Assembly (NCBI GenBank): GCA_937873515.1
Contig: CALMYB010000017.1
Location: forward strand, 1-64,000
From: an uncultured Acidobacteriota bacterium
GTDB lineage: Bacteria; Acidobacteriota; Blastocatellia; Pyrinomonadales; Pyrinomonadaceae
DNA: 64,000 nucleotides
Reading direction: 5' to 3'
Shown here one piece after another: positions 1 to 64,000 of this stretch. The translations under genes and the position numbers were made by a program. Under the pieces are notes generated by a model that saw nothing but the letters and a program-made list of their open reading frames with translations, was not told where the DNA came from and did not search any database. Position 1 is the first letter of the stretch. The number at the start of each line of letters is the position of its first letter.

Positions 1-1038
1 TTCCTCATTGCAAGAATCTCCTCCAATCTTAATTGATTCTTGCTTTCCTACTGGTGTAATTTTACGGGAGCAGGTCAACAGCTGGGTCGCTGCTTGCTCG
101 CAGATATGGCTACGAAGATTTGGTCCGGGCAACTGGCACTTCAGCCGTTCCTGCACGAACATCCGATATTGTGCGGTTGAAATTGCCTGCTTTTGGCCAG
201 TTAGTGTAATTTCGCCAGGAAGCGAGAGTACATCTTCCTTGCTATCGTCGGAGTGGATCATCTGCCTGTCGACTGCATACCTGACAAGGTCATTGAATGA
301 GCTAAATCCAGCCCGTTTATGGTCAAAGTCGGCTTGGAGTTGCCTCATCTGCTGTTGGACAGCAGATATTGATGCTGTTTTTCCGCTATTGTTGACGACC
401 TGTACAGCGCGGACCAGGAGGCTCGCAAATTCGTCTTTAAGGGTCACATGTTCAGATCTTATGTGGTCTTCTGGCGAGTCTTGACGAACACCACTAGGGT
501 GCGAGTCCACCTCGGGAAAATCTGATTCAGGCGATGAGATCGACGATCCAGCCAGATCTTCAAAATAGAAGAGGCTGTCACACGCTCGTCTATAGATTAC
601 AGCCGTACTACGATCGCTTCCAGTAATGCCGATGACAGTCTTATTCTGTTCTTTCAATTTTAGAAACAGGGGAACATAGTCGCTATCACCCGAAATTATC
701 GCGAACTTAGAGATGCTTGGAAGTGTAAAAGCAGTGTACAGAGCTTCGACGGCGAGGCGCATATCAGCCGAATTCTTGTACTGCGTAATGTATGGAATAT
801 CTTCGTGGAGGAAGAGATGGTCACGAAGCATTCGTCGGACTTTATCCTCTTCGTGACTTAACTTAGCTCCTGCTAGGGAACGCTTTATGTCGCCAAACGA
901 TCGGCGGACTGTTATACGTCCATCGTCCTTTAGTTTTTCTATCACGTCAGCAACATCAATTGGAAGTTGGAGATCCGTACAGAACCCAATAAGGTTCTCG
1001 ACGTCCAAGAACACAGCAATTTGTTCAATCTGATCCAT
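1..1038 (-). CDS. NYN-domain (LabA/PIN-like) protein with OST-HTH/LOTUS-type C-terminal region, cut by left edge
   Basis: The minus strand is open from an ATG at 1038 to the left edge, 346 residues with no stop. The N-terminal half is a NYN (PIN-like RNase) domain: a beta strand ending FLDVEN (Asp12), Asp92 in SADMRLAVEA, and ISGDSDYVPL (Asp118, Asp120), the usual acidic metal-binding set. Residues ~198-270 look like an OST-HTH/LOTUS module, a helical RNA-binding fold (pattern DFDHKRAGFSSFNDLV). By family it is probably an RNA-binding or RNA-cleaving protein; substrate unknown. The frame is open upstream of 1038 to about 1130, so an alternative non-ATG start is possible, but the ATG places the domain right at the N terminus. 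It lies 111 bp downstream of the AgaS-like gene on the same strand. The DNA looks more AT-rich than its neighbours. Confidence 0.85.
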   Translation of the reverse strand, partial: MDQIEQIAVFLDVENLIGFCTDLQLPIDVADVIEKLKDDGRITVRRSFGDIKRSLAGAKLSHEEDKVRRMLRDHLFLHEDIPYITQYKNSADMRLAVEALYTAFTLPSISKFAIISGDSDYVPLFLKLKEQNKTVIGITGSDRSTAVIYRRACDSLFYFEDLAGSSISSPESDFPEVDSHPSGVRQDSPEDHIRSEHVTLKDEFASLLVRAVQVVNNSGKTASISAVQQQMRQLQADFDHKRAGFSSFNDLVRYAVDRQMIHSDDSKEDVLSLPGEITLTGQKQAISTAQYRMFVQERLKCQLPGPNLRSHICEQAATQLLTCSRKITPVGKQESIKIGGDSCNEE

Positions 1039-1149
1039 ATTCAAGTCAATAATAGCATCAACATAAGATAGAGCCAGCGATTCAAGTATCCGCGCGGCAG
1101 TGGGCAGATGAAGCGGGGCGGAGAATTCCAAAAGAAAAAACCGTTTACG

Positions 1150-2370
1150 CTACGCGATCTTGATGTCTGAGACGACGCGCCGGATCTTGCCGTCGGAACT
1201 TGGAGCGTCAGGTTTCAATCCGAGCGTAAGCGATGAATAGAGGCCTAGGCATTGCGCGAAGAGTACATAGGGTAGGGCTAGGTAATCATCGGCTAGAGTT
1301 GAAAGGGGAAGCTCTATTGTGGTGTCGGCGATCGAGTTCAGGTCAAGTGAGTCCGGGCCGATAGCGAGAATCGAACCAGCCGCCGCCTTTGTTCGAACTT
1401 CCTCCAAAAGGCCGAGTTCGATCTTCTGCTTTGCTGCGTCGTTCGAGACGAAGCCCACTACGAGCGACCTCTTGTTCAGCCAAGAGAGCGGGCCATGCCG
1501 AAGGCCCAAAAATGATTCCGACATAGTCGAGTGAAATCCGCCGGACAGTTCGAGCACCTTTAGAGAGCTTTCCTCCGCGACCGCTCTTAGCGGGCCGCTG
1601 CCAAGGAAGCAGATCCGTTCGAAACGATCAGCAGCGATCTTGCGTCCGGTGTCGGCAATATCACTCAGGTGATCTGCCGCAATCGCGGATATCGTTGAAA
1701 CTACGCCCTCAAATTCGGTCAGGTCGTTGATGTGGGCAAGACATTGACCTGCGACAACCATATTTGTAAACGAACTTGTCATGGCAAGCCCGCGATCGTT
1801 CGTTTTGTCATCGAGTACGACGCATAACACGTTGGGTTTGCCCGCCGCAAACTTATTCGCCATTTTGCCGCCCTTGCTGCACGTTACAATGAGGTGCGCG
1901 ATCTGCGGATAACGATCAATTGCCGTCTCGAGCACCTTCACGCCTTCGAAGCTGTCACCGGAACGCGAAAATGAAATCCACAACGGACGAGGATCGACTC
2001 TCTCCGACTCAAGCATCGGCTTCATATCTGTGAGCAGATCTGTGCTAGGTACAGCTTGAGCAGTAACCTTCCACTTTCTTCTCAGAAGGGGTGCGACCGC
2101 TCTGCCGATATAATCCGAAGTGCCTGCACCGATAAGCGTCACCGATGTCGGGCTGAAAGTATCAACAAAGCTTGCGATCAGGGACCGCATTGTCTTCACG
2201 ATGCGGAGAGTTTCGAGCCATGTTTCGGGCTGCTGCACGATCTCGGACGGCGTGAACTCCAATCCGAAAGAAGCCTTCGCAGAGGGCGAAAGCTGAAGGA
2301 TCTCGCTGAGCGTCAGTTGGTCGGGCGATGCATCTATCATTAGCCAAGTTCGTACGGCTTCCGAGCACAC
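1150..2370 (-). CDS. agaS: AgaS-type SIS-domain sugar isomerase/deaminase
   Basis: Two tandem SIS domains. The first carries LIGAGTSDYIG and ISFSRSGDSFEGV (phosphosugar-binding Ser/Thr loops); the second carries FLGSGPLRAVAEESSLK. ESFLGLRHGP and the C-terminal DAPSSDGKIRRVV match the AgaS family well. AgaS acts on galactosamine-6-phosphate, deaminating and isomerising it to tagatose-6-phosphate; a glucosamine-6-phosphate role cannot be excluded. Length 406 aa from a GTG at 2370; an ATG at 2340 (396 aa) is an equally plausible start, and neither has a strong ribosome site. It is divergent from a rightward cluster holding the kinase and aldolase of the same pathway, which supports the assignment. 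Cytoplasmic. Confidence 0.85.
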   Translation of the reverse strand: MCSEAVRTWLMIDASPDQLTLSEILQLSPSAKASFGLEFTPSEIVQQPETWLETLRIVKTMRSLIASFVDTFSPTSVTLIGAGTSDYIGRAVAPLLRRKWKVTAQAVPSTDLLTDMKPMLESERVDPRPLWISFSRSGDSFEGVKVLETAIDRYPQIAHLIVTCSKGGKMANKFAAGKPNVLCVVLDDKTNDRGLAMTSSFTNMVVAGQCLAHINDLTEFEGVVSTISAIAADHLSDIADTGRKIAADRFERICFLGSGPLRAVAEESSLKVLELSGGFHSTMSESFLGLRHGPLSWLNKRSLVVGFVSNDAAKQKIELGLLEEVRTKAAAGSILAIGPDSLDLNSIADTTIELPLSTLADDYLALPYVLFAQCLGLYSSLTLGLKPDAPSSDGKIRRVVSDIKIA

Positions 2371-2397
2371 TTTCGTAAAAAAGTTCGTTTCGCCGAA

Positions 2398-2425
2398 TTG
2401 CTTGTTCGCGTCAAGTTTCTATAAT
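2398..2425 (+). promoter_or_regulatory. Possible sigma-70 promoter of the amino-sugar cluster
   Basis: A perfect TATAAT lies at 2420-2425 with a weak -35-like TTGCTT at 2398-2403 (16 bp spacer), about 65 bp before the PfkB start, in the 121 bp between the divergent agaS-like and pfkB-like genes. The same AT-rich tract could hold a leftward promoter for agaS. Inferred from sequence only. Confidence 0.35.
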
Positions 2426-2491
2426 ATATTACGCTTTTCCGATTTGCCGAAAGTGATGTAACTATAACCAGACACAGACGGGGAGACAGCT

Positions 2492-3433
2492 GTGGCGAAA
2501 TCCAAAGACATCGTCGTTATCGGTGAGTTGAATGTGGACCTCATCGCTTCGGGCGTGAACACGGGGCCCGTTTTAGGCACCGAAGTTCTTGCCGCCGACT
2601 TCAACATTGCGCTGGGGAGCGCGTCGGCCATCTTCGCTTGCGGGATCGCGCGTCTCGGCCACAGCGTAACCTTCGTGAGCCGGATCGGGAATGACGATTT
2701 TGGCCATTTTTGTCTCGAATCTCTCGTCCAGCGGGGAATCGCGACCGACCATATTGAGATCGATGTTCAGTCAAAGACCGGTGTCACTGTCGTTATAAGC
2801 ACCGCAGAGGATCGCGCCATGGTAACCTTCCTCGGCGCGATCGCCGAGCTTTCACTTACAGAAGTTCCCGCGAACATTTTCCAAGACAACCGACACCTTC
2901 ATTTGACCTCCTACTATCTGCAGAAAGCTTTGCAGCCTGATTTTCCATATTTGCTCGACTCGGCCAAAGCCGCGGGCGCTACAACGTCTTTTGACCCGAA
3001 TTCGGATCCTGATCAAGGCCGCGACGAAAAGGTGTTGGAGATCTGCCGCCACGCCGACATTTTGTTTCTGAACGAGGACGAAGCAAAGCTCTTGGCGGAT
3101 ACCGGCGACATAGAAGAAGCCGGACGATACTTGAATGGACTGTCTCCGACCGTCGCGATCAAACTGGGTGCAAAAGGCGCGATCGGGTTTAGGGACAATG
3201 AAATAGAACACGTCGAAGGCTTCAAGATCGATGCAGTTGACTCGACCGGCGCAGGTGATTCTTTCGCCGCCGGTTTTGTCCACGCCTACCTTGACGGCTC
3301 GGACCTTAAGACCTGTCTTAAGATCGGCAATGCCTGCGGTGCATTTTCGGCGTCGAGGCCCGGCGGCACGGACGGCCAGGCTGATCAAGAAGAACTGGAA
3401 AGGTTCTTGATGTACGCGGCACTGCGTACATAG
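2492..3433 (+). CDS. PfkB/ribokinase-family sugar kinase
   Basis: 313 aa. The PfkB fold is clear: N-terminal GELNVDLIASG, the substrate-side stretch ALGSASAIFACGIARLG, and the C-terminal PfkB signature DSTGAGDSFAAGF near residues 250-262 with its catalytic Asp. It transfers phosphate from ATP to a sugar or sugar phosphate. The start is a GTG with GGGGAG about 8 bases ahead. It opens a rightward set with aldolase, transporter and hexosaminidase. A second PfkB-family gene at 10.2 kb resembles tagatose-6-phosphate/1-phosphofructokinases more closely, so this one may act earlier, for example phosphorylating the imported amino sugar. That division of labour is inference. Confidence 0.85.
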   Translation: MAKSKDIVVIGELNVDLIASGVNTGPVLGTEVLAADFNIALGSASAIFACGIARLGHSVTFVSRIGNDDFGHFCLESLVQRGIATDHIEIDVQSKTGVTVVISTAEDRAMVTFLGAIAELSLTEVPANIFQDNRHLHLTSYYLQKALQPDFPYLLDSAKAAGATTSFDPNSDPDQGRDEKVLEICRHADILFLNEDEAKLLADTGDIEEAGRYLNGLSPTVAIKLGAKGAIGFRDNEIEHVEGFKIDAVDSTGAGDSFAAGFVHAYLDGSDLKTCLKIGNACGAFSASRPGGTDGQADQEELERFLMYAALRT

Positions 3434-3466
3434 GAATTTGGCCGCGGAACCCATTAAGTAGAACTA

Positions 3467-4303
3467 ATGCAGCTTACTTCAAGCCGAAATATTCTCGACG
3501 AGGCACGGGCAACTGGTCGTGCCGTCGCCGCTCTGAATTTTTATAATGCGGAGACTTTGCGGGCGCACATTGATGCCGCAAATGAATGCGGGGCCTCGAT
3601 AATCCTGCAGACGACGGAATCAACGATCAACTATCTCGGCATTGAACTCATCGTCGCGATGGCAGGTGCGGCGGCGGTCGAGACGTCCCATCCTGTAGCG
3701 TTGCACCTTGACCACGGCGGGAGCTTCGAACTCGCGAAGCGATGCATTGAAGCCGGCTATTCATCTGTAATGATCGATGGTTCAAAACTGCCGTTCGAGC
3801 AAAATATAGAGCTGACTTCGCGCGTTGTTGAGCTTGCACATAAGGAAGGAGTCTCGGTCGAAGGGGAATTGGGACACGTTACGCAGAATGACGATAACGA
3901 AAATATCTCGGATTTTTTCACGCGACCGGAAGATGCGAAGGCATTTGTTGAAAGCACAGGCGTTGATGCTCTCGCGGTGGCGATCGGAACGGCACACGGC
4001 TTTTACAAGGGTGAGGTAAAGCTTGATCTTCCACGGCTACGGGAGATACGTGATGTGGTGGGTGACACCTCGCTCGTGCTCCACGGCGGCTCGGGCGTAC
4101 CGGATGAGTTGATGCGTGATGCGATACGAAGCGGGATCGCTAAGATCAATTTTGGAACTGAGCTGAAAAATGCGTTCACCCTTGCGGTAAAAGATTCGCT
4201 TCTTGCAAGCGATGATATCGACTTGCGGCGGACCTTCGCACCGGCAGTAGAAGCTGTGCGGCGAGTTTCTTCCTCGAAGATCCGCGTGTGTCAGCTGGCG
4301 TGA
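3467..4303 (+). CDS. Class II (zinc) ketose-bisphosphate aldolase, tagatose-bisphosphate type
   Basis: 278 aa, the usual length of the KbaY/GatY/Fba class II family. Visible active-site elements: His80-Leu-Asp82-His83 (catalytic Asp and a zinc His), EGELG near 132-136, His177 in GTAHGFY and His206 in VLHGGSGVPDE. These residues and their spacing fit tagatose-1,6-bisphosphate aldolases. It would split the bisphosphate into dihydroxyacetone phosphate and glyceraldehyde 3-phosphate. It begins 33 bp after the upstream kinase. With an AgaS homologue next door the tagatose substrate is preferred, but fructose-bisphosphate cannot be ruled out from sequence. Confidence 0.88.
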   Translation: MQLTSSRNILDEARATGRAVAALNFYNAETLRAHIDAANECGASIILQTTESTINYLGIELIVAMAGAAAVETSHPVALHLDHGGSFELAKRCIEAGYSSVMIDGSKLPFEQNIELTSRVVELAHKEGVSVEGELGHVTQNDDNENISDFFTRPEDAKAFVESTGVDALAVAIGTAHGFYKGEVKLDLPRLREIRDVVGDTSLVLHGGSGVPDELMRDAIRSGIAKINFGTELKNAFTLAVKDSLLASDDIDLRRTFAPAVEAVRRVSSSKIRVCQLA

Positions 4304-4337
4304 AAGGTTTTTACAAACTAGATCGGGAGACCTTCTT

Positions 4338-6176
4338 GTGCAAGTAACCCTAATTGACTGGATCATCGCGATAGCTGCGGTTGCGATCTGTTTCGTTCCG
4401 GCATTGTTCGTGAGCAAACGCTCATCGAAGAACACCTCGGAGTTTTTTGCTTCTGGACGATCCGTGCCGTGGTGGCTTGCGGGACTGTCGATGGTCGCAA
4501 CGACGTTCAGCAGCGATACGCCGAACCTAGTAACGGACATTGTTCGCCGCAACGGTGTCGCGGGGAATTGGGTTTGGTGGGCATTCGTTCTGACGGGAAT
4601 TGCGACCGTCTTTTTTTACGCTCGCCTGTGGCGACGCTCGGGCGTTCTTACGGATCTCGAGTTCTACGAAATACGGTATTCAGGAACTGCGGCCGCGGCG
4701 GTTCGCGGATTTCGAGCGGTTTACCTGGGGCTGCTGTTCAACTGCCTGATCATGGCTACCGTGAATCTTGCCGCGTGCAAGATCGCCGCGGTGCTTTTTG
4801 GACTCGACCGCTGGCAGACGCTGCTCGTTGTTGGACTTTTGAACGTGGCTTTTGCCGCTCATTCCGGCCTTTGGGGCGTTCTCGTCATCGACATGATCCA
4901 GTTCTTTATCAAGATGACGGCGGTCGTCGCGGCGGCCTACTTTGCCCTTACCTTGCCGCAGGTCGGAGGTCTAAGCGGAATGGTCGAGAAGGTTTCGGCG
5001 ATGAAGGGACCGGGCGGCATCGAATATCTGAACATCCTGCCGGATTTCAGTAATAACTGGGAGATCGCCGTTGCTGTTTTCATAATGCCGATCGCGGTCC
5101 AATGGTGGGCGGTCTGGTATCCGGGGGCGGAACCGGGCGGCGGCAGCTACATCGCCCAACGAATGCTCGCGTCAAGATCCGAAAAGGATTCGCTTGGTGC
5201 CGTACTCTTTTTCAACCTCGCACACTATGTTCTAAGGCCTTGGCCATGGATACTTGTCGGCCTCTGTTCGCTCATCATTTATCCGCAGCTGTCGGACATT
5301 CAAGCGGCATATCCGCACCTTGATCCGAGTCTGATCAACCACGATATCGCTTTTCCCGCAATGCTTAAGTTCCTGCCTATCGGTTTCGTCGGATTGATGG
5401 TCGGCGGACTTGTTGCGGCAAATTCTTCCACGATCCTGACACATCTGAACTGGGGTGCATCGTACCTCGTGCATGACTTTTACCGGCGATTCATTAAGAA
5501 GGACGGAAGCGAAAAGCATTACGTAGCGATGGGACGCCTTGCCACGATAATGCTCTTCTTTGTCTCATCTGGTGTCGTGTTCGTACTCGATTCCGCTAAA
5601 GATGCATTCGATATTATTCTTCAGGTCGGCGCCGGTACGGGATTGCTGTACTTGCTCCGCTGGTATTGGTGGAGGATAAATGCATGGTGCGAGGTGGTCG
5701 CGATGATCAGCTCCTTTGTGGTGTCGGTAGGCTTTATCGCACTCGGTAGGGAAGGGATACTTACGATGGAATCTGCACCCAAGCTGATATTAACGGTGAT
5801 CATTACGACCGTTTGTTGGCTGATCGCTGCCTACTTTGCCCCGCAGACCGATCGTCAGACGCTGATCGAGTTTTATAAGAAGGTTCATCCCGCAGGCCCG
5901 GGCTGGGAAACCATCCGAAAGGAAGCAGGAGTTTCAAAAGAGGCCGCACGCAGGCACGGAGATAACATTCCAGCGGCGTTGCTCGGATGGGTCTCCGGCT
6001 GCGCGATGACGTGGTCGGCGCTGTTTTCGCTCGGCAACTTTCTCTATGGAAGAATGGAATATGGTTTCGCGCTTCTGATCGTTTTTATCGTGAGCAGCTT
6101 AACTCTATTGAGAGTCGTTTCACGGCTTTGGGCGACGGATTCTGGCGGTGCGATCGATGAAGCGGTAGATGGCTGA
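4338..6176 (+). CDS. Sodium:solute symporter (SSS family)
   Basis: 612 aa, strongly hydrophobic with about 13-14 membrane segments, starting directly with a transmembrane helix (IDWIIAIAAVAICFVPALFV). The following WWLAGLSMVATTFSSDTPN is the SSS-family TM1-TM2 pattern found in sodium-coupled sugar transporters. The start is GTG with GGGAGA upstream. It overlaps the next gene by 8 bp. From context it likely imports N-acetylhexosamines or chitobiose-like products made by the GH20 enzyme; the substrate is inferred, not visible in the sequence. Inner membrane. Confidence 0.88.
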   Translation: MQVTLIDWIIAIAAVAICFVPALFVSKRSSKNTSEFFASGRSVPWWLAGLSMVATTFSSDTPNLVTDIVRRNGVAGNWVWWAFVLTGIATVFFYARLWRRSGVLTDLEFYEIRYSGTAAAAVRGFRAVYLGLLFNCLIMATVNLAACKIAAVLFGLDRWQTLLVVGLLNVAFAAHSGLWGVLVIDMIQFFIKMTAVVAAAYFALTLPQVGGLSGMVEKVSAMKGPGGIEYLNILPDFSNNWEIAVAVFIMPIAVQWWAVWYPGAEPGGGSYIAQRMLASRSEKDSLGAVLFFNLAHYVLRPWPWILVGLCSLIIYPQLSDIQAAYPHLDPSLINHDIAFPAMLKFLPIGFVGLMVGGLVAANSSTILTHLNWGASYLVHDFYRRFIKKDGSEKHYVAMGRLATIMLFFVSSGVVFVLDSAKDAFDIILQVGAGTGLLYLLRWYWWRINAWCEVVAMISSFVVSVGFIALGREGILTMESAPKLILTVIITTVCWLIAAYFAPQTDRQTLIEFYKKVHPAGPGWETIRKEAGVSKEAARRHGDNIPAALLGWVSGCAMTWSALFSLGNFLYGRMEYGFALLIVFIVSSLTLLRVVSRLWATDSGGAIDEAVDG

Positions 6177-7221
6177 GAATACAGATAAGTTCATTGACAT
6201 GGTAACGGCGTCGGCACGCGTGGAATTGCCGCTGTCGGATTTTGCACCGAGACATGGTCTCCGCGTGCGGAATACGACCGTTGAGCGGGCAAAATTCCCG
6301 TGTATCGATTACCACAATCACCTAGACGCGCAGACTCCTCGAGATGTCCTTACGATCATGGATGCCTGCAACATCGAGCGGGTCGTGAATATCACAATGC
6401 AAACCGGCGAAGCCGCGTTCGAAGTGCATCGGAAGTTCAAGGCCGCCGCACCGAATCGTTTTGAGACTATCGCTTGGTTCGATTGGAGCGACCAGCACGA
6501 AACGGGCTTTTGGGAGCGCTCGCTTGAGCGACTGGAACGCTTCGCGGATGCCGCCTTTCGCGGCATTAAACTTTGGAAAGATCTTGGCTTAACCCTTAGG
6601 GATGCGAACGGTGAAATGCTTCGCGTAGATGACGAACGGCTTGCACCATTCTTCGAAAAGGCGGGTGAATTAGGGATGCCCGTGATGTTTCACACTGCCG
6701 ATCCCGACGCCTTCTTTTTGCCGATCGACCGTTTTAACGAGCGTTATGAGGAATTGGCCGCTCACCCAGATTGGGGATTTTACGGCTCACATTTCTCTAA
6801 GGATGAGCTTTTGGCTCAGCGTGACAGCGTCTTTCCTCGGCATCCAAAGACGACATTCGTATGCGCACACTTGGCTGAGAAGTCAGAGGACCTTGCGTAT
6901 GTCGGGCGTCTCCTCGATCTGAATCCAAACCTGTTTGTCGATATCGGTGCGCGAACAGCGGAACTTGGCCGCCAGCCTTACACATCCCGGGAATTCTTCC
7001 TCAAGTATGCGGATCGGATCGTGTTCGGAACGGATCTTGTCCCGGATATCGAAATGTATCGGCTTCATTTTCGCTTTCTCGAAACGCGGGACGAATACTT
7101 TGATTATCCTTCGCATGCTTCGCGTCAAGGCAGGTGGCAGATCTATGGTATCGATCTGCCGGACGATGTGCTTAAGAAGCTCTATAGAGAAAATGCGCTG
7201 AGGTTGCTGGAAGCAAGGTGA
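6169..7221 (+). CDS. Amidohydrolase-2-type metal-dependent hydrolase
   Basis: 350 aa TIM-barrel hydrolase. The N-terminal metal motif is DYHNHLD (His49-x-His51). Further expected elements are FRGIKLWKDLG, VMFHTADPD, FVCAHLAEKSED and a late IVFGTDLVPD with the catalytic Asp. This fits the amidohydrolase_2 (PF04909-like) branch rather than the NagA/AgaA deacetylase branch. Its start overlaps the transporter by 8 bp and its stop overlaps the GH20 start, so it is translationally coupled to both. Because the cluster lacks a NagA-type deacetylase, it is a candidate to remove the acetyl group, but lactonase or other activities are just as compatible with the fold. Confidence 0.8.
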   Translation: MAENTDKFIDMVTASARVELPLSDFAPRHGLRVRNTTVERAKFPCIDYHNHLDAQTPRDVLTIMDACNIERVVNITMQTGEAAFEVHRKFKAAAPNRFETIAWFDWSDQHETGFWERSLERLERFADAAFRGIKLWKDLGLTLRDANGEMLRVDDERLAPFFEKAGELGMPVMFHTADPDAFFLPIDRFNERYEELAAHPDWGFYGSHFSKDELLAQRDSVFPRHPKTTFVCAHLAEKSEDLAYVGRLLDLNPNLFVDIGARTAELGRQPYTSREFFLKYADRIVFGTDLVPDIEMYRLHFRFLETRDEYFDYPSHASRQGRWQIYGIDLPDDVLKKLYRENALRLLEAR

Positions 7222-9452
7222 TAGACCCGAGGATCGTTGGCGTTAGAACATACTTGTTAGCTGCTGTGCTCTTTGCGGCGGTGCCGACAGCCTTGCGTGC
7301 GCAGTACGACATTATTCCAAGGCCGCAAAGTCTCAGGCGGGGGGTCGGCGTGTTCCTGCTCGACAGGTCAACGACCGTCGATTCGCCCACCGATGATCGT
7401 TCGAGAGAAGTTGCAGAGTATCTTCGGGATACGGTCAGAGCTCAAACGGGTATCTCTATCTCTAGATATAGGCATGGAAAAAACAGGATCGAAATTCGTT
7501 TTGACCCGAACATTGTGGGCGACGAAGCCTATCGCCTTACTGTAAGCGAGAGCCGCGTCGTTATTGAAGCGAGCAATTCAAAGGGCCATTTCTGGGCAGT
7601 GCAGACACTTCGTCAGATCCTTCCGCGCACAAGAGGAAGCGTCGCTTCGATTCCGGCCTTAGTGATCAACGACAAACCTGAATATTCTTATCGCGGACAT
7701 ATGCTGGACGTCGGTCGGCATTTTTTCCCCGTTGAATTCATTAAACGGCAGATCGATCTGCTTTCGTATTACAAGATCAATACGTTTCGCTGGCACTTGA
7801 CCGAAGATCAGGGTTGGCGCATCGAGATCAAAAAATATCCAAAGCTTATTGCTGTCGGAGCTTGGCGCAAAGAGGCGGACGGTTCAACGTATGGCGGCTA
7901 TTACACACAGCGGCAGATACGCGAAGTTGTCGAATACGCTCGCGTCAGAAATGTGCAGGTGATCCCGGAGATCGAAATGCCCGGACACAGCGTTGCCGCT
8001 TTGGCCGCATACCCCGAATATTCGTGCCGTCAGAAGCCGCTAAAGGTAACGGCGGAATGGGGCGTTCACAAGGATGTGTTCTGTGCGGGCAATGAGAACA
8101 CTTTCGACTTTTTGAAGGATGTCTTGGACGAGGTGATCGCGTTGTTCCCTTCGCCTTACATTCACATCGGCGGCGACGAAGTGCCGAAAGATCGCTGGAA
8201 GGAATGCTCCCGGTGTCAGCACCGAATAAAATCCGAGGGCTTAAAGGACGAACACGAACTCCAAAGCTATTTCATCAGGCGAATTCAGCAATATCTCGAA
8301 TCAAAAGGTAAAACGCTGATCGGTTGGGACGAGATCCTCGAAGGCGGCGCCGACAGGAACGTCGTCGTTGAGGTTTGGCGTGGAAATGCTGAAGCTGCCA
8401 AGGCCTTGGCCCGCGGGCATCGCATGATCGTCGCAGGGCCGTTCTATTTCGACACACCGATAAAGAACAAGACCCTCAGGGACGTTGTTCTTACCGATCT
8501 GAATTCTGTCCCGACTTATTTTGAGAATCGAGATCTGGTCCTCGGTGCCGAGTGTCCGCTTTGGACCGAGAATGTGACGCCGGTAAACGCAGAATCGAAA
8601 CTTTATCCGCGGCTTCAGGCATTTGCGGAGGTGACCTGGGCGGGCAACGGCGGCAGTTTCGACGACCTCAAGCGCCGAATGGCCGCGCATTACGCATACG
8701 TGGATCTGCTCGGCATCGCCTATGGGCCGGAAGATAAGGCCTTGGCCGAGTACGGAATCGCATGGGTGCCGGCAATTGCAGCGTGGCGGTTGACGGCCGC
8801 TAAAGGTTTCAAGGACATAAAGTTCCACTACACGACCGATGGCAGCGAACCTTCGATAAGGTCGCGGTCGTTCACGGACTTGTTTGATGTCTCGCGGCCG
8901 GCCCTTATCAAAGTTGCACCATTCCGTCACGGCAGGCAGGTTGATCTTTCGAAACAAGTCGCCCTTACCGCGAATGCTGCCATTGGAGGGTCTATCAAAT
9001 ACGCGAATCCTATTGACACGCGCTACGCCAAAGCAGGTGAGGCGGCGCTAATAGACGGGATAGTCGGGAGCCGCGATCATAACGACGGCATTTGGGTGGG
9101 CTGGCAAGGTGCCGATCTTGATGCGGTCATCGACCTTGGCAGGCCGAGAAAATTGACTTCGGTCTCCGTGAATTTCCTTCAACAGAGCAGCTCTTGGATC
9201 GTGCTGCCTCGACGAGTGAGTATGTCCGCTTCGGAGGATATGGAGACTTGGGTTGACCTCAAGACCATCGATACGGGAGCGGATGCCATGGATATGGACA
9301 CTTCCATTCGAACGATAACGTTCAAGTCGCAGAAGTCGATCGCCGCGAGGTATGTAAGGGTAAGCGCTGTGCAGTTCGGGAAACTGCCGCCCGGGCATAA
9401 CGGTGCGGGCGGGGAATCGTGGATATTTGCGGACGAGATCATTGTTCGGTGA
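7218..9452 (+). CDS. Secreted GH20 beta-N-acetylhexosaminidase
   Basis: 744 aa. A signal peptide ends at about ALRA-QYD (residue ~29). A GH20b-like N-terminal domain is followed by the GH20 barrel (YRGHMLDVGRHFF, WHLTEDQGWRIEIK) with the catalytic Asp-Glu pair in HIGGDEVPKDRW near residue 320. After the barrel come a chitobiase-C-like segment (HYTTDGSEPS) and a discoidin (F5/8C)-like C-terminal module ending in SWIFADEIIV. It removes terminal beta-GlcNAc or GalNAc from glycans in the periplasm or outside the cell. The start is GTG, sharing GTGA with the preceding stop. It supplies substrate to the linked symporter. Confidence 0.93.
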   Translation: MIDPRIVGVRTYLLAAVLFAAVPTALRAQYDIIPRPQSLRRGVGVFLLDRSTTVDSPTDDRSREVAEYLRDTVRAQTGISISRYRHGKNRIEIRFDPNIVGDEAYRLTVSESRVVIEASNSKGHFWAVQTLRQILPRTRGSVASIPALVINDKPEYSYRGHMLDVGRHFFPVEFIKRQIDLLSYYKINTFRWHLTEDQGWRIEIKKYPKLIAVGAWRKEADGSTYGGYYTQRQIREVVEYARVRNVQVIPEIEMPGHSVAALAAYPEYSCRQKPLKVTAEWGVHKDVFCAGNENTFDFLKDVLDEVIALFPSPYIHIGGDEVPKDRWKECSRCQHRIKSEGLKDEHELQSYFIRRIQQYLESKGKTLIGWDEILEGGADRNVVVEVWRGNAEAAKALARGHRMIVAGPFYFDTPIKNKTLRDVVLTDLNSVPTYFENRDLVLGAECPLWTENVTPVNAESKLYPRLQAFAEVTWAGNGGSFDDLKRRMAAHYAYVDLLGIAYGPEDKALAEYGIAWVPAIAAWRLTAAKGFKDIKFHYTTDGSEPSIRSRSFTDLFDVSRPALIKVAPFRHGRQVDLSKQVALTANAAIGGSIKYANPIDTRYAKAGEAALIDGIVGSRDHNDGIWVGWQGADLDAVIDLGRPRKLTSVSVNFLQQSSSWIVLPRRVSMSASEDMETWVDLKTIDTGADAMDMDTSIRTITFKSQKSIAARYVRVSAVQFGKLPPGHNGAGGESWIFADEIIVR

Positions 9453-9484
9453 TGATGTGAGAGCTTGAGTGAAGGGAAGGCTTG

Positions 9485-10243
9485 ATGTGTAACACGAAGA
9501 GAGTACCGCTGTTGGAAGTATGTGTAGATTCGGTCGAATCCGCCGTTGCTGCCGAAATCGGCGGTGCGGACCGAGTCGAACTCTGCGACAACCTCGTCGA
9601 AGGCGGTACAACGCCGAGCGCAGGTGCGATAGAGGTCGCTCGAGACAGCCTCTCGATCAAGCTGCACGTGATCATACGACCCCGCGGCGGTGATTTTTTG
9701 TATTCGGATACCGAATTCAAAGTGATGAAGAGCGATATTCTCGCTGCGAAAGGCCTTGGTGCCGATGGTGTTGTGATCGGTATCTTGAATGCGGACGGTT
9801 CGGTCGATCGCGAACGGACTCGCGAACTTGTCGAGATAGCTCGCCCGATGTCCGTAACGTTTCACAGGGCCTTTGATATGACACGCGACCCATTCGAAGC
9901 CATGGAAACCCTTGTTGACATAGGCATCGACAGAATATTGACCTCAGGTCAAAAATCAGTCGCAGAGAAAGGCGTTGAACTGATCCGGGAGCTTGTTGGG
10001 CGAGCTTCGGAACGAATTACGATCATGGCTTGTGGTGAAATTCGCGAAGGTAATGTGAGCGAGGTGATCCGAAGAACAGGCGTTCGCGAGATCCATGCGA
10101 CCGGCTTTGTTTCGACGGAAAGCGGGATGGAGTTTCGTAATGAGCGCGTCTATATGGGCGGTGCCGACCTCGACGCTGAGTACTCGCTCAAAGTTACGAG
10201 TCCCGAAAAGATCGCCGCTCTTCGGAGAGCGGCAGAGCAATGA
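9485..10243 (+). CDS. cutC: CutC-family TIM-barrel protein
   Basis: 252 aa. Family signatures: LEVCVDSVESA, GADRVELCDNL, EGGTTPSAG, HVIIRPRGGDFLY, VTFHRAFDM and DRILTSGQ. CutC was named for copper homeostasis, but its biochemical role is uncertain. The start is the ATG at 9485 behind a good GGGAAGG; a TTG directly before it is less likely. Its last four bases overlap the start of the following kinase (ATGA), so the two are coupled. Its position between a hexosaminidase and a sugar-phosphate kinase suggests a carbohydrate-linked role (inference). Confidence 0.9.
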   Translation: MCNTKRVPLLEVCVDSVESAVAAEIGGADRVELCDNLVEGGTTPSAGAIEVARDSLSIKLHVIIRPRGGDFLYSDTEFKVMKSDILAAKGLGADGVVIGILNADGSVDRERTRELVEIARPMSVTFHRAFDMTRDPFEAMETLVDIGIDRILTSGQKSVAEKGVELIRELVGRASERITIMACGEIREGNVSEVIRRTGVREIHATGFVSTESGMEFRNERVYMGGADLDAEYSLKVTSPEKIAALRRAAEQ

Positions 10244-11181
10244 TCATCTGTGTTTCCGCAAACCCTGCGATCGACAAACGCCTTCGTGTGGAGAGTCTTG
10301 TTCTCGGCGAAGTTAACCGGGTTCGTTCTTCGGAAGCGTTTGCAGGCGGCAAGGCTGCTCATGTCGCGATGGCCGCGAAGGCACTCGGTGAAGAAGTTCT
10401 ATGGGTCGGACTTCTTGGCGGCGAAACGGGTGATGAGATAGAGCGTCAGCTTTCCGAACTTGGGATCAAGGTCGTGTCGGTGAGAACACAGTCGGTGACC
10501 CGTACTAATCTTGAGATCATCGATGATGGTGGCCAGATCACCGAAGTTCTTGAACCGGGTGGGATCGTTGATGCAGGCGAACTGACTGAGTTTCGTTCGG
10601 CGTGTACGGAAGCGTTTGAAGCGGCGGAAGACGGCACGGTCGTTGTGCTTTCAGGAAGCCTTCCGCCCGGAGTGCCGACGGATGAATTCGGGTCGCTGAC
10701 CGCATCGGCAAGAAATTGTGGTGCAAAGGTCATTGTCGATACCAGCGGAGAAGCTCTCACGGCCGCGATCGAAGGTTGTCCTGATCTGATCAAGCCAAAC
10801 AAAAGTGAGGCCGAAAAGGCTGCGGACATGGCATTGTCCGGTGAAGGCGATGCCTTGACGGCGATGAAGACATTGACAGACCGAGGGGCAAGATCCGTCT
10901 GCCTAACGCTGGGTGCGGACGGTTTGGCCTACTGGGATGGTCAAGTTGAGCCAGTCTTCGTAACGCCGCCGAAGGTCGATGTCACCTCAACGGTCGGATG
11001 TGGTGATGCTACGGTCGCCGGCCTCGCCGTCGCGATGAGGAGGCGGCTCGACTCGGCTGCAACGGCTCGGCTCGCCGCAGCGTGTGGAGCGGCAAACTGC
11101 CTTGCCCACTTGCCGGGCCAGATACAGAAAAAGGTCGTGGATGAACTGATCGACAAAGTTCTGGTTCGGTCTGGCCAGTGA
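10240..11181 (+). CDS. LacC/FruK-type kinase (tagatose-6-phosphate or fructose-1-phosphate kinase)
   Basis: 313 aa PfkB-family kinase of the hexose-phosphate branch: the start SANPAIDKRLRVE with GEVNRVRS, then AGGKAAHVA (phosphosugar-binding loop), LSGSLPPGVP, IKPNKSE and the C-terminal TVGCGDATVAG, where GCGD replaces the usual GAGD but keeps the catalytic Asp. The LacC/FruK/PfkB-II group phosphorylates tagatose-6-P, fructose-1-P or fructose-6-P. With AgaS and a class II aldolase nearby, tagatose-6-phosphate is the best guess. It overlaps cutC by 4 bp and is the last rightward gene of the cluster. Confidence 0.87.
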   Translation: MIICVSANPAIDKRLRVESLVLGEVNRVRSSEAFAGGKAAHVAMAAKALGEEVLWVGLLGGETGDEIERQLSELGIKVVSVRTQSVTRTNLEIIDDGGQITEVLEPGGIVDAGELTEFRSACTEAFEAAEDGTVVVLSGSLPPGVPTDEFGSLTASARNCGAKVIVDTSGEALTAAIEGCPDLIKPNKSEAEKAADMALSGEGDALTAMKTLTDRGARSVCLTLGADGLAYWDGQVEPVFVTPPKVDVTSTVGCGDATVAGLAVAMRRRLDSAATARLAAACGAANCLAHLPGQIQKKVVDELIDKVLVRSGQ

Positions 11182-11190
11182 CCGATCGAA

Positions 11191-11224
11191 ATAAAAAATG
11201 GCGGGAGTCGTGAAACTCCCGCCA
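11191..11224 (-). terminator. Rho-independent terminator of the HtrA gene
   Basis: A 10-bp perfect stem (TGGCGGGAGT at 11199-11208, ACTCCCGCCA at 11215-11224) with a 6-base loop. Read on the minus strand it is followed by a run of six T (11193-11198). It lies 20 bp past the stop of the leftward protease gene. The hairpin may also slow transcription arriving from the other side, but there is no T run in that direction. Confidence 0.85.
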
Positions 11225-11243
11225 CTAACGAATGCCTCTGTAA

Positions 11244-12728
11244 CTACTGAGGTCGGATCGTCAAGTAGATCGTTTGACCCCGGCGTGATACGAGCAGGAG
11301 AACGGGTTTATCTTTGGAGTCTGCCAAAGCGTTCTTTACGTCGGCAGCCGAGGTGATCGGCTTTCGGTTTATTTCAAGCAAGACATCTCCGCGGCCGATT
11401 CCCGCAGATGCCGCCGGGCCCGCAGGATCGACATCGGTTACGACAAGACCTTCGGTAGAATCGAGTCCGAGCTGCTTCTGTACCTGCGGTGTAACGGGCG
11501 ACAAGACGACACCGAGCTTGCCCGAACTATCGTTCGCCGGGCCTTCTGTCGGAGAGTTCGGATCGTTCTTGTCGGAAGCCGGCGTCTCAAATTCGTCAAG
11601 AGTCGCCGTTATGTCCATCGAACTTCCGCCGCGGTTGATCGCGAGCTTGATCTCGGTACCAGGCTGAGCTCCAGCAACTTTATTGCGGAGGGCATTTGTG
11701 TCCTCGATCTTTTCGCCGTTGATCGCGGTTATGACATCACCGCGTTTGAGGCCCGCCTTGTCTGCGGCACTGCCTGCCTTTACGCCGCTGATAAGCACGC
11801 CCTCGGTTGTGCCGAGTTCAAGTGCTTTTGCGGTGTCGTCGGTGATATTTTGGATCGTTACACCCAACATTCCGCGGTGGACCTTTCCGTCCTTCAGGAG
11901 TTGTTCCATCACACTCTTCGCCATATTCGACGGGATCGAAAAGCCGATGCCGATATTGCCGCCCATCGAACCGCCGGGCGAAAGGATCTGCGAGTTGATG
12001 CCGATGAGTTCGCCGTTAAGGTTTACGAGCGCGCCGCCCGAATTGCCGCGATTGATCGGAGCGTCGGTCTGAAGAAAATCCTCAAAGCTTCCGTCACTCA
12101 AACCCGTACGACGGCCCTTTGCGGAAATAATGCCTGCCGTAACGGTCTCACCGATATCGAGGGGATTGCCGATAGCCAGGACAATATCTCCTACGCGGAC
12201 CTCGTCAGAATTGCCGAGGGTCAAGAACGGAAGATTCTCCGCTTCGATCTTGATCACTGCAAGATCGCTGGGAGCATCGGTTCCCACTACTTTCGCGTCG
12301 TAGGTCTTGTTGTCGCTCGTATAAACCGTGATCTTCTCGGCCCCGTCAACGACATGATTGTTAGTAAGGATCGTGCCGTTGGAATTCACGATGACCCCCG
12401 AACCTGCACCTCGTTCGATCCGCGGACCGCGATTTGGTGCCGGCTGGCCGAATTGACGAAAAAAGTCGTCGCCGAAAGGCATTTGCATGGAACCGGTGTC
12501 GGCCGCCTGCTTTTTCTCCATCCGAATTTGCACGACAGCAGGTGAAGTCTTCTCGACCACGTCGGCATACGATGTGCGAACGCCGTTTACAACGACTGGT
12601 GCGGCCGGCGGCGCATTATTCGAGCTCGGCGGAGCCACTTCTGTACCGGGCAAGAGGCCGCCGGCACACGAGAAACTCAGTCCCGCGGCCGCGATGGCCG
12701 TGATCAAAATAATTCTTCCATTACGCAT
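11244..12728 (-). CDS. degP: HtrA/DegP-type periplasmic serine protease
   Basis: 494 aa. An N-terminal signal segment (RIILITAIAAAGLSFSCAGG) includes a Cys that might be lipidated, though the lipobox is poor. The trypsin-like domain shows the triad: His in LTNNHVVDGA, Asp in PSDLAVIKI and Ser in NRGNSGGALV. Two PDZ domains follow (GMLGVTI and GKLGVVL starts, with GDVITAING and GDVLLEINRK loops), as in Do-type proteases. It degrades or chaperones misfolded envelope proteins. The start chosen is the ATG at 12728, with GGAG about 10 bases ahead; an in-frame TTG at 12746 is less likely. Same strand as the polyamine genes, 105 bp after speB. Confidence 0.93.
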   Translation of the reverse strand: MRNGRIILITAIAAAGLSFSCAGGLLPGTEVAPPSSNNAPPAAPVVVNGVRTSYADVVEKTSPAVVQIRMEKKQAADTGSMQMPFGDDFFRQFGQPAPNRGPRIERGAGSGVIVNSNGTILTNNHVVDGAEKITVYTSDNKTYDAKVVGTDAPSDLAVIKIEAENLPFLTLGNSDEVRVGDIVLAIGNPLDIGETVTAGIISAKGRRTGLSDGSFEDFLQTDAPINRGNSGGALVNLNGELIGINSQILSPGGSMGGNIGIGFSIPSNMAKSVMEQLLKDGKVHRGMLGVTIQNITDDTAKALELGTTEGVLISGVKAGSAADKAGLKRGDVITAINGEKIEDTNALRNKVAGAQPGTEIKLAINRGGSSMDITATLDEFETPASDKNDPNSPTEGPANDSSGKLGVVLSPVTPQVQKQLGLDSTEGLVVTDVDPAGPAASAGIGRGDVLLEINRKPITSAADVKNALADSKDKPVLLLVSRRGQTIYLTIRPQ

Positions 12729-12833
12729 ATGATCTGTTCTCCACAAAGAAGATAAAATTTACAAAGAATGACGGATCGAGGTTCCGAAAGTTGGGGAACT
12801 CGGTTCGAGGGTATTTACTTCGGTATCAAACAA

Positions 12834-13748
12834 CTAACTTACGGCGAGCCCCACCTTCGGAGTTCGTCCGTTAAAGACGTACGCAAAAGATTTATATACA
12901 AGTTTCGCACAGAGGAATGCCACGGAATCCTGCCCCGGCACGTATGAATATTCAACAAGGTCCATTCCGATTACACGTTTGTTTTCAGCGAGTTTGCGGA
13001 TGAGCGTCAACGTCTCGTACCATCCCAAACCGCCCGGTTCAGGTGTTCCTGTCGTTGGTACGATGCTTGGATCTAGGCCGTCGATGTCTATTGTCAGATA
13101 TACGTTGTCGGTGAGGGAATTGATGGCTTCGTCGATCCAATCCGTTCGGCCGACGATGTCACGCGCCCAAAAGATCTTGGTCGGAAGGCCGTCTTTGAGC
13201 GAAACCGCTTCTTCGGCCGAGATCGAGCGGATACCGACCTGCACGGCGGGTATCTTCAGGTCCTTGACGACACGCGCCATTATCGAGGCATGGGAGTGTT
13301 CCGTTCCGTCGTACGAATCGCGAAGATCTGCGTGAGCGTCGATCTGAAGCACACTGATATTCTCGAATTTTTCAGCGTGTGCGCGAATCACAGGTGCCGA
13401 GACCGAGTGCTCGCCGCCGAGCATACAGATGAATTTACCAAGTTCAAGAAGGCGCTTCGACTCTCCGTAGAGATCATTCATCATCTCGGCAGGGGTTGGC
13501 CGCGGTATGAATTCAGGAAGAGTGTGTATGCCAAGCTTATAGACCTCGGCATCGGTCTCCTCCTCGTAAAGCTCCATATTGCGCGAGGCATCGACGATCG
13601 CCATCGCACCGGCCTCTGTTCCGGTGCCGTACGAGACCGTTCCTTCGTATGAGACTGGCCATACAACGATCTCAGCGGTATCGAGGCCTGAGTATTTCTC
13701 ATCTTCGATACCGCCGAAGTTCATCGGAAGACTGGCAGATTTGCTCAT
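12834..13748 (-). CDS. speB: Agmatinase (ureohydrolase family)
   Basis: 304 aa. The binuclear manganese motifs are intact: LGGEHS, IDAHADLRDSYDG and TIDIDGLDPSIVPTTG, followed by PEPGGLGWYE. These define the arginase/agmatinase family. Agmatinase converts agmatine to putrescine and urea. The agmatine-producing decarboxylase SpeA sits two genes upstream on the same strand, which supports this over arginase. Its ATG begins 3 bp after the stop of the DHS-like gene, so translation is probably coupled. Cytoplasmic. Confidence 0.9.
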   Translation of the reverse strand: MSKSASLPMNFGGIEDEKYSGLDTAEIVVWPVSYEGTVSYGTGTEAGAMAIVDASRNMELYEEETDAEVYKLGIHTLPEFIPRPTPAEMMNDLYGESKRLLELGKFICMLGGEHSVSAPVIRAHAEKFENISVLQIDAHADLRDSYDGTEHSHASIMARVVKDLKIPAVQVGIRSISAEEAVSLKDGLPTKIFWARDIVGRTDWIDEAINSLTDNVYLTIDIDGLDPSIVPTTGTPEPGGLGWYETLTLIRKLAENKRVIGMDLVEYSYVPGQDSVAFLCAKLVYKSFAYVFNGRTPKVGLAVS

Positions 13749-13751
13749 AGT

Positions 13752-14813
13752 TTATGGCACATCGATGGTCATCGTCTGGCCCGAGAACGCAAAATTCGGG
13801 CGCTTGCGGCCTTTCATAAACTTTGCCGCGGTCTGTGACAACGCCGTGATGATCATTGGCAATGCGATCGACGGATCGCATGGGACATAAGCTGTCGTCG
13901 CGCCTTTGTGCAGCTTGCCGAACGTGCAGGTGTGGTTGCTGCCATAGCTCGGCGTACGCTGATCCAAGGGTACGGAATCCGTCGACATCGAGATCGCATA
14001 CTTATGCCCTCGTACGTTTCCACGCGAAATGTAGGAAGAAAGTTCCGTAAGGTTCACCATTCCCTGGCTCGAAGTGCTCCCACAGGCGATCATTGCGGAA
14101 TTTCGCGACTTTGCGTTGATCTGGGTCATATCCAGCGTATCCTGGCCGAGGTCAAAGCCGACGTGGATCTTTTTCTCGAATTTTACGCGTGCGAGCCCGA
14201 TCGCGAGCTCAGAACCGGAAATATCTGGGCAAAAGACCGGGATACGGGACTTATATGACGACGTGAGAACGCCGTCTTCATGCGCGATCTCAGAGAGTTC
14301 ACGTCCCATAAGGTGAAGGAATTCGCGGCAGGAATAGCTTCGCGTAAGATCAAGTTGGTTTACAACGCTTCCGATCCATTCGTCCGCTTCCTGATACTCT
14401 TCAGCATTTCCGAGCACATCGCCCAGGCGCGTTACAGACGCCGCGGCGAGATCCTCATCCATCATGCTCGGATGAGCTTGGTAATGTTCTCGGCCGAGAG
14501 TTTCGTGTATATCGTGATAGAGAACGGCGCCCGAAGCCACGATCACGTCAACGAACCGGTTCTTGATCACATAGGAAAGTAAACGGCGCATACCGGCAGT
14601 TATTACGTTTCCACTGAGGCAGAGATAGATCGTCGAATTATCATCGAGCATGTCGAGCCAAATTCGATGTGCCTCTGCAAGCTGTCTGGCGCCGAAGCCG
14701 GCACCTTCCATTTTCTCCAAAAGCCCCGCGACCGAGCGGTCGCGGTCGATAGGGACCGGCCGAGTCGGCACAGATAAGAATTTCGAAGCTTTTGATTTTT
14801 TTTGAGCTACCAT
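13752..14813 (-). CDS. Deoxyhypusine-synthase-like enzyme (probable homospermidine synthase type)
   Basis: 353 aa, close to the usual DHS length. NAD-fold elements are visible: LCLSGNVITAGMRRLL, VIVASGAVLYHDI, SRIPVFCPDISGSELAIGL and HVGFDLGQDTLDM. Near the C terminus TFGKLHKGATTAYVPCD carries the Lys expected to form the imine intermediate with the aminobutyl group. Bacteria lack eIF5A; bacterial DHS-like proteins have been linked to homospermidine formation. Placed between arginine decarboxylase and agmatinase, it could join putrescine or spermidine-derived aminobutyl units into a longer polyamine. The ATG has a good GGGAGA 6 bases ahead. 18 bp separate it from speA. Confidence 0.85.
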   Translation of the reverse strand: MVAQKKSKASKFLSVPTRPVPIDRDRSVAGLLEKMEGAGFGARQLAEAHRIWLDMLDDNSTIYLCLSGNVITAGMRRLLSYVIKNRFVDVIVASGAVLYHDIHETLGREHYQAHPSMMDEDLAAASVTRLGDVLGNAEEYQEADEWIGSVVNQLDLTRSYSCREFLHLMGRELSEIAHEDGVLTSSYKSRIPVFCPDISGSELAIGLARVKFEKKIHVGFDLGQDTLDMTQINAKSRNSAMIACGSTSSQGMVNLTELSSYISRGNVRGHKYAISMSTDSVPLDQRTPSYGSNHTCTFGKLHKGATTAYVPCDPSIALPMIITALSQTAAKFMKGRKRPNFAFSGQTMTIDVP

Positions 14814-14831
14814 AATGTCTCCCTGGGATTT

Positions 14832-16787
14832 TTATTTCGTCGAACCGACTGCCTTCTCTTTGGCGGCGAGAAAGTGCGGTGTTAAGTAGGTGTAGCTGTC
14901 CACCTGGCTTTCGTAATAATGGATAAGGTCATTTCCTTCTTCCGAGCTGAGGTCGCCGTCCTTTATCTTCTGTAGGACGGCCCTGCGGAAGGTATCATGC
15001 AATTGAACGGCGTCGTAGCGTACGCTCGAGACGGCGTCGCCGAGCGTAGCACCGAAAATGACCTTTTTGATGATGTATCCGTCGTCACCGATAAAGATGT
15101 GGGCTTCGTGCGGAACGCCGAAGAGATTGTGGTTGTTCCCCATAACCTCTTGATATGCTCCGACGAGCATCATTGCGATGTAGTAAGGTTCGCCCTTTAC
15201 GAGCTTATGAAGCTCAAGGACGGGTTTGACGTCGTGCAGATCGACGAATTTATCTACGATGCCGTCCGAATCGCACGTAATATCGCAAAGCGTCGCGAAT
15301 TCTGTAGGCGTTTTGTTGAGCTTGTGGATCGGGACGATCGGGAAGAGCTGTTCGAGAGCCCAGTTGTCGGGCATCGATCGAAAGACGGAGAAGTTCGCAA
15401 GGTATTTCGCGCACATCAAGCGCCGAAGGTCATCGAATTCCTCACTGACGTACTTCTTCAATTGCGCATAGCCATCGGCCTTTTCGCAAATGTCCCAAAA
15501 GAGTACTTCGCCCGCACCCTTGTCTTCGAGAGAGATTAGGCCAAGGTTGAACATCGTAAAGAGCTCTTCACGATGTTCGAGAGCGTCGTGATAGTACTCC
15601 CTATAATTCTTCGCATTGATCGTTTCGTGCAGATCGTGAAGTTCGCGGACCACTTCCGGTACGCTGCCGGACATATTCAACGGAGTAAGGTCCTCGACAA
15701 CGGTCTCGATCTCGTCCTGCACATTCGTAACTAAAATTGCGTGGTAAGCGGAAAGATATCGTCCGGACTCCTGGATGATGGTCGGGTGGGGTACGTTCTC
15801 GTCATCGCAGACGGTCTTGATCACATAGATCACATCGTTTGCGAATTCCCGAGCGTTGTAGTTCGCCGAGGATTCGAAACTTGTGCGTGAGCCGTCATAG
15901 TCCACCGCCATTCCGCCGCCTACATCAAGATACTCGATCGGAACTCCCATCTGGCGGATCTTCGAATAGGTCCGCGCCGCTTCCTTCATGGCGTTCTTGA
16001 TACGCTTGATGTCGGTCAGCTGAGAGCCGATGTGGAAATGCAGAAGCCGCAGCAGGTCGGTGCGGCCCGTCTCTTGCAATCGCCGAATAACCTCAAGGAT
16101 CTCTGTGGTCGTAAGGCCGAACTTCGCTGCCTCGCCACCGGATTTTTCCCATTTTCCCGACCCTTTTGCATAAAGCTTGACCCGAACGCCCAGCATCGGA
16201 ATCTTCATATTGGGGTTCGCTTTCTGGGTCTCATCGGCAATTGCTATCGCATGTTCGAGCTCGCTGAGCTTTTCGATCACGATCACGACGTTCTTGCCGG
16301 CGGCCGCTCCGGCAAAGGCAAGCTGAATGAATTCGCGATCCTTGAAGCCGTTCAAGACTAGAAGGGAGTCCTTTGCTTGTTCGAGCCCAAGGGCCGCGTA
16401 CAGTTCGGCTTTCGAACCTGCCTCGAGGCCGAAGTTATATCGCGAGCCTTCACGAAGATACTCCTCGATCACGGACCGATTCTGGTTGACCTTCATCGGA
16501 AAAACACACAGATGATCGCCTTCGTACTCGAACTCTTTGATAGATTTACGGAATGCGACCTGCAGTTTGCGGATCTGGCCGAACAAAAGCTGGGGAAAGC
16601 GCAAGAGGACAGGTGAACTAACGCCTCTTTTCTGGAGGTCGTCCACTATTTCTTTAATGTCGGCCGTAAGAGCTTCGTTCTCGGGTGCTCGAACGATCAG
16701 ATTGCCTTTCTTGTTAATACCGAAATAATCGGCTCCCCAGTTATCAATTCCGTAGGTTTCCAGGGTCTTGTCAATGACTGCGGTCAA
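14832..16787 (-). CDS. speA: Biosynthetic arginine decarboxylase
   Basis: 651 aa, typical of the large SpeA family. The PLP lysine is in VFPMKVNQNR near residue 95; FNFG/LEAGSKAEL, LHFHIGSQ, YLDVGGGMAVDYDGS and a late LVGAYQEVMGNNHNLFG follow in the expected order, the last being the substrate/PLP-binding region. It decarboxylates arginine to agmatine, the first step to putrescine. The start is a TTG: GGAG lies 9 bases upstream and no in-frame ATG precedes the conserved region. It leads the leftward unit speA, DHS-like, speB and possibly htrA. Confidence 0.93.
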   Translation of the reverse strand: MTAVIDKTLETYGIDNWGADYFGINKKGNLIVRAPENEALTADIKEIVDDLQKRGVSSPVLLRFPQLLFGQIRKLQVAFRKSIKEFEYEGDHLCVFPMKVNQNRSVIEEYLREGSRYNFGLEAGSKAELYAALGLEQAKDSLLVLNGFKDREFIQLAFAGAAAGKNVVIVIEKLSELEHAIAIADETQKANPNMKIPMLGVRVKLYAKGSGKWEKSGGEAAKFGLTTTEILEVIRRLQETGRTDLLRLLHFHIGSQLTDIKRIKNAMKEAARTYSKIRQMGVPIEYLDVGGGMAVDYDGSRTSFESSANYNAREFANDVIYVIKTVCDDENVPHPTIIQESGRYLSAYHAILVTNVQDEIETVVEDLTPLNMSGSVPEVVRELHDLHETINAKNYREYYHDALEHREELFTMFNLGLISLEDKGAGEVLFWDICEKADGYAQLKKYVSEEFDDLRRLMCAKYLANFSVFRSMPDNWALEQLFPIVPIHKLNKTPTEFATLCDITCDSDGIVDKFVDLHDVKPVLELHKLVKGEPYYIAMMLVGAYQEVMGNNHNLFGVPHEAHIFIGDDGYIIKKVIFGATLGDAVSSVRYDAVQLHDTFRRAVLQKIKDGDLSSEEGNDLIHYYESQVDSYTYLTPHFLAAKEKAVGSTK

Positions 16788-16928
16788 TTCGTTTCACTCC
16801 AAATTGGAATGCCCAGACCGCCAGCACGCGGGGGCAAAGAAAATCAGCGTATGTCCAAATCTATCAAAAAACAAAGATGCAAACAATACCCCCATTTTTT
16901 TGGGCGTTAAAATAAGTCGAAATCTCGC

Positions 16929-16944
16929 TGGCACAACTTTTGCT
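16929..16944 (+). promoter_or_regulatory. Sigma-54 (RpoN) promoter ahead of the pilin-like gene
   Basis: TGGCAC at 16929-16934, five bases, then TTGCT at 16940-16944. GG (-24) and GC (-12) are exactly 10 bases apart, matching the RpoN consensus TGGCACR-N4-TTGCW at every fixed position. The predicted transcript would start near 16955, giving a leader of ~134 nt before the pilin start. Pilin genes are commonly RpoN-dependent. The rest of the 301-bp gap (16788-17088) shows nothing else recognised apart from the small hairpin at the start codon. Confidence 0.8.
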
Positions 16945-17069
16945 GGATAACTTGCGGTTTCGGACGCCCCCGACGTCCACCGGCAAAGAAAGCATTGAAT
17001 AGACCAAATACTACAGGCTTTGTTGCCGCAACTTGTCAATTTGATATGACAAATAATGTCACTTTTCGG

Positions 17070-17087
17070 GATCTAGAGGTTTAGATC
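17070..17087 (+). promoter_or_regulatory. Small hairpin with the ribosome site in its loop
   Basis: GATCTA (17070-17075) and TAGATC (17082-17087) form a 6-bp perfect stem around GAGGTT, so the GAGG ribosome-binding site of the pilin-like gene sits in the hexaloop and the stem ends one base before the ATG at 17089. Such a structure could modulate translation. It is short and could be chance. Confidence 0.35.
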
Positions 17088-17088
17088 T

Positions 17089-17502
17089 ATGAAAGACCAA
17101 CGCGGATTCTCATTAATTGAACTACTCGTTGTCGTAGCGGTGATCGGTGTGATCGCAACATTGGCGGTTCCGGCCCTACAGAAAGCGACAAGAGCTGCCG
17201 AAAATGGCAACACGTTCGCGACGATGAGGACAATGTCCTCGACCCAAATGAGCTTTATGTCGCAGAACGGCCGATTTGCCCGGCTTGCAGAGCTAAACTC
17301 AGCATCATCGAATGCGCTCGGAACCGTCAGCGGGCTCCAGCTCATCCGCGGCAAATTTGTCTTCGAAATGCCCGGAACCCCAACGGACACCGATCTTCGC
17401 GGCCGATACACGATCACGGCGACGCGAAACGTTGCCACTGAAGGTGTTGTTTACAAATACGAGATCGATCAATCAGGTGAAATTCGCCAGATCCTGCCGT
17501 AA
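17089..17502 (+). CDS. Type IV pilin-like protein
   Basis: 137 aa with a short basic leader and the class III signal sequence: MKDQRG cut before FSLIELLVVVAVIGVIATL, with Glu at mature position 5 and a hydrophobic helix, as in type IV pilins and type II secretion pseudopilins. The remainder is small with a GRYTITATR stretch and no cysteines. It would be inserted in the inner membrane, processed by a prepilin peptidase and assembled into a filament. A sigma-54 promoter precedes it and an unrecognised membrane protein follows 47 bp downstream. Major pilin, minor pilin or pseudopilin cannot be told apart from sequence. Confidence 0.85.
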   Translation: MKDQRGFSLIELLVVVAVIGVIATLAVPALQKATRAAENGNTFATMRTMSSTQMSFMSQNGRFARLAELNSASSNALGTVSGLQLIRGKFVFEMPGTPTDTDLRGRYTITATRNVATEGVVYKYEIDQSGEIRQILP

Positions 17503-17549
17503 ATGCTTTTTATCCTCACCCTTAGTTCCCAGTCAGATAGGTACGAGCT

Positions 17550-19283
17550 ATGAACATCTTTGAAGATCTCGTTCTCGAGTTAAAAGAAGAGAACCTGCTC
17601 GAGGATACATTCCTCGACGCGCTCGAAGCCAGAGCCAAAGAGGTTGAAGGATTCGGGACGGAGTCTGCATCCGATCATCTCGATAGTGAAGTTGCACACC
17701 TTGAGCTCGACGATCATTCGAACGGCCGGTCAGATGCCGTATTGCGACGGAGCGAAAGTGATCCCTCACGCGACGAACTCATATACCAAACGGCCGAAAA
17801 GATCGAAGCAGATGCGCCTGACGTTGCCGATATGCAGCTGATGGGCAGCGATGAGACCATTGAGATCCGCCGTCCGACCTCTGACAAAGAATTCTTCAAG
17901 AAGCGCGCTAACGGCGAGGTGATGAGCCTTCAGCTGGTGGAACACGTCGTTTCAGCACTAGAACGGGAACACTTAAAGATCATCCCCAAAACCTACGACG
18001 ATCTCAGCGTAAAAAAGGCATTGCATAAATTCATGCAGGTTGCCGAAGATTCATCATCTGATGCCCACAAGGAATCGGAATTTCAATTGATGCAGGAGAT
18101 CGAAGCGTGGTGCTCGGTCCTTGCAAAGCGTGATGCTGAGATCTCGATCGCCGCACTCCGCAGATATTGCGAAAATTGCCGTCCGAAACTCAGTTCGCAG
18201 GCGATGCTTGCACTTGCACGTTTCTATAGGAATCTGCCGTACAACGAGAACGTGCGCGGCAAATTCGACTATATAGTGACGAGGCTGTTCTCGCGTGCGG
18301 TCGAAGATGATACTCGTAAGCTCCTGTTTAGCGGCTCAGAGATGTTCGGCCACATAAAGGCCCTCTATGCAGATTGGTCGAGCATTCCGCTTTATTCTGC
18401 CGACGACGAAGAGAACATCGTCCTCGCCGCAGCAAGCTTCAGGGAACTTCAGCAAGAGGCCGAAGACGCTTCGCAGTTCGATGCATTGATCCGCAGTGAC
18501 TTCTTCGGCCGGATTCGGCTCTTCAAGGAAAACATCGCCGAGTTGTTCTTTGCTCCGACGGTCATCACCGCGGCCATCGAATGCAACGTGAGCGTGAGCA
18601 ATACCTACATCCGGCTTCTTGATAAAGAAAGGCTTGCCTCAGGTGCTGCCGTTACTCATGAGAAGTACGGTTCGCTCGATGATCAGGCCGTATCCGAGGC
18701 AGCCGCCCGAACCCTTGAGTTGGATACGACATTGCGTCATCTGATCGATCCCTCTGTGAGTCGGGACGAATGTGATGATCCTGTCGAACCACGGTCGGAA
18801 CATATCGAACAGCCGATCGAAAAGATCGATCTTTCGTCTCATAGGATCGAACCTTCGGTCGCGGCGATCAAGACTCGCAGATCTTTGCTCGAAGTAGTTC
18901 GAGAAAAATGCTTCGGAATCAATCCGTTCCTGCTGATCGGAGCGACGGTCCTGATCACTATCTCCGTTGGAGTGTATGTGTGGGCGACCTGGTTCATTGA
19001 GGAGGACACGACGTTCTCAAAAGGCGTGGTCATGGTGAAGCTCGACCAAGTTCCATTCAAAGAAAATCTTAGGCTCGCGAAAAAGAGCGGAGACACCTTC
19101 TACGGCGTTGTCTTACCGTCTTGGGAGACCATGACGAACGAAAAACGCGAAGAGTTCCTGCGTTCTATCTCCGAATATGGAAAAACCGGAGGCTGGGTCA
19201 ATGTGAACCTTTTAAACAGTCAGGGAAAGACCGTTGGTTACGCGTCTCCCGGGCACTTTGAGATCATCGACAAGCCCCAATGA
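17550..19283 (+). CDS. Unrecognised single-pass membrane protein
   Basis: 577 aa; I do not recognise the family. There is no signal peptide. Residues 1-455 are charged and mostly helical in character, with an acidic stretch at 35-110 and several helix-repeat-like segments (ALARFYRNLPYNENVRG, ELQQEAEDASQFD). One clear transmembrane helix lies at about 458-480 (FLLIGATVLITISVGVYVWA), preceded by basic residues, so the long N-terminal part is probably cytoplasmic and the last ~95 residues periplasmic. It follows the pilin-like gene by 47 bp and the unit closes with a terminator at 19348. A role with the pilin or its machinery is inference from this linkage only. Confidence 0.75.
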   Translation: MNIFEDLVLELKEENLLEDTFLDALEARAKEVEGFGTESASDHLDSEVAHLELDDHSNGRSDAVLRRSESDPSRDELIYQTAEKIEADAPDVADMQLMGSDETIEIRRPTSDKEFFKKRANGEVMSLQLVEHVVSALEREHLKIIPKTYDDLSVKKALHKFMQVAEDSSSDAHKESEFQLMQEIEAWCSVLAKRDAEISIAALRRYCENCRPKLSSQAMLALARFYRNLPYNENVRGKFDYIVTRLFSRAVEDDTRKLLFSGSEMFGHIKALYADWSSIPLYSADDEENIVLAAASFRELQQEAEDASQFDALIRSDFFGRIRLFKENIAELFFAPTVITAAIECNVSVSNTYIRLLDKERLASGAAVTHEKYGSLDDQAVSEAAARTLELDTTLRHLIDPSVSRDECDDPVEPRSEHIEQPIEKIDLSSHRIEPSVAAIKTRRSLLEVVREKCFGINPFLLIGATVLITISVGVYVWATWFIEEDTTFSKGVVMVKLDQVPFKENLRLAKKSGDTFYGVVLPSWETMTNEKREEFLRSISEYGKTGGWVNVNLLNSQGKTVGYASPGHFEIIDKPQ

Positions 19284-19347
19284 TGGCTCCTGGCTCTCGA
19301 AGGCCAACGACATTGCGATTTCTCTCCGAGTCTAACCGCTCAATCCT

Positions 19348-19376
19348 GCTGCCAGCAGATGTTGGCAGCCTTTTTT
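19348..19376 (+). terminator. Rho-independent terminator after the pilin unit
   Basis: Stem GCTGCCA (19348-19354) / TGGCAGC (19363-19369), an 8-base loop, then C and six T (19371-19376). It lies 65 bp past the stop of the membrane protein gene and closes the sigma-54-driven unit. Confidence 0.8.
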
Positions 19377-19429
19377 ATTTTGAGACCATCTTTCCGGCGG
19401 TCATTTCTGGACCGCCTTCGCCCGCAAGT

Positions 19430-19457
19430 TTGAAACTTTTACGCAATTGGATAGTAT
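19430..19457 (+). promoter_or_regulatory. Possible sigma-70 promoter of the M28 peptidase gene
   Basis: TTGAAA (19430-19435), 16 bp, TAGTAT (19452-19457), about 97 bp upstream of the peptidase ATG and downstream of a terminator. A small hairpin without a T run (GGCGGTC 19396-19402 / GACCGCC 19410-19416) lies between them. Sequence match only. Confidence 0.4.
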
Positions 19458-19553
19458 TAAACCTCGAAGAGACATACTTCAAATAAATCAAGATAGTCCG
19501 TGCGTAGCGCATCTTCTGATCCGGCGAAACGCCCGCGAGGAATACTTAACTCT

Positions 19554-21203
19554 ATGAAAAAAAATGGTCTTAGGGCGCTTGTCGTCCTTGTGCTTTTTCA
19601 GTTGATGATGCTTCCGCAGGCAGCCACTGCACAATCCGGTGACACTGCGGACGTTTATGCGCGCATCAGAAAGGAAGAGAACGAAAACTCAAAGATAATG
19701 CGTGTGATGCATTATTTCACGGATATTTACGGACCGCGTCTCACAGGAAGCGAGAATCACGTCAATGCTGCAAAGTGGGGAGCTGCGGAGATGTTGAACT
19801 GGGGCTTTGATAGGGCTTTTCTAGAGCCTTGGGAATTTGGCCATCCCGGTTGGCAGAATGGCCGTAACACCGGCTTGATGCTGTCGCCGCAGGAAGACAC
19901 TCTCACCTACGAGGTTCTTGCTTGGACGCCTTCGACGAAAGGCCCGGTTACTGGCGAGGTCGTGAGCGTTGTGACACCGACATTCCCGTCGGCAGAAAAT
20001 CCGCAGATCAAGCAGGGGCCGACGGAGGCTGAACTCAATGCTTACTTAGACAGTATAAAGTCGGCCGTGAAAGGAAAGATGGTCCTGGTTGGACTGCCGG
20101 CGTTCATCGATCAATCGACGGAACCGATGCCGAAGCATATTCCGATGGAAACGCTCAAGTGCCGAATGGATCCAACCAAGAAGCCGGGCGAGTGCGGCCC
20201 TGCGTTTCGTTTCCCGCAAGGTGCAAGGCCGGCTCCGCGGCCAGGGGCTTTGACCGCACGCGAAGTTGATGAACAGTTGGACAAGTTTTTCCTCGATAAC
20301 GGGGCTCTTGTTCGCATCAACGAATCGCAGCTTGATCGCGGTGCAGTGCGGGCCTTCAATAACCGGACGTTCGATATCTCGAAGGTCATCCCGACAGTCG
20401 TGATGCGGAACGAAGATTTTGGCCGCATCTACCGTATTCTGCAGGACAAGACGCCTGTCAGACTGGAATTCAACCTCCAGAGCCGCGTGATTCCTTCGGG
20501 AGTTACGAGCTACAACCTGATCGGTGAGATCGCCGGATCCGACAAGGCAGACGAAGTGATCATGCTTGGCGGCCACCTTGATTCATGGCATTCGGCAACG
20601 GGTGCGACCGACAACGCAGTCGGCTGCGCGACGATGATGGAAGCTGCACGTATTTTGAAGGCGATCGGTGTTAAACCGCGCAGAACTATCCGCGTGGCTT
20701 GCTGGAGCGGCGAGGAGCAGGGACTGCTCGGTTCGCAGGCGTATGTTAAATCGCATTTCGGCTCTGCAGAGGATCCGAAGCCTGAGTTTTCGAAATTCGG
20801 CGGATATTTCAACATTGATAGCGGAACAGGCCGTGTTCGTGCGATGTCGATTTTCGGACCGGACGAGGCTGCTAAGGTTCTTAACGATGCACTGAAACCG
20901 TTCGAGGATCTCGGGTTCGCAGGCGTTACCGCTACAAAGAGCCGTAATCTCGGCGGCACCGACAGCACTTCGTTCAATCATGCCGGGCTTCCGGGAATCG
21001 GCGGTTCGCAGGATCCGATCGAATATTTCGGCGTAACCTGGCACACGAACCTGGATACGTACGAACGTATTATCGAGCCGGATGTGAAGGCCTCGGCGAT
21101 CATCTTCGCAGCGGCCGTTTACACGCTTGCTATGCGTGATGAACTGCTTCCGCGTTTCCCGAAAGATCAGATGCCTCCACTGCCGCAAGCTCCCAATCGC
21201 TAG
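19554..21203 (+). CDS. Secreted M28-family zinc aminopeptidase
   Basis: 549 aa. The signal peptide is a short basic start, LRALVVLVLFQLMMLP, then ATA-QSGD. The M28 domain shows the zinc ligands in order: GGHLDSWH, ATDNAVGCATMME, GEEQGLLGS (catalytic Glu), a following Asp region (FNIDSGTG) and the late His in TWHTNLDTYERI. An insert between residues ~150 and 330 resembles the PA-type domain of this family. It would trim peptides in the periplasm or outside. The ATG at 19554 is chosen because it places the signal peptide at the N terminus; an in-frame GTG at 19500 would add 18 unlikely residues. Confidence 0.9.
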   Translation: MKKNGLRALVVLVLFQLMMLPQAATAQSGDTADVYARIRKEENENSKIMRVMHYFTDIYGPRLTGSENHVNAAKWGAAEMLNWGFDRAFLEPWEFGHPGWQNGRNTGLMLSPQEDTLTYEVLAWTPSTKGPVTGEVVSVVTPTFPSAENPQIKQGPTEAELNAYLDSIKSAVKGKMVLVGLPAFIDQSTEPMPKHIPMETLKCRMDPTKKPGECGPAFRFPQGARPAPRPGALTAREVDEQLDKFFLDNGALVRINESQLDRGAVRAFNNRTFDISKVIPTVVMRNEDFGRIYRILQDKTPVRLEFNLQSRVIPSGVTSYNLIGEIAGSDKADEVIMLGGHLDSWHSATGATDNAVGCATMMEAARILKAIGVKPRRTIRVACWSGEEQGLLGSQAYVKSHFGSAEDPKPEFSKFGGYFNIDSGTGRVRAMSIFGPDEAAKVLNDALKPFEDLGFAGVTATKSRNLGGTDSTSFNHAGLPGIGGSQDPIEYFGVTWHTNLDTYERIIEPDVKASAIIFAAAVYTLAMRDELLPRFPKDQMPPLPQAPNR

Positions 21204-21232
21204 GTTCTAGCGAATTTTACGGTACTTGACCT

Positions 21233-21272
21233 ACGTGCTTGCTGATCTTTGTCGGCAAGCACGTATTCTTTT
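21233..21272 (+). terminator. Terminator between convergent M28 and nth genes
   Basis: A 10-bp perfect stem ACGTGCTTGC (21233-21242) / GCAAGCACGT (21255-21264) with a 12-base loop, then ATTCTTTTC. It lies 30 bp past the peptidase stop, with a T-rich tail on the plus strand. Confidence 0.65.
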
Positions 21273-21291
21273 CGCGGAGGTTCTCTTCACT

Positions 21292-21957
21292 TTATGGCCG
21301 TTTGATCGTGTCGGGGAAAAAGATGACCCTTGACGGGCAAATATCGGAAAAAACGCATTCAAGACATTTAGGCTTTCGAGCGATGCAGATCGCTCTGCCA
21401 TGCGAGATCAACCAGTGCGGCAGCATGATCCAGTCTTTTTTTGGAACTGCTTTTTCGAGATCTTTCTCGATCTTTTCGGGTGTTTTGTTTTTTGTGAGGC
21501 CAAGGCGCTGACTGAGCCGCGAAACGTGCGTATCAACAACGACGCCCGATGCAATACCGAATGCATTGCCCATCACGACGTTTGCGGTCTTTCTGGCGAC
21601 TCCGCCGAGCGTGAGAAGATCATCCATCCGATTTGGGACTTCGCCGCCGTAAACATCAACTATCCGCCGGCACGCGGCCTGAATGTTCTTTGCCTTGTTC
21701 CGGAAAAATCCTGTCGAACGAATATCCCGCTCAAGCTCGGACCGCGAGGCGAGTAGGAATGCCTCGGGGCCGCGATACTTCCGAAAAAGATCCGCCGTTA
21801 CGATGTTCACGCGGGCATCCGTGCATTGAGCGGACAAGATAGTTGCGATAAGCAACTCGAATGCGTTCGTATGGTTGAGAGCGCAGTGCGCGTCCGGATA
21901 CTCACGTTTTAGCCTTCGTATCACTGTCGCAGCCAGCTTCTTTAAGTCGATCAACAC
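21292..21957 (-). CDS. nth: Endonuclease III (DNA glycosylase/AP lyase)
   Basis: 221 aa. Helix-hairpin-helix region LTLGGVARKTANVVMG with the catalytic Lys; catalytic Asp in VVDTHVSRLSQRLGL; iron-sulphur ligands Cys-x6-Cys-x2-Cys-x5-Cys in the tail (CIARKPKCLECVFSDIC). It removes oxidised pyrimidines in base excision repair. The start is a GTG at 21957; no ATG is available before the conserved helix. Convergent with the M28 gene. Confidence 0.95.
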   Translation of the reverse strand: MLIDLKKLAATVIRRLKREYPDAHCALNHTNAFELLIATILSAQCTDARVNIVTADLFRKYRGPEAFLLASRSELERDIRSTGFFRNKAKNIQAACRRIVDVYGGEVPNRMDDLLTLGGVARKTANVVMGNAFGIASGVVVDTHVSRLSQRLGLTKNKTPEKIEKDLEKAVPKKDWIMLPHWLISHGRAICIARKPKCLECVFSDICPSRVIFFPDTIKRP

Positions 21958-22050
21958 AATTAAAACCTAGAAAGGTTGAGCGGAAAATGCAAATCGCGAA
22001 AAGTTTGCTAAAATCAGGCAATCTTTCGTGTCTCTCGATCTTAAAAAGGA

Positions 22051-23340
22051 ATGACTTCGGATCTCGTCCACATCTCATCGCGTTCGACTGGAAAAAGGAT
22101 CGGCATTGCAGTTGCGATGGTCGTTGTATTTTCTATCGGCTGGATGTCCGTCCGCCGCGAATTCGGCAATATGATCGCCGAAATGACGCCGCCGTCCGAT
22201 CCCGCGGCTTCGGAACTTCTGGCTTCCGCAAGGAGTTTTTCGCCGTCTGACCCGATGACCTATTGGCTCGCTTCGGGGATCGAACGCCAAGCGTTCTCAC
22301 CGGAATCAGCAAAGCGATCGATGACGCTGATGGAGCAGGCCGTTGTCCTTTCGCCGTTCGATTATCGTTGGTGGATCGAGCTCGGCCGAGCTAGCGAACA
22401 GGCCGGCAATGCAGATCGGGCCGAGACCGCATTCCAACACGCCGTAGACCTAGCTCCCTCCTATACGATACCGCGTTGGCAGCTCGGGAATTTCTATATT
22501 CGGGAAGGCGATGTCGAGAAAGCGATGCCCCAGCTAAAGCTTGCGACGGTCAATAATTACAAGTACAGAATGCAGGTCTTTGGACTTGCGTGGGATTACT
22601 TTGATCACGACCCTGCAAAAGTTGAAGAGCTCGCTGCAGACGGGCCGGACGTACTCGTCGGACTCACTATGTTCTACGCCCAGCGAGGACAACCCGCCGA
22701 TGCACTGCGTATTTGGAACAAGCTAAGCGATGAGGATAAGGCTAAGTTTCCACAGATATCGTCGGTAGTTGTTCAAGGCCTTTTTGATAAGCGTGCTTTT
22801 CCCCAAGCCCTTGAATTCTCACGGCAGCTTAATATCGATGCCGACGCACAGGCAGAACAGGTAACGAATCCCGGATTTGAACGGATCGTGAAGACGTCGG
22901 AACGTTCATACTTTGGCTGGCAGTTTCCTAAGCAGGGAAAGGTTGACGTGACCTGGGACGGGGCAGTTAAGCACACCGGATCAAAGAGTCTTCGGCTGAA
23001 TTTTAAGAACCATTCGGCTCAGGAACTTTTCACGGCGTCCCAGCTTGTAGTTGTAAAACCTTCAAAGAAATATCGACTGACATTTTGGGTGCGTACCGAG
23101 AATTTGCGAAGCGCCGGCCCGCCGCAGCTTGATGTCACCAATGCGATCGACGACAGGCTCATCGTTTCGAGCCAGCCGATGCCGCAGGGGACCAATGATT
23201 GGCAGCAGATCACCGTTGACTTCACAACGCCTGAGAATTGTACGGCGATATCGCTCCGAACCACACGTGTCTTCTGCGGCGATGGCTGCCCGCTTCTTGG
23301 GAGTCTCTGGTATGACGATTTTGAGTTGGCAGCACAATGA
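22051..23340 (+). CDS. Membrane-anchored TPR protein with C-terminal carbohydrate-binding-like module
   Basis: 429 aa. One N-terminal transmembrane helix (residues ~18-34, GIAVAMVVVFSIGWMSV) anchors the protein, followed by TPR-like repeats (~70-230; WWIELGRASEQAGNADRAE, WQLGNFYIREGDVEKAM). The last ~150 residues form a beta-rich module like CBM4/9-type carbohydrate-binding domains (VTNPGFE at its start, SKSLRLNF, YRLTFWVRTENL, GSLWYDDFEL). The ATG directly abuts an AAGGA, which is tight for a ribosome site. It overlaps the next gene by ATGA. With an O-antigen-ligase-like partner, a role in surface polysaccharide handling is likely but inferred. Confidence 0.75.
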   Translation: MTSDLVHISSRSTGKRIGIAVAMVVVFSIGWMSVRREFGNMIAEMTPPSDPAASELLASARSFSPSDPMTYWLASGIERQAFSPESAKRSMTLMEQAVVLSPFDYRWWIELGRASEQAGNADRAETAFQHAVDLAPSYTIPRWQLGNFYIREGDVEKAMPQLKLATVNNYKYRMQVFGLAWDYFDHDPAKVEELAADGPDVLVGLTMFYAQRGQPADALRIWNKLSDEDKAKFPQISSVVVQGLFDKRAFPQALEFSRQLNIDADAQAEQVTNPGFERIVKTSERSYFGWQFPKQGKVDVTWDGAVKHTGSKSLRLNFKNHSAQELFTASQLVVVKPSKKYRLTFWVRTENLRSAGPPQLDVTNAIDDRLIVSSQPMPQGTNDWQQITVDFTTPENCTAISLRTTRVFCGDGCPLLGSLWYDDFELAAQ

Positions 23341-24725
23341 AGATTCTCAATAGCTCGATCTTTGTTTCGTTATTGGTGATCGTCGCCCTGGCGACGCTTG
23401 CCTATGGAACAGTACACCAGCCAACTCTAGCTTTGTTCTATCTTGTGATGACGGCCGTTGCCATCATTTGGCTGATCGCCGGATGGCTAAAGGGCGAGTT
23501 GACCGTCAGCCGGCATATATTTCAGGTGCCGCTCATCGCCTCTGCGATCTATGCGCTGATCCAGACGATCCCGTTCGGACATATCGCAGAGATCGCCGGC
23601 ATCAGCGGCATCCCAAGAACCCTATCGCTTTCACCATTCGATTCCACGATGTCGGCACTGCATATGCTCGTTCTCGCGCTTTTCTTTGGCGTTATGCTAG
23701 CGATGGTCGATCGGGCGAAACGGATCGAGAAGATCGTCAATTTTATTCTGATCTTTGGGTTCGCCTACTCGTTCTTTGCTATTTTGCAGTCGTTCCTTTC
23801 TCCGACCCGCATCTATGGCGTTCTTGAGCGTCTAAGCCCGTTCGGATCTTTTGTTAACCGACACAACTTTGCGGCATTCATCGAAATGACGATCGCTGTG
23901 CCGCTTGGAATGTTAATGAGCGGCGCCGTGAGGCGTGATCGAAAACTTTTCTACATTACGGCCGTCGTTTGGATGGGAATTGCGCTCTTAATGAGCGGTT
24001 CGCGTGGCGGGCTCGTTGCGATGCTTGCGGGCGTCGGGCTTATTTTGGTCCTTACGACGCGTGCTCACGGCAAAAAGAAGAAACTAATTCTTATTGGAGT
24101 TACAGCGGCCACCGCCGTCGTGATCGTTACCGGAGCGATAATGATCGGCGGCGAGACATCGCTTTCGCGCTTCGCTGAGACCGCGGAAGCGGGCGACGTT
24201 ACCACTGACCGGCTGCAGATCTGGACCGTCACACTACGAGTGATCACGTCCCATCTGCCCTTTGGAGCAGGTATCGGGGCCTTCGGCCAGGCCTACACAC
24301 CGTTTGACACCTCAAACGGACTGTCTAGGGTCGAGCAGGCCCATAATGATTACTTGCAAGTGCTTGCAGATGCAGGATTGATCGGCGCCGTGATAGCGGC
24401 CGGTTTTCTTTATTCCGTATTTATAGCTGTCAGACGCACTACGCGGGTGGAGAACGGGTACCGACGTGGTGTAGCGGTCGGAGCGACCGCTGGAATTTTC
24501 GCTGTCCTTGTCCACAGCCTTTTCGACTTCGTTCTGCATACGACAGCGGTGACGCTGATGTTTATCGTTCTTCTTAGTTTATTGGCCGCGTGCGGCAGGG
24601 AGTATGAGGACGATGTTCTTGACGTTGAAGGCAAACAGCATCGCCATCGCCGCCGAAAGAGAACGAATGTGACACCTCTTGAATCTGAGGGAAAAGTGAG
24701 GATCGGCCGCCAGGCCGATCATTGA
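23337..24725 (+). CDS. O-antigen ligase/polymerase-like membrane protein (Wzy_C)
   Basis: 462 aa with about 10-12 membrane helices and a basic C-terminal tail. The family landmarks are LMSGSRGGLVAM and, in the large periplasmic loop, VEQAHNDYLQVLADAGLIG (His-Asn-Asp), as in WaaL/Wzy-type proteins that transfer or polymerise lipid-linked polysaccharide. Start codon overlap (ATGA) with the TPR gene indicates coupling. Its last 7 bases overlap the end of the convergent pssA. Whether it ligates O-antigen, polymerises capsule or glycosylates protein cannot be told. Confidence 0.85.
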   Translation: MKILNSSIFVSLLVIVALATLAYGTVHQPTLALFYLVMTAVAIIWLIAGWLKGELTVSRHIFQVPLIASAIYALIQTIPFGHIAEIAGISGIPRTLSLSPFDSTMSALHMLVLALFFGVMLAMVDRAKRIEKIVNFILIFGFAYSFFAILQSFLSPTRIYGVLERLSPFGSFVNRHNFAAFIEMTIAVPLGMLMSGAVRRDRKLFYITAVVWMGIALLMSGSRGGLVAMLAGVGLILVLTTRAHGKKKKLILIGVTAATAVVIVTGAIMIGGETSLSRFAETAEAGDVTTDRLQIWTVTLRVITSHLPFGAGIGAFGQAYTPFDTSNGLSRVEQAHNDYLQVLADAGLIGAVIAAGFLYSVFIAVRRTTRVENGYRRGVAVGATAGIFAVLVHSLFDFVLHTTAVTLMFIVLLSLLAACGREYEDDVLDVEGKQHRHRRRKRTNVTPLESEGKVRIGRQADH

Positions 24726-25606
24726 TCGGTCGCAGTCTCCCCATCAATATCGCCGTGCATTGTCGGCTTAAGGAAGATCGCCCGCAGAACCCACAGAACG
24801 AGCCCGTGTGCTGAATAGACGCCGGCCACCAAAAGCAAAGCATACTGCGAATACAGATAAACTGCCGTTACGAATGCGGCGACCCCAAGGACCGTGAAGA
24901 AGCCCTGCATGCCGGCACCCGTGGACTTAAAGCTGAAGTAGCGGATCTTGCTCACCATCAGGATGCCCAGGATTGCGACGATTGCAAGGAGGCAATAAGT
25001 GTAAAGCTGTGCGGTCTCTTTCCCCATTGCGATCAAAGGCTCGGGTGAGAAGTGGACAAGAGCGGCGAGCAATCCACCCGCAGGCGGAATGGGAAGGCCG
25101 ACAAAGTAGCGTTTGTCAACCTTAACGTTGCCTTCGGCGAGAACCCTTGGCCGCGTTGCGAGCAAATTGAACCTCGCCAGCCTAAAGGCTCCGCACATTA
25201 GGAACATAAAGAGCAGAAAGAGGCCGAATCCGTGAACGCGGCCAGTCTCGTCAAATGCTCCGCCCAATGCCCATGCATACATCAATGTCGCCGGAGCAAG
25301 GCCGAACGTCAGAACGTCGGCGAGAGAATCGAATTGTACGCCGATCTCCGTCGCCGTATGCGTTGCGCGGGCCACACGGCCATCGAGCGTATCAAAAAGT
25401 ATCGCGAGGCCGATGCCCAAGGCTGCGGTATCAAAATAGTGCGCCGCGAGAGCGACATCTGTAAACGAGGCATGGTAGCCGCGAATCGACGAGATGACAG
25501 CCAAAAAGCCCATTCCGATGTTCGCTGCCGTAAAGAGCGTCGGGATCACGTAAAGACCTTTCTTCAAACCGCGGTGAGGCGGACGTATCGGGGTTTCTTC
25601 TGTCAT
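24719..25606 (-). CDS. pssA: CDP-diacylglycerol-serine O-phosphatidyltransferase
   Basis: 295 aa multi-spanning enzyme. The CDP-alcohol phosphotransferase signature DG-x2-AR-x8-G-x3-D-x3-D is complete in DTLDGRVARATHTATEIG followed by VQFDSLAD. It makes phosphatidylserine from CDP-diacylglycerol and serine. Its ATG immediately follows the psd stop codon (25607-25609), so the two lipid genes are coupled, although here the second enzyme of the pathway is encoded first. Inner membrane. Confidence 0.93.
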   Translation of the reverse strand: MTEETPIRPPHRGLKKGLYVIPTLFTAANIGMGFLAVISSIRGYHASFTDVALAAHYFDTAALGIGLAILFDTLDGRVARATHTATEIGVQFDSLADVLTFGLAPATLMYAWALGGAFDETGRVHGFGLFLLFMFLMCGAFRLARFNLLATRPRVLAEGNVKVDKRYFVGLPIPPAGGLLAALVHFSPEPLIAMGKETAQLYTYCLLAIVAILGILMVSKIRYFSFKSTGAGMQGFFTVLGVAAFVTAVYLYSQYALLLVAGVYSAHGLVLWVLRAIFLKPTMHGDIDGETATDQ

Positions 25607-26221
25607 TTAGGAATTGCGGCGGGCGATCACTGTTTCGCCCCCCCGGACATGGTCGCCGATGTTGACAGCAACTTCAAAGCCCGAAGGGACGAGAACATCC
25701 GTCCTCGAGCTGAACTTGATCAGTCCAAAACGCTCGCCACGCTCGATCTTATCACCGATCTTTGGCCAGCAGACTATACGCCTCGCCATAATACCGGCGA
25801 TCTGTGTACACCTTACCGTCAAACCTTCGCCGTCTATCACGAGCGTGTTCCTTTCATTTACGTAGCTTGCCTCATTTCGCGTTGCCGGAAGTTTGCGGCC
25901 CTTTTCGTAGATCACTTCGCGGATGGTTCCTGAAATCGGCGATCGATTGATGTGCACGTCGAATGGCGACATAAAAACGCTAATGAGCGTGCCGTTCCCA
26001 TCTTCCGTAATTCGAGTAACACGGCCATCGGCCGCCGCAAGTATCACTCCCCCATTACTAGGGACATTCCTGTGCGGATCACGAAAAAAATACGCCAAAA
26101 AGGCGGCGACAAGTACAAAGATCGAAACACCGATCCACCATCCCGGGATCGCAAGCAATCCCGCGATCGCAAGTGCGACCAAAATGAACGGTAATCCTTC
26201 TTTCGCCATTAAATTTAACAA
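25607..26221 (-). CDS. psd: Phosphatidylserine decarboxylase (short type)
   Basis: 204 aa, the short PSD family. N-terminal membrane segments (FILVALAIAGLLAIPG and VSIFVLVAAFLAYFF) are followed by FRDPHRNVP, IISVFMSPFDVHINRSPI-like core (SPFDVHINR) and the self-cleavage region GLIKFSSRTDVLVP. In homologues the site is usually Gly-Ser, with the Ser becoming the pyruvoyl group; here the pair is Ser-Ser. It converts phosphatidylserine to phosphatidylethanolamine. Directly upstream of pssA. Confidence 0.9.
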   Translation of the reverse strand: MLNLMAKEGLPFILVALAIAGLLAIPGWWIGVSIFVLVAAFLAYFFRDPHRNVPSNGGVILAAADGRVTRITEDGNGTLISVFMSPFDVHINRSPISGTIREVIYEKGRKLPATRNEASYVNERNTLVIDGEGLTVRCTQIAGIMARRIVCWPKIGDKIERGERFGLIKFSSRTDVLVPSGFEVAVNIGDHVRGGETVIARRNS

Positions 26222-26261
26222 TCGTAAATACTACTAGATGCACTGCGTTTCGCGAAATCAG

Positions 26262-26292
26262 GAAAAAAGCCCGATGTCGGCAAACATCGGGC
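26262..26292 (-). terminator. Rho-independent terminator after the small membrane protein gene
   Basis: Stem GCCCGATGT (26269-26277) / ACATCGGGC (26284-26292), 6-base loop, and on the minus strand a run of seven T-equivalents (26262-26268, mostly A on plus). It lies 29 bp past the leftward stop at 26322 and separates it from psd-pssA. Confidence 0.8.
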
Positions 26293-26321
26293 AAAGAGGA
26301 GGATCGTTTTGAAGAATACCT

Positions 26322-26531
26322 TTAGCTTCTGACAGGATTGTCCTTTGCATAACTGTATGCGCACCAGGCGGCGATCAGATGAACCACCCAACCTAGCAAG
26401 CCGGCCGAACCGATCCAAGAGAAGCCGGTCAAGAGTAACCAGATAATTCCAATGAGAATTCGTCCGTTATAGATCTGGCCTACACCAGGGATCAGCAAAC
26501 TCAAAATACCGGCCAGCATTGGTTCCCGCAT
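26322..26531 (-). CDS. Small TM2-like membrane protein
   Basis: 69 aa with two hydrophobic helices: MLAGILSLLIPGVGQIYNGR, then ILIGIIWLLLTGF and a third, weaker stretch. The PGVGQIYNGR turn resembles the GxGQfYnG motif of TM2-type and similar small membrane proteins of unknown function. The ATG at 26531 has a GGAGG 12 bases ahead; an in-frame ATG at 26558 lies upstream but would put that GGAGG inside the gene. It stands alone with its own terminator. Confidence 0.7.
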   Translation of the reverse strand: MREPMLAGILSLLIPGVGQIYNGRILIGIIWLLLTGFSWIGSAGLLGWVVHLIAAWCAYSYAKDNPVRS

Positions 26532-26613
26532 AGCAAAAAGTAACCTCCAATGAACCATACGACAGGTTTTATCGAATGTTTCATCTAAATCAGGTCAGCG
26601 GCGATCAGTTGCG

Positions 26614-27411
26614 TCAATGGAAGGAGCTTGCGAGAGTCAAGTCGAGAACAAAAAAGAGTCCGACGCCAAGAAACATCGCGATCGTAACAAAAACGCTTCG
26701 GCCGGAATGGTGATTAATCTCAGGAACGAGGTCACTGGCCGCGACATAAAGCGTTACTCCCGCGGCAAACGGCAGGGCGTACCGCACGAGCGAACTTACA
26801 CCTTCGCCCGCGATATGAAAGATAAGGGCTCCGAGCAGCGTTGTGAGTCCAAGCGTGACAGTTGCGATCATTACGCCGCCACGGCCTCTTCCGGCTGCAA
26901 GAACCATTGAGCCGACCGTCAACCCTTCGGGAAATTTGTGCAGTGCGACGGCCAGGAAGACCAGGAAGCCAAGGCTGGCACTCAATTCACTTGCGGCTGC
27001 GATCATTACCCCGTCAAAAAAGGTGTGGATGCCCATTCCCGCGACCGCTGCGTACGCGGAATGGACAGAAATGCCGTCATCGGCATGCACTTCTTCGCCG
27101 AGATGGAAGTGCGGTGCGATCGTGTGTTCGAGGAGTTGGGTCAGCAGATAGCCCGCAAGCAGCAGTACCATCGGAACTGTGTAGTTGGCCGCACTGTGAT
27201 CGACATTCTGCTGCCACAGCTCGATAGTCTTTGGAAGAATTTCAATAAATGTAACGGCAAGCATAAAACCGGTGCCTATCGCCAAGATCAAGCGAACCGA
27301 ACGCTTAGCATAGGCCTGTACTTTTGACGGAAAAAGCACAAGGCCGCCAAGGATATTTCCCAGTGCGGCAAGACTTCCAAAGACGAATATCTGCCAAAAG
27401 CTTGAGCTCAT
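26614..27411 (-). CDS. ZIP-family divalent metal transporter
   Basis: 265 aa with about 8 membrane helices. The ZIP metal-path motifs are present: helix IV HTFFDGVMIAA and helix V ALHKFPEGLTVG (His, Pro, Glu-Gly). A His/acidic loop (APHFHLGEEVHADD) precedes them, as is usual for zinc sensing or binding. It imports, or in some members releases, zinc or related metals across the inner membrane. Divergent from the dcw cluster, 400 bp away. Confidence 0.9.
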   Translation of the reverse strand: MSSSFWQIFVFGSLAALGNILGGLVLFPSKVQAYAKRSVRLILAIGTGFMLAVTFIEILPKTIELWQQNVDHSAANYTVPMVLLLAGYLLTQLLEHTIAPHFHLGEEVHADDGISVHSAYAAVAGMGIHTFFDGVMIAAASELSASLGFLVFLAVALHKFPEGLTVGSMVLAAGRGRGGVMIATVTLGLTTLLGALIFHIAGEGVSSLVRYALPFAAGVTLYVAASDLVPEINHHSGRSVFVTIAMFLGVGLFFVLDLTLASSFH

Positions 27412-27516
27412 TCAGTTTATGGGCCAGGTCAGCCGTATCAAATGCTACCCAACGGGGGCGATATTCACAAAATGGGCCGCGTGAGGAGTATTGGTCATAG
27501 GTTGTTCAATTATACC

Positions 27517-27530
27517 CCTGCTTAAGCAGG
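27517..27530. repeat. Perfect 14-bp palindrome upstream of the dcw promoter
   Basis: CCTGCTTAAGCAGG reads the same on both strands and ends 16 bp before the -35 box at 27547. That position would suit an operator for a dimeric regulator, but this is inference. The core TGCTTAAG recurs in the leader at 27628-27635. Confidence 0.5.
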
Positions 27531-27546
27531 TGGCGAAAAATTCCTG

Positions 27547-27575
27547 TTGACTTCCTTGCTCTGCAGACGTAGAAT
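27547..27575 (+). promoter_or_regulatory. Sigma-70 promoter of the dcw cluster
   Basis: TTGACT (27547-27552), 17-bp spacer, TAGAAT (27570-27575): five of six matches in each box with ideal spacing. Transcription would begin near 27582. It points into rsmH-ftsL-ftsI and the tightly packed genes that follow. Confidence 0.65.
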
Positions 27576-27813
27576 CCTTTTTAGCATTGAGTTTGACGAA
27601 TCTTGCTGCTCGCCAAGCTAAAATGACTGCTTAAGTCTTTAAACGTAACGTGAAGGGCTAATTTTAAATTCGATGCTGCCCGTGGCTCTCAACTATTTTC
27701 GGCATGACGCACCGAAGTTTTGAAAGCCTAAGACCCTTAACTTAGAAAATTTCCAATACGCCTCGCATGTTTTTTAGTGCGGGCAAATGTGCAGACGCTC
27801 TTGCTCTTTGAAG

Positions 27814-28752
27814 ATGCAAAGTTCCAGCGCTGAGTTTACGCACCAGACGGTTCTTCGTGACGAGATGGTCGAGTTCGTCTGCGGGGCGAGCGGCTCGGTG
27901 GTTGTCGACGCCACTCTTGGCCTGGGCGGCCACTCCGAAGCGATCCTTGAAGCGACAGGGTTTGACGTGGTCGGCATTGATCAGGACTCGTCAGCGATCT
28001 TTCTCGCCGAGGAACGGCTTGCAAGATTCGGTAAACGTTTTCGGGCGGTGAACGCAAACTTTGCCGCCATCGGCGAGGCGGTCACTGAGGACGACATCGC
28101 TGCGATCGTTGCCGACCTGGGTGTTTCATCCATGCAGCTTGATGACGCTGCACGTGGCTTTAGCTTTCGAGCCTCGGCTCCGCTCGATATGCGTATGGAC
28201 CGAAAGGAAGGTCTCTCGGCGCGTGAGCTCCTCGAAACTTCCACGGAAGCCGAGATCGCAGATATTCTTTACTTCTATGGAGAGGAAAGACGGTCACGCA
28301 AGATCGCACGTTGGATCACGGAGAGGAATGAAGCAGGCCAGCCAATAACGACGACCGATGAACTGGCAAATTTGGTGGAGCGAGCGATCGGAAGGCGGCC
28401 CGGAGATAAGATTCACCCGGCGACTAGGACGTTTCAGGCTCTAAGGATCGCGGTAAACAGGGAACTGGACGTTCTAAAGGAGTTCATTCCCGCGGCCATT
28501 GAAAAATTAAATCCGGGCGGCGTCCTCGCTATCATCAGCTTTCACTCGCTCGAAGATCGGATCGTAAAGCAAGCGTTTCAAAGGCTTTCGGGCAAATGCT
28601 CTTGCCCTCCACGCATACCGAAATGTATTTGCGGTGCCGAAAAGACGGTCGAGATCCTCACTAAACGACCGATCATTCCTAGCGAGGACGAGCAAGAAAT
28701 GAATCCGCGCTCACGAAGCGCAAAATTGCGAGCCTGTAAGCGGCTCATTTAG
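27814..28752 (+). CDS. rsmH: 16S rRNA m4C1402 methyltransferase
   Basis: 312 aa. SAM-binding VVVDATLGLGGHSEAIL near the N terminus, then DLGVSSMQLDDAARGFSF (family-specific DxGvSS...RGFSF), DMRMD and the C-terminal SFHSLEDRIVKQAF. RsmH (MraW) methylates the cytosine in the ribosomal P-site and normally heads the dcw cluster. The ATG at 27814 is chosen to match the family N terminus (THQTVLRDEMVEF follows). mraZ, its usual upstream partner, is absent. Confidence 0.95.
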   Translation: MQSSSAEFTHQTVLRDEMVEFVCGASGSVVVDATLGLGGHSEAILEATGFDVVGIDQDSSAIFLAEERLARFGKRFRAVNANFAAIGEAVTEDDIAAIVADLGVSSMQLDDAARGFSFRASAPLDMRMDRKEGLSARELLETSTEAEIADILYFYGEERRSRKIARWITERNEAGQPITTTDELANLVERAIGRRPGDKIHPATRTFQALRIAVNRELDVLKEFIPAAIEKLNPGGVLAIISFHSLEDRIVKQAFQRLSGKCSCPPRIPKCICGAEKTVEILTKRPIIPSEDEQEMNPRSRSAKLRACKRLI

Positions 28753-28791
28753 AAAACGGCAAAAAATCTCACGCAGCAACCGGAGGAAGTT

Positions 28792-29307
28792 ATGAGCACC
28801 ACAACCATTCGCAGAAGGCGCACCGCCGAAAGGAAGAAAGCCAGGATCTTGTCTCCCTTCCGAGCATTCGTCACGATGGCACTTGCTGGAGCGATAGTTG
28901 TTTCCGGGATCTTCCTTGCTGCAACCCAGCATTTCTCTTTTTGGGACCTAAGTATAAAGAATTCCCGTCTGCGTCAGCAGATCGATGCGCTCCAAGCCGA
29001 GAAGCGTCGCCTTCTCGTGGCTCGTGAGGTTTCACTTTCACCTGCGGAGATCAAGAAGGCCGCGGAGAAGGCTTCATTACTTGGAACTCCGGGGGTACCG
29101 GCGATTAGTCAGTCTTTCCCGAAACCGAACGCTGCTGCGATCGCCTCCGTTCAGCGAAAAGAGTCCACGACGCCGGTTTCCTCTGCGGCGGCCGTGATGA
29201 AAACAACGCTGGTTCGACCGGCGTTACAAACCAATGCGCCTGTTCAGATCGCAAAGAGAACGAATGGAGAGGCCGAGCGTCGCCGGATCGTATCGAATGC
29301 CGAATAG
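28792..29307 (+). CDS. ftsL: FtsL-like cell division protein
   Basis: 171 aa. A basic N terminus, one membrane helix (FVTMALAGAIVVSGIFLAA, ~24-42) and a coiled-coil-like stretch (NSRLRQQIDALQAEKRRLL) with leucine/glutamine heptads, then a low-complexity tail. This is the bitopic FtsL/DivIC pattern; FtsL joins FtsB and FtsQ to activate septal peptidoglycan synthesis. Sequence conservation in the family is low, so the call rests on topology and on position between rsmH and ftsI. A strong GGAGG sits 5 bases before the ATG. Confidence 0.8.
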   Translation: MSTTTIRRRRTAERKKARILSPFRAFVTMALAGAIVVSGIFLAATQHFSFWDLSIKNSRLRQQIDALQAEKRRLLVAREVSLSPAEIKKAAEKASLLGTPGVPAISQSFPKPNAAAIASVQRKESTTPVSSAAAVMKTTLVRPALQTNAPVQIAKRTNGEAERRRIVSNAE

Positions 29308-29372
29308 AAACCAGGATTGAAAGCAACTTATCTGATATCTCCGAAAAATAGAGCTTGATCCGTCCGATCAAA

Positions 29373-31337
29373 ATGAAGAAAAGCCACAAAAAACGAAAGA
29401 AGATCGATTCCCGACAGATCGCGTACGCCCGGTTTATGTTCATCGCGGCGATCATTGGCTTCTGGTTCGTCGGCATCAGCCTTAGGCTTGTGCATTTGCA
29501 GGTATCCCAGCACGATTGGCTGCGCGAAAAGGCGATCGACCAACGCCAGGATACAAAGAAAACTAAGCTGCTCAGAGGCACGATCTTCGACCGCGACGAG
29601 AGACCGCTCGCAATGAGCATAAAGGTTTCGACGCTTTACGTAGATCCGACGGAGATCGACGATATCGATCATGCGGCAAAGTTGGCAGCGAAGGCTCTAA
29701 AGCTCGATGCGAAAGCCGTAGCAAAAGACCTTCGTGAGGCGAAGGATGCAAAAAAGCGCTATGTTCCGATCGCCAAAAAATTAGAAGCCGACCAAGTTCA
29801 GGCTGTAAACAAGGCCCTTTTTGATCCTGATGCCAAAAAAGCTGATGAGCCGCGTTCGCCGGGCTTTCATTGGGTCGATGATCAAAAGAGGACATATCCT
29901 TATCAGACCCTTGCAGCCCAGGTAGTCGGATTCAGCAACACTGACGATGAAGGACAGGCCGGCATCGAACAGTCGCAGGACGAACTTCTTCACGGCGCCA
30001 TCATCAAGAAACTGCAGGAACGCGACCGTCTTGGTCGTGTCTATGATGAGACGATCTTCGAACGCGAGCGTCCAGGCGACATCGTTCTGACCCTTTCGAC
30101 GTCCATTCAGTTCAAGACCGAGCGTGTGCTCGAGGCCGGTGTAAAGGCGGCCAATGCAAAATCTGGAATGGCCGTCGTGATGGATCCAAAGACCGGTGAG
30201 ATCCTCGCAATGGCAAACTATCCGACCTTCGACCCGAACTCAATTCGTGATGCGGTGCCGGCAACTTTTAAGAACAATGTTGTGCAGTCGGCATACTCGC
30301 CGGGTTCGGTCTTCAAGTTGATCACCTACGGATCAGGGCTTGAGAAAAATCTGTTTGGGCCAAACGATATGATCGATGCCGGTAATGGCACGATCGAGGT
30401 CGCGAATCACACATTCCGTGAATCACATCATGTTGGCACTGTCACTTATGCGGAAGCTCTGGCCGTTTCCAGCAATGTCTGTGCGATCAAGACAGGGCTG
30501 CGCGTCGGAAAGGAAGATTTCTACTCGACGCTCAAGAAAATGGGGTTTGGATCGAAGACCGGCATCGATCTTCCGGCTGAAACCGCAGGTATCGTCCGCC
30601 GCCCCGAGAAGTGGAATGGCGACTCGCTTGCGTCAATGTCGATCGGCTATGAAATTGGCGTGACGGCGTTGCAAATGACAAGTGCTTTTGCGACGATAGC
30701 AAACGACGGAATTCGCGTTCAGCCGCACGTTATCAAGCAGATCCGACGGGATGGAGATCCTCCTGTCAGCCCGCAACTTGCTGATAGCACACGGGTTGTA
30801 AGCGAAGAGACCGCACGTGAACTTCGGCAGATGCTGAAGCAGGTCGTTTTGACCGGCACCGGAAAGCGTGCTCAACTCGACGGGTATAATGCCGCGGGAA
30901 AGACCGGTACGGCGTGGAAGTTCAACCCGGAAACAAAGCGGGTCGATTCCTCGAAATATATTTCGTCGTTTATCGGGATGGCACCTGCCGATGATCCGCG
31001 AGTTGTGATCGCGGTCGTTATGGATGAACCTAGGGGCGGTGCACGCGACGGTGGCATGGTGTCCGCTCCGGTCTTTAAGAATATAGCCGAGGAAATACTC
31101 CCCGAGCTTGGAGTTCAGAAGAACGGAACGCCTGCGAAAGACACGGCACTCGCAGAGATCGTGCCTGAAACGCCGGCAGATTCGGCCCCGATGCCGAGTC
31201 CGGAAAAGGAAACGCCAAAGCAGCCGGTCGATTCAAGGCCTAGAAAGGCTGATGTGGTCGGCAAGAAAGAAGTATCGGACGACCGCACCGCCAAGAACGG
31301 GAAAAAGAAAACAGAGACGAGCAAAAAGAAGACTTGA
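29373..31337 (+). CDS. ftsI: Septal peptidoglycan transpeptidase (class B PBP)
   Basis: 654 aa. One N-terminal membrane anchor (RFMFIAAIIGFWFVGISLRL), a dimerisation domain (LLRGTIFDRDERPLAMS), then the transpeptidase domain with the active Ser in SPGSVFKL, the SSN motif in AVSSNVCAIK and KTGT in AAGKTGTAWKF. The C-terminal ~80 residues are Pro/Lys-rich and low complexity, with a run of lysines at the end; no PASTA domain is seen. It cross-links septal wall with FtsW. The ATG at 29373 is preferred over the TTG at 29355. Its stop overlaps the murF start. Confidence 0.95.
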   Translation: MKKSHKKRKKIDSRQIAYARFMFIAAIIGFWFVGISLRLVHLQVSQHDWLREKAIDQRQDTKKTKLLRGTIFDRDERPLAMSIKVSTLYVDPTEIDDIDHAAKLAAKALKLDAKAVAKDLREAKDAKKRYVPIAKKLEADQVQAVNKALFDPDAKKADEPRSPGFHWVDDQKRTYPYQTLAAQVVGFSNTDDEGQAGIEQSQDELLHGAIIKKLQERDRLGRVYDETIFERERPGDIVLTLSTSIQFKTERVLEAGVKAANAKSGMAVVMDPKTGEILAMANYPTFDPNSIRDAVPATFKNNVVQSAYSPGSVFKLITYGSGLEKNLFGPNDMIDAGNGTIEVANHTFRESHHVGTVTYAEALAVSSNVCAIKTGLRVGKEDFYSTLKKMGFGSKTGIDLPAETAGIVRRPEKWNGDSLASMSIGYEIGVTALQMTSAFATIANDGIRVQPHVIKQIRRDGDPPVSPQLADSTRVVSEETARELRQMLKQVVLTGTGKRAQLDGYNAAGKTGTAWKFNPETKRVDSSKYISSFIGMAPADDPRVVIAVVMDEPRGGARDGGMVSAPVFKNIAEEILPELGVQKNGTPAKDTALAEIVPETPADSAPMPSPEKETPKQPVDSRPRKADVVGKKEVSDDRTAKNGKKKTETSKKKT

Positions 31338-32809
31338 AGCTAGGAAAGCTAATTGAATCCATCAACGGAAAGGCGCCCGAGGCTCGCCCGTCGTTGCCGG
31401 AATGCGAGGTAGATACTTTTGTTATTGATTCGCGAGAGGTAAAGGCGGGCGACGTCTTTTTCGCGCTCTCGCAGCCCGAATATAAGAACAACGGATTTAA
31501 CGGCGAGTTCGACGATGCGACCGCATTTGTTCGTACTGCCTTTGAGGCAGGTGCCGTTGCGTGCGTCGTTCGACCCGACCGTTTTGATGAGCATAGAGCT
31601 GATCTCGAAGAGTTTCGCGATCGACTGATCTTTGTTGATGACTCTATCGCGGCGTTACAAGCATTGGCTCACGAAGTTTATCTTGAGTGGAACAGACCCG
31701 TAGTTGCCGTTACGGGAAGTGCGGGGAAAACGACGGCGAAGGAATTGACCGCGCATGTTCTTGCAGCGTCGGGCCGCGAGGTTCTCCGGAACATCAAGAA
31801 TTTTAATAACGGGCTCGGTCACCCGCTTACGGTTCTGCGACTGGCAAAGGAGCCTGACTTTGAGGTTGCCGTTCTCGAAATGGGTATGTCGACGCCGCTG
31901 CATGAGATAGCAAGACTGTGCCGCATCACGCCTCCCGACGTGGCTATCGAACTGAACGTGCTGCCTGTCCACCTCGAACACCTTGGTTCGATCGAAGCCA
32001 TCGCCGCGGCAAAAGCCGAGCTCGTCGAGGGTATGAAGCCTGGCGGCACTGCGGTCCTGAACGCCGACGATGAACGCGTGGCTGCGATGTCGTCATTTTC
32101 GAAAGGTAAGGTTGTAACGTACGGTATCGAAAATGAGGCGACGGTGCGAGCCTCCGGGATCGAGGTTCGTGGCTTTGGTGAGACAACATTCACGCTCTCC
32201 ATTGGTAATGAAACTGCCGGTGTGACATTCCCGCTCAACGGCCGCCACAACATCCTAAACGCCCTTGCCGCCGCATCGGCGGGCCATGTGTTCGGAATGA
32301 GCGCGGATGAGATCGCCGAGTCGCTCTCTAATGTTGCCCCCCCGCCGCAGCGTGGAGAGATCCTGCGATTCAAGAACGGGTTCATCGTGGTCAATGACTC
32401 ATACAACTCGAATCCCGACGCTCTGCTCTCGATGGTTGCTATGTTGTGCGATTCCGCTCCGGCGGGCGCAAGGAAGATCGTCGTAGCGGGCGAAATGCTC
32501 GAGCTTGGTCCAGAAGCCGCAGCGATTCACCGCCGCGTCGGCAAGGATATCGCTTCGCATCAGATCGACGTGCTGATCGGTGTCCGCGGTTTTGCGAGTG
32601 AGCTTGTTGGTGGTGCGAAGGATGCGGGACTGTCGGAAGCGGATTTTGCAGCAGATTCGGTCGAAGCCGGCAAACTGGTTTGCGACAAAGTAGGGGCCGG
32701 TGATGTGGTGCTCGTAAAAGGATCGCGCGGAGTTAGAACCGAAAGGGTTATCGAGGAACTTCTCGAAAAGTTTGAGTTAGGAGGTGAGAACGCGGCTGCC
32801 GCTGAATAG
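31334..32809 (+). CDS. murF: UDP-MurNAc-tripeptide-D-Ala-D-Ala ligase
   Basis: 491 aa. ATP loop VTGSAGKTTAKE; MurF-specific NFNNGLGHPLTVL and VLEMGMS; ADDERV, and NDSYNSNPDAL in the C-terminal domain. These distinguish it from MurE, which would show a DNPR motif. It adds D-Ala-D-Ala to the UDP-MurNAc tripeptide in the cytoplasm. The start is TTG, overlapping the ftsI stop by four bases, so no murE lies between them as it would in most dcw clusters. Confidence 0.93.
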   Translation: MKLGKLIESINGKAPEARPSLPECEVDTFVIDSREVKAGDVFFALSQPEYKNNGFNGEFDDATAFVRTAFEAGAVACVVRPDRFDEHRADLEEFRDRLIFVDDSIAALQALAHEVYLEWNRPVVAVTGSAGKTTAKELTAHVLAASGREVLRNIKNFNNGLGHPLTVLRLAKEPDFEVAVLEMGMSTPLHEIARLCRITPPDVAIELNVLPVHLEHLGSIEAIAAAKAELVEGMKPGGTAVLNADDERVAAMSSFSKGKVVTYGIENEATVRASGIEVRGFGETTFTLSIGNETAGVTFPLNGRHNILNALAAASAGHVFGMSADEIAESLSNVAPPPQRGEILRFKNGFIVVNDSYNSNPDALLSMVAMLCDSAPAGARKIVVAGEMLELGPEAAAIHRRVGKDIASHQIDVLIGVRGFASELVGGAKDAGLSEADFAADSVEAGKLVCDKVGAGDVVLVKGSRGVRTERVIEELLEKFELGGENAAAAE

Positions 32810-32830
32810 GCCAGAACACGCTTGATCAAA

Positions 32831-33976
32831 ATGCTGTTTCACCTGCTTTACCAATTTCTTTATAGATCATTCGGTTCGGCACCGGATTCTCCGTATTTCT
32901 ATAAGGTTCTGAATGTCTTTCAATACGTTACGTTCCGAACGGCGTGGGCGACGATCACGGCGCTCCTGATATCGCTGCTCTTGGGTAAGACGGTCATCAG
33001 GAAACTCCGGGACCTCAAGGTCGGGCAAGAGATCCGCGAGGAGCTCTCGGAAGAACATCAGGCGAAGAAGGGAACGCCGACGATGGGCGGTGTGCTCATC
33101 ATCGGATCCGTAATAATTTCGACGCTGCTTTGGGCAAAGCTTGATGGCATATATCTGTGGCTCGCACTAGGTGCGACGACGGCGTTCGCGGCGATCGGTT
33201 TTGCGGACGACTATATCAAGATCGTTAAGAAGCGGAGCCTAGGTCTCACCGGCAAGCAGAAGCTGCTTGGGCAATTCATCACGGCACTAGCGGTTTTCGG
33301 CGTCCTTTACTATTTCACGAGCTATTCTTGGAACCTTAGCATTCCGTTCTTCAAAGAGACCGCAAATCCGGATGGGATCAGCGTGATCCCTGCGGGGATC
33401 TATCTGGTCTTTATGGTCTTCATACTTTTGGGATCGTCGAATGCCGTGAACTTGACCGATGGACTCGACGGATTGGCGACAAGCGTCACTTTCATCGCGA
33501 TGTCGGCGCTTACCGCTCTGACGTATGTAGGCAGCGATAAGCGTTGGGCGGAGTATCTTGATCTGACGTTCAATCCTTCTTCAGGGGAACTCACTGTCTT
33601 CTGTGGTGCGATGGTCGGCGCCAGCCTTGGATTCTTGTGGTTCAATTCACCGCCAGCCGAAGTTTTTATGGGCGACGTCGGAAGCCTTGCGATCGGCGGC
33701 GCTCTCGGCACGGTTGCGATCCTGACGAAGCAGGAGTTTCTCCTGCCGTTCATTGGCGGCGTCTTTATCCTTGAAGCCGTCTCTGTGATGCTGCAGGTTT
33801 CGTATTTTAAGTTCACAAAACGCAGTGCTGGCGTCGGAAAACGTATCTTCCTACAAGCGCCGCTGCATCACCATTTTCAGATGTCCGGCTGGAAGGAACC
33901 GAAGATCGTGTTCCGATTTGTAATCGCTGCGATCCTTTTCGCTCTTTTGAGTCTCTCAACGCTGAAACTGCGATAG
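32831..33976 (+). CDS. mraY: Phospho-MurNAc-pentapeptide translocase
   Basis: 381 aa with about 10 membrane helices. Family motifs: KKGTPTMGG, the Asp-rich [31 protein letters not shown], the FMGDVGSLA loop and PLHHHFQ near the C terminus. It transfers phospho-MurNAc-pentapeptide to undecaprenyl phosphate, making lipid I in the inner membrane. The ATG at 32831 fits the family start; a TTG lies nine bases earlier. 21 bp after murF. Confidence 0.95.
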
Positions 33977-34054
33977 AGAATAGACTTTTGTTTGAGTTTG
34001 GCGGCCCTCTCGAGCTTATGGTGAGAGACCGTGTTCCCTTTTGTTTCTCTCAAG

Positions 34055-35437
34055 ATGGAAATTTCCGGTAGAAAAGCATTAGTGCTCGGTGCGGGCAGGT
34101 CCGGCATCGCCTCGGCACGTTTCCTTGCCGAACGCGGAGCGACCGTTGCGCTGCACGATAAGAAACCTGTTGAATCATGGCCGCAAGCTGCCTTACAACA
34201 CAAGGCGGAGCACAAGATCGGTCTCATAGGCGGCGATCTTCCGTCTTGGCTGCTGGATCAGATCGACCTGGTCGTTATCTCGCCAGGCGTTCCAAAGACG
34301 ACCTTGCCGGCCCGTTATGTCGATCGCAAGGATGGTGAAGTCATTGGCGAAGTCGAACTTGCATATCGGTTCTTGAAGGGCAAGATCGTCGGCATTACAG
34401 GTTCGAACGGAAAGACGACAACGACCGCACTGATCGGCGAGATCTTAAAGGCTTCCGGTCTGCCGACCCAGGTTGGCGGCAATATCGGTACGCCATTGCT
34501 CGATCTGGTCGAGAGTTCACGGGATGACGGGTGGACCGTGGCCGAGCTTTCCAGTTTTCAGCTCGAAACTATCGTTGACTTTCGCTGCGATGTCGCTCTC
34601 TGTCTGAACGTGACGCCGAATCACCTCGATCGCTACGACTCCTTTCTCGACTACGCGGCCGCAAAGTATCGCATTTTCCTGAATCAGCGTACTGACGATA
34701 CTGCGATCCTTAATGCCGACAATGCGGTCACCAACGAATGGTCAAACGGCCTTAAGGCGAACGTCATTAAGTTCAGCGTGGAAAGGGAACTTGATAATGG
34801 TGTGTTCCTTCGGGACCGCGATCTCGTGAGCACCCTCGGCGAAAAAGAATCAATCCTGACCACTCGGGACGAGATCTTTTTGCGCGGCCTTCACAATGTT
34901 GAGAACGTCTTGGCCGCATTCGCTGCAGCAGTTACTTGCGGCGTCGATGCAAAGACGATCCGCCAGGCCGTTGCGGACTTTAAGGGTGTCGAACACCGTA
35001 TCGAGTTCGTTGAAGAGATAGACGGCGTCCGGTTTTATAACGATTCAAAAGCTACTTCGGTCGATGCGACCTCAAAGGCTCTAAGCGCCTTGGGTGAAGA
35101 CGCAGGTAAAACGATCCTTATTCTCGGCGGACGCGGAAAGAATGCCCCGTACGCCCCTTTGATCCCTCTGATCCATCAATGTGTCTCTCGCGTCATCGTA
35201 CTCGGTGAAGACGCAGATAACATCGCATCGCAGCTTGCTGGCGAGGTCGAGCTTGAAAGGGCCGCAAGTCTTGAGGATGCTGTTTCGGCAGGTTTTGCTG
35301 CGGCTCAGAAGGGCGATTCTGTCCTTTTGGCGCCGGCTTGTGCAAGTTTTGACATGTTCAAGAGTTTTGAGGAGCGTGGGCAGAAGTTCAAGCAGGCCGT
35401 TCGAAGCCTAGAGGAGCACGGGAAGGCGAAAGGATAA
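34055..35437 (+). CDS. murD: UDP-MurNAc-L-alanine:D-glutamate ligase
   Basis: 460 aa. N-terminal Rossmann loop VLGAGRSGIASARFL, ATP loop GITGSNGKTTTTALIG, AELSSFQLE, NVTPNHLDRYDSF and YNDSKATSVDAT in the last domain, all MurD landmarks. It adds D-Glu to UDP-MurNAc-L-Ala. The ATG at 34055 begins at the conserved N terminus; a GTG at 34031 with GGTGAG upstream is a real alternative. The stop is one base before the ftsW start. Confidence 0.95.
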   Translation: MEISGRKALVLGAGRSGIASARFLAERGATVALHDKKPVESWPQAALQHKAEHKIGLIGGDLPSWLLDQIDLVVISPGVPKTTLPARYVDRKDGEVIGEVELAYRFLKGKIVGITGSNGKTTTTALIGEILKASGLPTQVGGNIGTPLLDLVESSRDDGWTVAELSSFQLETIVDFRCDVALCLNVTPNHLDRYDSFLDYAAAKYRIFLNQRTDDTAILNADNAVTNEWSNGLKANVIKFSVERELDNGVFLRDRDLVSTLGEKESILTTRDEIFLRGLHNVENVLAAFAAAVTCGVDAKTIRQAVADFKGVEHRIEFVEEIDGVRFYNDSKATSVDATSKALSALGEDAGKTILILGGRGKNAPYAPLIPLIHQCVSRVIVLGEDADNIASQLAGEVELERAASLEDAVSAGFAAAQKGDSVLLAPACASFDMFKSFEERGQKFKQAVRSLEEHGKAKG

Positions 35438-35438
35438 A

Positions 35439-36587
35439 GTGGCTGAAGAACGACGTACAGATTGGTTGATGTTCGGGCTCGCCGCGGGGCTTGCTCTCTT
35501 CGGCACGCTGATGGTGTACAGCGCCTCCGCGATGATCGCGTATCGCGAAAGCCAGGAAACAAGCCAGTTTGGATATTTCTATAAACAGCTGACATTCGCA
35601 GTTATCGGGATCGTGGTGATGTTCATCCTCAGCCGCTTTGATTATCGCATCCTCAATAATCGAGGTGTCGTTTACGCGATCCTGGCGATCACCTCGCTGA
35701 TGCTGTTGGCAGTCTTCTTCTTCCCGGCGATCAACGGAGCAAAGCGTTGGATCCGTTTTGGCGGATTTTCCGTTCAACCATCGGAACTCGCAAAACTTGC
35801 GTTGCCGATCTTCCTTGCGTGGTTTTTGACAAAGAATGACGGCTCGGTCGGCGACCTGAAGAAGACCGTTTTGCCATGCCTGCTTGGGTTGTTGCTGCTT
35901 GCCGGCCTCGTGATGGCAGAGAAGGACCTTGGTACTACGATGGTCCTTTGTGCTGTCTTTTCGGCCGTATATTTTGCCGCCGGTGCAAGGATCCTGCACA
36001 TTGCAAGCGTTGCCGCGTTAATGGTCATCGCCGGTGCCGCCGCGTTGATATTTGCGCCGTGGCGGGTCGCTCGCGTTATGGCGTTTCTCGATCCATACAA
36101 GTATTCGGATGACGCGGGCTATCAGGTTGTCCAGTCGCTGTACGCGATCGGTTCCGGCGGCGTCTTTGGCGAGGGCTTTGCCCAAGGGCAGGCCAAGTTG
36201 TTCTACCTGCCGTATCCTTATTCGGACTTTATCTTTTCCGTCGTCGGCGAGGAGTTAGGGTTGCTTGGAACTCTGGCGGTCGTGCTTGCGTTCGCCCTGC
36301 TCTTCTGGCGCGGAACACGTGCTGCCATGCTGGCTCCGGACCGCTTTGGAATGCTCTTGGGTATCGGCATAATTACAGGGTTGATCGTTCAGGCACTTTT
36401 TAATATTAGTGTCGTGATATCGATCTTGCCGGCAAAAGGGATTCCGCTGCCGTTCATTTCATATGGCGGTTCATCGGTCGTGGTCTCTCTTGCCGCAGTA
36501 GGGATTCTACTGAGTATTTCAAGATTTGCGGGATCACCGGAAAGAGAAGCGGCGGTGCGTCGAAGCCCCACGCGGCGTCGCAGGTAA
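35439..36587 (+). CDS. ftsW: Septal peptidoglycan glycosyltransferase, SEDS family
   Basis: 382 aa with ~10 membrane helices. SEDS-family landmarks: GAKRWIRFGGFSVQPSELAK, MAEKDLGTTMVL, GYQVVQSLYAIGSGG, FIFSVVGEELG and PLPFISYGGSS. FtsW polymerises lipid II during septation with FtsI. The GTG start lies one base after the murD stop, with GAAAGGA ahead. Position between murD and murG is the classical one for ftsW rather than rodA. Confidence 0.95.
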   Translation: MAEERRTDWLMFGLAAGLALFGTLMVYSASAMIAYRESQETSQFGYFYKQLTFAVIGIVVMFILSRFDYRILNNRGVVYAILAITSLMLLAVFFFPAINGAKRWIRFGGFSVQPSELAKLALPIFLAWFLTKNDGSVGDLKKTVLPCLLGLLLLAGLVMAEKDLGTTMVLCAVFSAVYFAAGARILHIASVAALMVIAGAAALIFAPWRVARVMAFLDPYKYSDDAGYQVVQSLYAIGSGGVFGEGFAQGQAKLFYLPYPYSDFIFSVVGEELGLLGTLAVVLAFALLFWRGTRAAMLAPDRFGMLLGIGIITGLIVQALFNISVVISILPAKGIPLPFISYGGSSVVVSLAAVGILLSISRFAGSPEREAAVRRSPTRRRR

Positions 36588-36592
36588 ATATT

Positions 36593-37660
36593 ATGCCGAG
36601 AGTTCTAATAGCTGCCGGCGGGACCGGCGGACACATTTATCCAGGTATCGCGATCGCAAATGAACTGATGCGGCGTGATGGGACATCCGAGGTGCTCTTC
36701 GTCGGCACTGCCAAAGGTCTTGAAACGCGCATCGTTCCGGAGAATGGGTTTCAGCTTTCAGTAATAAAGAGCGCCGGCTTAAAGAGCGTTGGGTTAAAGG
36801 GAAAGCTTCGTGGAATGATGATCCTGCCGCAAAGCTTTCTCGAGGCGTGGAAATTGATCCGCGATTATCGCCCAAATGTTGTGATCGGTGCTGGCGGATA
36901 TGTTTCGGGGCCTGTACTTTTGACCGCCGCACTGATGGGGCGTAGAACTCTTGTAATGGATTCGAACGCACTGCCGGGCTTTACGAATCGAAAGCTTGCG
37001 AGGTTCGTCGATAAGGCTGCACTGACGTTCGAGGAAGCGGTACCTTTCTTCGGCAAGAAGGCGGTAATTACCGGCAATCCCGTTCGCGATGAATTCTTTG
37101 GTATCGAGTTCGAGGAGCCGCATTCACCGCTGAGATTGCTAGTCTTTGGAGGCTCGCAAGGTTCGCAGGCGATCAACCGTGCGGTTACGGCGTCTATCGA
37201 CTTCCTTGACAAGAAAGCCGTTTCGATCGTGCATCAAACGGGCGAGGCGGATATGGAAGCGATAACAAAGGCGTACGAGGACGCGGGTTGGCAGGCAGAT
37301 GTAAGGCCATATATCGTAAATATGGTAGATTCATTTCGCGATTCCGACCTGATCATTTGCCGTGCTGGAGCAACGACGTGCGCCGAGGTTGCCGCGGCGG
37401 GAAAACCTGTAATAATGATTCCCTTGCCGACAGCGGCGGACGATCATCAGCGAAAGAACGCAGAGGCCCTTGTCCGTGCGGGTGCGGCCGAGATGATCCT
37501 GCAAAGCGAATTAACGGGACAAGCTCTCGCGGAAGAGATCGAGGCTTTAAGGAAAGATCCGGAACGCCTCGCGGAAATGTCTCGTTCGGCTAAAAAACTT
37601 GCCCGGCCGGATGCCGCGGCGGTTACGGTTGATATAATAGAAGAATTGGCAAAGAAATAG
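36593..37660 (+). CDS. murG: UDP-GlcNAc:lipid I N-acetylglucosaminyltransferase
   Basis: 355 aa GT-B enzyme. N-terminal AAGGTGGHIYPGIAIA, GAGGYVSGPVLL, the interdomain TGNPVRDEF, LVFGGSQGSQAIN and RAGATTCAEVAAAGKP for UDP-GlcNAc binding. It converts lipid I to lipid II at the cytoplasmic face of the membrane. Five bases separate it from ftsW. Confidence 0.95.
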   Translation: MPRVLIAAGGTGGHIYPGIAIANELMRRDGTSEVLFVGTAKGLETRIVPENGFQLSVIKSAGLKSVGLKGKLRGMMILPQSFLEAWKLIRDYRPNVVIGAGGYVSGPVLLTAALMGRRTLVMDSNALPGFTNRKLARFVDKAALTFEEAVPFFGKKAVITGNPVRDEFFGIEFEEPHSPLRLLVFGGSQGSQAINRAVTASIDFLDKKAVSIVHQTGEADMEAITKAYEDAGWQADVRPYIVNMVDSFRDSDLIICRAGATTCAEVAAAGKPVIMIPLPTAADDHQRKNAEALVRAGAAEMILQSELTGQALAEEIEALRKDPERLAEMSRSAKKLARPDAAAVTVDIIEELAKK

Positions 37661-37673
37661 TTAGATACTTTTG

Positions 37674-39059
37674 ATGTTCAGACACGTAAGAAAGATACAC
37701 TTTGTTGGAATCGGCGGCATCGGAATGAGCGGTATCGCCGAAGTGCTTTTGAGTTTGGGTTTTTCTGTCTCCGGCTCAGACCTGAGACGCGGCCCGAATA
37801 CCGAAAGGCTGATCGATACTTTTAAACTCAAGTTTTTCGAGGGCCATGCTGCCGAGAATGTTGGCGATGCGCAGGTCGTCGTTTATTCTTCGGCCGTCAA
37901 AGACGACAATCCGGAGATCGCTGCCGCAAGGGAACTCGGTATTCCGGTGATCCCGCGAGCTGAAATGCTTGCGGAACTTATGGTTCTTAAGCCATATGCG
38001 GTCGCAGTATCCGGCACCCACGGAAAAACGACAACGACCTCGATGGTCGCCACCGTTCTCGGGCATGCCGGCATCGATCCGACCGCAGTTGTCGGTGGCA
38101 TCGTCGAGAAGCTCGGTTCAAACGCGGCCGTCGGCAGCTCTGAATGGTTCGTAACCGAAGCAGACGAAAGCGACCGTTCGTTCTTGATGCTCTATCCAAC
38201 GATCGCCGTCGTGACGAACATCGACAAAGAGCACATGGAATCGTACCGAGGCATGGAGGACGTCGTACAATGCTTCACTGATTTCGTGAACAAAGTGCCC
38301 TTCTTTGGAGCGGCGATCATTTGCTTGGACGATCCGAATGTTCAACTGATCATTCCGCATATCAAACGCCGTCGGGTCACTTACGGACTCACTGCTCAAG
38401 CGGACATCTCAGCACACGATATCAGATACGATAGCGAGTTCGGCTCGCGGTTCAATGTTTGGCGCGGCGACAATGTCCTCGGCGAACTGCATCTTCCGGT
38501 TCCTGGCAAACACAACGTCTACAACGCCCTTGCAGCGACGGCGGTCGCTCTTGAAATGGACATTCCATTCGAGAAGGTCGTCGAAGCGTTTGCAGGGTTT
38601 AAGAATGCCAACAGACGTTTTCAATTCAAGGGCGAAGTGAATGGCATCACGGTCGTTGACGATTACGGCCACCATCCGACCGAGATAGTTGCGACGCTTG
38701 GGGCTGCAAAGAATGCTGCGACAGGCCGCCGCACCGTGGTGATCTTTCAGCCGCATCGTTATTCGCGTACGAGCGAGCTGATGGATGATTTTGTAGTTGC
38801 ATTCAATAATGCTGATGTCCTCTTCGTGCTGGATATTTACGCTGCGAGCGAACCGCCGATCGAGGGGATCACGGCAGAGGTCTTGACCGAGAATATAAAA
38901 CGCTTTGGGCATAAAAATGTTACTTACATCGGCGATATCGACAAGGCGGCGGATCGCGTTGTTCCAGAGTTGTTGCCGGGCGATCTGGTTATCACTCTTG
39001 GGGCAGGCACTGTTACACGCCTTTCTGATGAGATCGTTGCTAAGCTAGACGGGAAGTAA
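37674..39059 (+). CDS. murC: UDP-MurNAc:L-alanine ligase
   Basis: 461 aa. N-terminal HFVGIGGIGMSGIAEVL, ATP loop VSGTHGKTTTTSMV, EADESDRSF, TNIDKEHMESY and VDDYGHHPTEI in the C-terminal domain, followed by FQPHRYSRT. It adds the first residue of the peptide stem to UDP-MurNAc. The ATG at 37674 follows a TTG that could also serve. Its stop codon directly abuts the ftsQ ATG. murB and ddl, often next, are absent. Confidence 0.95.
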   Translation: MFRHVRKIHFVGIGGIGMSGIAEVLLSLGFSVSGSDLRRGPNTERLIDTFKLKFFEGHAAENVGDAQVVVYSSAVKDDNPEIAAARELGIPVIPRAEMLAELMVLKPYAVAVSGTHGKTTTTSMVATVLGHAGIDPTAVVGGIVEKLGSNAAVGSSEWFVTEADESDRSFLMLYPTIAVVTNIDKEHMESYRGMEDVVQCFTDFVNKVPFFGAAIICLDDPNVQLIIPHIKRRRVTYGLTAQADISAHDIRYDSEFGSRFNVWRGDNVLGELHLPVPGKHNVYNALAATAVALEMDIPFEKVVEAFAGFKNANRRFQFKGEVNGITVVDDYGHHPTEIVATLGAAKNAATGRRTVVIFQPHRYSRTSELMDDFVVAFNNADVLFVLDIYAASEPPIEGITAEVLTENIKRFGHKNVTYIGDIDKAADRVVPELLPGDLVITLGAGTVTRLSDEIVAKLDGK

Positions 39060-39884
39060 ATGTCGAAAAGGCGTAAAAGCACTCTAAAGGATAACCGCTC
39101 CAAGAGGAAGGGCCGGCGGTCGAATGCTGAGTCGGCGGCGAGCGAGAAGCTTGGCAAGACGATCATCGGCGTTGTTATAGCGGGCGTGCTTCTCGCTGGG
39201 ATTGGATTTGTCGCACTTGCGGCTTATCGCTCTGCCGTTAACTCTTCATTCTTTACCCTAAGATCTGTTAGGGTCGTCGGTACGGAAAGGGCGTCCGAAG
39301 ATGATATACGGCGCATCGTGCTTGCCAGCGCGGAAAGGTCGGGTGTTTGGGAAAGCGATATAGCAGGTATCCGCCAAAATATCGAAAAACTGCCGTTCGT
39401 AAAGTCTGCCTCGGTATCAAGGGAGCTTCCTTCCACCATACGGATCGATGTCGTCGAGCGGATCCCGGTCGCTATCGTTCGGCTGAACAACTCGGACCAG
39501 CTTGTCGATGAAACGGGAATGATCCTTGCTCCGGCAACAAAGGCCGAACCTGGCCTGCCGTTCGCGATGAGAGGCTGGGACACCTCGAAATCCGCTAACG
39601 CACTCGACGATAATCTTGCGCGCATCAAACTTTATCGGAAGATGGTCGAGGATTGGCAAAGTTTTGGGCTTGCCAGCCGCGTGAAAGAGGTCAACCTTTC
39701 GAGCCTCCGAGAGCCGAATGCGGTAATCGAAGACAGCGGGCGGTCGATAAATGTCTTTCTCGCTAAGGATGACCTTGCAAAGAGTCTAAAGGCGGCTCTC
39801 GAGGCTGTGGCAGGCAAAGGTGACAGGGTTCAGGCCGTGAACGCCGCGGGGATTTCTCCCATACTTGAATACCTAAACAATTAG
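39060..39884 (+). CDS. ftsQ: FtsQ cell division protein with POTRA domain
   Basis: 274 aa. A strongly basic cytoplasmic tail (residues 1-25), one membrane helix (TIIGVVIAGVLLAGIGFVAL), a POTRA domain (FTLRSVRVVGTERASEDDIR, with KLPFVKSASVSRELPSTIRI) and a beta domain. FtsQ recruits FtsB/FtsL and the septal synthases. Its ATG starts immediately after the murC stop; ftsA follows after 26 bp. Confidence 0.9.
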   Translation: MSKRRKSTLKDNRSKRKGRRSNAESAASEKLGKTIIGVVIAGVLLAGIGFVALAAYRSAVNSSFFTLRSVRVVGTERASEDDIRRIVLASAERSGVWESDIAGIRQNIEKLPFVKSASVSRELPSTIRIDVVERIPVAIVRLNNSDQLVDETGMILAPATKAEPGLPFAMRGWDTSKSANALDDNLARIKLYRKMVEDWQSFGLASRVKEVNLSSLREPNAVIEDSGRSINVFLAKDDLAKSLKAALEAVAGKGDRVQAVNAAGISPILEYLNN

Positions 39885-39910
39885 TTTATACTATCTAGCA
39901 TAAACTTCTG

Positions 39911-41149
39911 ATGAGTAATGACATACAAGCAATTGGTCTCGATGTCGGCACCAGCCGTGTGCGTTGCATCGTCGCCGAATCTGCAAGCGACGGGACGCTG
40001 AATATCGTCGGCATTGGAGAGGCAGAGTCGCGTGGAATGCGTCGCGGTATCGTTACCTCGACGGAGGCCGTGGCCGATGCGATCCGCAAGGCTGTCAGCG
40101 AAGCAGAACGTGTCAGCGGGATCGAGATCGATTCGGCGACGGTCAACTTATCGGGAGAACACTTTCAGGGCGAGAATAAGGCCGGTGTCGTTGCGGTCGC
40201 GGGGCAGGACAAAGAGATCTTGGGCGACGACATAGAACGTGCGATCGATTCTGCGTGTGCCATGCCTCTTCAACCCGGTTGGGAGATCGTCGATCGTCTC
40301 CCGCAGGAATTCATCATCGATGGTCAGGACGGCATCGTCGAACCGATCGGGATGATCGGTTCGCGACTCGAGGCTCGAGTCCACGTCGTAACAAGTCCAA
40401 GCGCCGGTCGCCAAAACCTGGCAAAGGCGGTCGAGCGTGCGGGCCTTGACATCGAGCAAAGCGTGCTGGAGCCGCTTGCGGCCGCTGAGAGTTCCATCAC
40501 CGATGACGATCGCGAATACGGCTGCGCCGTCGTGAATTTCGGCGCCGAGCTAACGAATCTTACGATCTACTCCCGCGGTGCAGTGCAGCACATGGCAGTA
40601 TTTCCTTTCGGCAGCACTCACTTTACGAAGGATATCGCGGTCGGCCTCCGAGTTTCGATTCCGCAGGCGAACCAGATAAAGCATGATTTTGGCTGCGTTG
40701 CGGGCTTTATGCTCGATGATGACGAGCGGCAGGAGATGATCGAGATAATGCCGGTAGGCCGGAGCGAGAAACGCGGTCTTTCAAAAGAGATACTTGCCGA
40801 TATTATGCAGCCTCGCGCAGTTGAATTGCTTCAGCACATCGCTCGAGAGACACGAAAAGTTCCGCTGCAGATATCGAGCGGTGTTGTCCTTACCGGCGGT
40901 GGCTCGATGGTTCGTGGTTTGTGCGAGATCGCGGAGCAGGTCTTTGATGCCCCGACACGGCTCGGATTCCCTGAGAAAGATCTTTTTGGCGGACTGATCG
41001 AACAGGTACAGACTCCCGCTTGGACAGTTGCTTGCGGCCTCGCAAGTTTCTCACTCCGAGCGGCCCTTCGCGACGAGAACTCTCACGGACGCAGCACGGT
41101 AAGGCGTGTTGCCGATTGGTTCGACGGCCTCAGAAAAAAAATTAAATAA
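39911..41149 (+). CDS. ftsA: FtsA actin-like divisome protein
   Basis: 412 aa actin-fold protein: phosphate-1 loop GLDVGTSRVRCIVAE, the SHS2 (1C) region (ATVNLSGEHFQGEN), CAVVNFGAELTNLTIYSRG, and GVVLTGGGSMVRGL for adenosine binding. The C-terminal tip (VADWFDGLRKKIK) is an amphipathic helix typical for membrane attachment. FtsA tethers FtsZ to the membrane. 158 bp precede ftsZ. Confidence 0.95.
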   Translation: MSNDIQAIGLDVGTSRVRCIVAESASDGTLNIVGIGEAESRGMRRGIVTSTEAVADAIRKAVSEAERVSGIEIDSATVNLSGEHFQGENKAGVVAVAGQDKEILGDDIERAIDSACAMPLQPGWEIVDRLPQEFIIDGQDGIVEPIGMIGSRLEARVHVVTSPSAGRQNLAKAVERAGLDIEQSVLEPLAAAESSITDDDREYGCAVVNFGAELTNLTIYSRGAVQHMAVFPFGSTHFTKDIAVGLRVSIPQANQIKHDFGCVAGFMLDDDERQEMIEIMPVGRSEKRGLSKEILADIMQPRAVELLQHIARETRKVPLQISSGVVLTGGGSMVRGLCEIAEQVFDAPTRLGFPEKDLFGGLIEQVQTPAWTVACGLASFSLRAALRDENSHGRSTVRRVADWFDGLRKKIK

Positions 41150-41160
41150 ATGCTAAATTT

Positions 41161-41184
41161 CGATTGGCTTTTTATCACCAATCG
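41161..41184 (+). other. Hairpin in the ftsA-ftsZ gap
   Basis: CGATTGG (41161-41167) and CCAATCG (41178-41184) pair around a 10-base T-rich loop, 11 bp after the ftsA stop; a short T run (41192-41196) comes further on. It could be a weak terminator or attenuator that sets ftsZ levels. The remaining gap to 41307 shows no clear promoter. Confidence 0.35.
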
Positions 41185-41307
41185 TTGTATGCTTTTTATC
41201 CGTCAGCACTACATCTAGTTGCGACAGTTTAAGTGCTTAAGGACTCGCGTTCCCAACGAAAAATCTGAAAGTTTAGCTGATCTGATTCTTAGGAGGATGG
41301 CCTGCAA

Positions 41308-42423
41308 GTGAGCAACACAGGGATCAAAATGTTTATTGATGAACCGCCTATTACCGGTGCGCGGATCAAAGTGATCGGCGTCGGAGGCGGCGGAGGCAAC
41401 GCCGTAAATCGAATGATCGAGGCCGGCATCAAAGGTGTCGAGTTCATCGTTGCGAACACAGACCTGCAGGCGCTTGAAGCGTCGGCAGCTCCCATCAAGA
41501 TCCAACTTGGAACAAAATCCACGCGTGGGCTCGGCGCGGGCTCGAATCCTGAGATCGGCCGCGCGGCCGCACTCGAGGATCACCAAAAGCTTCTTGACAT
41601 ACTTGAAGGCTCCGACATGGTTTTTGTGACCGCAGGTATGGGCGGAGGAACGGGAACCGGAGCGGCACCTGTTGTCGCATCGTTAGCGACCGAGTTGGGA
41701 GCTTTGACGGTTGCCGTTGTAACGAAGCCTTTCTCTGTCGAAGGCCGCCGTAGGATGGCGCAGGCTGAAGACGGTTTGGCAGACCTTCGCGGGGTCGTTG
41801 ATACGCTAATAACGATACCGAATTCGAAACTTCGCGAGGTGGAAGAAAAGATCACGATCCTCGATGCGTTCCGTCGTGCAGACGATGTGCTGCTCCAGGC
41901 AGTTCAGGGCATCACAGATCTGATAATGACGCCCGGAATAATCAATCTGGATTTTGCCGATGTGACCTCGGTTATGCGTGGCAAGGGTGTTGCCCTGATG
42001 GGTGTCGGCCGCGGCGAAGGCGAAGAAGCGGCCTCAAAGGCGATGCGTGCCGCCCTCGATTACAAGCTTCTGGAAGAGAATTCGATCAAGGGTGCGAAGG
42101 CAGCTCTCATCAATGTCACCGGCGGGCCGGATATGATCTTGAGCGAGGTCGAGGATGCGATCGGAATGATCGAGAACGAGGCCGATGAGAATGCCGACAT
42201 CATTTGGGGCAGCGTTATCAAGGACGATATGGCCAGCGAGATCAAGATCACTGTCATCGCGACAGGCTTTGACACCGCGGCTTCCGTTTCGATTCCGTCT
42301 CCGAAGGTGGTCGAGGCCGTTGCAGTCGCCGCGAATGCAAGGGCAACTTTTGCGCCGATCCCTGATATTGTCGGCAGCGAAGACCTTGAGACACCGACAT
42401 TCTTACGCCGTCAGGCAGACTGA
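41308..42423 (+). CDS. ftsZ: FtsZ tubulin-like division GTPase
   Basis: 371 aa. GTP-binding elements: [28 protein letters not shown] (tubulin signature) and the T7 loop [11 protein letters not shown]. After the core a linker of roughly 35 residues leads to the conserved tail [11 protein letters not shown], which binds FtsA. It polymerises into the Z-ring. The start is GTG; the GGAGG 11 bases ahead supports it, and the ATG nearer the ribosome site is out of frame and stops after four codons. Confidence 0.97.
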
Positions 42424-42464
42424 CGGGATTGCGGTTCGTCGATAAAATCGCCGATAATCAGGCA

Positions 42465-43424
42465 ATGACGACGAAGCCGCGAATTGCGATAACTATCGGT
42501 GACGCCGCAGGAATTGGACCTGAGGTGACGCTAAAGGCTCTCGGGGACCCGAAGCTTTCAAATTCAGCTGAAATTATCGTCGTAGGCGACGCGGCTCATC
42601 TGGGCAGCGTCGCTTCTCGCTTTGGCTTAGAGCCATTGCCCGCCTGGATTTCGATCGATGATCTTAAGAATCTGCCGCCGAGTTTCTCGTATGGTGCAGA
42701 CTCTGCAGTAACCGGAAAGGCCGCGGCGGAGAACATAGTCCGGGCAGTTGAGCTTTGGAAGGCCGGCAAGATCGACGCGATCGTCACCGCTCCGATAAGT
42801 AAGAATGCGATCAAGCTTGGAGGCTACGACTTTCCCGGGCACACAGAGTTCCTGGCGCATCTCACGGATACAAATGAGTTCGCAATGAGTTTTTTTGCCG
42901 ATGCACTTCGTGTGATCCTAATGTCAACCCATTTGCCGCTGACCGATGCGATAGGATTCGTAACAGCTGAACGAGTCGCCGCCCTCATTCGGTTCGGGGA
43001 TCGCGAGATCCATCGTCTGCTCAGGAAGAGGCCGCGGCTCGCGGTCGCCGGCATCAACCCTCACGCTTCAGAAGGCGGACGTTTTGGCACGGAGGAACGG
43101 GCTTTGATCACACCCGCCATCGAAGAATGTCGACGCAGCGGAATCGATGTCTCCGGCCCTTTCCCTGCCGACACGGTCTTCTTCAACGCGATGCGTGGAA
43201 GATTCGATGCGGTCATCGCAATGTATCACGACCAGGCGACAATTCCGGTTAAAACTGTCGCGTTCGACCGCGCGGTAAATGTAACGCTCGGACTGCCTGT
43301 CATACGCACGTCAGTCGATCATGGGACGGCCTACGACATCGCGGGCAAGGGCCTTGCGAGTGCGGGGAATATGATCGCAGCGGTCGAGCTAGCGATCGAT
43401 CTCGCGCAGCGGTCGAGATTGTGA
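42465..43424 (+). CDS. pdxA: 4-hydroxythreonine-4-phosphate dehydrogenase
   Basis: 319 aa. N-terminal RIAITIGDAAGIGPEV, GHTEFLAHLT with a metal His, AGINPHASEGGRFG, and MYHDQATIPVKT plus TSVDHGTAYDIAGKG near the end are PdxA landmarks. It oxidises 4-phosphohydroxy-threonine in the DXP-dependent vitamin B6 pathway. Near the start GDAAG replaces the common GDPAG. The ATG at 42465, 42 bp past ftsZ, gives the standard N terminus. A ribosome site is weak, so coupling to ftsZ is possible. Confidence 0.93.
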   Translation: MTTKPRIAITIGDAAGIGPEVTLKALGDPKLSNSAEIIVVGDAAHLGSVASRFGLEPLPAWISIDDLKNLPPSFSYGADSAVTGKAAAENIVRAVELWKAGKIDAIVTAPISKNAIKLGGYDFPGHTEFLAHLTDTNEFAMSFFADALRVILMSTHLPLTDAIGFVTAERVAALIRFGDREIHRLLRKRPRLAVAGINPHASEGGRFGTEERALITPAIEECRRSGIDVSGPFPADTVFFNAMRGRFDAVIAMYHDQATIPVKTVAFDRAVNVTLGLPVIRTSVDHGTAYDIAGKGLASAGNMIAAVELAIDLAQRSRL

Positions 43425-43519
43425 AAGTAGGCTGGCAATCTGGTAAACTGTCCCATCGAAAGAAGCTGTCAGGTTCTCGCATTTTTGGGTGACATCGTCT
43501 ATCGGAAAATTATTCACCT

Positions 43520-44704
43520 GTGGAAAAAGTAAAACTTTTACTGGCCGATGATTCGGTCGCTATTCGCAAAGTCATCGAACTAACCTTTGCCGAGGAAGGT
43601 TACGATGTGACGACGGTCGGCGACGGCAATTCTGCTATGGAAAAGTTTGTCGAGATCGCGCCCGACTGCGTGATCGCGGACGTCAATATGCCGGGAATGG
43701 GCGGTTATCAGCTTTGCGAAATGATCAAGGGCGATGACTCGACTCGGACGATACCCGTCATCCTCGTTGTCGGTTCTTTTGAGGCGTTCGATCCCGGCGA
43801 AGCTTCTCGTGTCGGTGCCGACCATTATTTCACAAAACCTTTTCAGTCGCTTCGGGATGTTGTCACGAAGGTTGGTGATCTTCTTGCTGTGAAGGATTTT
43901 CGCGAAGTTCAGCCGTTCGAGACTGAGGATATTGAGAATCTCTACGCGGAGTCCATCGTTGAAGATGACCCGGACATCGAGGTCGAAAGCGAGATCGCCC
44001 AAGAGTATTCAGCGGCCGAATCTTCTGTTCCAGAACCCGATGAGCTCATTGCAGAATCCTTGCCGGAAACATGTCCACTGCCTGACGTACCCCCGGAAGC
44101 TGCCGTCGAGCAAGCGACCTCCGTCTCTGATCTGAATTACGAGCTTGGCGAGATCACGCGTCAGATGGATGATGCACCGGATGTGCAGACTCTCGTACCT
44201 CACGAGCCGTTCGTTCTGGCAGAAGAAGATCAGGAGTTGCAGCATGATGCGGTGCAGGATGTCGCCCCGCTTGTTACCGGCGAAGATTCCGTTATGCGGG
44301 TCTATGACTTTGCGGCTGGCGATGATGAGTTGATCGACACTTTGAAATTCGAGAAGATCGTCGAGCCCGCAGCAGCGGATTATTCGACCGTAGAGGACCC
44401 CGAAATACAGATCGACGACCTCGACCCTTTCAAGGACGTTGCGGCGACCGCTCCGAACGCCGCGGAGATGCCGGCACCGGTCAAAATCGAGCCTGATGAC
44501 GCGGCTGACGAGGTCCTCATCCAAGAGGATGCGCCGAAGGCACGCGAAATGACTTTTCCGCCGGCATTGATCGAGGCGATCGCACAACGCGTTATGGATC
44601 GGCTGTCAGAGAAGGCGGTTCGAGAGGCGGCACGCGAGGCGGTGCCACGCATTGCTGAAAAGCTAATTCGCGAGGCTCTTGACGAAGAGAGCAAGCGGCA
44701 TTGA
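43520..44704 (+). CDS. Response regulator with long acidic linker and helical C-terminal region
   Basis: 394 aa. Residues 1-125 are a receiver domain: LLADDSVAIRKVIE (acid pocket), phospho-acceptor Asp in VIADVNMPGMGGY, and the Lys in HYFTKPFQSL. Residues ~130-340 are low-complexity and very rich in Glu, Asp, Pro and Ala. The last ~50 residues form an amphipathic helix (PPALIEAIAQRVMDRLSE, REAAREAVPRIAEKLI). No DNA-binding or enzymatic output domain is seen. Similar proteins are common in Acidobacteria and Myxococcota and some act with motility or pilus systems (family memory, moderate). No cognate kinase lies next to it. Start GTG. Confidence 0.8.
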   Translation: MEKVKLLLADDSVAIRKVIELTFAEEGYDVTTVGDGNSAMEKFVEIAPDCVIADVNMPGMGGYQLCEMIKGDDSTRTIPVILVVGSFEAFDPGEASRVGADHYFTKPFQSLRDVVTKVGDLLAVKDFREVQPFETEDIENLYAESIVEDDPDIEVESEIAQEYSAAESSVPEPDELIAESLPETCPLPDVPPEAAVEQATSVSDLNYELGEITRQMDDAPDVQTLVPHEPFVLAEEDQELQHDAVQDVAPLVTGEDSVMRVYDFAAGDDELIDTLKFEKIVEPAAADYSTVEDPEIQIDDLDPFKDVAATAPNAAEMPAPVKIEPDDAADEVLIQEDAPKAREMTFPPALIEAIAQRVMDRLSEKAVREAAREAVPRIAEKLIREALDEESKRH

Positions 44705-44740
44705 CCGCCGGAAACTTTATTTATCGTAGCGGGCGGTTTT
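44704..44740 (+). terminator. Weak terminator-like hairpin before valS
   Basis: ACCGCC (44704-44709) and GGCGGT (44732-44737) can pair around a 22-base AT-rich loop, followed by TTTT. The large loop makes it doubtful. Confidence 0.3.
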
Positions 44741-44800
44741 CAGCCGATGCTGTTAACCGCCTCATTTCGTTTTAGAATAGGTTTTTTTTGGAAAGTTTTT

Positions 44801-47491
44801 ATGGAATTAGCTAAGGCATTTGACCCGAATACAGCCGAAGGTTGGTACAAGACGTGGGAGGAGAATGGATTCTTTGCTCCTGAGATCAATGAGGACGAGA
44901 CGTCCCCGACATATTCGATCGTCATCCCTCCGCCGAATGTGACGGGAAGTCTCCACATGGGACACGCACTTCAGCACACGCTGATGGACGTGCTGGCCCG
45001 TTGGAAGCGAATGCAAGGCTATCGGACGCTCTGGCTGCCGGGAACGGACCATGCGGGCATCTCCGTTCAGAGAAAGGTAGTTGAGCAGCTGAAGAAAGAC
45101 GAAGGAAAGTCGCCGATCGACGTCGGCCGCGATGAATTTGTTCGTCGGGCGTGGAAATGGAAAGACCAATACGGTAATACCATCACGACGCAAATGCGGC
45201 GCGAAGGAGCATCGGTCGATTGGTCCCGGCAGCGGTTTACGATGGATGAAGACCTATCGCTTGCCGTCCGCAGCGTGTTTGTCGCACTCTACGACGAAGG
45301 AAATATATATCGCGGCCTTCGCATCGTTAATTGGTGTCCAAAGGACAAGACGGTTCTCTCGGACCTTGAGGTAAAAGAAGAAACCAAGAAGGACGGGAAG
45401 CTGACCTACCTTAAGTATCCCGTGCAGGGAACTGACCGTACCATTACGGTCGCGACGACGCGTCCCGAGACAATGCTCGGTGATACTGCGGTCGCGGTAA
45501 ATCCTTCTGACGAGCGATATGCGGATCTGATCGGAAAGGTGGTCGATCTTCCGCTAACCGGCCGTGAAATCCCGATCATTGCGGACGAGTATGTTGATGC
45601 GGAATTTGGTACCGGAGCGGTCAAGATCACGCCTGCTCATGACCCGAACGACTATTTGGTCGGAGAACGCCACGGCTTAGAGCAGCTTCTCGTAATGGAC
45701 GACGCCGGGAAGATGAATGCTGCGGCCGGGACTGATTTCGAGGGGCTTGATCGATTTGAAGCTCGCGAAAAGGTTGTTGCTAGATTTGACGAGCTCGGCC
45801 TGCTTGAGAAGGTCGAGGATTATGAGATAACGCTACCGATCTGCGAAAGATGCAAGACGATCGTCGAGCCGATCTTGAGCGAGCAATGGTTCGTCAAGAT
45901 GGACGAGATGCGTGACATCGCGCTCGATGTGATGCGGTCCGAAGGGGTTCCGCATTTCTTTCCGCAAGTGCCGCACGAAAAGGTCTATACGAACTGGCTG
46001 GAGAATCTCAAGGATTGGACGATCTCCCGGCAGCTCTGGTGGGGCCATCAGATACCTGCGTGGTACGACGACGAAGGGAACGTATTTGTTGCGTTGACCG
46101 AAGCGGAAGCTCGGACAAAGGCAGGCGGAAAGGAGCTAAGGCAGGATCAGGACGTGCTCGATACGTGGTTCTCGAGCGGGCTGTGGGCATTCTCGACCTT
46201 TGGGTGGACCGGAGAGAACGGCGTAACAGAGACGCCCGACCTCGACAATTTCCTGCCGACAGACGTGCTGGTGACCGGCCGTGACATCATCTTCCTATGG
46301 GTTTCGCGTATGGTGATGCTAACGAAGAAATTCACCGGCAAGATACCGTTCGGCGACGTCGTCGTCACGGGAACCGTTCTTGGAAAGGACGGAAAACCGA
46401 TGTCGAAATCGCGGAACAACGGCGTCGACCCCATCGAGATGTTCGACAAGTTCGGTGTTGACGCGACGCGCGTTTACCTTGCGTCGATCGCTACTGGCGC
46501 CGATATCAAGTGGAACGATCTTCTCATCGAGACATACCGCAATTTCGCCAACAAGATCTGGAATGCGACGCGGTTCTGTTTGCTGAACTCTGACAACGCA
46601 TCGATAAGGCCGCTCGACGCGGCCGAGGCCCGTTCGATGGCTGCGGCGGATCGCTGGATACTTTCACGGCTGACGCGAACCTCGCAGGCGGTCAACAAGG
46701 CTCTCGAGACGTATCAATATCACGAGGCGGTCTCGCTGCTTTACCATTTCTTCTGGGACGATTTCTGCGATTGGTATATCGAGTTGAAGAAGGACGAGAT
46801 CACGAGCGGAGACGCGGACGCGAGTTCGTTCATCCTTTCTGTGCTCGAACAAGCTCTTCGGCTTTTACATCCGTTTATGCCGTATCTGACCGAGGAATTG
46901 TGGCAAAAGCTGCCGGGCGTTGGGCGTGGCCTGCACAACCCGGCTTACGCGAATGCAGAGCAGACGATCATGCTTGCCGATTTTCCGAAAGGCGACCGGC
47001 AATTCATTGACGATATCGCCGAGAATGAGATCTCGGCCGTCATCGAATTGATCACCAAGATCCGTAATATTCGTGCGGAGATGAACATTTCGCCATCGAT
47101 AAAGTTCGTCGTTCACGTCGCCGGAAGCAGCGTGCTGCGCGAAATTCTCGCCGCGAACGAGGAGCAGATACTGAAACTTGCGAGAGCATCGAAACTGGTT
47201 CTGTCAACCGCCCTAGTCGTGCCGAAGGCGTCGGCTAAAGCGGTACTCTCGGGCGGAACCGAGGTTGCGGTCCCGCTCGAGGGCTTGATCGATTTTGAGA
47301 AGGAGCGAGGCCGCCTTCAGACTCAGGTGGAGAAGCTAGGAATTGAGTTACAGCGGCTCGACCGTCAGCTTTCGAATGGAAATTTCGTTGAGCGCGCACC
47401 AGTAGAAAAAGTGCGTGAACTCCGCGAAAGGAAAGAAGAGATCGAACAGCAGACCTCCGCTATCAAGCTCAATATCGAGGCGTTGGGATGA
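44801..47491 (+). CDS. valS: Valyl-tRNA synthetase
   Basis: 896 aa class I synthetase. The HIGH-type motif is in PPPNVTGSLHMGHALQ near residue 46; the editing domain holds TTRPETMLGDTAVAV; WTISRQLWWGHQIPAW and PTDVLVTGRDIIFLW are ValRS-specific; the KMSKS loop reads GKPMSKSRNNGVDP. A coiled-coil arm ends the protein (LQTQVEKLGIELQRLDRQL). It charges tRNA-Val. The ATG at 44801 with GGAAAG ahead is preferred; an upstream in-frame start at 44747 would add residues that are not conserved. The stop overlaps the next gene's start. Confidence 0.97.
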   Translation: MELAKAFDPNTAEGWYKTWEENGFFAPEINEDETSPTYSIVIPPPNVTGSLHMGHALQHTLMDVLARWKRMQGYRTLWLPGTDHAGISVQRKVVEQLKKDEGKSPIDVGRDEFVRRAWKWKDQYGNTITTQMRREGASVDWSRQRFTMDEDLSLAVRSVFVALYDEGNIYRGLRIVNWCPKDKTVLSDLEVKEETKKDGKLTYLKYPVQGTDRTITVATTRPETMLGDTAVAVNPSDERYADLIGKVVDLPLTGREIPIIADEYVDAEFGTGAVKITPAHDPNDYLVGERHGLEQLLVMDDAGKMNAAAGTDFEGLDRFEAREKVVARFDELGLLEKVEDYEITLPICERCKTIVEPILSEQWFVKMDEMRDIALDVMRSEGVPHFFPQVPHEKVYTNWLENLKDWTISRQLWWGHQIPAWYDDEGNVFVALTEAEARTKAGGKELRQDQDVLDTWFSSGLWAFSTFGWTGENGVTETPDLDNFLPTDVLVTGRDIIFLWVSRMVMLTKKFTGKIPFGDVVVTGTVLGKDGKPMSKSRNNGVDPIEMFDKFGVDATRVYLASIATGADIKWNDLLIETYRNFANKIWNATRFCLLNSDNASIRPLDAAEARSMAAADRWILSRLTRTSQAVNKALETYQYHEAVSLLYHFFWDDFCDWYIELKKDEITSGDADASSFILSVLEQALRLLHPFMPYLTEELWQKLPGVGRGLHNPAYANAEQTIMLADFPKGDRQFIDDIAENEISAVIELITKIRNIRAEMNISPSIKFVVHVAGSSVLREILAANEEQILKLARASKLVLSTALVVPKASAKAVLSGGTEVAVPLEGLIDFEKERGRLQTQVEKLGIELQRLDRQLSNGNFVERAPVEKVRELRERKEEIEQQTSAIKLNIEALG

Positions 47492-48147
47492 TGAAAATTC
47501 TGTGGATCGTTTTTGTCTTGGCTTTCTGTGCTCCAAATTTGTTCGCCCAGGCGAGGGAGCTTGCTAGGCAGGAATTCGAAAGGGTCCTTGAGAAGGGTAA
47601 TGACCTAAAAAATGCGGTCTCTCATATAGAAACTCGAACTCTCGAGTATTTTGAGGATCGTGATAAGCAGGGGCACGTCTCGGAGCAGGACGTACGCGAG
47701 GTGTTGATCTCCGGCCAGTGGCGAACGGTTGAGGTTCGAAACGATGGTGATACTTCTGTTCGCTCCGAGCGTCTTTGGGACGGAAGGGCTCTCTACGTGC
47801 GAAACGGCGATGGACCTTGGACCAAGCTCTCCGGTTGGGGTAGCGGCTCGGGTGAACTCGAATCTGGACGATTTGACTTTAAGTATTGTTACCTTGGGAG
47901 AGTGAACGTCGATGGACGCGCGGCAGAACTCTATGAGGTGCGTCGAGATCGAATCGCAAAAAAGACATCAGCGACAAGAACTACTGAGTACCACTATGTC
48001 CGCATTACCAAGTATTGGTTCCTCGCCGATGGGAGACTTCTGAAAATGCTTAGGGACGAAACAGTTGACGGCTCAAGAGCACTCAGTCGAGAGACAACTG
48101 ACGTCGACTACAACACAAAAGACTTGAAGATAGAGGCTCCGATTTGA
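47488..48147 (+). CDS. Exported protein of unknown function
   Basis: 219 aa. A clear signal peptide (WIVFVLAFCAPNLFAQA, cleavage near residue 19). The rest is soluble, beta-rich in character, with WRTVEVRNDGDTSVRSERLW and a TTEYHYVRITKYWFLADG stretch that recalls proteins measuring or binding lipids or surface polymers, but I do not recognise the family. Starts inside the last codons of valS (ATGATG over the TGA), so it is probably expressed with it. Confidence 0.65.
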   Translation: MMKILWIVFVLAFCAPNLFAQARELARQEFERVLEKGNDLKNAVSHIETRTLEYFEDRDKQGHVSEQDVREVLISGQWRTVEVRNDGDTSVRSERLWDGRALYVRNGDGPWTKLSGWGSGSGELESGRFDFKYCYLGRVNVDGRAAELYEVRRDRIAKKTSATRTTEYHYVRITKYWFLADGRLLKMLRDETVDGSRALSRETTDVDYNTKDLKIEAPI

Positions 48148-48190
48148 ATCGGCACCGGGCTGGACGCGCAAGCAGAGTCCAACAAGGATA

Positions 48191-48226
48191 GGGCTCGACG
48201 CGGACTACGCGCGAACAGTCAAGCCC
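48191..48226. other. Imperfect inverted repeat between convergent genes
   Basis: GGGCTCGAC (48191-48199) and GTCAAGCCC (48218-48226) pair in eight of nine positions around an 18-base GC-rich loop. It sits between the ends of two convergent genes and could act as a bidirectional transcription barrier, but there is no T run. Confidence 0.3.
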
Positions 48227-48242
48227 AACCCCATGAGTCAAA

Positions 48243-48692
48243 TTAGTCTTCGTCGTCCGATGACGACGAGCCCGGCGTTACGGTAAAAGTCTCAGACTTT
48301 GAGTCCTTTTTCTCCCCATTCTCGTCATACATTTCGGCGACCATCTTGAATGTACCACCGGCGGTGCTCGAGATGGTTTGGTAATGATACTTCGCCAGAG
48401 CGTCGCCATCCATGTCAAGGTCAACGACGCTGTTCTCGATGACAGTTCCGGGAGCAACGCCCTTCATATTCTCTACTTGGATGTACATCTTAACCTTTAC
48501 CTTTCCGGGGTTATTTGCGACGCCGGCAACTGCATAGACCGTCTCACCGGCAGCGAAATTGCTGTTCGGGCTTGTCACGTCGGCGTTTTTGCCGACCTTA
48601 AGGCTGTCCAAATTTGCTGTGCTGAAGTTACAGGCAAAAGCTGCGGTGAATATTACGGCTGCGACGATCGAAATGCTTGCGGCGTGGCGCAT
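48243..48692 (-). CDS. Small exported protein, possible lipoprotein
   Basis: 149 aa. Signal segment AASISIVAAVIFTAAFAC with a Cys at ~20; the lipobox is imperfect (AFAC) so lipid attachment is uncertain. The mature part is beta-strand-like (VKVKMYIQVENMKG, TAGGTFKMVAEMYDENG) and ends in a Ser/Asp-rich tail. Function unknown. The ATG at 48692 has GGAG 11 bases ahead; the reading frame stays open further upstream into nadC on the other strand, but that extension is rejected. Confidence 0.7.
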   Translation of the reverse strand: MRHAASISIVAAVIFTAAFACNFSTANLDSLKVGKNADVTSPNSNFAAGETVYAVAGVANNPGKVKVKMYIQVENMKGVAPGTVIENSVVDLDMDGDALAKYHYQTISSTAGGTFKMVAEMYDENGEKKDSKSETFTVTPGSSSSDDED

Positions 48693-48828
48693 AGGAAAGT
48701 TCTCTCCAAATAATTTGATCTCAAATTTCGTTTTTGACGACGAAAGAGCGTAGCCTGAAACGGCCCTAGTGTCAATTTGAAAACAGGGGATATTGACACT
48801 GTTCTTTCGTAACGTATGATTGTCATTT

Positions 48829-49680
48829 ATGAACATGCTTGACAGCAGTGAATTGATGGCGTCGATCGGCCAGTTCCTTGCCGAAGATATAGGCCGCGGC
48901 GACATAACTACTCGATCTTGCGTTTCGCCAGACAAAATGGGCAACGGACGCTTTCTCGCGAAGGAGTATATGGTCGTTTGCGGCCTTGATGTCGCCGAAG
49001 CCGTATTCTTCCACCTCGATCCGGATTCGCCGGAGATCGAGACGAGCTTCAACGAGGGAGATGAGGTCGAGGAGGGAACGGTGATCGGCACACTAGGCGG
49101 CTATGCCGACGTGCTCCTTACGGGTGAACGCCTCGCCCTGAACCTGCTTCAGCGGATGTCGGGCGTTGCGACGCTGACGCGGCAATTCGTAAAGGCGATC
49201 GAGGGGACGGCCGCTTCGATCGTCGATACCCGCAAGACTACGCCCGGCCTGCGAATGCTGGAAAAATACGCCGTCGTGATCGGCGGAGGCAAAAATCATC
49301 GAATGGGCCTTGATGATGGTATTTTGATCAAGGACAACCATATTGCACTCGCCGGAGGCATTACGGAAGCTGTCAATGCGGCTCGCTCCCTGGCGGGTCA
49401 TCTTCACAAGGTCGAAGTCGAAATAATGAATTGGGCACAGCTTCGCGAAGCGATCGAAGCCGGGGCCGAGATCGTGATGCTCGACAATCAGACACCTGAA
49501 GAGGCCGCAAAACTTGTCGATATGGCCCGAAATTTGAATCCGAACGTCCTCATCGAGGCTTCGGGCAATATGAACCTCGACCGTGTTCGTTCGTTTGCTG
49601 AAGCCGGCGTCGATCTGATCTCTGTGGGTAAACTCACACATTCGGCGCGCGCCGTCGATATCAGCTTTAAGATCCAGTAG
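48829..49680 (+). CDS. nadC: Quinolinate phosphoribosyltransferase
   Basis: 283 aa. EDIGRGDITTRS near the start, ALNLLQRMSGVATLT, VDTRKTTPGLRMLEKYAV, GGGKNHRMGLDDGILIKDNH and EASGNMNLDRV give the complete family pattern. It makes nicotinate mononucleotide from quinolinate and PRPP in NAD synthesis. Two ATG codons (48829 and 48835) and a TTG at 48820 are possible starts; the first ATG is used. Its 3' end overlaps the convergent CPBP gene by 14 bp. nadA and nadB are not in the window. Confidence 0.95.
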   Translation: MNMLDSSELMASIGQFLAEDIGRGDITTRSCVSPDKMGNGRFLAKEYMVVCGLDVAEAVFFHLDPDSPEIETSFNEGDEVEEGTVIGTLGGYADVLLTGERLALNLLQRMSGVATLTRQFVKAIEGTAASIVDTRKTTPGLRMLEKYAVVIGGGKNHRMGLDDGILIKDNHIALAGGITEAVNAARSLAGHLHKVEVEIMNWAQLREAIEAGAEIVMLDNQTPEEAAKLVDMARNLNPNVLIEASGNMNLDRVRSFAEAGVDLISVGKLTHSARAVDISFKIQ

Positions 49681-50593
49681 CGGAGGTACGGCCTGCGAAT
49701 TCTGCGAGTTGCGGAGCCGGCCGAAGGCTCGGTAGTAAGTACATCGCTCCGATGAGGACAAGCAGGGCGATAGTGCAGCCGACGCTGCCTTCAATTCCGT
49801 AAGCTTCGCCTGTGAGCCACTTTGGCCCGTGGTCTGTTTCGACAAAAAGTGTGATCGGCGAGAGGAATTTAAGGCCGCTCACTTCGATCCCAAAGATCGA
49901 ACCTTGCGCGAAGTTCCACATAAAATGCAGCCCAAAAGGCAGCCATAGATCCAGCGTTTTTAGATAAGCGAGGCTGAATACAACTCCTGCCAGAATGGTG
50001 TTTGCGGTTGAGACCGCATCGGCGGCCGGATTCGTAAGGTGAACAACTCCAAAGAGAATGGACGTCAAACCTATCACGAGCCACGCAAGACCGCTTCGCG
50101 CGAAGGTTTGTAAGATGTAGCCTCGGAAAAGAGCCTCTTCGAAGGCCGCTCCGAATGCGAAGAACACGAACGAGAGCCCGATCTGATATGCGAGCACCGA
50201 AAGCGGTTCTTCGCTAAGGCGGAATTGCAGATCTCCTCCGATCAGTGCCGGCAGTATCGCTATCACGATCGCAGCAAAGCCTAGTGCGTTGCCAATCAGC
50301 AAATGCTTTAGCCAGCCAGTCGAAAACGCGGCGCCGAAGGCCCGAAAGGGAAGTCTCTCGAAGATCCTGCCGCAGAGCCACGCAACGGCGCCCGCCAGGA
50401 TCGTACTGACGAAAAGCCCGCCGAGGCCCAGCAGCCTCTGGTCGCTCGTTTCTTTCATCAGATAGCCGGTCGCGATAACCAGCAGGGTCTGAGTGCCAAC
50501 ACTCACTAGACCGTAGAAAACTAGGAAAAAGAAGGCGCGCCAGCCGCTCCGAAGTATGCTGCTTGTGTCGAAGAAGATCGTAGAAAGCGTCAT
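49667..50593 (-). CDS. CPBP-family intramembrane metalloprotease
   Basis: 308 aa with about 8 membrane helices. The CPBP/CAAX-protease motifs are present: EEALFRG (Glu-Glu-x3-Arg), FGVVHL (Phe-x3-His) and HFMWNFAQ (His-x3-Asn). Bacterial members include bacteriocin-immunity-like and regulatory proteases; the substrate cannot be predicted. The ATG at 50593 is 66 bp from the divergent NtrY gene, so the two may share a regulatory region. Its end overlaps nadC on the opposite strand. Confidence 0.85.
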   Translation of the reverse strand: MTLSTIFFDTSSILRSGWRAFFFLVFYGLVSVGTQTLLVIATGYLMKETSDQRLLGLGGLFVSTILAGAVAWLCGRIFERLPFRAFGAAFSTGWLKHLLIGNALGFAAIVIAILPALIGGDLQFRLSEEPLSVLAYQIGLSFVFFAFGAAFEEALFRGYILQTFARSGLAWLVIGLTSILFGVVHLTNPAADAVSTANTILAGVVFSLAYLKTLDLWLPFGLHFMWNFAQGSIFGIEVSGLKFLSPITLFVETDHGPKWLTGEAYGIEGSVGCTIALLVLIGAMYLLPSLRPAPQLAEFAGRTSATGS

Positions 50594-50659
50594 CGAGAAC
50601 GGATGTTCGGCGGCATATCTCCGTGCCCGAACATAGTTTATAATAGCATCCGAAGCACA

Positions 50660-52792
<2,133 letters not shown>

Positions 52793-52798
52793 TAGGTT

Positions 52799-54142
52799 AT
52801 GCCTGAGAAAATCCTAATTGTTGACGACGAACGCGGAATCCGCGAGACTCTTCGAGGTGTGCTTGAGGACGAGAATTTCGTCGTCTCGACGGCCGTCTCG
52901 GGCGAAGAGTGTCTCGAAGCGGTCAAACAAGCTTCCTTTTCGTGCATTTTGCTCGACATCTGGCTCGGATCAGGGATTGACGGGCTCGAAACTTTGGAGC
53001 GGCTCTCCGAAGCGGGAAATGACGCCGCGGTCGTAATGATATCCGGCCACGGAAACATCGAGACCGCAGTCCGATCGACAAAACTCGGTGCTTTCGACTT
53101 CATCGAGAAGCCGCTGAGTCTCGAACGCACGATCGTGACAGTAAAGAACGCGATCCGGCAACGCAAACTCGAACAGGCTAACAACCAGCTTCGTCGAGAA
53201 CTTGCTGAACAGTATGAGATGGTCGGTGAATCGATCGCGATGCGGGCTCTCCGCAAGCAGATCTCGATCGTGGCACCGACCGAAGGCCGCGTACTCATAT
53301 CCGGCGAAAGCGGAACGGGCAAAGAACTCGTCGCGCGTGCCATCCACAATCAATCGAATCGTTCCGGTGCAGCATTTGTCGAGATAAACTCGGCAGCGAT
53401 CCCAGAAGAACTCGTCGAGAGCGAACTTTTCGGCCACGCAAAAGGTGCTTTCTCAGGCGCGACCAAGGCGAAGAAAGGGAAATTCCAGATAGCCGACGGC
53501 GCGACGTTATTTCTAGACGAGATCGGCGATATGTCGGCAACGGTTCAAGCGAAAATGCTTCGCGTCCTCGAAGAGCAGCGCTTCGAACCGGTCGGCAGCA
53601 ACACGCCGATAGTCGTCGATGTTCGCATTATTTCTGCGACGAATAAATCGCTAGATACACTTATCGAGAGCGGCGATTTCCGCGCCGACCTTTTCTATCG
53701 CCTGAATGTAATACCGTTTCAGGTACCGCCGCTGCGAGAACGCCCCGAGGACGTGCCAAAGCTCATCGAACATTTCAATCGGCGATTCAGTGCTGATTAC
53801 GGCAAGCACCCTAAGAGTTTTGCCGATGCAACTGTCGCAAAGCTGCAGGAATACTCATGGCCGGGAAATGTTCGGGAGCTAAAGAACACGGTCGAACGTG
53901 TAGTTATCATGGCGGGCGACTCCGAGGTGACGCCGGACGACCTGCCCGAACTTTCCGATGGAACGCTTGAAGCCGCCCATTTCCGCTTTCAAAAATTCAA
54001 AGATGCCACCGACGCCTATCAGCGCGATTTCATCCGCCACAAGCTCGCCCAATTCGACGGCAATGTTGCGAAGGCTGCAGAAGACATGGGCGTCGACCGC
54101 AGCCATCTTTACCGCAGAATGCGGAATCTCGGCATCAAGTAA
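52799..54142 (+). CDS. ntrX: NtrX/NtrC-like sigma-54-dependent response regulator
   Basis: 447 aa. Receiver domain with Asp in [13 protein letters not shown] and Lys in FIEKPL; AAA+ domain with Walker [15 protein letters not shown], Walker [11 protein letters not shown] and the sigma-54 contact loop as GAFSGA instead of GAFTGA; arginine finger region [15 protein letters not shown]-terminal Fis-type HTH ([18 protein letters not shown]). It activates RpoN promoters after phosphorylation, plausibly by the upstream kinase. Its stop codon is directly adjacent to the stop of the convergent M3 peptidase. Confidence 0.92.
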
Positions 54143-56332
54143 TTACTTCTTCGGGACAGGAAACCCTCGGTCCTCCATCAATGCTTCAACCCGTGCATCG
54201 TGACCGCGGAAGAGTTTGTACGCAATGAGCGGATCGATCGTGTTCCCGATCGAGAAGACGTACTTCTTCAACCGTGCGGCGACTTTCTTATCATACGGCC
54301 CGCCTGCTTCTGTGAAAGCTGTGAATGCGTCGGCAGAATGAACGTCCGACCACAAGTAGCTGTAATATCCCGCCGAATAATCGTCGCTTCCGAAAATGTG
54401 TCGGAACTGCGTCGGGCGATGCCGCATCACGATCTCTTTGGGCATGTTGAGCGCCGCCAGCGTCTCTTGCTCGAACTTGTCCGGATCGATCGGCGTATCG
54501 CCGGCAAGGTGCATTTTCATATCGACGAGGGCGCTTGCAAGATACTCGGTCGTGTCAAAGCCCTGGTTGAACGTAGATGCCTCTTGGATCTTCTTCACTA
54601 GTTCCTGCGGGATCGGTTTGCCGGTCTTATAGTTGATGGCGAATCTATTCAGAACTTCCGGCGTCGAAAGCCAATGTTCAAGAAGCTGTGAAGGGAATTC
54701 AACGTAATCTGATGGCACTGCCGTCCCCGAAAGCGTCGGGTATGTAACGTTCGACGAAAGGCCGTGCAGAGCATGGCCGAATTCGTGGAACATCGTCGTC
54801 GCATCGTCCCATGAGATGAGCACGGGCTCACCCGGTTTTGCTTTCACGAAGTTCGAGTTGTTGGAGACGATCGTCGTGATCTCTTTCCCGCCGATACGTG
54901 ATTGGTTGCGGTACTGATTCATCCACGCGCCGCTGTCCTTGCCGTCGCGGGCGTACGGATCGAAATACCAGAGACCTACGTGCTTGCCCGTCTTCTTGTC
55001 CGAAACCTCGTAAACCGTTACGTCCGGATGGAATACCGGAATACCTTCGACCTTCTTGAAGCCGAGGCCGAACAACTCACCCGCGACCCAGAACATTGCC
55101 TCGCGCATCTTGTCTAGCTGCAGATAAGGCTTCACTTCATTCTGATCAAGGTCGTACTTGGCTTTTCTGACCTTCTCCATATAGTAGTGATAATCCCACG
55201 GCTCGATCTTCACGCCTTTGCCTTCGGCATCTGCGACCTTCTGCATGTCAGCTACCTCTTCGTGCACCCGTCCGATCGCCGCAGGCCAAACTTCTTCCAT
55301 CAACTTCATTGCATTCTCAGGTGTTTTGGCCATCTTCTGTTCGAGGATCCAATGCGCATGAGTCGGGAAGCCGAAGAGCTTTGCGCGCTCGGCACGAAGC
55401 TTTAAGATCTGCGTGATGATCGCTTTGTTGTCGCGACTGTCGTTGTTGTCGCCGCGGCTGACGAACATCTTCCAGACCTTTTCACGAAGGCCTCGGTCAT
55501 CTGCATACGTGAGAAACGGATCCGTAGATGAACGCGTATTTCGGATCATCCAGCCTTTTTTGCCCTTCGACTGAGCGTCAGCGGCCGCCGCGTCTTTCAA
55601 AGATTGCGGAAGCCCCGAAAGCTGTGCCTCATTGTCGATGAGGACAAAGAGTTCACCTTCTTCGCCTTGAAGATTCTGATTGAATTTCGCAAAAAGACTC
55701 GCTAGTTCTTGATTGAGCTTCGAGACCTTCGCCTTTGTCGCGGCATCAAGCTTTGCGCCGGCGTGCGTGAAGTTCTCGTAATAGACCTTAACGAGCCGCT
55801 TCTGTTCGGAAGTGAGTCTTTTTGCCGCCGGTGAATTCTTGACCGCTTCGATCCTCTTGAACAGCGCACCGTTCTGCACGATCTTGTCGTAATGTGCTGC
55901 GAGCTTCGGACCCATTTCCGCTTGGATCGGAGCGAACTCGGCGGAGTTCATATTGGTCGCCCAGATCCCGAAAATAATATTCACGCGGGCAAGCATCTGA
56001 CCCGAGTTTTCAAGCGGAACGAACGTATTCGCGAAGGTCGGCCTCGCTTTATTGTTCGCAATAGCGTCGATCTCTTTTAGATTCTGAGCCATCGCGATCT
56101 CCATCGCCGGTTTGAAATCGGCGATCTTGACCTTGTCAAAAGGGGGAACGCCGCCGTACGACCCCGTCCAATCCGCAGTTAGCGGATTCGTCGCCGGATC
56201 GAATTGGGTCGGTTGAGCCGGCGTTTCTGCGGCCGCAGAAGTTGGCGGAGTGTCAAATTGCATATAGATCAGGACAAGAGCCGTAAGCAGCAAGGCGCCG
56301 GCAAAGATACGTAACATTCCAATTTTGTACAT
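54143..56332 (-). CDS. M3-family oligopeptidase (Dcp/OpdA-like)
   Basis: 729 aa. An N-terminal hydrophobic segment (FAGALLLTALVLIYM) makes it an exported or anchored protein. The gluzincin site HEFGHALH (His-Glu-x2-His with a further Glu downstream in EFPSQLLEHW) defines the M3 family; PSDYVEFPSQ is typical of Dcp/OpdA. It cleaves short peptides, probably in the periplasm. GAGGAG lies 11 bases before the ATG at 56332; a second ATG four codons later is possible. Confidence 0.92.
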   Translation of the reverse strand: MYKIGMLRIFAGALLLTALVLIYMQFDTPPTSAAAETPAQPTQFDPATNPLTADWTGSYGGVPPFDKVKIADFKPAMEIAMAQNLKEIDAIANNKARPTFANTFVPLENSGQMLARVNIIFGIWATNMNSAEFAPIQAEMGPKLAAHYDKIVQNGALFKRIEAVKNSPAAKRLTSEQKRLVKVYYENFTHAGAKLDAATKAKVSKLNQELASLFAKFNQNLQGEEGELFVLIDNEAQLSGLPQSLKDAAAADAQSKGKKGWMIRNTRSSTDPFLTYADDRGLREKVWKMFVSRGDNNDSRDNKAIITQILKLRAERAKLFGFPTHAHWILEQKMAKTPENAMKLMEEVWPAAIGRVHEEVADMQKVADAEGKGVKIEPWDYHYYMEKVRKAKYDLDQNEVKPYLQLDKMREAMFWVAGELFGLGFKKVEGIPVFHPDVTVYEVSDKKTGKHVGLWYFDPYARDGKDSGAWMNQYRNQSRIGGKEITTIVSNNSNFVKAKPGEPVLISWDDATTMFHEFGHALHGLSSNVTYPTLSGTAVPSDYVEFPSQLLEHWLSTPEVLNRFAINYKTGKPIPQELVKKIQEASTFNQGFDTTEYLASALVDMKMHLAGDTPIDPDKFEQETLAALNMPKEIVMRHRPTQFRHIFGSDDYSAGYYSYLWSDVHSADAFTAFTEAGGPYDKKVAARLKKYVFSIGNTIDPLIAYKLFRGHDARVEALMEDRGFPVPKK

Positions 56333-56537
56333 TGTCAGGGAATCTCCTCAAGGTCTTTTGATTCTACATTCTCGCCTTCGGTTGGGCAATTTCGTTGCGA
56401 TCGGCTCTCGCCCTTTGTTCCGTTCCGCTCGGCGCGGAACAAGCGGAACAGAACGGAACAAAAATAGGCGTTTTTTGAGGCTCGCGTTACAAATTGTGTC
56501 ACTTTTCACCATCTTCAGTGCCTCGTCGGCAGTCAGA

Positions 56538-56586
56538 ACCGCCTACGTCAGCGGGCGGTCAGAAGCACTCGGCTCCATCGGAGCCG
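56538..56586. repeat. Pair of adjacent inverted repeats
   Basis: ACCGCC (56538-56543) / GGCGGT (56554-56559), then CGGCTCC (56570-56576) / GGAGCCG (56580-56586). The first begins in the AGTCAGAACC copy. The close pairing of two hairpins resembles REP-type elements, but a second full copy is not visible in this window. Confidence 0.45.
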
Positions 56587-56624
56587 AATGTTTGTAGAAC
56601 GCCACCGTTAAAACACATCCCGGA

Positions 56625-56639
56625 GGCGGCTCTGCCGCC
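56625..56639. repeat. GC-rich inverted repeat, copy 1
   Basis: GGCGGC (56625-56630) and GCCGCC (56634-56639) around TCT. The same arms recur at 57365-57380. Confidence 0.5.
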
Positions 56640-57060
56640 GACAAACGTCTGGATAGGAGTTTTGGTCGCCATTTTGTCCCGGAAAACGGCCCCTGGGACA
56701 GTCGTGGGACAGCCTCTGGGACAAATAAGTCGCGTGTTATCAGCTACTTACATAAAACAAGGCAAAATCTCGCGAAGAAAATTCGGTCTGCCATTCGTGA
56801 GATCTTCGCTCTTAACGCCCGAGGAGAGTTTGTCGCGTGTTTCACACGCTCCGAGGAATTATTTGGTCATCTTTTTACAGGATCCGCTTCGCTCCTCCTG
56901 TAGCTAGCAAAATTGCCGCGTACAGCACGTTCCCTCGCAAACGTTAGCACCAACGCATCCGTCGCGTCAGCGACGTCTGAGATCGATCCGACAACGGGCA
57001 TTCGTAAAATTCCGCTCAAACGTCGCAGACGCGACGCGAAATCGTTTTTACGCCGTTATC

Positions 57061-57075
57061 GTGGGTTGAACCCAC
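57061..57075. repeat. Perfect 15-base inverted repeat
   Basis: GTGGGTT-G-AACCCAC, a near-symmetrical palindrome in the non-coding region, followed by CTTCTAC. No T run, so a terminator is unlikely. Confidence 0.45.
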
Positions 57076-57211
57076 CTTCTACAGTGACGCCTTCGCTAAG
57101 CGATGAATGCCTATTCCCGATTCACCATTCACGAATTTTCAAAGATCCAACCGTGCCAAGGATACGCTACTGCCTCGCCCAATAGAAGAACAAACCGCAC
57201 AGAATGTATAA

Positions 57212-57247
57212 AAATGCACGAAATGCACGAAATGCACAAAATGCACA
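57212..57247. repeat. Four-copy 9-bp tandem repeat
   Basis: Four units of AAATGCACG/A (57212-57220, 57221-57229, 57230-57238, 57239-57247), followed by a degenerate fifth (GAATGCCGC). Spacing is too short and the unit too small for a CRISPR array. It looks like slippage-type microsatellite expansion. Confidence 0.8.
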
Positions 57248-57364
57248 GAATGCCGCAAGCCCGCAGGTTAGTAAGCGCGCAACACTCAACGTTGCCAGTC
57301 AGAACCGGGAGCGATAGCGACTGGGCTCCTACATTCCGCATCTCTGTATTCGGAAGACCCAGTC

Positions 57365-57380
57365 GGCGGCTAAAGCCGCC
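57365..57380. repeat. GC-rich inverted repeat, copy 2
   Basis: GGCGGC (57365-57370) and GCCGCC (57375-57380) around TAAA, sharing its arms with the repeat at 56625-56639. A dispersed REP-like element is possible. Confidence 0.5.
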
Positions 57381-57746
57381 TCCTGGATGAATGTTGAGCT
57401 TGGCACGGTCGGGACCCGTTTGCGTTCTTTGCAACACTTGGGGACTTATGATCCAAGAACCCCGACCCCATTGCCAAAGGGCAAGCCCACTCGATTGTGG
57501 ATTCCAGCCGACAACCGTTTCCCGAAGGACCGGGATGACGGAGACGGTGCCGACAGCATTATCGAACCCAGAAGTGGCGACCTTTACTGGAATATCTTGA
57601 CAATTTGTGCCGACTGAGATAACTATTTGGTATTCACGCAAATTGATTCGAGGTTTTGGCTTCCGCAAGCGATCCATTTCCGAACGCGGCGAACTTCCCA
57701 TATCGGAAATATCTGGTCTTGAAGGGTTGTGGAGTAGCAGGATCGT

Positions 57747-59198
57747 ATGGACGTGAGAAAGTGTTTTGTTAGTTGTCTTGCTCTTTGTCTTGGGTGTTCA
57801 CTGACCGCGACGGCTCAGAATGTCGTAAGCGTAAAGTCACAAAACTTCTGCGGAATGGAGGCCGCGATGGCTCGTCTTTCGCCCGAGCAGCGTAAGGCGA
57901 TGCTTGACTCTGCGATCCGGCCTCTTGCTCCGGCGGCCGAGATACTGCTTTACCTGCACTTTCCGCCGGCCGGAGGGACGTTGATCAGGCCGGGAAATGC
58001 CAATTCCACTGGGTTCATTTCACCCATTGTGCCAGGAAATAGGATATGTCCCGCGTCAAGCTTGACTCAGGCTCAGAAGGACCGCGTAGTCGAACAAGTG
58101 AACGAAGACTTTTCTCCGTTCAATATTCGGGTAACGATCGACTATCAGGAATTCCTAAATTATCCATTCGCCCAAAAGCTGATCCACATCATCACCACAA
58201 CTCCGCAAGTGATCGGACAGGGAAGCGGAACCGGAGGCGTCGCGCCTTTTATTGGGATTGGGACCTTGATGCCATCGAACCCTTCGTTCAGCTTCGCGAC
58301 CGCTCTCGGCGACGACCCGTTTTATGTCGCGAATGTTGTTTCGCATGAAGTTGGCCATACCCTTGGTTTGGCCCATCAGTCCTTGTACAACGATTCGTGC
58401 TCCCTTCTAACTGAGTATCATCCGAATATCGGGACGGGCCCGTTGTCCTTCAGCATCATTATGGGAGATGCAACAGATCCGGGGATATCAAATTGGTATT
58501 CGCAGGAGTGTTCACATCCAACTTATGGCACGCCGCTACACGATTTTGAGGTGATCAGCAGCCAGGTCGTACTAAAAGCTGATGAGTTCCCAGAAGTACC
58601 CGGTTCAACGCCGCTTGCCCCGGCCGTAACGCTCCCGGTGAGCGGCATCCTGGGCCAGGCGGGTGATGCGGATGTTATTCGCGTCGAGCTTCCAGCGGAC
58701 GGCACTCTGCTGGTAACCACCGATAATATCGACGTGGAAGTTTCCACTTTTGAAACGGATGGCACCCCGATCGCAACGTTCAACGATCCTGAACTGCCCA
58801 TCGTGTTCTTCCCCGTGACCGCAGGGCCAAAGGACGTTCGCATTCGAGCTGCGAGCAACGCGAATATGGACGCGCAATTCATGACGGGTTCATACACGCT
58901 GCAGGAACGCTTGGTACCGACAGCGGCTTCGGTTTCGGTCAGCGGTCTTGTGGCGAGCTATGGCGGTGCCCCGATCTACGGCGCTGTCCTAAAACTCACC
59001 GGGCCGGCCGGCATCGTTGGAATTGCCCGCTCGAATCCGTTCGGCTATTTTCACATCGAGAACGTGCCGTCCGGCGGGAATTATGTGATCGAGACACGGC
59101 ACAAATTGTACCAATTCCAACCAGTGCTCATTGATGTGGGCGACGAGATATCCGGCCTCAATATCGTATCGAACGCGACGGAATTGACCCAAAGATAG
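57747..59198 (+). CDS. Secreted metzincin-type zinc metalloprotease
   Basis: 483 aa. Signal peptide with CLALCLGCSLTATAQ (cleavage near residue 24). The catalytic domain shows the metzincin zinc site HEVGHTLGLAH (His-Glu-x2-His-x2-Gly-x2-His) around residue 200, with ITIMG/SIIMGDA downstream as a possible Met-turn. Residues ~300-390 look like a pre-peptidase C-terminal (PPC) domain (GQAGDADVIRVELPADGTLL), and the last ~80 resemble a carboxypeptidase-regulatory-like domain (GGAPIYGAVLKLTG, FGYFHIENVPSGGNY). Probably degrades extracellular protein. A terminator follows at 59234. Confidence 0.85.
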   Translation: MDVRKCFVSCLALCLGCSLTATAQNVVSVKSQNFCGMEAAMARLSPEQRKAMLDSAIRPLAPAAEILLYLHFPPAGGTLIRPGNANSTGFISPIVPGNRICPASSLTQAQKDRVVEQVNEDFSPFNIRVTIDYQEFLNYPFAQKLIHIITTTPQVIGQGSGTGGVAPFIGIGTLMPSNPSFSFATALGDDPFYVANVVSHEVGHTLGLAHQSLYNDSCSLLTEYHPNIGTGPLSFSIIMGDATDPGISNWYSQECSHPTYGTPLHDFEVISSQVVLKADEFPEVPGSTPLAPAVTLPVSGILGQAGDADVIRVELPADGTLLVTTDNIDVEVSTFETDGTPIATFNDPELPIVFFPVTAGPKDVRIRAASNANMDAQFMTGSYTLQERLVPTAASVSVSGLVASYGGAPIYGAVLKLTGPAGIVGIARSNPFGYFHIENVPSGGNYVIETRHKLYQFQPVLIDVGDEISGLNIVSNATELTQR

Positions 59199-59233
59199 CC
59201 TCACGCCGGACATCGCTCCTCCAGAGAAGAAAA

Positions 59234-59270
59234 GCTGCCGGAAGATGGTCTCTTCGCGGCAGCATTTTTT
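59234..59270 (+). terminator. Rho-independent terminator after the metzincin gene
   Basis: GCTGCCG-GAAGA (59234-59245) pairs with TCTTCG-CGGCAGC (59251-59263) with one bulge, followed by A and six T (59265-59270). It lies 35 bp past the stop. Confidence 0.8.
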
Positions 59271-59361
59271 CAGTCGTGTGGCTTGGCATGATTCGAGCAT
59301 TCGGCGTCTTGATCCTTAGCCAAGCACTTTGTTCGGCCCTTCAGTTGACCAAGATGCTCGA

Positions 59362-60405
59362 TCATCTGTCATTGCGTTTCCAAGGAGGCTTCCCGCGCAA
59401 AATGTTGGAAAATGCGGTCGTTGGAGTTAACAGGCTCCGAAACGCCTTCACGAAGAAACTGTCCGAACGAAATTTACGTTCGATCCAGTTCTTCAATATG
59501 TAGTTGTCAACCGTGTCTTCAAGTATGACGACAGCGGTTCCGGTCGTTGGTGTGATCACAAGATCAACAAATGCCATCGGACTCTTACCATTTTTCATGT
59601 GCAGGCCGACATTTCCGATCGACGCTTCGCTGAATGGGCCCAACTCGAATTGTGTGCTCCATGCCGCAGACCAAACAAAGGCTTTCAGCCGGCTTTCCCA
59701 ATAATCGGAGGAGCCGAACTTCGCATTACGCGCTATCTTGCTGTTGTTAACGAATATACGTCCGGTGACGCCGCCTTGCAGCGGATGCGCTATATAGTTG
59801 ATGAAGGCGCTGTCGCCGTCATCCCAACCTCGCAGGTGCTTCACAGAACGGCCCCAATCTTTGAAAAATGGCCCGCCAAGCTCACGCTGGGTCCTGGATT
59901 GCGTCAAGCGGAACGAATGCTGGATGCCCAGGAAGATAAATGACTGAGCCATTGCTCCATTCCAATTGAAATTTTCGCTGTCACCGTCGATATCTTCCTT
60001 CTTGTTCTTGGCCTTGTCACTATTCTGCTTTGCCAACGGTTCGCGCCATTCATTGTGCCGTCCGAACGTCTGTACGGCATCATCTGCGACCGATCCCGAG
60101 TGAAGGTCCGGCGGGATATAACCATCAGGGCGACGACCGAACAATTCGTCGGATCCGATGTCCGCTTGTCCATACGGGATCTTGTCCGCCGGCGGATCGT
60201 TAGAGACGGAATTGATCTGAAAAGAGAGTTCCCTCTGCTGCATTCCTATTGGCCGCGTCTGAGCGGCCGTGTTAATGACGGTCGAGAGCAGACAAACGAG
60301 GAGAGCTGCCAAAACGCACGGCATCCAAGGGCCTGCGTTTAGAAACTGGCGGCCGGATGGTCCGATGGTTGATGCGACTTGCTGCAAGCTCTGTGAGAAA
60401 CTCAT
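59362..60405 (-). CDS. Exported protein of unknown function
   Basis: 347 aa. A hydrophobic segment (PCVLAALLVCLLSTVINTAA, ~residues 28-47) serves as signal peptide or anchor, then a charged, disordered stretch (DKAKNKKEDIDGDSENF). The C-terminal ~200 residues contain many aromatic and Gly residues (SFIFLGIQHSFRL, AFINYIAHPLQGGVTGRI, AAWSTQFELGPFSEASIGN), recalling outer-membrane beta-strand proteins, but no family is recognised with confidence. The ATG at 60405 is used; the frame is open to 60585, but that extension would overlap the tRNA terminator and tRNA-Arg gene. Confidence 0.6.
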   Translation of the reverse strand: MSFSQSLQQVASTIGPSGRQFLNAGPWMPCVLAALLVCLLSTVINTAAQTRPIGMQQRELSFQINSVSNDPPADKIPYGQADIGSDELFGRRPDGYIPPDLHSGSVADDAVQTFGRHNEWREPLAKQNSDKAKNKKEDIDGDSENFNWNGAMAQSFIFLGIQHSFRLTQSRTQRELGGPFFKDWGRSVKHLRGWDDGDSAFINYIAHPLQGGVTGRIFVNNSKIARNAKFGSSDYWESRLKAFVWSAAWSTQFELGPFSEASIGNVGLHMKNGKSPMAFVDLVITPTTGTAVVILEDTVDNYILKNWIERKFRSDSFFVKAFRSLLTPTTAFSNILRGKPPWKRNDR

Positions 60406-60481
60406 TTCCACACGATCTCCGTGGTCCCGAACTTTGGCTAGAAGACTAACCGAATGTGGATATTTTCTAGGGAGATTCCGC

Positions 60482-60523
60482 AAAAACCGACAGCTGCCTT
60501 TTATGCAGCTGTGAGTAGTCGGT
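60482..60523 (-). terminator. Rho-independent terminator of tRNA-Arg
   Basis: Inner stem ACAGCTGC (60490-60497) / GCAGCTGT (60505-60512) extended outward by ACCGA/TCGGT-type pairs with a bulge, and on the minus strand a run of five T (60482-60486). It lies 10 bp after the tRNA 3' end. Confidence 0.75.
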
Positions 60524-60532
60524 AAAAGCTTA

Positions 60533-60609
60533 TGGTACACCCGGCATGATTCGAACATGCGACCTCTTGATTCGTAGTCAAGCACTCTATCCAGCTGAGC
60601 TACGGGTGC
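60533..60609 (-). tRNA. tRNA-Arg (anticodon ACG)
   Basis: Minus-strand 77-nt cloverleaf with CCA encoded at 60533-60535. Acceptor GCACCCG (from 60609) pairs with CGGGTGT; the anticodon arm is CTTGA-CTACGAA-TCAAG, giving anticodon ACG (read as ICG for CGU/CGC/CGA codons). The T loop reads TTCGAAT with CATG arms. A terminator follows at 60482. Confidence 0.95.
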
Positions 60610-60668
60610 ACAAAGGCGAACAGATAGACTACATATCTGAGGATGCTTATGTCAAGAATGCGACCTCA

Positions 60669-61652
60669 CTATCGAGCGAAATAGCCGGTCCTGGTCCGTG
60701 ATATGAGGTCCGGGACGGCGACATCGACCTTGATGGAATGCCACTTACCATCCCGCTTGTCGCTGGCCGGTTGGTAGTCGATCGTGTAAAGCGTTCTCAG
60801 ATCGGCCGCGACCTCAGCGTACAGACGCCCCATGTCTTCGAGTCGATTTATAGTTCTGATCGTCGCTCCGGTCCGCTGTGCCAAGAAGGCAAAGCGTTCG
60901 CGGGCGGCGCGGAACATCGCGATCTGTCTTGGCGTAGGGTCCGCGAGTTTCGCAGGGTCGCCGGTCGGCAGGGCAAGCGGATAGATGGACACTCCCAATT
61001 TGTCCGACTTGCTGAGGATTTCGTTCAAGGGGCCGTAAGAATCCGGGCCGATCGCGTCGGTCACCTTGTCGTCCGCCATAGACGCGAGCATGTCCCGATC
61101 GGACGATTGTGCGACGCTGTCAACGCCATCAGAAAGTACAATGATCGCCTTTCGCCGTCCCTTTTCGGCGGACAGCTTGCGAAGAGCAAAGTCCAGGGCC
61201 TCGTAAAGTCTCGTTTTTCCCCGGCCATTCGAGGCGTCGATCGAATGAAGGATCGTCTTGCCGTCGGTGGTGAAGTCGTTTCGTAGGTTTATGCGGTCGT
61301 AGAACTCGACCACGGCGACGCGGTCGTCCGGTCCCAACGCATAAACGAAGCGATTTGCGGCCTGTTTAAGGACCTGCCTGAATGGCAGCGTAGAGCCACT
61401 CATATCGAGCATCAGGACGACACTGAATGGCGCGGTAGAAGGCTCAAACCCAATGATCCTTTGCTTTACACCGTCTTCATAGACGGTGAATGACGTGCGC
61501 TCGAGGTCAGTAATGGGCCGGCCTTGGCGGTCAACGACGCCCACATTCAGGCGGACGATCGTCGATTCGACGCTGATCGGGTCGTCGATCTGGGCCGCGG
61601 CCGCGGCCGTGAAAATTGCGAGAAGGGCCAAAATGAGCGCAAGGCGACACAT
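60669..61652 (-). CDS. Secreted VWFA-domain protein, Acidobacteria type
   Basis: 327 aa. Signal peptide LALILALLAIFTAAAAAQ (cleavage near residue 20). Then an N-terminal beta domain typical of the acidobacterial VWFA-related family (VRLNVGVVDRQGRPITDL, FTVYEDGVKQRIIGFE) and the VWFA domain with MIDAS motif LDMSGSTLPF and further Asp in VLSDGVDSV. The C-terminal LRTLYTIDYQPASDKRDGKW is also characteristic. Such proteins bind metal ions and partners at the cell surface; the function here is unknown. The family is strongly enriched in Acidobacteriota. Confidence 0.88.
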   Translation of the reverse strand: MCRLALILALLAIFTAAAAAQIDDPISVESTIVRLNVGVVDRQGRPITDLERTSFTVYEDGVKQRIIGFEPSTAPFSVVLMLDMSGSTLPFRQVLKQAANRFVYALGPDDRVAVVEFYDRINLRNDFTTDGKTILHSIDASNGRGKTRLYEALDFALRKLSAEKGRRKAIIVLSDGVDSVAQSSDRDMLASMADDKVTDAIGPDSYGPLNEILSKSDKLGVSIYPLALPTGDPAKLADPTPRQIAMFRAARERFAFLAQRTGATIRTINRLEDMGRLYAEVAADLRTLYTIDYQPASDKRDGKWHSIKVDVAVPDLISRTRTGYFAR

Positions 61653-61738
61653 AAATAAATACTAACACTCAGATGTTCTGAAAGTTAGAATCGCTTGCTG
61701 CAAAAAACAAAACTGAAGCCCGGCCGCGAGCGTGCATT

Positions 61739-62887
61739 CTACTTTGACCGTTGCCTTGCAGTGTTGATCGCGGAGTTATAGAAACTCAGCACGCGGCTGT
61801 CGTAGTCGCTGAAGAAGCTATGGTTAGCGTAAGACGACCCAAGTATGGTAGAAATGCCCGAAATATAAGGGGAATACTGCGACGGGATGACGGATTGCCA
61901 GTTGGTATTTCTCGGGTTGTCGATAAGGAAGTCACGGCCGTCGAGAAAGCCGCCATTCTTCAGAGCGTTGTAGATGTTACGTGAATCTGCTTCGGTAAGG
62001 TTTGCGAGCCGCCAAAATCTCTCCGGGTAAACCGGGGTTGCAGGATGAAGGTTGAAACTTGCCATGATCCCGCGTTGCTGAAGGCTAACAGCCTGGTCGT
62101 GCGCGCGTTGGTTGCCTTCAGGCCCGACCAGATCCTCATCGTCGTTGACCGCCGAGCAGAATATCGTCGGCACTGTAGTTAACGGCATTATTGAGTTCAC
62201 GCCGAACCCGATATAGATGGCCGCCGCCTTGAAGTTCAGGTAATAAGCGGCCACCGAGGAGAACACGCCGCCGCGCGAAGTGCCTTGAGCAACGATCGGA
62301 TCATTTGCCGAGATAATTCCGCGTTGCTGGAAGCTTGTGATCACTGCCTGAATATTTGTCAGGTCCGGGTTATTCGGCGGCGGCAGGAAACTCCAGAATC
62401 CATTGACGCGATCCGTGCTGTCAAGAGCGATGATCCCGTATCCGGCCGCAACAGCGTCGTTCGAAAAAATGCGGCTTTCAATGCTTGAAAGAGTCGATTG
62501 GGCGCTGCCGCCCGATCCATGGAAACGAAAAATGATGCCGACACGTTTCGGCGGGATATAGTAAAGGACGTCAACGCCGTTGATAGTCTCTTCGGTAAGA
62601 CTCCAGGAAGGCGCCGGCTTATAAGTTGCGGTTAACGCGATATTTTTGCTCAGCGGATTTACGAAGGATGCCGCCGATGTCGGGTCCTCAACTAGCGTGG
62701 TGTCGCCGATCCATCTATCGAATACCATGTTAGGGGGATTCGGATCCGCCCAAATATTCACACGTTGCTCGCGGACGCGAACAGTCGATCTGCTTCCGTT
62801 CGTTACGGTCAGGTTCGTCTGTGCCGATATGGCCGCAGCAAATGTGAGGAAAAGTAGAGGCATCAATGAACGAGAACGGTACATCAT
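61739..62887 (-). CDS. Secreted alpha/beta-hydrolase-fold protein with InlB B-repeat-like domain
   Basis: 382 aa. Signal peptide LMPLLFLTFAAAISAQ (cleavage near residue 23). Residues ~25-110 resemble a divergent InlB B-repeat (VFDRWIGDTTLVEDPTSA, IALTATY). The remaining part is an alpha/beta-hydrolase with oxyanion-type RFHGSGGSAQ, nucleophile elbow AQGTSRGGVFSS (Gly-Thr-Ser-Arg-Gly) and a possible late His in YANHSFF. It may be a polysaccharide or lipid esterase, or a PHB-depolymerase-like enzyme. The start at the double ATG (62887) fits the signal peptide; no ribosome site stands out. Same strand as the VWFA gene, 86 bp upstream of it. Confidence 0.75.
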   Translation of the reverse strand: MMYRSRSLMPLLFLTFAAAISAQTNLTVTNGSRSTVRVREQRVNIWADPNPPNMVFDRWIGDTTLVEDPTSAASFVNPLSKNIALTATYKPAPSWSLTEETINGVDVLYYIPPKRVGIIFRFHGSGGSAQSTLSSIESRIFSNDAVAAGYGIIALDSTDRVNGFWSFLPPPNNPDLTNIQAVITSFQQRGIISANDPIVAQGTSRGGVFSSVAAYYLNFKAAAIYIGFGVNSIMPLTTVPTIFCSAVNDDEDLVGPEGNQRAHDQAVSLQQRGIMASFNLHPATPVYPERFWRLANLTEADSRNIYNALKNGGFLDGRDFLIDNPRNTNWQSVIPSQYSPYISGISTILGSSYANHSFFSDYDSRVLSFYNSAINTARQRSK

Positions 62888-63132
62888 AGGAGAATTGGAC
62901 GTTTTTGAGTTGTCGAAAGTCCAAATTTCGGCTGCGACGTTTAACGAGCCTCTCTCAGACGGCGTTAGGCAGATCGTGAAGGGCTCTATTTGCATCGCGG
63001 AGCGAGCGGGATGCTTAGCGAAAAAATCAGTATTTCCCCCCGAAACCTAAAAAAGGGTCTTAACATACGCCTTGTTTTCTAATATACTTATCTGTCTGAC
63101 AAAAGGTCACGTTAGCAGTCAACTTGCGTGGA

Positions 63133-63645
63133 ATGCAGCTACTTTTTCGCCCAAAATTCTGTGCCAACTGCGGAGAAAAGGTTGTGCGTGATGACTGGCA
63201 TATTTGGACAAGCGGTCGATTTTGCGAACTTTGCGAAACAGAGTTTCAGGGTCGCGAGATAGCATGGCGAGCGGCGTGTGTCGGTGCGGTTCTGTTGGCG
63301 GCGGCGGTAGGTTTTGCTTTTGTCGCTCCGGCGAAACCGGTCGAAACGAGACTAGTTGCCGCGGGCACGTCCCCGACGGCACCAAAGGCGCTTCTAAGCA
63401 AAACGGAATCAGCGAAACTTCCTGCAAACCAGGCCAAGGAGCAAGTAGCAGAGCGGCAAACATCTCAAGCGACCCCGACGCAAGAACAAAAGCCTGAGGT
63501 GACCGCATCGGAGCCGACATATATGTGCGGTGCCGAAACCAAGAAGGGAACGCCGTGCACCCGCAGGGTCAAGGGAAACGTTAGATGCTGGCAGCACCGC
63601 GGAATGCCCGCGATCGTGAGTGCCGAAAAATTGCGGGTAGAGTAG
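63133..63645 (+). CDS. Membrane protein with two cysteine-rich zinc-binding-type modules
   Basis: 170 aa. An N-terminal zinc-ribbon-like module (FCANCGEKV, RFCELCETEF, two CxxC pairs), one membrane helix (AACVGAVLLAAAVGFAFVA), a Pro/Thr/Ala/Lys-rich spacer and a C-terminal Cys-His cluster (YMCGAETKKGTPCTRRV then RCWQHRG). The C-terminal motif occurs as a stand-alone small domain in many bacteria (DUF-type; exact family not certain). Function unknown. The ATG at 63133 is used; a TTG nine bases earlier is possible. It precedes a serine/threonine kinase gene by 64 bp. Confidence 0.7.
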   Translation: MQLLFRPKFCANCGEKVVRDDWHIWTSGRFCELCETEFQGREIAWRAACVGAVLLAAAVGFAFVAPAKPVETRLVAAGTSPTAPKALLSKTESAKLPANQAKEQVAERQTSQATPTQEQKPEVTASEPTYMCGAETKKGTPCTRRVKGNVRCWQHRGMPAIVSAEKLRVE

Positions 63646-63709
63646 TTCCGTCTGATAATTTGTTGTTTAATCTTAGGTATAAGTCGGTAAGTCGCCGACC
63701 AATGACGAA

Positions 63710-64000
63710 ATGAATCCGTTGTCCCCAAATACGATGATCCAGGATCGCTACCTGGTCGTTCACTTGATCGGTAAAGGCGGAATGGGCGAGGTGTATCTTG
63801 CTGTCGATCAACGGCTCGGTAGTGCCGTCGCCTTAAAGCGGACGAGTTATGCCAGCGATCCGGCTCTTGCCGGTGCATTTGAGCGCGAAGCCAGGATACT
63901 TGCCCGCCTTCGTCATCCGGTTCTCCCTAAGGTCAGCGATCATTTTGTTGATGGCGGAAATCAATATCTGGTGATGGAGCACATCGCCGGCGACGACCTT
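63710..64000 (+). CDS. Serine/threonine protein kinase, cut by right edge
   Basis: The first 97 codons run open to the right edge. The N-lobe of a Hanks-type kinase is clear: glycine loop IGKGGMGEVYLA, Lys in AVALKRT, the C-helix Glu in FEREARILARLRHP and the hinge YLVMEHIAGDDL. The catalytic loop and C-terminal part lie outside the window, so domain content and membrane anchoring cannot be judged. The ATG at 63710 starts just before the kinase domain. Confidence 0.9.
   Translation, partial: MNPLSPNTMIQDRYLVVHLIGKGGMGEVYLAVDQRLGSAVALKRTSYASDPALAGAFEREARILARLRHPVLPKVSDHFVDGGNQYLVMEHIAGDDL

Follow-up and report, generated by a model that had tools for sequence, protein, structure and literature searches.

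A possible GalNAc utilisation locus with a PF04909 amidohydrolase and two PfkB-family kinases in an uncultured Acidobacteriota bacterium

The closest described system is the aga/gam pathway of E. coli and Shewanella, which is composed of AgaS, AgaA or NagA, either AgaPTS or AgaP and AgaK, a tagatose-6-phosphate (Tag6P) kinase and a class II aldolase. In the archaeal chitin route, made up of a deacetylase, a glucosaminidase, a GlcN kinase and GlmD, deacetylation takes place before phosphorylation; its deacetylase is of a different family from the PF04909 amidohydrolase considered here, and its sugars have the gluco configuration. A gut survey, in the part of its text available to us, places the GalNAc pathway only in Actinobacteria, Firmicutes and Proteobacteria (PMC5583593). 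The ong pathway for oxidised chitin includes the deacetylase OngB, OngC, KdgK and the SSS importer OngIT. It offers a precedent in which OngB deacetylates a sugar that was not phosphorylated beforehand, and its cluster likewise has an SSS importer and a sugar kinase (PMC9537276).

The window, by which we mean the whole stretch of 64,000 nucleotides analysed, contains an eight-gene cluster in which, by Pfam matches, an AgaS-type gene diverges from a seven-gene operon on the plus strand. The operon runs in the order PfkB kinase, class II aldolase, SSS symporter, PF04909 amidohydrolase, GH20, CutC and LacC/1-PFK-type kinase:

1150..2370, minus strand, AgaS-type SIS sugar-phosphate isomerase/deaminase (PF01380), proposed to convert GalN-6-P to Tag6P and NH3
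2371..2491, no strand, intergenic region separating the divergent agaS from the operon, from gene coordinates
2492..3433, plus strand, PfkB-family kinase 1 (PF00294, E 5e-58), proposed galactosamine 6-kinase
3467..4303, plus strand, class II ketose-bisphosphate aldolase (PF01116, E 3e-92), proposed tagatose-1,6-bisphosphate aldolase
4338..6176, plus strand, sodium:solute symporter (SSS; PF00474), proposed GalNAc importer
6169..7221, plus strand, PF04909 amidohydrolase (E 2e-22), proposed N-acetylhexosamine deacetylase
7218..9452, plus strand, GH20 beta-hexosaminidase with an F5/8 C-type domain (PF00728, E 2e-110; PF02838; PF00754)
9482..10243, plus strand, CutC-family TIM-barrel protein (PF03932, E 9e-75)
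10240..11181, plus strand, PfkB-family kinase 2, 1-PFK/LacC type (TIGR03168), proposed Tag6P 1-kinase

The genes named in an earlier note on this DNA (SIS/AgaS, two PfkB kinases, aldolase, symporter and GH20) all lie at these positions with strong Pfam matches; its gene list was incomplete, the amidohydrolase and CutC of the same operon having been missed. Adjacent operon genes overlap or are separated by 29-34 bp. The 121 bp between agaS and the operon hold two weak sigma70-like matches on the minus strand (0.3 expected). Neither a regulator gene nor, by Pfam, a PTS gene was found in the window cluster.

The AgaS-type protein scored 283 bits (E 3e-84) against TIGR02815 agaS_fam, whose curated cut-off is 529, and the solved chains closest to it by sequence (3odp, 3c3j and 3i0z, E about 1e-50) are AgaS-like. 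The aldolase, besides which no PF01116 match was found in the genome, was above the cut-off of TIGR00167 and below that of the tag_bisphos_ald equivalog. Kinase 2 reached 270 bits against the TIGR03168 hexose kinase model (cut-off 216), with the lacC and pfkB equivalogs of NCBIfam both below their own cut-offs. By eye, the N-terminus of the GH20 protein is hydrophobic and resembles a signal peptide. CutC is present in some related clusters and missing from others, and a literature search on it yielded nothing useful.

The earlier note had proposed comparing gene order in related genomes. In this comparison the cluster was not split, and six other genomes keep the core order agaS/pfkB/aldolase/SSS/amidohydrolase/lacC unbroken (loci L031, L032, L033, L035, L038 and L039). 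In three genomes (G109, G112 and G113) the cluster proper consists of AgaS, PfkB, aldolase and LacC, with no amidohydrolase found within it, and in G076 kinase 1 alone is kept, the other cluster genes being gone; since most of the assemblies examined are draft MAGs, the absence of a gene is not proof. Related clusters add GH109, GH27, GH35 and DeoR, which points to GalNAc as the substrate, and in L142 three GH109-like genes adjoin PfkB, AgaS, PFK and the amidohydrolase genes. The earlier note had suggested a route through Tag6P from GalNAc or GlcNAc, and an amino-sugar route of this kind is well supported; an SIS gene of the AgaS type and the GH109, GH27 and GH35 genes of the relatives make GlcNAc less likely as the main substrate.

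On the explanation we favour, which is about evenly poised between right and wrong as a whole, the genes form a unit for GalNAc utilisation that works deacetylation-first. GH20, or GH109 and GH27 in relatives, would free GalNAc, which the SSS protein would bring into the cell. The amidohydrolase would then remove the acetyl group of unphosphorylated GalNAc, kinase 1 would phosphorylate the resulting galactosamine at O-6, and the AgaS-type protein would turn GalN-6-P into Tag6P and ammonia. The 1-PFK/LacC-type kinase would convert Tag6P to tagatose-1,6-bisphosphate, from which the class II aldolase would produce triose phosphates. What we observed is gene content, conservation, co-occurrence and a cluster without NagA or AgaA. 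The catalytic steps and their order are inferred from these: an amino-sugar route via Tag6P is very probable and a deacetylase role for the amidohydrolase is reasonably likely; that deacetylation precedes phosphorylation has an even chance.

The amidohydrolase was placed in its family by the Pfam match together with the HxH...H...H...D ligand pattern, and H49, H51, H175, H234 and D289, which we take to be the metal ligands, are invariant in 53 rows. No NCBIfam match was obtained, and no match to a NagA profile appeared even at E 1000, compared with 364 bits for the genome's own NagA. Structural searches with the model (pLDDT 94) gave 3irs as the best match (VIA Z 21.9, 2.8 Å over 237 residues), and 2,6-dihydroxybenzoate decarboxylase 2dvt was matched at Z about 20 (3.2 Å over 250 residues). 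Among the matches listed, identity over aligned residues was 14-22% and the named relatives were mostly decarboxylases, hydratases and lactone hydrolases; no deacetylase was found among the 50 matches listed in either search. The fold was rejected as a guide to chemistry, the listed matches being decarboxylases, hydratases and hydrolases, with a deacetylase still possible.

AgaS was found in 14 of 162 genomes and the amidohydrolase, at an identity of at least 67%, in 11, ten of which also have AgaS (Fisher 4e-12, uncorrected for phylogeny); G118 carries AgaS without a detected amidohydrolase and G155 the amidohydrolase without AgaS. A search with the amidohydrolase alone gave 80 loci. Of these, 34, from several phyla, have a SIS gene of the AgaS/GlmD kind (14 AgaS-type by score and 20 GlmD-like, six checked with NCBIfam), 23 have kinase 1 and 26 have DeoR; 43 have neither AgaS/GlmD nor kinase 1. 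Because the amidohydrolase is linked to AgaS-type and GlmD-like genes alike, its step seems to be one that galacto and gluco amino sugars share. Carriers include the cultured Acidobacteriaceae bacterium KBS 96 (L104) and Fodinibius roseus DSM 21986 (L113). At L045-L047 exported homologues adjoin other pathways. Among the amidohydrolases linked to SIS or PfkB genes, export signals were seen by eye in 17 of 37 (19 without, one truncated). We preferred this count to the automatic calls (16 of 36 rows exported), which label some N-termini wrongly: L104, L119 and L145 look exported by eye, whereas L110 and L147 do not. With about half of the linked homologues carrying export signals, a phosphorylated substrate is unlikely. 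No signal peptide was seen in the window protein, whose sequence marks it as cytoplasmic; a phosphorylated substrate could therefore apply to this protein.

Kinase 1 belongs to the PfkB/ribokinase family by its Pfam match, GAGD motif and modelled ribokinase fold (pLDDT 92). In alignments the catalytic GAGD is intact and GSASAI stands in place of the ribokinase GGKGAN stretch; the typical form in its subfamily is LGS[SA]SAI. No NCBIfam equivalog matched at its cut-off (IolC 150 of 300 bits, ribokinase 145 of 300, tagatose kinase NF049991 126 of 420). The fold is uninformative on specificity because the best matches, YdjH, ribokinases and KDG kinases, are about equal. Columns 29, 51, 70, 136, 169, 252 and 296 (numbered on the window kinase) tell AgaS-linked kinases apart from GlmD-linked ones (two sets of nine rows, manually assigned, three of 21 rows left out); they were set aside, being confounded by phylogeny. 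Of the 14 genomes with AgaS, 13 carry the kinase 1 clade, which occurs in 16 genomes altogether. A LacC-type or PF00365 PFK gene adjoins kinase 1 at L069, L070, L072, L102, L104, L132, L137 and L142, and at L104 and L142 a PF00365 PFK seems to fill the Tag6P-kinase slot instead of LacC. Since the clade tracks AgaS even there, kinase 1 should have a job other than Tag6P phosphorylation. The earlier note had seen no obvious job for this kinase unless it acted on the free amino sugar; that its substrate is a free hexosamine, either GalN or GalNAc, is indeed likely, and the amidohydrolase in the operon shifts the favoured substrate from GalNAc to galactosamine.

The steps might instead follow the classical order, with kinase 1 as a GalNAc 6-kinase analogous to AgaK, GalNAc-6-P deacetylated by the amidohydrolase or by NagA elsewhere, and the known AgaS-LacC-aldolase route thereafter. 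We consider this rather unlikely. It agrees with the window amidohydrolase having no signal peptide and with the use of a permease and kinase, AgaP/AgaK, instead of a PTS in Shewanella. Pfam revealed no AgaA/NagA-type deacetylase in the window cluster, and no NagA-profile match was found in the ORFs of the 80 amidohydrolase loci; NagA (C3) lies on another contig of the window genome and could act in trans on GalNAc-6-P. In E. coli NagA can deacetylate GalNAc-6-P in place of AgaA (PMC3668189). Among 31 genomes with linked genes NagA was found in 22, in keeping with the classical order, and not in nine, and it is kept in 18 of 20 genomes of another sample. Because B. subtilis is missing from the controls listed by the TIGR00221 search at 1e-10, absence was rechecked with an alignment profile: the nine genomes, G114 and G097 gave only weak matches of at most 43 bits, G185, G188 and G112 were positive (422-491 bits), and G109 and G118 had NagA only in pieces. 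NagA was rejected as part of the unit, since it lies outside the cluster and occurs both in genomes that have the cluster and in genomes that lack it. The nine genomes in which it was not found speak against the classical order, as do the exported amidohydrolases beside the same kinase and SIS families, which cannot meet a cytoplasmic sugar phosphate; L102 and L106 are examples of such exported amidohydrolases, in genomes where no NagA was found.

It is improbable that the locus serves galactosamine alone, with an amidohydrolase that is not N-deacetylating (a lactonase or accessory hydrolase, for example). A published annotation rule does take AgaS without AgaA as galactosamine utilisation (PMC5583593), and the named structural relatives among the matches listed are not deacetylases; but the operon GH20 and the GH109 and GH27 of relatives would release an N-acetylated sugar, and the amidohydrolase accompanies both AgaS-type and GlmD-type SIS genes. 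Least probable is that kinase 1 is a tagatose kinase or a second Tag6P/F6P kinase, redundant with the LacC-type enzyme. PfkB specificity is hard to infer from sequence and a tagatose kinase match exists, far under its cut-off; the matches to LacC (PRK13508) and 6-PFK II (PRK10294) are only about 19 bits each, and the LacC-type or PF00365 PFK genes adjoining kinase 1 in several loci already provide a candidate for the Tag6P step.

Extending the deacetylation-first reading, we tentatively suggest that the PF04909 subfamily of Acidobacteriota, Chloroflexota and Balneolota may be a new class of free-sugar N-acetylhexosamine deacetylases, often extracytoplasmic, which together with PfkB hexosamine 6-kinases bearing LGS[SA]SAI would replace AgaA/NagA and AgaK/PTS, in a GalNAc route and in a GlmD version for GlcNAc. 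In a literature search that covered few subscription papers, no PF04909 deacetylase and no PfkB galactosamine or GalNAc kinase was found. If the suggestion is right, two large enzyme families gain amino-sugar functions, and genomes with AgaS and without AgaA, now read as galactosamine-only, are GalNAc users by way of a different deacetylase. Free-sugar GalNAc deacetylases are useful in glycan and blood-group work. The GalNAc pathway would also reach phyla outside the list given in the available part of the gut survey (PMC5583593).

Compared with known PF04909-type enzymes (ACMSD, dihydroxybenzoate decarboxylases, LigJ hydratase and 2-pyrone-4,6-dicarboxylate hydrolase), the window amidohydrolase has the same fold and metal-ligand pattern and differs in its amino-sugar gene neighbourhood. 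A GlmD-type SIS deaminase is common to the archaeal chitin route and the Chloroflexota loci. The ong pathway resembles the proposed route in SSS import, in deacetylating its N-acetylated sugar directly, without a phosphate on it, and in a later sugar kinase. It differs in starting from a sugar acid, GlcNAc1A, in a deacetylase, OngB, that comes closest to D-aminoacylases, in the deamination of the free acid to KDG by OngC and in lacking the AgaS/LacC/aldolase branch (PMC9537276). The window cluster resembles aga/gam in its AgaS-type SIS protein, its candidate Tag6P kinase and class II aldolase, a putative permease and kinase instead of a PTS, glycosidases predicted to release GalNAc and, in its relatives, a DeoR regulator. 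Unlike aga/gam, it has a PF04909 amidohydrolase where AgaA or NagA would be expected, a PfkB-type kinase 1 and, probably, deacetylation before phosphorylation, and clusters of its type lie in Acidobacteriota, Chloroflexota and Balneolota, in contrast to the range of the aga pathway in the gut survey.

Every gene that the earlier note had named in this cluster was confirmed at its coordinates, but its gene list was not complete: two operon genes, those for the amidohydrolase and the CutC-family protein, had been overlooked.

1150-2370, divergent from the operon across a 121 bp gap, agaS
2492-3433, + strand, PfkB-family kinase (kinase 1)
6169-7221, + strand, PF04909 amidohydrolase of 350 residues
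9482-10243, + strand, CutC-family protein
10240-11181, + strand, LacC-type kinase

The operon from 2492 to 11181 comprises seven + strand genes, overlapping or spaced by 29-34 bp, in an assembly of 3.56 Mb (27 contigs, 97.5% complete). We also noticed that CutC, annotated for copper homeostasis, lies within this amino-sugar operon; five related loci (L031, L032, L033, L034, L038) retain it and others lack it, and a sugar-related role is worth testing.

The amidohydrolase was searched for in 162 genomes of the class, giving 43 matches in 34 genomes, and the stretches around 32 of the 43 were compared. The gene-order comparison suggested in the earlier note found the order intact in six other loci (L031, L032, L033, L035, L038, L039), which retain agaS(divergent)-pfkB-aldolase-SSS-amidohydrolase-(GH20)-(CutC)-lacC with GH20 and CutC as optional members; in the close relatives L034/L156, L040/L155 and L036/L157 the set is split over contigs or spaced further apart. 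Additional genes in related clusters encode GH35, GH27, GH109, a DeoR regulator and a periplasmic binding protein. Since the GH109 and GH27 families contain alpha-N-acetylgalactosaminidases, their presence points to GalNAc as the likely substrate. For GH27, such members appear in PMC5583593. Among the matches listed, the closest named record was a Pyrinomonadaceae (Acidobacteriota) MAG (L069), its amidohydrolase being 91% identical.

AgaS, called by TIGR02815 at an E-value of at most 1e-40, was present in 14 of the 162 genomes, 13 of which belong to the 34 in which the amidohydrolase search had a match; an amidohydrolase of at least 67% identity was found in 11, ten of them also with AgaS (these counts ignore kinship). 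In the window's genus, AgaS and the close amidohydrolase occur in the same eight genomes, and a member without AgaS (G102) has only a distant amidohydrolase of about 40% identity. With matches of at least 318 bits assigned to the kinase-1 clade, and 8 of the 24 matches (226-235 bits) left outside it, the clade occurs in 16 genomes, 13 of these with AgaS. Genome G118 has AgaS and no amidohydrolase match, and G155 is the opposite case. In three genomes the amidohydrolase is missing from the cluster itself; in one (G112) a gene for an amidohydrolase with roughly 50% identity is found some 8-9 kb outside on the same contig, and in another (G109) such a gene sits on a different contig. In G076, the kinase-1 gene (L149 2798-3736; 593 bits) is the sole remnant of the cluster, so kinase 1 is not strictly bound to the pathway; the ORFs after it match the sizes in the conserved downstream flank, and the unit seems to have been lost naturally, with kinase 1 alone remaining.

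The species-genome collection was scanned once with the amidohydrolase alignment, and the best 80 of 539 relatives were taken (1.2 Mb). Profile searches of these loci detected a SIS gene of the AgaS/GlmD kind in 34, DeoR in 26, kinase 1 in 23, LacC in 8, GH109-like genes in 6 (three weak) and NagA in none. SIS or kinase 1 occurred in 37 loci and both in 20, and 24 of the 35 SIS ORFs lay at most 3 kb from the amidohydrolase. By score, 14 of the 34 SIS genes were AgaS-type and 20 GlmD-like; in an NCBIfam check both AgaS-type genes tested (n = 2) agreed with this class, and four lower-scoring ones had GlmD or GlmS as the best model. The order DeoR-amidohydrolase-SIS was frequent in Chloroflexota and is followed in L131 by an ABC transporter and a GH4 gene. 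A Chloroflexales operon (L137) reads SIS-PfkB-LacD-like aldolase-(transposase-like ORF)-amidohydrolase-LacC-DeoR, with the transposase-like ORF (PF01385, PF07282; 8706-9980) directly upstream of the amidohydrolase. A PF00365 phosphofructokinase occupies the LacC slot in L104, L098 and L142, and the cultured Fodinibius roseus (L113) has DeoR, AgaS, GH109 and an exported-type amidohydrolase.

Because 43 of the 80 loci have neither SIS nor kinase 1, and some exported homologues occur elsewhere, the family may not be confined to a single role. Exported amidohydrolases in L045, L046 and L047 lie near DUF4832, S15 peptidase, GHMP kinase/nucleotidyltransferase, MFS and phosphoglucomutase genes, a pathway of a different kind; the L047 homologue adjoins the GHMP kinase and phosphoglucomutase genes. 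A second setting of the amidohydrolase family, apparently some other type of amino-sugar or sugar-acid route, is seen in L041 (4359-12433) and L043 (3-4559), where the amidohydrolase is accompanied by a PF07005/PF17042 acid-sugar kinase, PdxA and a 502-aa ORF without a Pfam match; L041 additionally has a PLP enzyme (PALP), an AgaS-like gene (38%) and a DHDPS-family gene. In several Acidobacteriota loci (e.g. L146 11071-13296; L106 4722-7025), genes for melibiase-like (PF02065) proteins, roughly 740-870 aa long, lie near exported amidohydrolases. A deacetylate-then-cleave enzyme pair is known for the blood group A antigen, and by analogy these proteins could conceivably form such a pair.

Kinase 1 has a GAGD motif, and its invariant residues in the alignment include D16, H135, H137 and D256; no NCBIfam equivalog reached its cut-off. 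In ribokinase the Asn of the GGKGAN stretch contacts the sugar, and kinase 1 of the window has GSASAI at this position. In the amidohydrolase, H49, H51, H175, H234 and D289 are kept in 53/53 aligned sequences. Its predicted model (pLDDT 93.9) matches PF04909-type enzymes, the top one being 3irs (Z 21.9, 237 residues, 2.8 A), and dihydroxybenzoate decarboxylases at Z of about 20; the modelled fold neither favours nor rules out deacetylation.

In the known pathway, according to PMC12118421 and PMC3668189, AgaA or NagA deacetylates GalNAc-6-P ahead of AgaS. Neither is in the window cluster. The genome has one NagA outside it (contig C3, 100691-101590), with a BadF-type kinase about 7.6 kb away and, directly downstream of that, an ORF that by eye reads as MurQ; the region looks like peptidoglycan recycling. 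NagA was found in 18 of 20 genomes tested (twelve had an amidohydrolase match and eight had none) and in 22 of 31 searched from the 37 loci with linked genes, and could do the deacetylation in trans in most of these genomes. It was not found in the other nine (L102, L103, L106, L118, L129, L131, L137, L139, L147), draft assemblies in which absence is uncertain; seven are Chloroflexota, out of ten examined. A second NagA profile (A4) gave just weak generic matches in these nine, G114 and G097. In G114 (98% complete), kinase 1, the aldolase and a 51%-identical amidohydrolase lie together on a small contig, and neither NagA nor AgaS was found. We also noticed that NagA in the genome of L063 (6629-7597) is short (323 aa), matching profile positions 55-349 of 380, and that its relatives G096, G086 and G092 match over nearly the same range.

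The order of steps is suggested by export signals. Among the 37 SIS- or PfkB-linked amidohydrolases, judged by eye, 17 have Tat- or Sec-like signals, 19 none, and one is truncated at the edge of its contig. In a tree of 79 amidohydrolases, a Chloroflexota set and an Acidobacteriota set including the window are mostly cytosolic and a further Acidobacteriota set mostly exported, with linked members in all three. Since a sugar phosphate in the cytoplasm is out of reach of an exported enzyme, the free N-acetyl sugar is the best candidate for the substrate that these amidohydrolases share, and the kinase would then meet galactosamine (or glucosamine). The clearest single case for deacetylation ahead of phosphorylation is L102, which combines an exported amidohydrolase with AgaS, kinase 1 and LacC in a genome where NagA was not found. 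The window amidohydrolase has no signal, and from its relatives we infer that it would follow the same order.

The earlier note saw no obvious job for the kinase at 2492 unless it acted on the free amino sugar, with GalNAc among the candidates; the former probably holds and GalNAc is less likely, the most probable role of the kinase being to phosphorylate galactosamine that the adjoining amidohydrolase would make. In open-access literature we found no report of a PF04909 amidohydrolase or a PfkB kinase in these roles, which is weak evidence of novelty. The locus is probably a GalNAc route through Tag6P, ordinary in outline and unusual in two steps.
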